From: Candidatus Zixiibacteriota bacterium
Lineage (GTDB): Bacteria; RBG-13-66-14; B26-G2; WVWN01
Assembly: GCA_030613505.1 (NCBI GenBank)
Contig: JAUWLW010000080.1
Span: forward strand, 1 to 6,254
Direction: 5' to 3'
Length of the DNA: 6,254 nucleotides
The position numbers and the translations under genes were made by a program. The notes under the pieces are model-generated. The model had not been told where the DNA came from. It made no database searches and was given only the letters and a program-made list of their open reading frames with translations. Positions 1 through 6,254 of this stretch are shown one piece after another. The number at the start of each line of letters is the position of its first letter. Position 1 is the first letter of the stretch.

Positions 1-1
1 T

Positions 2-1600
2 ACCTTGAAAGAGGCCGGCCTCAGCGAAGGCGGATACGTCGACGGCGCCATAACGTTGGCCGGGACCGGGTCCTCGCCGGCTCTCGAAGGCAACGTGGAC
101 GTCACCGACGCCGTTTGGGGCGGCGTGCGTTACGGCCGCGGCCACCTCGATTTCGGCTACAGCGACGGCGAGCTGCGCGTAGATGAGCTGTCTCTCGCCG
201 AGGGCGCCTCGCGCAACGCGAACGTAAGCGGGACGGCGGAACTGGCTTTCGCCGGGGAAACCGGCCTCGCCCTCGGCACCCTGGCCCTGCTCGGCGAGTT
301 CGACGGCCTCGACCTCCGCCTCCTCGATCCGTTTATCGACGACGTCCTGATCGTGGGCGGCACCGTGAGCGGAAAGGGCGACGTGGGCGGCTCGCCGGGT
401 TCGCTCTCGGTGGCGGGCCGGCTCGAGCTCGCCGGCGGCGCGGGGACGATCCGACCGTTGCGCTCGTCGTTTTCGGACCTACGCGGCGTCGTCGACCTCG
501 CCGGCAACGCCGTAGTCATATCGAGCGACGCGCCCATAAGTTTCGACCTCGACCGAGGCCGCGGTCGCGTCTGGGGCGGCATGGAGTTCGAGGCCGGCCA
601 ACCGTCCGCGGTCGATTTATCGGTGGCGCTGGAAAATTACACGTTCCGGGCCATTACGGGCGTGCGGGCTTTGGCGGACGTCACGGCCTCCCTCTCGGGC
701 CCGGTGGACCGCCTCCGCGCTGACGCCGAAGTCCAAGTACGGCGGGGGTTCGTCGCTACCGACTTCGGGCGCAACGTTGTCGCCGCCAAACCGGTAGAGG
801 GAGGGCCCGATTTCCGCTTGCACGTGGACGCCCCCGGTAACGTCTGGTTGAAGAATAAAAGCGTCGAGCTCGAGCTTGAGGCCGACCTCACGGTCCGTAA
901 AGCCGGGCCCGCTACGACGATAACCGGGGACCTCACGGCGAGGCGAGGTAGTTTCTACATACTGGCGCGCGACTTCGTGATAGAGAGGGGAGACATAACC
1001 TTCACCGGCACCCAGAACTTCGACCCCGTGCTCAAGCTAAGGGCAAGACGCAACATCCGGGCCACCCGCCCCGGCAACGCCGACGCCGAGATATACGTCG
1101 ACGTCACCGGCACTTTCCAGGAGCCCGAGTTCTGGTTTTCTTACCGCGCGGAGGGCGGCGCGCCCGCGGGCCTAAGTCAGAGCCAAATAATGGAGTTGCT
1201 CGTGCTCGACGTGACGTACGAGGATTTCAACGAGATGAGCGGGGGCTCCCTGGCCTCCAAGGGGTCGCGGGACTACGTGCGCCGGCTGGCCCAGGCCAAG
1301 GTATCGCGGGCCGTCCGCCAAAAGACCGGCCTGGACGTCTTCGAATACGACACCAGCGCCATAGGCTCGGAGCGCGGCACCCGCTACAGCCGCGTGACCG
1401 TGGGGAAATACGTCAGCTCCGAATTGTTCGTGTCCTACACCACGGAATACAGCGAGGACGTTACGGGCGCCGGGAAGCAAGAACGTTCGGCGGAAGCCGA
1501 CTATGAACTATACAAAGATTTTTACCTCGTGGGAACGACGTTCGAAGAAGACGAAAGCCAACGTTACGGCCTGGGGTTGCGCTTCTTCTACAAATACTAG
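2..1600 (+). CDS. tamB: TamB-like translocation/assembly protein, C-terminal part (5' end outside window)
   Basis: The reading frame is open to the left edge (codon 2-4 is in frame with no stop), so this is the C-terminal ~532 codons of a longer protein; the TTG at position 5 is not a convincing start. The chain is almost entirely alternating beta-strand sequence with glycine and aspartate turns, as expected for the beta-taco groove of TamB/AsmA-type proteins. The DUF490 (TamB C-terminal) signature is visible around residues 313-350 (numbering from position 5): a G-x-F/Y-x-L segment, then F-V-I-E-R-G-D-I-T-F-T-G, then N-F-D-P-V-L-K-L-R-A. A S-Q-S-Q-I-M-E-L-L stretch follows near 391, and the chain ends in aromatic strands (LRFFYKY), resembling the barrel-interacting C-terminus of TamB. 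Family members span the periplasm from an inner-membrane anchor and help insert outer-membrane proteins or move phospholipids. A TamA/BamA-type partner is not in view. It lies 69 nt upstream of an LptE-like gene on the same strand. Family identity is strong; exact role here is inferred. Confidence 0.88.
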   Translation, partial: TLKEAGLSEGGYVDGAITLAGTGSSPALEGNVDVTDAVWGGVRYGRGHLDFGYSDGELRVDELSLAEGASRNANVSGTAELAFAGETGLALGTLALLGEFDGLDLRLLDPFIDDVLIVGGTVSGKGDVGGSPGSLSVAGRLELAGGAGTIRPLRSSFSDLRGVVDLAGNAVVISSDAPISFDLDRGRGRVWGGMEFEAGQPSAVDLSVALENYTFRAITGVRALADVTASLSGPVDRLRADAEVQVRRGFVATDFGRNVVAAKPVEGGPDFRLHVDAPGNVWLKNKSVELELEADLTVRKAGPATTITGDLTARRGSFYILARDFVIERGDITFTGTQNFDPVLKLRARRNIRATRPGNADAEIYVDVTGTFQEPEFWFSYRAEGGAPAGLSQSQIMELLVLDVTYEDFNEMSGGSLASKGSRDYVRRLAQAKVSRAVRQKTGLDVFEYDTSAIGSERGTRYSRVTVGKYVSSELFVSYTTEYSEDVTGAGKQERSAEADYELYKDFYLVGTTFEEDESQRYGLGLRFFYKY

Positions 1601-1608
1601 GCGACCCG

Positions 1609-1641
1609 CGGCCGAAAGGCCGAACGCTAAGGCCAACGGCC
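1609..1641 (+). other. Intergenic paired hairpins between tamB and the LptE-like gene
   Basis: Positions 1609-1622 form a 5-bp GC stem (CGGCC/GGCCG) closed by a GAAA tetraloop, a stable GNRA-type hairpin. Positions 1631-1641 can form a second, weaker GGCC/GGCC stem with a 3-nt loop. The heptamer GGCCGAA occurs three times, at 1610, 1618 and 1638. There is no U-tract after either stem, so this does not look like an intrinsic terminator. It could be an mRNA-processing or stabilising element between cotranscribed genes, or just GC-rich spacer. Confidence 0.35.
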
Positions 1642-1650
1642 GAATAACCC

Positions 1651-1657
1651 AAGGAGG
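1651..1657 (+). promoter_or_regulatory. Shine-Dalgarno of the LptE-like gene
   Basis: AAGGAGG is a full-strength Shine-Dalgarno. It sits 12 nt before the ATG at 1670, longer than the usual 5-9 nt. No closer in-frame ATG, GTG or TTG exists between it and 1670, so the start at 1670 stands. Confidence 0.7.
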
Positions 1658-1669
1658 TAAACCGATAAT

Positions 1670-2173
1670 ATGCAAAGAACGATCGCAACGTCCGCGGCGT
1701 TAGCGGCGACCGTCGCGGCCCTGCTAAGCTGCGAGGCCCACGCTTCGAACGGTGTCCTACCCACCCGTATAAAGTCCGTGGCCGTCGTAGTGATACCGGG
1801 TAGTATAGAGGGGTCTTTCGCACGCACGCTCGAGCGGGCCCTGGAAGACGAGTTCGCCGCCGAGGGAACCCTCGAGGTCGCCTCCCCGGAAGTAGCCGAC
1901 TCGAAGCTAACGCTTAAAATCGTCGGCTATAAAAAACAGCCCGTGAAATACGGCGTCGATAAAATCGTGAACGAATATAACCTGGCGTTGACGCTGGAGG
2001 GGACCTTCACCGACCTAGCTACGGACCAGGTTCTGTCCCAGGTACTGAACATATATGAGTCGGTTTCGTACGCCGCCGTCGGCCCCAAGGCCGAGACCGA
2101 ACACGAAGCCTTCCAACGGCTGGCCGAAAAAATCGCCCCCCGCATCGTCAAGGGGACGATCATGCGCCGGTAA
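1670..2173 (+). CDS. lptE: LptE-like LPS-assembly lipoprotein
   Basis: The 167-aa product starts with a short basic region and a hydrophobic segment ending in L-L-S-C (residues 18-21), a plausible lipobox with C21 as the lipidated residue; leucine at -2 is less typical, and cleavage after AHA (residues 24-26) by signal peptidase I is an alternative. The mature part matches the LptE pattern: I-K-S-V-A-V near residue 34, a helix (residues ~49-65) of the form FARTLERALEDEF, an A-D-S-K-L-T-L-K-I-x-G-Y strand near 80-91, then a K-Q-P-V-K-Y turn, N-E-Y-N-L-A-L-T-L-E-G-T-F strands, and a C-terminal amphipathic helix rich in A and E (ETEHEAFQRLAEKIAPRIV). LptE plugs the LptD barrel and helps deliver LPS to the cell surface. 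Length is typical for the family. The usual N-terminal P-x-F-x-N-x-T motif is degraded (VIPGSIEGS), so the family call rests on overall pattern, not an invariant residue. It follows tamB by 69 nt, which supports an envelope-biogenesis role. Confidence 0.62.
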   Translation: MQRTIATSAALAATVAALLSCEAHASNGVLPTRIKSVAVVVIPGSIEGSFARTLERALEDEFAAEGTLEVASPEVADSKLTLKIVGYKKQPVKYGVDKIVNEYNLALTLEGTFTDLATDQVLSQVLNIYESVSYAAVGPKAETEHEAFQRLAEKIAPRIVKGTIMRR

Positions 2174-2174
2174 A

Positions 2175-2237
2175 CCGCCGCGGCGCTCCGGTTACGCTCC
2201 GCCTCGAGCCGGCGTCAACCTAACCCGCCGCGGCGCT
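2175..2237. repeat. 13-bp direct repeat with palindromic core between convergent genes
   Basis: CCGCCGCGGCGCT occurs at 2175-2187 and again at 2225-2237. Its core CGCCGCGGCG is a perfect 10-bp palindrome, so the two copies (2176-2185 and 2226-2235) can also pair with each other as a stem around a 40-nt loop. The second copy runs into the stop codon of the minus-strand barrel gene (2236-2238). This 62-bp gap is where the two convergent transcripts end, so the structure may act as a weak bidirectional terminator or RNA 3'-end stabiliser. There is no T-tract on either strand, which argues against a classic intrinsic terminator. Confidence 0.4.
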
Positions 2238-2949
2238 AGAACAACGACGCGCCCAGGTAAAACGACACCATAAAGAGGTTGTCGGAGTCGGGCGCCTTAA
2301 ACGCCGGGACGTGCCCCTCCAAAAAATCCTCGAACCCGGTGCGACCCAGCCCGGGCGCGAACGTGAAGCGCAGGCCGGCGTCCGCCGATATCAGGGGGAG
2401 GCCCGGTATTACCCTCAGGCCGACGTCCGCGTATATGCCGACACCCTGCGTCGCCGGTACGCTGAAGTCGAGGTCCAACACGTACTTACCCAGGACGCTC
2501 ACCGGTACGCCATGGGCCGTTAGGTGGCGGCTCAGATAGGCCGCGCCGGCCTCGGCGTAGAGGGCGTAAAAGTAATGCTCCACCGGGTAATAGCGAACGC
2601 CGACGCTGGCGCCGTAAAAAACCGACTTCAGGTCCAAACCATCCATCACGTTCGCCCACGGCAGGACGCCCGGGTACTCTTTCTCGGCGTACTCGGCCAA
2701 AAGCCGGGTTATGGGCCGGTCGCGGCCGAGGGTGGTATAGGACAGGTCCGCCATCACGGCCACGTTCCACCAGGGCAGGCGGGCTTCGCCGCCCAGCGAG
2801 GCGTACAGGCCGCCGCCGTACCGGCCGTCCAGCTCGCCCAGAGGCGTCGTCGTACCGCCCTTTATCTCGACGAGGGCGTGCGCGGCCGAGCCGCACAAGA
2901 CGACGAGGACGGCCGCAACCAGCACTTCATTAAATCCGGAAAGTCGCAT
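2236..2949 (-). CDS. Predicted outer-membrane beta-barrel protein, family unrecognised
   Basis: The product is 237 aa when the second of two adjacent ATG codons (2949) is used. That start lies 6 nt after AGGAGG, whereas the first (2952) lies only 3 nt away. Residues 1 to about 25 form a signal peptide with a hydrophobic core (VLVAAVLVVL) and an A-H-A cleavage site; the cysteine in this region is preceded by leucine, so it is not a lipobox. The mature chain is built of amphipathic strands with glycine and aromatic residues: GGLYASLGGEARL, NVAVMADLSYTTLG, FYGASVGVRYYP, FYALYAEAGAAYL, GVGIYADVGLRV, LISADAGLRFTF, and a last strand ending in phenylalanine (FYLGASLF), the typical BAM-recognised terminus. 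Eight to ten strands seem likely. A GVRYYP-x(n)-YAEAGAAYL pattern is common in small porin-like proteins. The ligand is unknown. It lies 74 nt beyond the barrel-tail remnant and may be read from the same minus-strand transcript or its own promoter. Confidence 0.72.
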   Translation of the reverse strand: MRLSGFNEVLVAAVLVVLCGSAAHALVEIKGGTTTPLGELDGRYGGGLYASLGGEARLPWWNVAVMADLSYTTLGRDRPITRLLAEYAEKEYPGVLPWANVMDGLDLKSVFYGASVGVRYYPVEHYFYALYAEAGAAYLSRHLTAHGVPVSVLGKYVLDLDFSVPATQGVGIYADVGLRVIPGLPLISADAGLRFTFAPGLGRTGFEDFLEGHVPAFKAPDSDNLFMVSFYLGASLF

Positions 2950-2954
2950 CATTT

Positions 2955-2961
2955 ACCTCCT
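2955..2961 (-). promoter_or_regulatory. Shine-Dalgarno deciding the start of the 237-aa barrel gene
   Basis: On the minus strand the sequence reads AGGAGGT followed by AA and then two consecutive ATG codons (2952 and 2949). Spacing from AGGAGG is 3 nt to the first and 6 nt to the second, so initiation at 2949 is favoured. The upstream 2962-2972 stretch repeats GTAGGA-like units, giving additional weak Shine-Dalgarno-like sites. Confidence 0.65.
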
Positions 2962-2973
2962 ACCTACTCCTAC

Positions 2974-2989
2974 GCCGGGCCGCCCCGGC
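2974..2989 (-). terminator. GC hairpin between barrel-tail remnant and next gene; weak terminator candidate
   Basis: GCCGGG (2974-2979) pairs with CCCGGC (2984-2989) around a 4-nt loop, a 6-bp all-GC stem. It lies downstream of the DUF1254 cassette and upstream of the 237-aa barrel gene. The minus-strand sequence after the stem is purine-rich (GTAGGAGTAGG), not a U-tract, so intrinsic termination is doubtful. It could equally be a leader hairpin of the following gene. Confidence 0.25.
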
Positions 2990-3022
2990 TGTGATACCCT
3001 CTACTCCACCTACGTCTCCACC

Positions 3023-3064
3023 CTATTTCGGGAAGAGGAACTGGACCTGCGCGCGCGTCGCCCC
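3023..3064 (-). pseudogene. Remnant 3' end of a second 'neuromedin U'/transporter-type barrel gene
   Basis: Immediately after the TAA stop of DUF1254 copy A, the minus strand reads codons for GATRAQVQFLFPK and then TAG. The intact barrel gene at 5337-6167 ends in WTARVQVQFLFPK. At the DNA level 3024-3050 is identical to 5338-5364 over 27 bp, and weaker similarity continues to about 3064, where the DUF1254 stop codon begins. Past the stop codons the two sites are unrelated. There is no start codon or ribosome-binding site, and only about 12 residues survive of 276, so this is a fragment. It happens to be in the same frame as DUF1254-A, separated by the TAA. The simplest reading is that a second barrel gene once followed copy A and was deleted almost entirely. 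Confidence 0.72.
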
Positions 3065-4087
3065 TTACTTCGCGACCGGCTCCGGGTTCGGGAAGACGTA
3101 CTTCCCCTCCAGGATTTCGGCCCGCGGCTGATACATACGGACGGCGTAATTCCAACCTTCCGTGATGGGCAGGCAGTTTACTCGGCCGTCGCCGCAGCCG
3201 CCGAAGTGAATGGTATAGGAGCCGTCCTCGTTCGGCGTCGCGGTGAGGTTGTTGTAGCTGTACGCGTCCAGGTCGTTCTTCTCGAAAAACCCTTCTTTGT
3301 TGTAGACGCTGACGGACCAGAAAGCGTCGACCGGTACGTCTTTCACCGTGATCTGGTATTCGCCGACCGGCAGGCCGGGCTCCACGTTTAAGTAGAACGC
3401 CTCCTCGACGGGCAGGCCGCCCCAGCCCCAGGCCGTGCCCAAGAGGTGCCGCACCGGGTCCACCTCTTCCTTTTTGCCGAACGTGGCGAAAGCGTCGCCT
3501 ACGCCCCGGCCTAACTCGAGCAGAGCGTCGTAGGTCTTTTTGTAGCTGTCCATGTCGTAATTCGGGAGGACGAAAGGTTTGGCGGAGGCGGCCTCGAGAA
3601 CCAGGTTATCCTGGAGTTCGTTCGCCTTCTTGATATCCGCGTCGTCGGAGGCGTCAACCAAGGTCCGCACGCCTAGAAGGACATAGGGCGTATCGAACTC
3701 GTCCACCGTTAATTGGTAGGTGCCGCCCTGGTCGAACACCTTGTTGATGTAGTGATCTTGGTTGACCACCATCAGCGTCATGTAGCGCTCGCCGGCGTCC
3801 GGCATGGTAACGGTGGCGCCCTCGCTGATGTCCACGACCGCGCCGCTGTACAGCGTGTCGCGATTCATGCGGATAACGTTTTGAGCGTCGAGCGGGGTCG
3901 GTTGCCGGAAGTGGACCCACTTGTTGACGCCGCCGGCCATCTTCACACTCCGATCGATCTGCATGTCGGTCTCGGCGCGCACGAAGTTATCCACGTTGAC
4001 GATTACGGGGTCGTTCTCGGCAAAGGCAACCGCCGAGGTCAACGCTAACGCGAGCGTTAGGATGGCAACTGCGATTAGGCTTTTCAT
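3065..4087 (-). CDS. Secreted DUF1254/DUF1214 protein, tandem copy A
   Basis: The product is 340 aa. Residues 1-23 form a signal peptide with cleavage after A-F-A, so it is exported, probably to the periplasm. The N-terminal DUF1254 part carries P-x-D-A-Q-N-V-I-R-M-N-R-D-T-L-Y-S (residues 65-81) and V-V-N-Q-D-H-Y (107-113). The C-terminal DUF1214 part carries P-V-D-A-F-W-S-V-S-V-Y-N (252-263), the D-G-S-Y-T-I-H-F-G-G strand (288-297), N-C-L-P (304-307) and V-R-M-Y-x-P (316-321). The D-P-V-R-H-L-L-G-T-A-W-G-W-G-G segment (210-224) matches what I recall as the usual family sequence. The only two cysteines, C298 and C305, could form a disulfide. The biochemical activity of this family is not established. 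The start is supported by AAAGGA at 4093-4098, 5 nt before the ATG. It lies 76 nt after copy B and is followed directly by a barrel-gene remnant. It differs from copy B at 21 residues by hand count. Confidence 0.85.
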   Translation of the reverse strand: MKSLIAVAILTLALALTSAVAFAENDPVIVNVDNFVRAETDMQIDRSVKMAGGVNKWVHFRQPTPLDAQNVIRMNRDTLYSGAVVDISEGATVTMPDAGERYMTLMVVNQDHYINKVFDQGGTYQLTVDEFDTPYVLLGVRTLVDASDDADIKKANELQDNLVLEAASAKPFVLPNYDMDSYKKTYDALLELGRGVGDAFATFGKKEEVDPVRHLLGTAWGWGGLPVEEAFYLNVEPGLPVGEYQITVKDVPVDAFWSVSVYNKEGFFEKNDLDAYSYNNLTATPNEDGSYTIHFGGCGDGRVNCLPITEGWNYAVRMYQPRAEILEGKYVFPNPEPVAK

Positions 4088-4153
4088 GGTATTCCTTTCT
4101 TTCGTTTGTGGCGGCTACTCGCCATGTCGTTCTTTCGCAGGCCGAACTGGGTT
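3065..4153 (-). repeat. Tandem direct repeat unit A (gene plus leader), period 1099 bp
   Basis: This segment aligns without gaps to 4164-5252 at an offset of exactly 1099 bp. The match covers the whole DUF1254 gene plus about 66 nt of 5' leader, including a perfect 21-bp block at 4099-4119. Similarity stops sharply at the stop codon on the left (3064 versus 4163) and fades near 4153 on the right. By hand count there are roughly 63 base differences in the coding part, about half synonymous, with perfect blocks at 3156-3277 (122 bp) and 3300-3427 (128 bp). Confidence 0.9.
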
Positions 4154-4163
4154 AGCGACCGTC

Positions 4164-5186
4164 TTACTTCGCGACCGGCTCCGGGTTCGGGAAGACGTAC
4201 TTCCCTTCCAGGATTTCAGCGCGCGGCTGATACATCCGCACTATGTAGTTCCAGCCTTCCGTGATGGGCAGGCAGTTTACTCGGCCGTCGCCGCAGCCGC
4301 CGAAGTGAATGGTATAGGAGCCGTCCTCGTTCGGCGTCGCGGTGAGGTTGTTGTAGCTGTACGCGTCCAGGTCGTTTTTTTCAAAGAACCCGTCTTTATT
4401 GTAGACGCTGACGGACCAGAAAGCGTCGACCGGTACGTCTTTCACCGTGATCTGGTATTCGCCGACCGGCAGGCCGGGCTCCACGTTTAAGTAGAACGCC
4501 TCCTCGACGGGCAGGCCGCCCCAGCCAGCGGCCGTGCCCCCGAGATGCCGCACCGGGTCCACCTCTTCCTTTTTGCCGAACGTGGCGAAAGCGTCGCCTA
4601 CGCCCCGGCTCAACTCGAGCAGAGCGTCATGGGTCTTTTTGTAGCCGTCCATGTCATAGTTCGGGAGCACGAAAGGCTTGGCGGAGGCGGCCTCGATAAC
4701 CAGCTTATCCTGGAGTTCGTTCGCCTTCTTGATATCCGCGTCGTCGGAGGCGTCAATCAAGGTCCGTACGGCCAAAACGACATAGGGCGTATCGAACTCG
4801 TCCACCGTCAATTGGTAGGTGCCGCCCTGGTCGAACACCTTGTTGATGTAGTGATCTTGGTTGACCACCATCAACGTCATGTAGCGCTCGCCGGCATCCG
4901 GCATGGTAACGGTGGCGCCCTCGCTGATGTCCACGACCGCGAAGCTGTACAGCGTGTCGCGGTTCATGCGGATGACGTTTTGAGCGTCGAGCGGCGTCGG
5001 CTGCCGGTTGTGCGCCCACTTGTTGACGCCGCCGGCCATCTTCACCGCCCGTTCCATCTGCATGTCGGTCTCGGCGCGCACGAAGTTATCCACGTTGACG
5101 ATTACGGGATCGTTCTCGGCAAAGGCAACCGCCGAGGCCAGCGCCAACGCGAGCGTTAGGATGGTAACTGCGATTATGCTTTTCAT
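4164..5186 (-). CDS. Secreted DUF1254/DUF1214 protein, tandem copy B
   Basis: This is a 340-aa paralog of copy A with the same signal peptide (cleavage after residue 23, A-F-A), the same N-V-I-R-M-N-R-D-T-L-Y-S and N-Q-D-H-Y motifs, the same DUF1214 F-W-S-V-S-V-Y-N block and the C298/C305 pair. It differs at residues 4, 8, 17, 44, 45, 47, 58, 60, 82, 137, 139, 144, 161, 164, 181, 186, 193, 216, 220, 265 and 315. The notable changes from A to B are F60N, G82F, L216G, W220A and A315I, all large changes in side-chain size and all requiring two or three base changes. H-L-G-G-T-A-A-G-W-G-G (214-224) departs from the L-L-G-T-A-x-G-W-G-G I recall for the family, so B looks like the derived copy there. 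It starts 5 nt after AAGGA (5192-5196) and follows the outer-membrane gene by 150 nt. Family assignment is firm; substrate and activity are unknown. Confidence 0.85.
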   Translation of the reverse strand: MKSIIAVTILTLALALASAVAFAENDPVIVNVDNFVRAETDMQMERAVKMAGGVNKWAHNRQPTPLDAQNVIRMNRDTLYSFAVVDISEGATVTMPDAGERYMTLMVVNQDHYINKVFDQGGTYQLTVDEFDTPYVVLAVRTLIDASDDADIKKANELQDKLVIEAASAKPFVLPNYDMDGYKKTHDALLELSRGVGDAFATFGKKEEVDPVRHLGGTAAGWGGLPVEEAFYLNVEPGLPVGEYQITVKDVPVDAFWSVSVYNKDGFFEKNDLDAYSYNNLTATPNEDGSYTIHFGGCGDGRVNCLPITEGWNYIVRMYQPRAEILEGKYVFPNPEPVAK

Positions 5187-5252
5187 AGTATTCCTTCCTT
5201 TCGTTTGTGGCGGCTACTTGCCGTACCGTTCTCGGGCCGGCCGAGTCGCGTT
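4164..5252 (-). repeat. Tandem direct repeat unit B (gene plus leader), period 1099 bp
   Basis: This is the partner of 3065-4153. The leader part (5187-5252) keeps the block at 5198-5218 that is identical to 4099-4119, and the GCCGA at 5240-5244 still aligns to 4141-4145 with no indel. The junction between units is the ~10 nt at 4154-4163. That B and A share leader as well as gene shows the duplicated unit included the ribosome-binding region, so both copies carry their own translation signals. Confidence 0.9.
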
Positions 5253-5262
5253 GGGAAAATCC

Positions 5263-5290
5263 TGTATAACCGTAAAAAACCGTATGTCGC
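5263..5290 (-). promoter_or_regulatory. Weak sigma70-like promoter candidate for the DUF1254 pair
   Basis: In the 150-nt gap between the barrel gene and DUF1254-B, the minus strand reads GCGACA (5290-5285), a 16-nt spacer and TATACA (5268-5263). Each hexamer matches the sigma70 consensus at 4 of 6 positions. The surrounding 5255-5285 stretch is the most AT-rich part of this gap, with a run of six T. The promoter rules for this organism are unknown, and such a match can arise by chance. Confidence 0.25.
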
Positions 5291-5336
5291 GTATCCACGA
5301 GCTCAGAACTTCCACGTAGCTATTCCGGCACCGTCG

Positions 5337-6167
5337 TTATTTCGGGAAGAGGAACTGGACCTGCACCCGCGCCGTCCAATCGGCGTACGGGAGGTTCTCC
5401 GGGTGGACGACGTTGTAGTAGCCGTGCGCGCTCAAGTTGACAGGCAGTTTCCCGAACCGGCTTAGTTTGCCAACGCCGGCGCCGAATGGGACCGTCCACC
5501 GGTCGTCGTCGTCCGCCTTCCAGTTGGCCGTTATAATCGGCGCGCTCGACACGTACCAACCCTGAGGGAGGTTGTAGGTGGCGAAGTACTGCGCCAGCAT
5601 GGCGTTGACGTCGGCTCGGTTCTCGTCGCCGGCGACGGACCATACGTTATTGACCAGCAGGCCGACGGTCCACCGCCCGGGCATCGCCAACACGACGGCG
5701 CTCGGGCCGACGCCCCATTTCCCGCTGGTCAGCTTGGCGTCGGAGCCGGAGGGGAACGAGAGAATAGGCCCCAACCCCCACATAATCTTCCCGGGGGCGG
5801 CCGGCGTTATAAACGCCGTCGCGTTTATGTCGCCCAGGCCGAAGGTCCCGCCCGTCTCCGCGACGTCGCGTTTCCCCCCGATCATGACAGCATCAGGTTG
5901 GTATACCACGGGTACGATGGTCCGCGTAATCACGTTTACCGGGCCGGCGTTAATCGGGTAAACCGGTTGTATATTTAGTACGTTCTGCACACGGTCGTGC
6001 GTGCCGAGGCCGAAGTTGGTGTTGTTTTGGAACGGGACGCTGATAAGGTTAGCTACGGGGTTCTGCGTCGCCTTGGCAAGCTCCTCCTCGCTCTGGCCTA
6101 TGGCGGCCGCGGTCAATAGGGCGGCCGACGCTAACGACAGCGCCAATAACCATTTCGTACGTATCAT
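5337..6167 (-). CDS. Outer-membrane barrel of the 'neuromedin U'/transporter-like family
   Basis: The 276-aa product begins with a signal peptide (K5, then hydrophobic residues 6-22) with cleavage probably in the A-A-A-I-G-Q region (20-25). The mature N-terminus has the family hallmark S-E-E-E-L-A-K-A-T-Q-N-P-V-A-N-L-I-S-V-P-F-Q-N-N (residues 26-49) followed by L-N-I-Q-P-V-Y-P-I and I-T-R-T-I-V-P-V-V. Databases often auto-label this family 'neuromedin U' or 'transporter'; the peptide-hormone name is a mislabel. Later strands (MWGLGPILSFPS, WGVGPSAVVLAM, WTVGLLVNNVWSVAG, VPFGAGVGKL, LSAHGYYNVV, ARVQVQFLFPK) are amphipathic, and QVQFLFPK is the usual family ending. The product is inferred to be an outer-membrane channel; the solute is unknown. 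The ATG at 6167 sits 6 nt after AGGAGG (6174-6179). It is the first visible gene of the minus-strand set, 150 nt before DUF1254-B. A second partial copy of its 3' end lies at 3023-3064. Confidence 0.82.
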   Translation of the reverse strand: MIRTKWLLALSLASAALLTAAAIGQSEEELAKATQNPVANLISVPFQNNTNFGLGTHDRVQNVLNIQPVYPINAGPVNVITRTIVPVVYQPDAVMIGGKRDVAETGGTFGLGDINATAFITPAAPGKIMWGLGPILSFPSGSDAKLTSGKWGVGPSAVVLAMPGRWTVGLLVNNVWSVAGDENRADVNAMLAQYFATYNLPQGWYVSSAPIITANWKADDDDRWTVPFGAGVGKLSRFGKLPVNLSAHGYYNVVHPENLPYADWTARVQVQFLFPK

Positions 6168-6173
6168 AAGTAA

Positions 6174-6179
6174 CCTCCT
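6174..6179 (-). promoter_or_regulatory. Shine-Dalgarno of the 276-aa barrel gene
   Basis: The minus strand reads AGGAGG followed by 6 nt and the ATG at 6167, an ideal spacing that fixes the start. Any promoter would lie in the degraded G-rich end of the window or beyond it. Confidence 0.75.
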
Positions 6180-6190
6180 ACGCGGAGTTC

Positions 6191-6254
6191 CGCCGGGGGG
6201 GGGGCGCGGGGGCGCGGGGGCCGCGCGGCGCGGGGCGGGGCGGGGGGTGGTGGG
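6191..6254. other. G-rich low-complexity end, probable contig-end artefact
   Basis: The last ~64 bases are almost only G and C on the + strand, starting with a ten-G run at 6195-6204 and ending in G4-G6 tracts separated by single C or T. The rest of the window, although GC-rich, has nothing similar. Poly-G ends are typical of low-signal two-colour Illumina reads extending a contig. A genuine G-quadruplex-forming upstream region is possible on sequence alone but less likely. Confidence 0.6.

Follow-up and report, generated by a model that had tools for sequence, protein, structure and literature searches.

Among the closest described relatives of the proteins reported here are three DUF1254-DUF1214 proteins of solved structure, which have no assigned function. 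The predicted model of one of our proteins (copy B, below; pLDDT 94.5) is composed of two beta-sandwich domains, as are 3u07, 2p3y and 6ans, and it aligns over 296 residues with Vibrio parahaemolyticus VPA0106 (3u07, Z 26.0), at a Z of about 23 with VPA0735 of the same species (2p3y and 3vb9; 22.8) and at a Z of 16.3 with Burkholderia cenocepacia 6ans. These structures are only 16-28% identical to copy B, most of their chains are 60-120 residues longer and, whereas they are described without a function, our proteins are tandem copies which differ at specificity positions. No experimental function of DUF1254/DUF1214 proteins, of VPA0735 or of VPA0106 was found in the open literature searched. 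A DUF1214 (PF06742) gene of Malassezia, which has been modelled as a jelly roll, is upregulated on nutrient deprivation and has been proposed to act as a sugar hydrolase (PMC4634964); it has the C-terminal domain in common with our proteins but is fungal and horizontally acquired and mostly occurs in one copy, and there, too, the function has been predicted.

Tandem DUF1254 pairs with a channel or porin gene as neighbour, like the pair described here, occur in Desulfobacterota, Rhodobacteraceae and Cupriavidus, where the porin is found together with acyl-CoA genes. Most of these pairs are ancient, with the second copy being 40-48% identical to copy B, whereas our pair is recent and of one type; other tandem pairs of the same type were limited to the locus L032/L099 (87% identical) and the more diverged L014. 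The recurrence of outer-membrane channel or porin neighbours suggests that DUF1254 proteins may handle small organic compounds in the periplasm. On a plasmid of Cupriavidus oxalaticus (L225) the tandem DUF1254 genes lie behind porin and CoA genes, and next come genes for three tyrosine recombinases and for a Tn3 transposase, i.e., a mobile setting.

The window analyzed in this work is a stretch of 6,254 nucleotides on contig C93, in a genome of 2.9 Mb in 100 contigs. On its minus strand it carries, in this order, an outer-membrane-channel-like gene (5337..6167), copy B (4164..5186), copy A (3065..4087), a 40-bp remnant and the gene of a 238-aa secreted protein (2236-2952), while the plus strand carries the terminal part of tamB at 2-1600 and, at 1670-2173, an LptE-like gene. 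The interval 3065-5186 singled out by the original prediction is correct, as it spans the stop codon of A to the start codon of B. Copy A encodes an exported protein of 340 aa with a Sec-type signal peptide (MKSLIAVAILTLALALTSAVAFA), and the N-terminus of B, a tandem paralog with 94% identity to A and a longer tree branch, is also of the signal-peptide type. Both proteins have the DUF1254 (PF06863) and DUF1214 (PF06742) domains, with scores of 47.2 and 55.2 bits for A and 48.5 and 56.4 bits for B against cut-offs of 22.2 and 25. The channel-like gene upstream of B has a weak, below-cut-off match to Phenol_MetA_deg, and its homologs (35-40%) sit close to DUF1254 genes in other phyla. The 238-aa protein matched no Pfam or NCBIfam family, and lookups in PHROGs and NCBIfam returned no names.

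Alignment of A and B is gapless and a recount gave the same figures as originally claimed, with 21 of 340 residues being different (positions 4, 8, 17, 44, 45, 47, 58, 60, 82, 137, 139, 144, 161, 164, 181, 186, 193, 216, 220, 265 and 315). At the nucleotide level there are 63 base differences, including 30 synonymous codon differences, and the overall dN/dS of about 0.14-0.2 (NG86 0.036/0.169) indicates that both copies are constrained. Codons 47, 58, 60, 82, 186, 216, 220 and 315 carry 3, 2, 2, 2, 2, 2, 3 and 3 base changes, respectively, and the earlier hand count, which assigned to these eight codons 19 of the 32 nonsynonymous base changes, was exact. Base changes are packed into few nonsynonymous codons more than chance predicts: when the differences were reshuffled within codon positions, 3.2 codons with at least two changes were expected and nine observed (p 0.0015), and 0.05 codons with three changes were expected and three observed (0 of 20,000 reshufflings). 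The replacements, all read on the minus strand, are Ser47 (3947..3949) in A to Ala (GCG, 5046..5048) in B, Val58 and Phe60 (3908..3916) to Ala58 and Asn60 (5007..5015), Gly82 (GGC, 3842..3844) to Phe (TTC, 4941..4943), Tyr186 (3530..3532) to His (CAT, 4629..4631), Leu216 and Trp220 (3428..3442) to Gly216 and Ala220 (4527..4541), and Ala315 (GCC, 3143..3145) to Ile (ATA, 4242..4244). Summed over the eight sites, the side-chain volume of B is about 200 cubic angstroms below that of A.

Variability across the family was analyzed in 152 homologs from other genomes, covering many phyla and mostly 40-65% identical, by comparing the entropy of each of 302 positions with that of its six neighbours, with A and B being excluded. 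The highest local variability was found at positions 82, 220, 315, 58 and 60, with 82 as the top variable site in a conserved setting, and A and B differ at all five. The chance of finding all five among the 18 differences of the mature proteins is 5e-7 before weighting for variability. In the 152 sequences positions 82, 220 and 315 hold the top three ranks when the neighbourhood is varied from 2 to 5 residues on each side, the 68 newly fetched loci alone reproduce the same five positions, and in the 40 most distant homologs alone 220, 82 and 60 lead with 315 ranking seventh. The differences between A and B are concentrated at what appear to be the specificity-determining positions of the family, and the five positions would form a family-wide specificity set. 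Of the sites originally proposed to re-tune a binding pocket, 58, 60, 82, 220 and 315 are thereby the family's own top five, but 47, 186 and 216 do not stand out as variable across the family; the Gly216 of copy B was not found in any of the 152 homologs. The observation that the sites adjoin conserved motifs holds, with H59, R61, S81, D86 and G221-W222-G223-G224 being at least 90% conserved in an alignment of 100 sequences, A and B included, in which D77, T78, Y80, R141, D151, F256, S258, Y262, N279, N304, R317 and P321 are invariant.

Comparison with orthologs showed that the five top sites are conserved between them. Of 506 differences in non-overlapping ortholog pairs of 85-97% identity, these sites account for only 10, versus five of 18 in A and B (binomial p 2e-5), and most orthologs which are at least 90% identical keep the signature complete or minus one residue; in one ortholog pair (L017/L019) three of the five sites also differ. 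At the full set of eight sites A and B differ at all eight, whereas other pairs of 86-99% identity differ at zero to four. The runner-up among pairs above 86% identity, with four of eight, is the tandem pair of L099, which belongs to the same locus as L032; apart from it and A/B, no recent tandem pair within a single genome was found. In the L099 pair three of the top five sites have changed (p 0.044). As orthologs keep the five sites while A and B do not, and as the L099 pair comes second, changes at these sites accompany duplication. Free variation unrelated to duplication, which had been named as the outcome that would speak against a re-tuned pocket, is not what was found, since the sites covary and orthologs keep them. 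The second DUF1254 copy at L099/L032 contains an in-frame TAG and is possibly a decaying duplicate.

Mutual information among the eight sites exceeds that of entropy-matched sets (p 0.0024), and for six of the eight the excess is stronger (p <1e-4), while the remaining ten differences between A and B give a p of 0.16. Position 186 showed no covariation with the other seven sites in the 152 homologs; it covaries with helix position 39. Placement in the fold was derived from DSSP, strand faces and mean-field couplings, the last being computed from 152 sequences, a number at which contact inference is noisy. Couplings 84-137 and 87-134 describe an antiparallel register which puts 82 opposite 139, with both 137 and 139 also differing between A and B, and couplings 48-84, 44-137 and 47-71 put the helix 35-51 onto the sheet of 82 and 139. 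Elements of the first domain are connected with the helix 211-220 and the strand 313-321 of the second domain by couplings 73-313, 35-219 and 193-220, so that helix 35-51, the loop 70-76, helix 211-220 and strand 313-321 are coupled across both domains. Position 47, within the first of these helices, is coupled to 71, 315 and 58; the couplings 220-315 and 47-315 rank 805th and 1319th of 45,753 pairs. Residue 315 lies on the same strand face as N313, R317 and Y319, and residue 82 on that of T78 and Y80, with all of these partners being invariant or nearly so. Judged from these contacts and the model, the sites would lie close to an interdomain cleft, which may combine a constant polar core with walls that vary. 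Across the family the side-chain volumes at 60 and 82 trade against each other (rho -0.28, p 0.004) and an aromatic residue at 60 goes with a small one at 82 (p 0.003), as in copy A; the pairing of N60 with F82, as in copy B, is suggestive only (p 0.07). For 220 and 315, a search across the family revealed no such trade in volume.

A and B are sisters in the tree with full support and the branch of B is twice as long. The direction of change was judged from the states in the closest relatives (L006, L007, L008, L014 and L192), which carry Y186, L216 and W or Y at 220, as does A, and B is thus the copy that changed at 186, 216 and 220; position 82 is variable among the relatives. The codon model flags A too, at 82, 315 and 47. 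The proposal that a single copy was re-tuned has consequently to be softened: these states point to B having done most of the changing, though not all of it.

A pairwise comparison of models M1a and M2a favoured positive selection (LRT 22.8, p 1e-5), as it still did, though less strongly, when multi-hit rates were included (LRT 7.4, p 0.025). The branch-site test, which had been suggested as a check, was significant under the standard model for the B branch (LRT 23.3, p 1.4e-6), where it flagged 220, 216, 60, 315, 47 and 186, and for the A branch (p 0.007), but significance was lost when double and triple substitutions were allowed (p 0.098 for B and 1 for A). Among the controls run under the standard model, L104 and the single L099 branches were negative, while p was 0.013 for L007 and 0.035 for the L099 pair taken jointly, and with two of five control tests at p <0.05 this model is somewhat liberal here. 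Positive selection by standard codon tests is therefore not robust, and because the tests are our own implementation and the outgroup branches are long, we do not rest the case on them.

These observations are best explained by re-tuning of a predicted site for a ligand or substrate. We consider it likely, with a probability of roughly two in three, that A and B are duplicates tuned to different small molecules at a site between the two domains and that they act in the same pathway as the neighbouring channel. A tandem duplication would have yielded A and B, exported to the periplasm or the surface, and the varied positions would line a ligand or substrate site where the two beta-sandwich domains join. 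After duplication the first-domain side of this site would present F60 and G82 in A and N60 and F82 in B, and the second-domain side L216, W220 and A315 in A and G216, A220 and I315 in B; of the two copies, B has changed more and would be the roomier. Both proteins may then serve the pathway of the outer-membrane channel and broaden the range of compounds imported or processed. Since A and B differ mainly at the few positions which the whole family varies, presumably to suit different partners, each copy probably deals with a small molecule of its own. The original prediction that a copy had come to serve a different ligand is partly borne out, in so far as five of its sites are family hot spots, covary and are kept by orthologs; the different ligand itself is a probable reading of that pattern. 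In a widespread family the A/B pair reduces the ligand question to two proteins and a few residue swaps, and the five positions indicate where, on the solved DUF1254/DUF1214 structures, the active or binding site probably lies. We put just short of an even bet the wider proposal that 58, 60, 82, 220 and 315, together with 47, 137, 139, 193 and 216, constitute a DUF1254/DUF1214 specificity code across phyla and that tandem duplication beside a channel is the usual route to new specificities.

A and B share two tracts, of 128 and 122 bp, without a single difference, which exceed the expectation for 63 scattered differences (p 0.0085; for the second-longest 0 of 20,000) and suggest gene conversion between the copies. 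The duplication might then be old and homogenised, with selection keeping only the specificity positions apart and the copies being older than their silent divergence implies. The multi-hit codons stand next to sparse silent change and divergence looks much greater in the upstream spacers, save for their last ~30 bases, than in the coding sequence, as such a history would have it; the spacers, however, are only about 60-70 bp long, and the A/B pair was not found in any other genome, so that there is no cross-species sharing of the A/B differences to show. We regard this history as possible but rather doubtful, and it would alter the past of the pair while leaving the functional conclusion in place. 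Neutral or relaxed divergence, with each of the eight codons arising as a single multi-base event, would agree with the gain of ~75 likelihood units over the tree when double and triple hits are allowed and with the concomitant loss of branch-site significance. Multi-nucleotide mutation would nevertheless not pick the specificity positions of the family, of which all top five are affected; moreover, eight of the nine multi-hit codons are nonsynonymous, only one of 11 adjacent difference pairs spans a codon boundary, and the dN/dS speaks for constraint on both copies, all of which makes this explanation unlikely.

That the copies diversified at their surface, in evasion of phages or antigen recognition, might be thought of for exported proteins with a small number of radical replacements. 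Such evasion usually varies whole exposed loops, whereas the changes seen here are single residues inside conserved motifs and on strand faces shared with invariant residues, at sites which are conserved between orthologs, and we hold this to be very improbable. We give as little credence to an assembly artefact in which two strains in a metagenome bin were merged into a tandem pair: the contig is short (6.3 kb) and the identity of the copies is 94%, but flanks and spacers are distinct for each copy, the differences are structured and not random, and many other genomes, some of them complete chromosomes, also have tandem copies.

A congener (G002) has the same neighbourhood, with tamB 80% and the outer-membrane protein 83% identical, but in it the outer-membrane gene is directly followed by the 238-aa gene at an undivided site. 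No DUF1254 relative was found in G002, either at the syntenic locus, which is intact, or elsewhere in the genome, which is rated 78% complete. The segment absent from the syntenic locus is a 2.3-kb island (3064..5337) which holds B and A and is flanked by direct repeats identical at 36 of 40 bp. On the minus strand, the right-hand repeat (5338..5377) is the intact 3' terminus of the outer-membrane gene, whereas the left-hand repeat (3024..3063), which adjoins the stop codon of A, is a second copy of the last 12 codons and stop of that gene and keeps the original downstream sequence. The island may represent either a gain in this lineage, by integration or duplication of a unit of outer-membrane gene and DUF1254 genes, or a segment which G002 has lost through recombination of the two repeats with each other. 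No relative with the A/B pair was present in 60 other genomes, three congeners among them, and the genome collection contained no relative closer than about 65%. The gene of the 238-aa protein is syntenic in G002, with 84% DNA identity over 2199-3049, and the LptE-like gene, which in the window (segment 1641-2198) separates tamB from the 238-aa gene, is missing in G002, where the corresponding gap measures only ~170 bp. Elsewhere, G002 carries a second tamB-like gene (C1:2134156-2135751) which is 47% identical.
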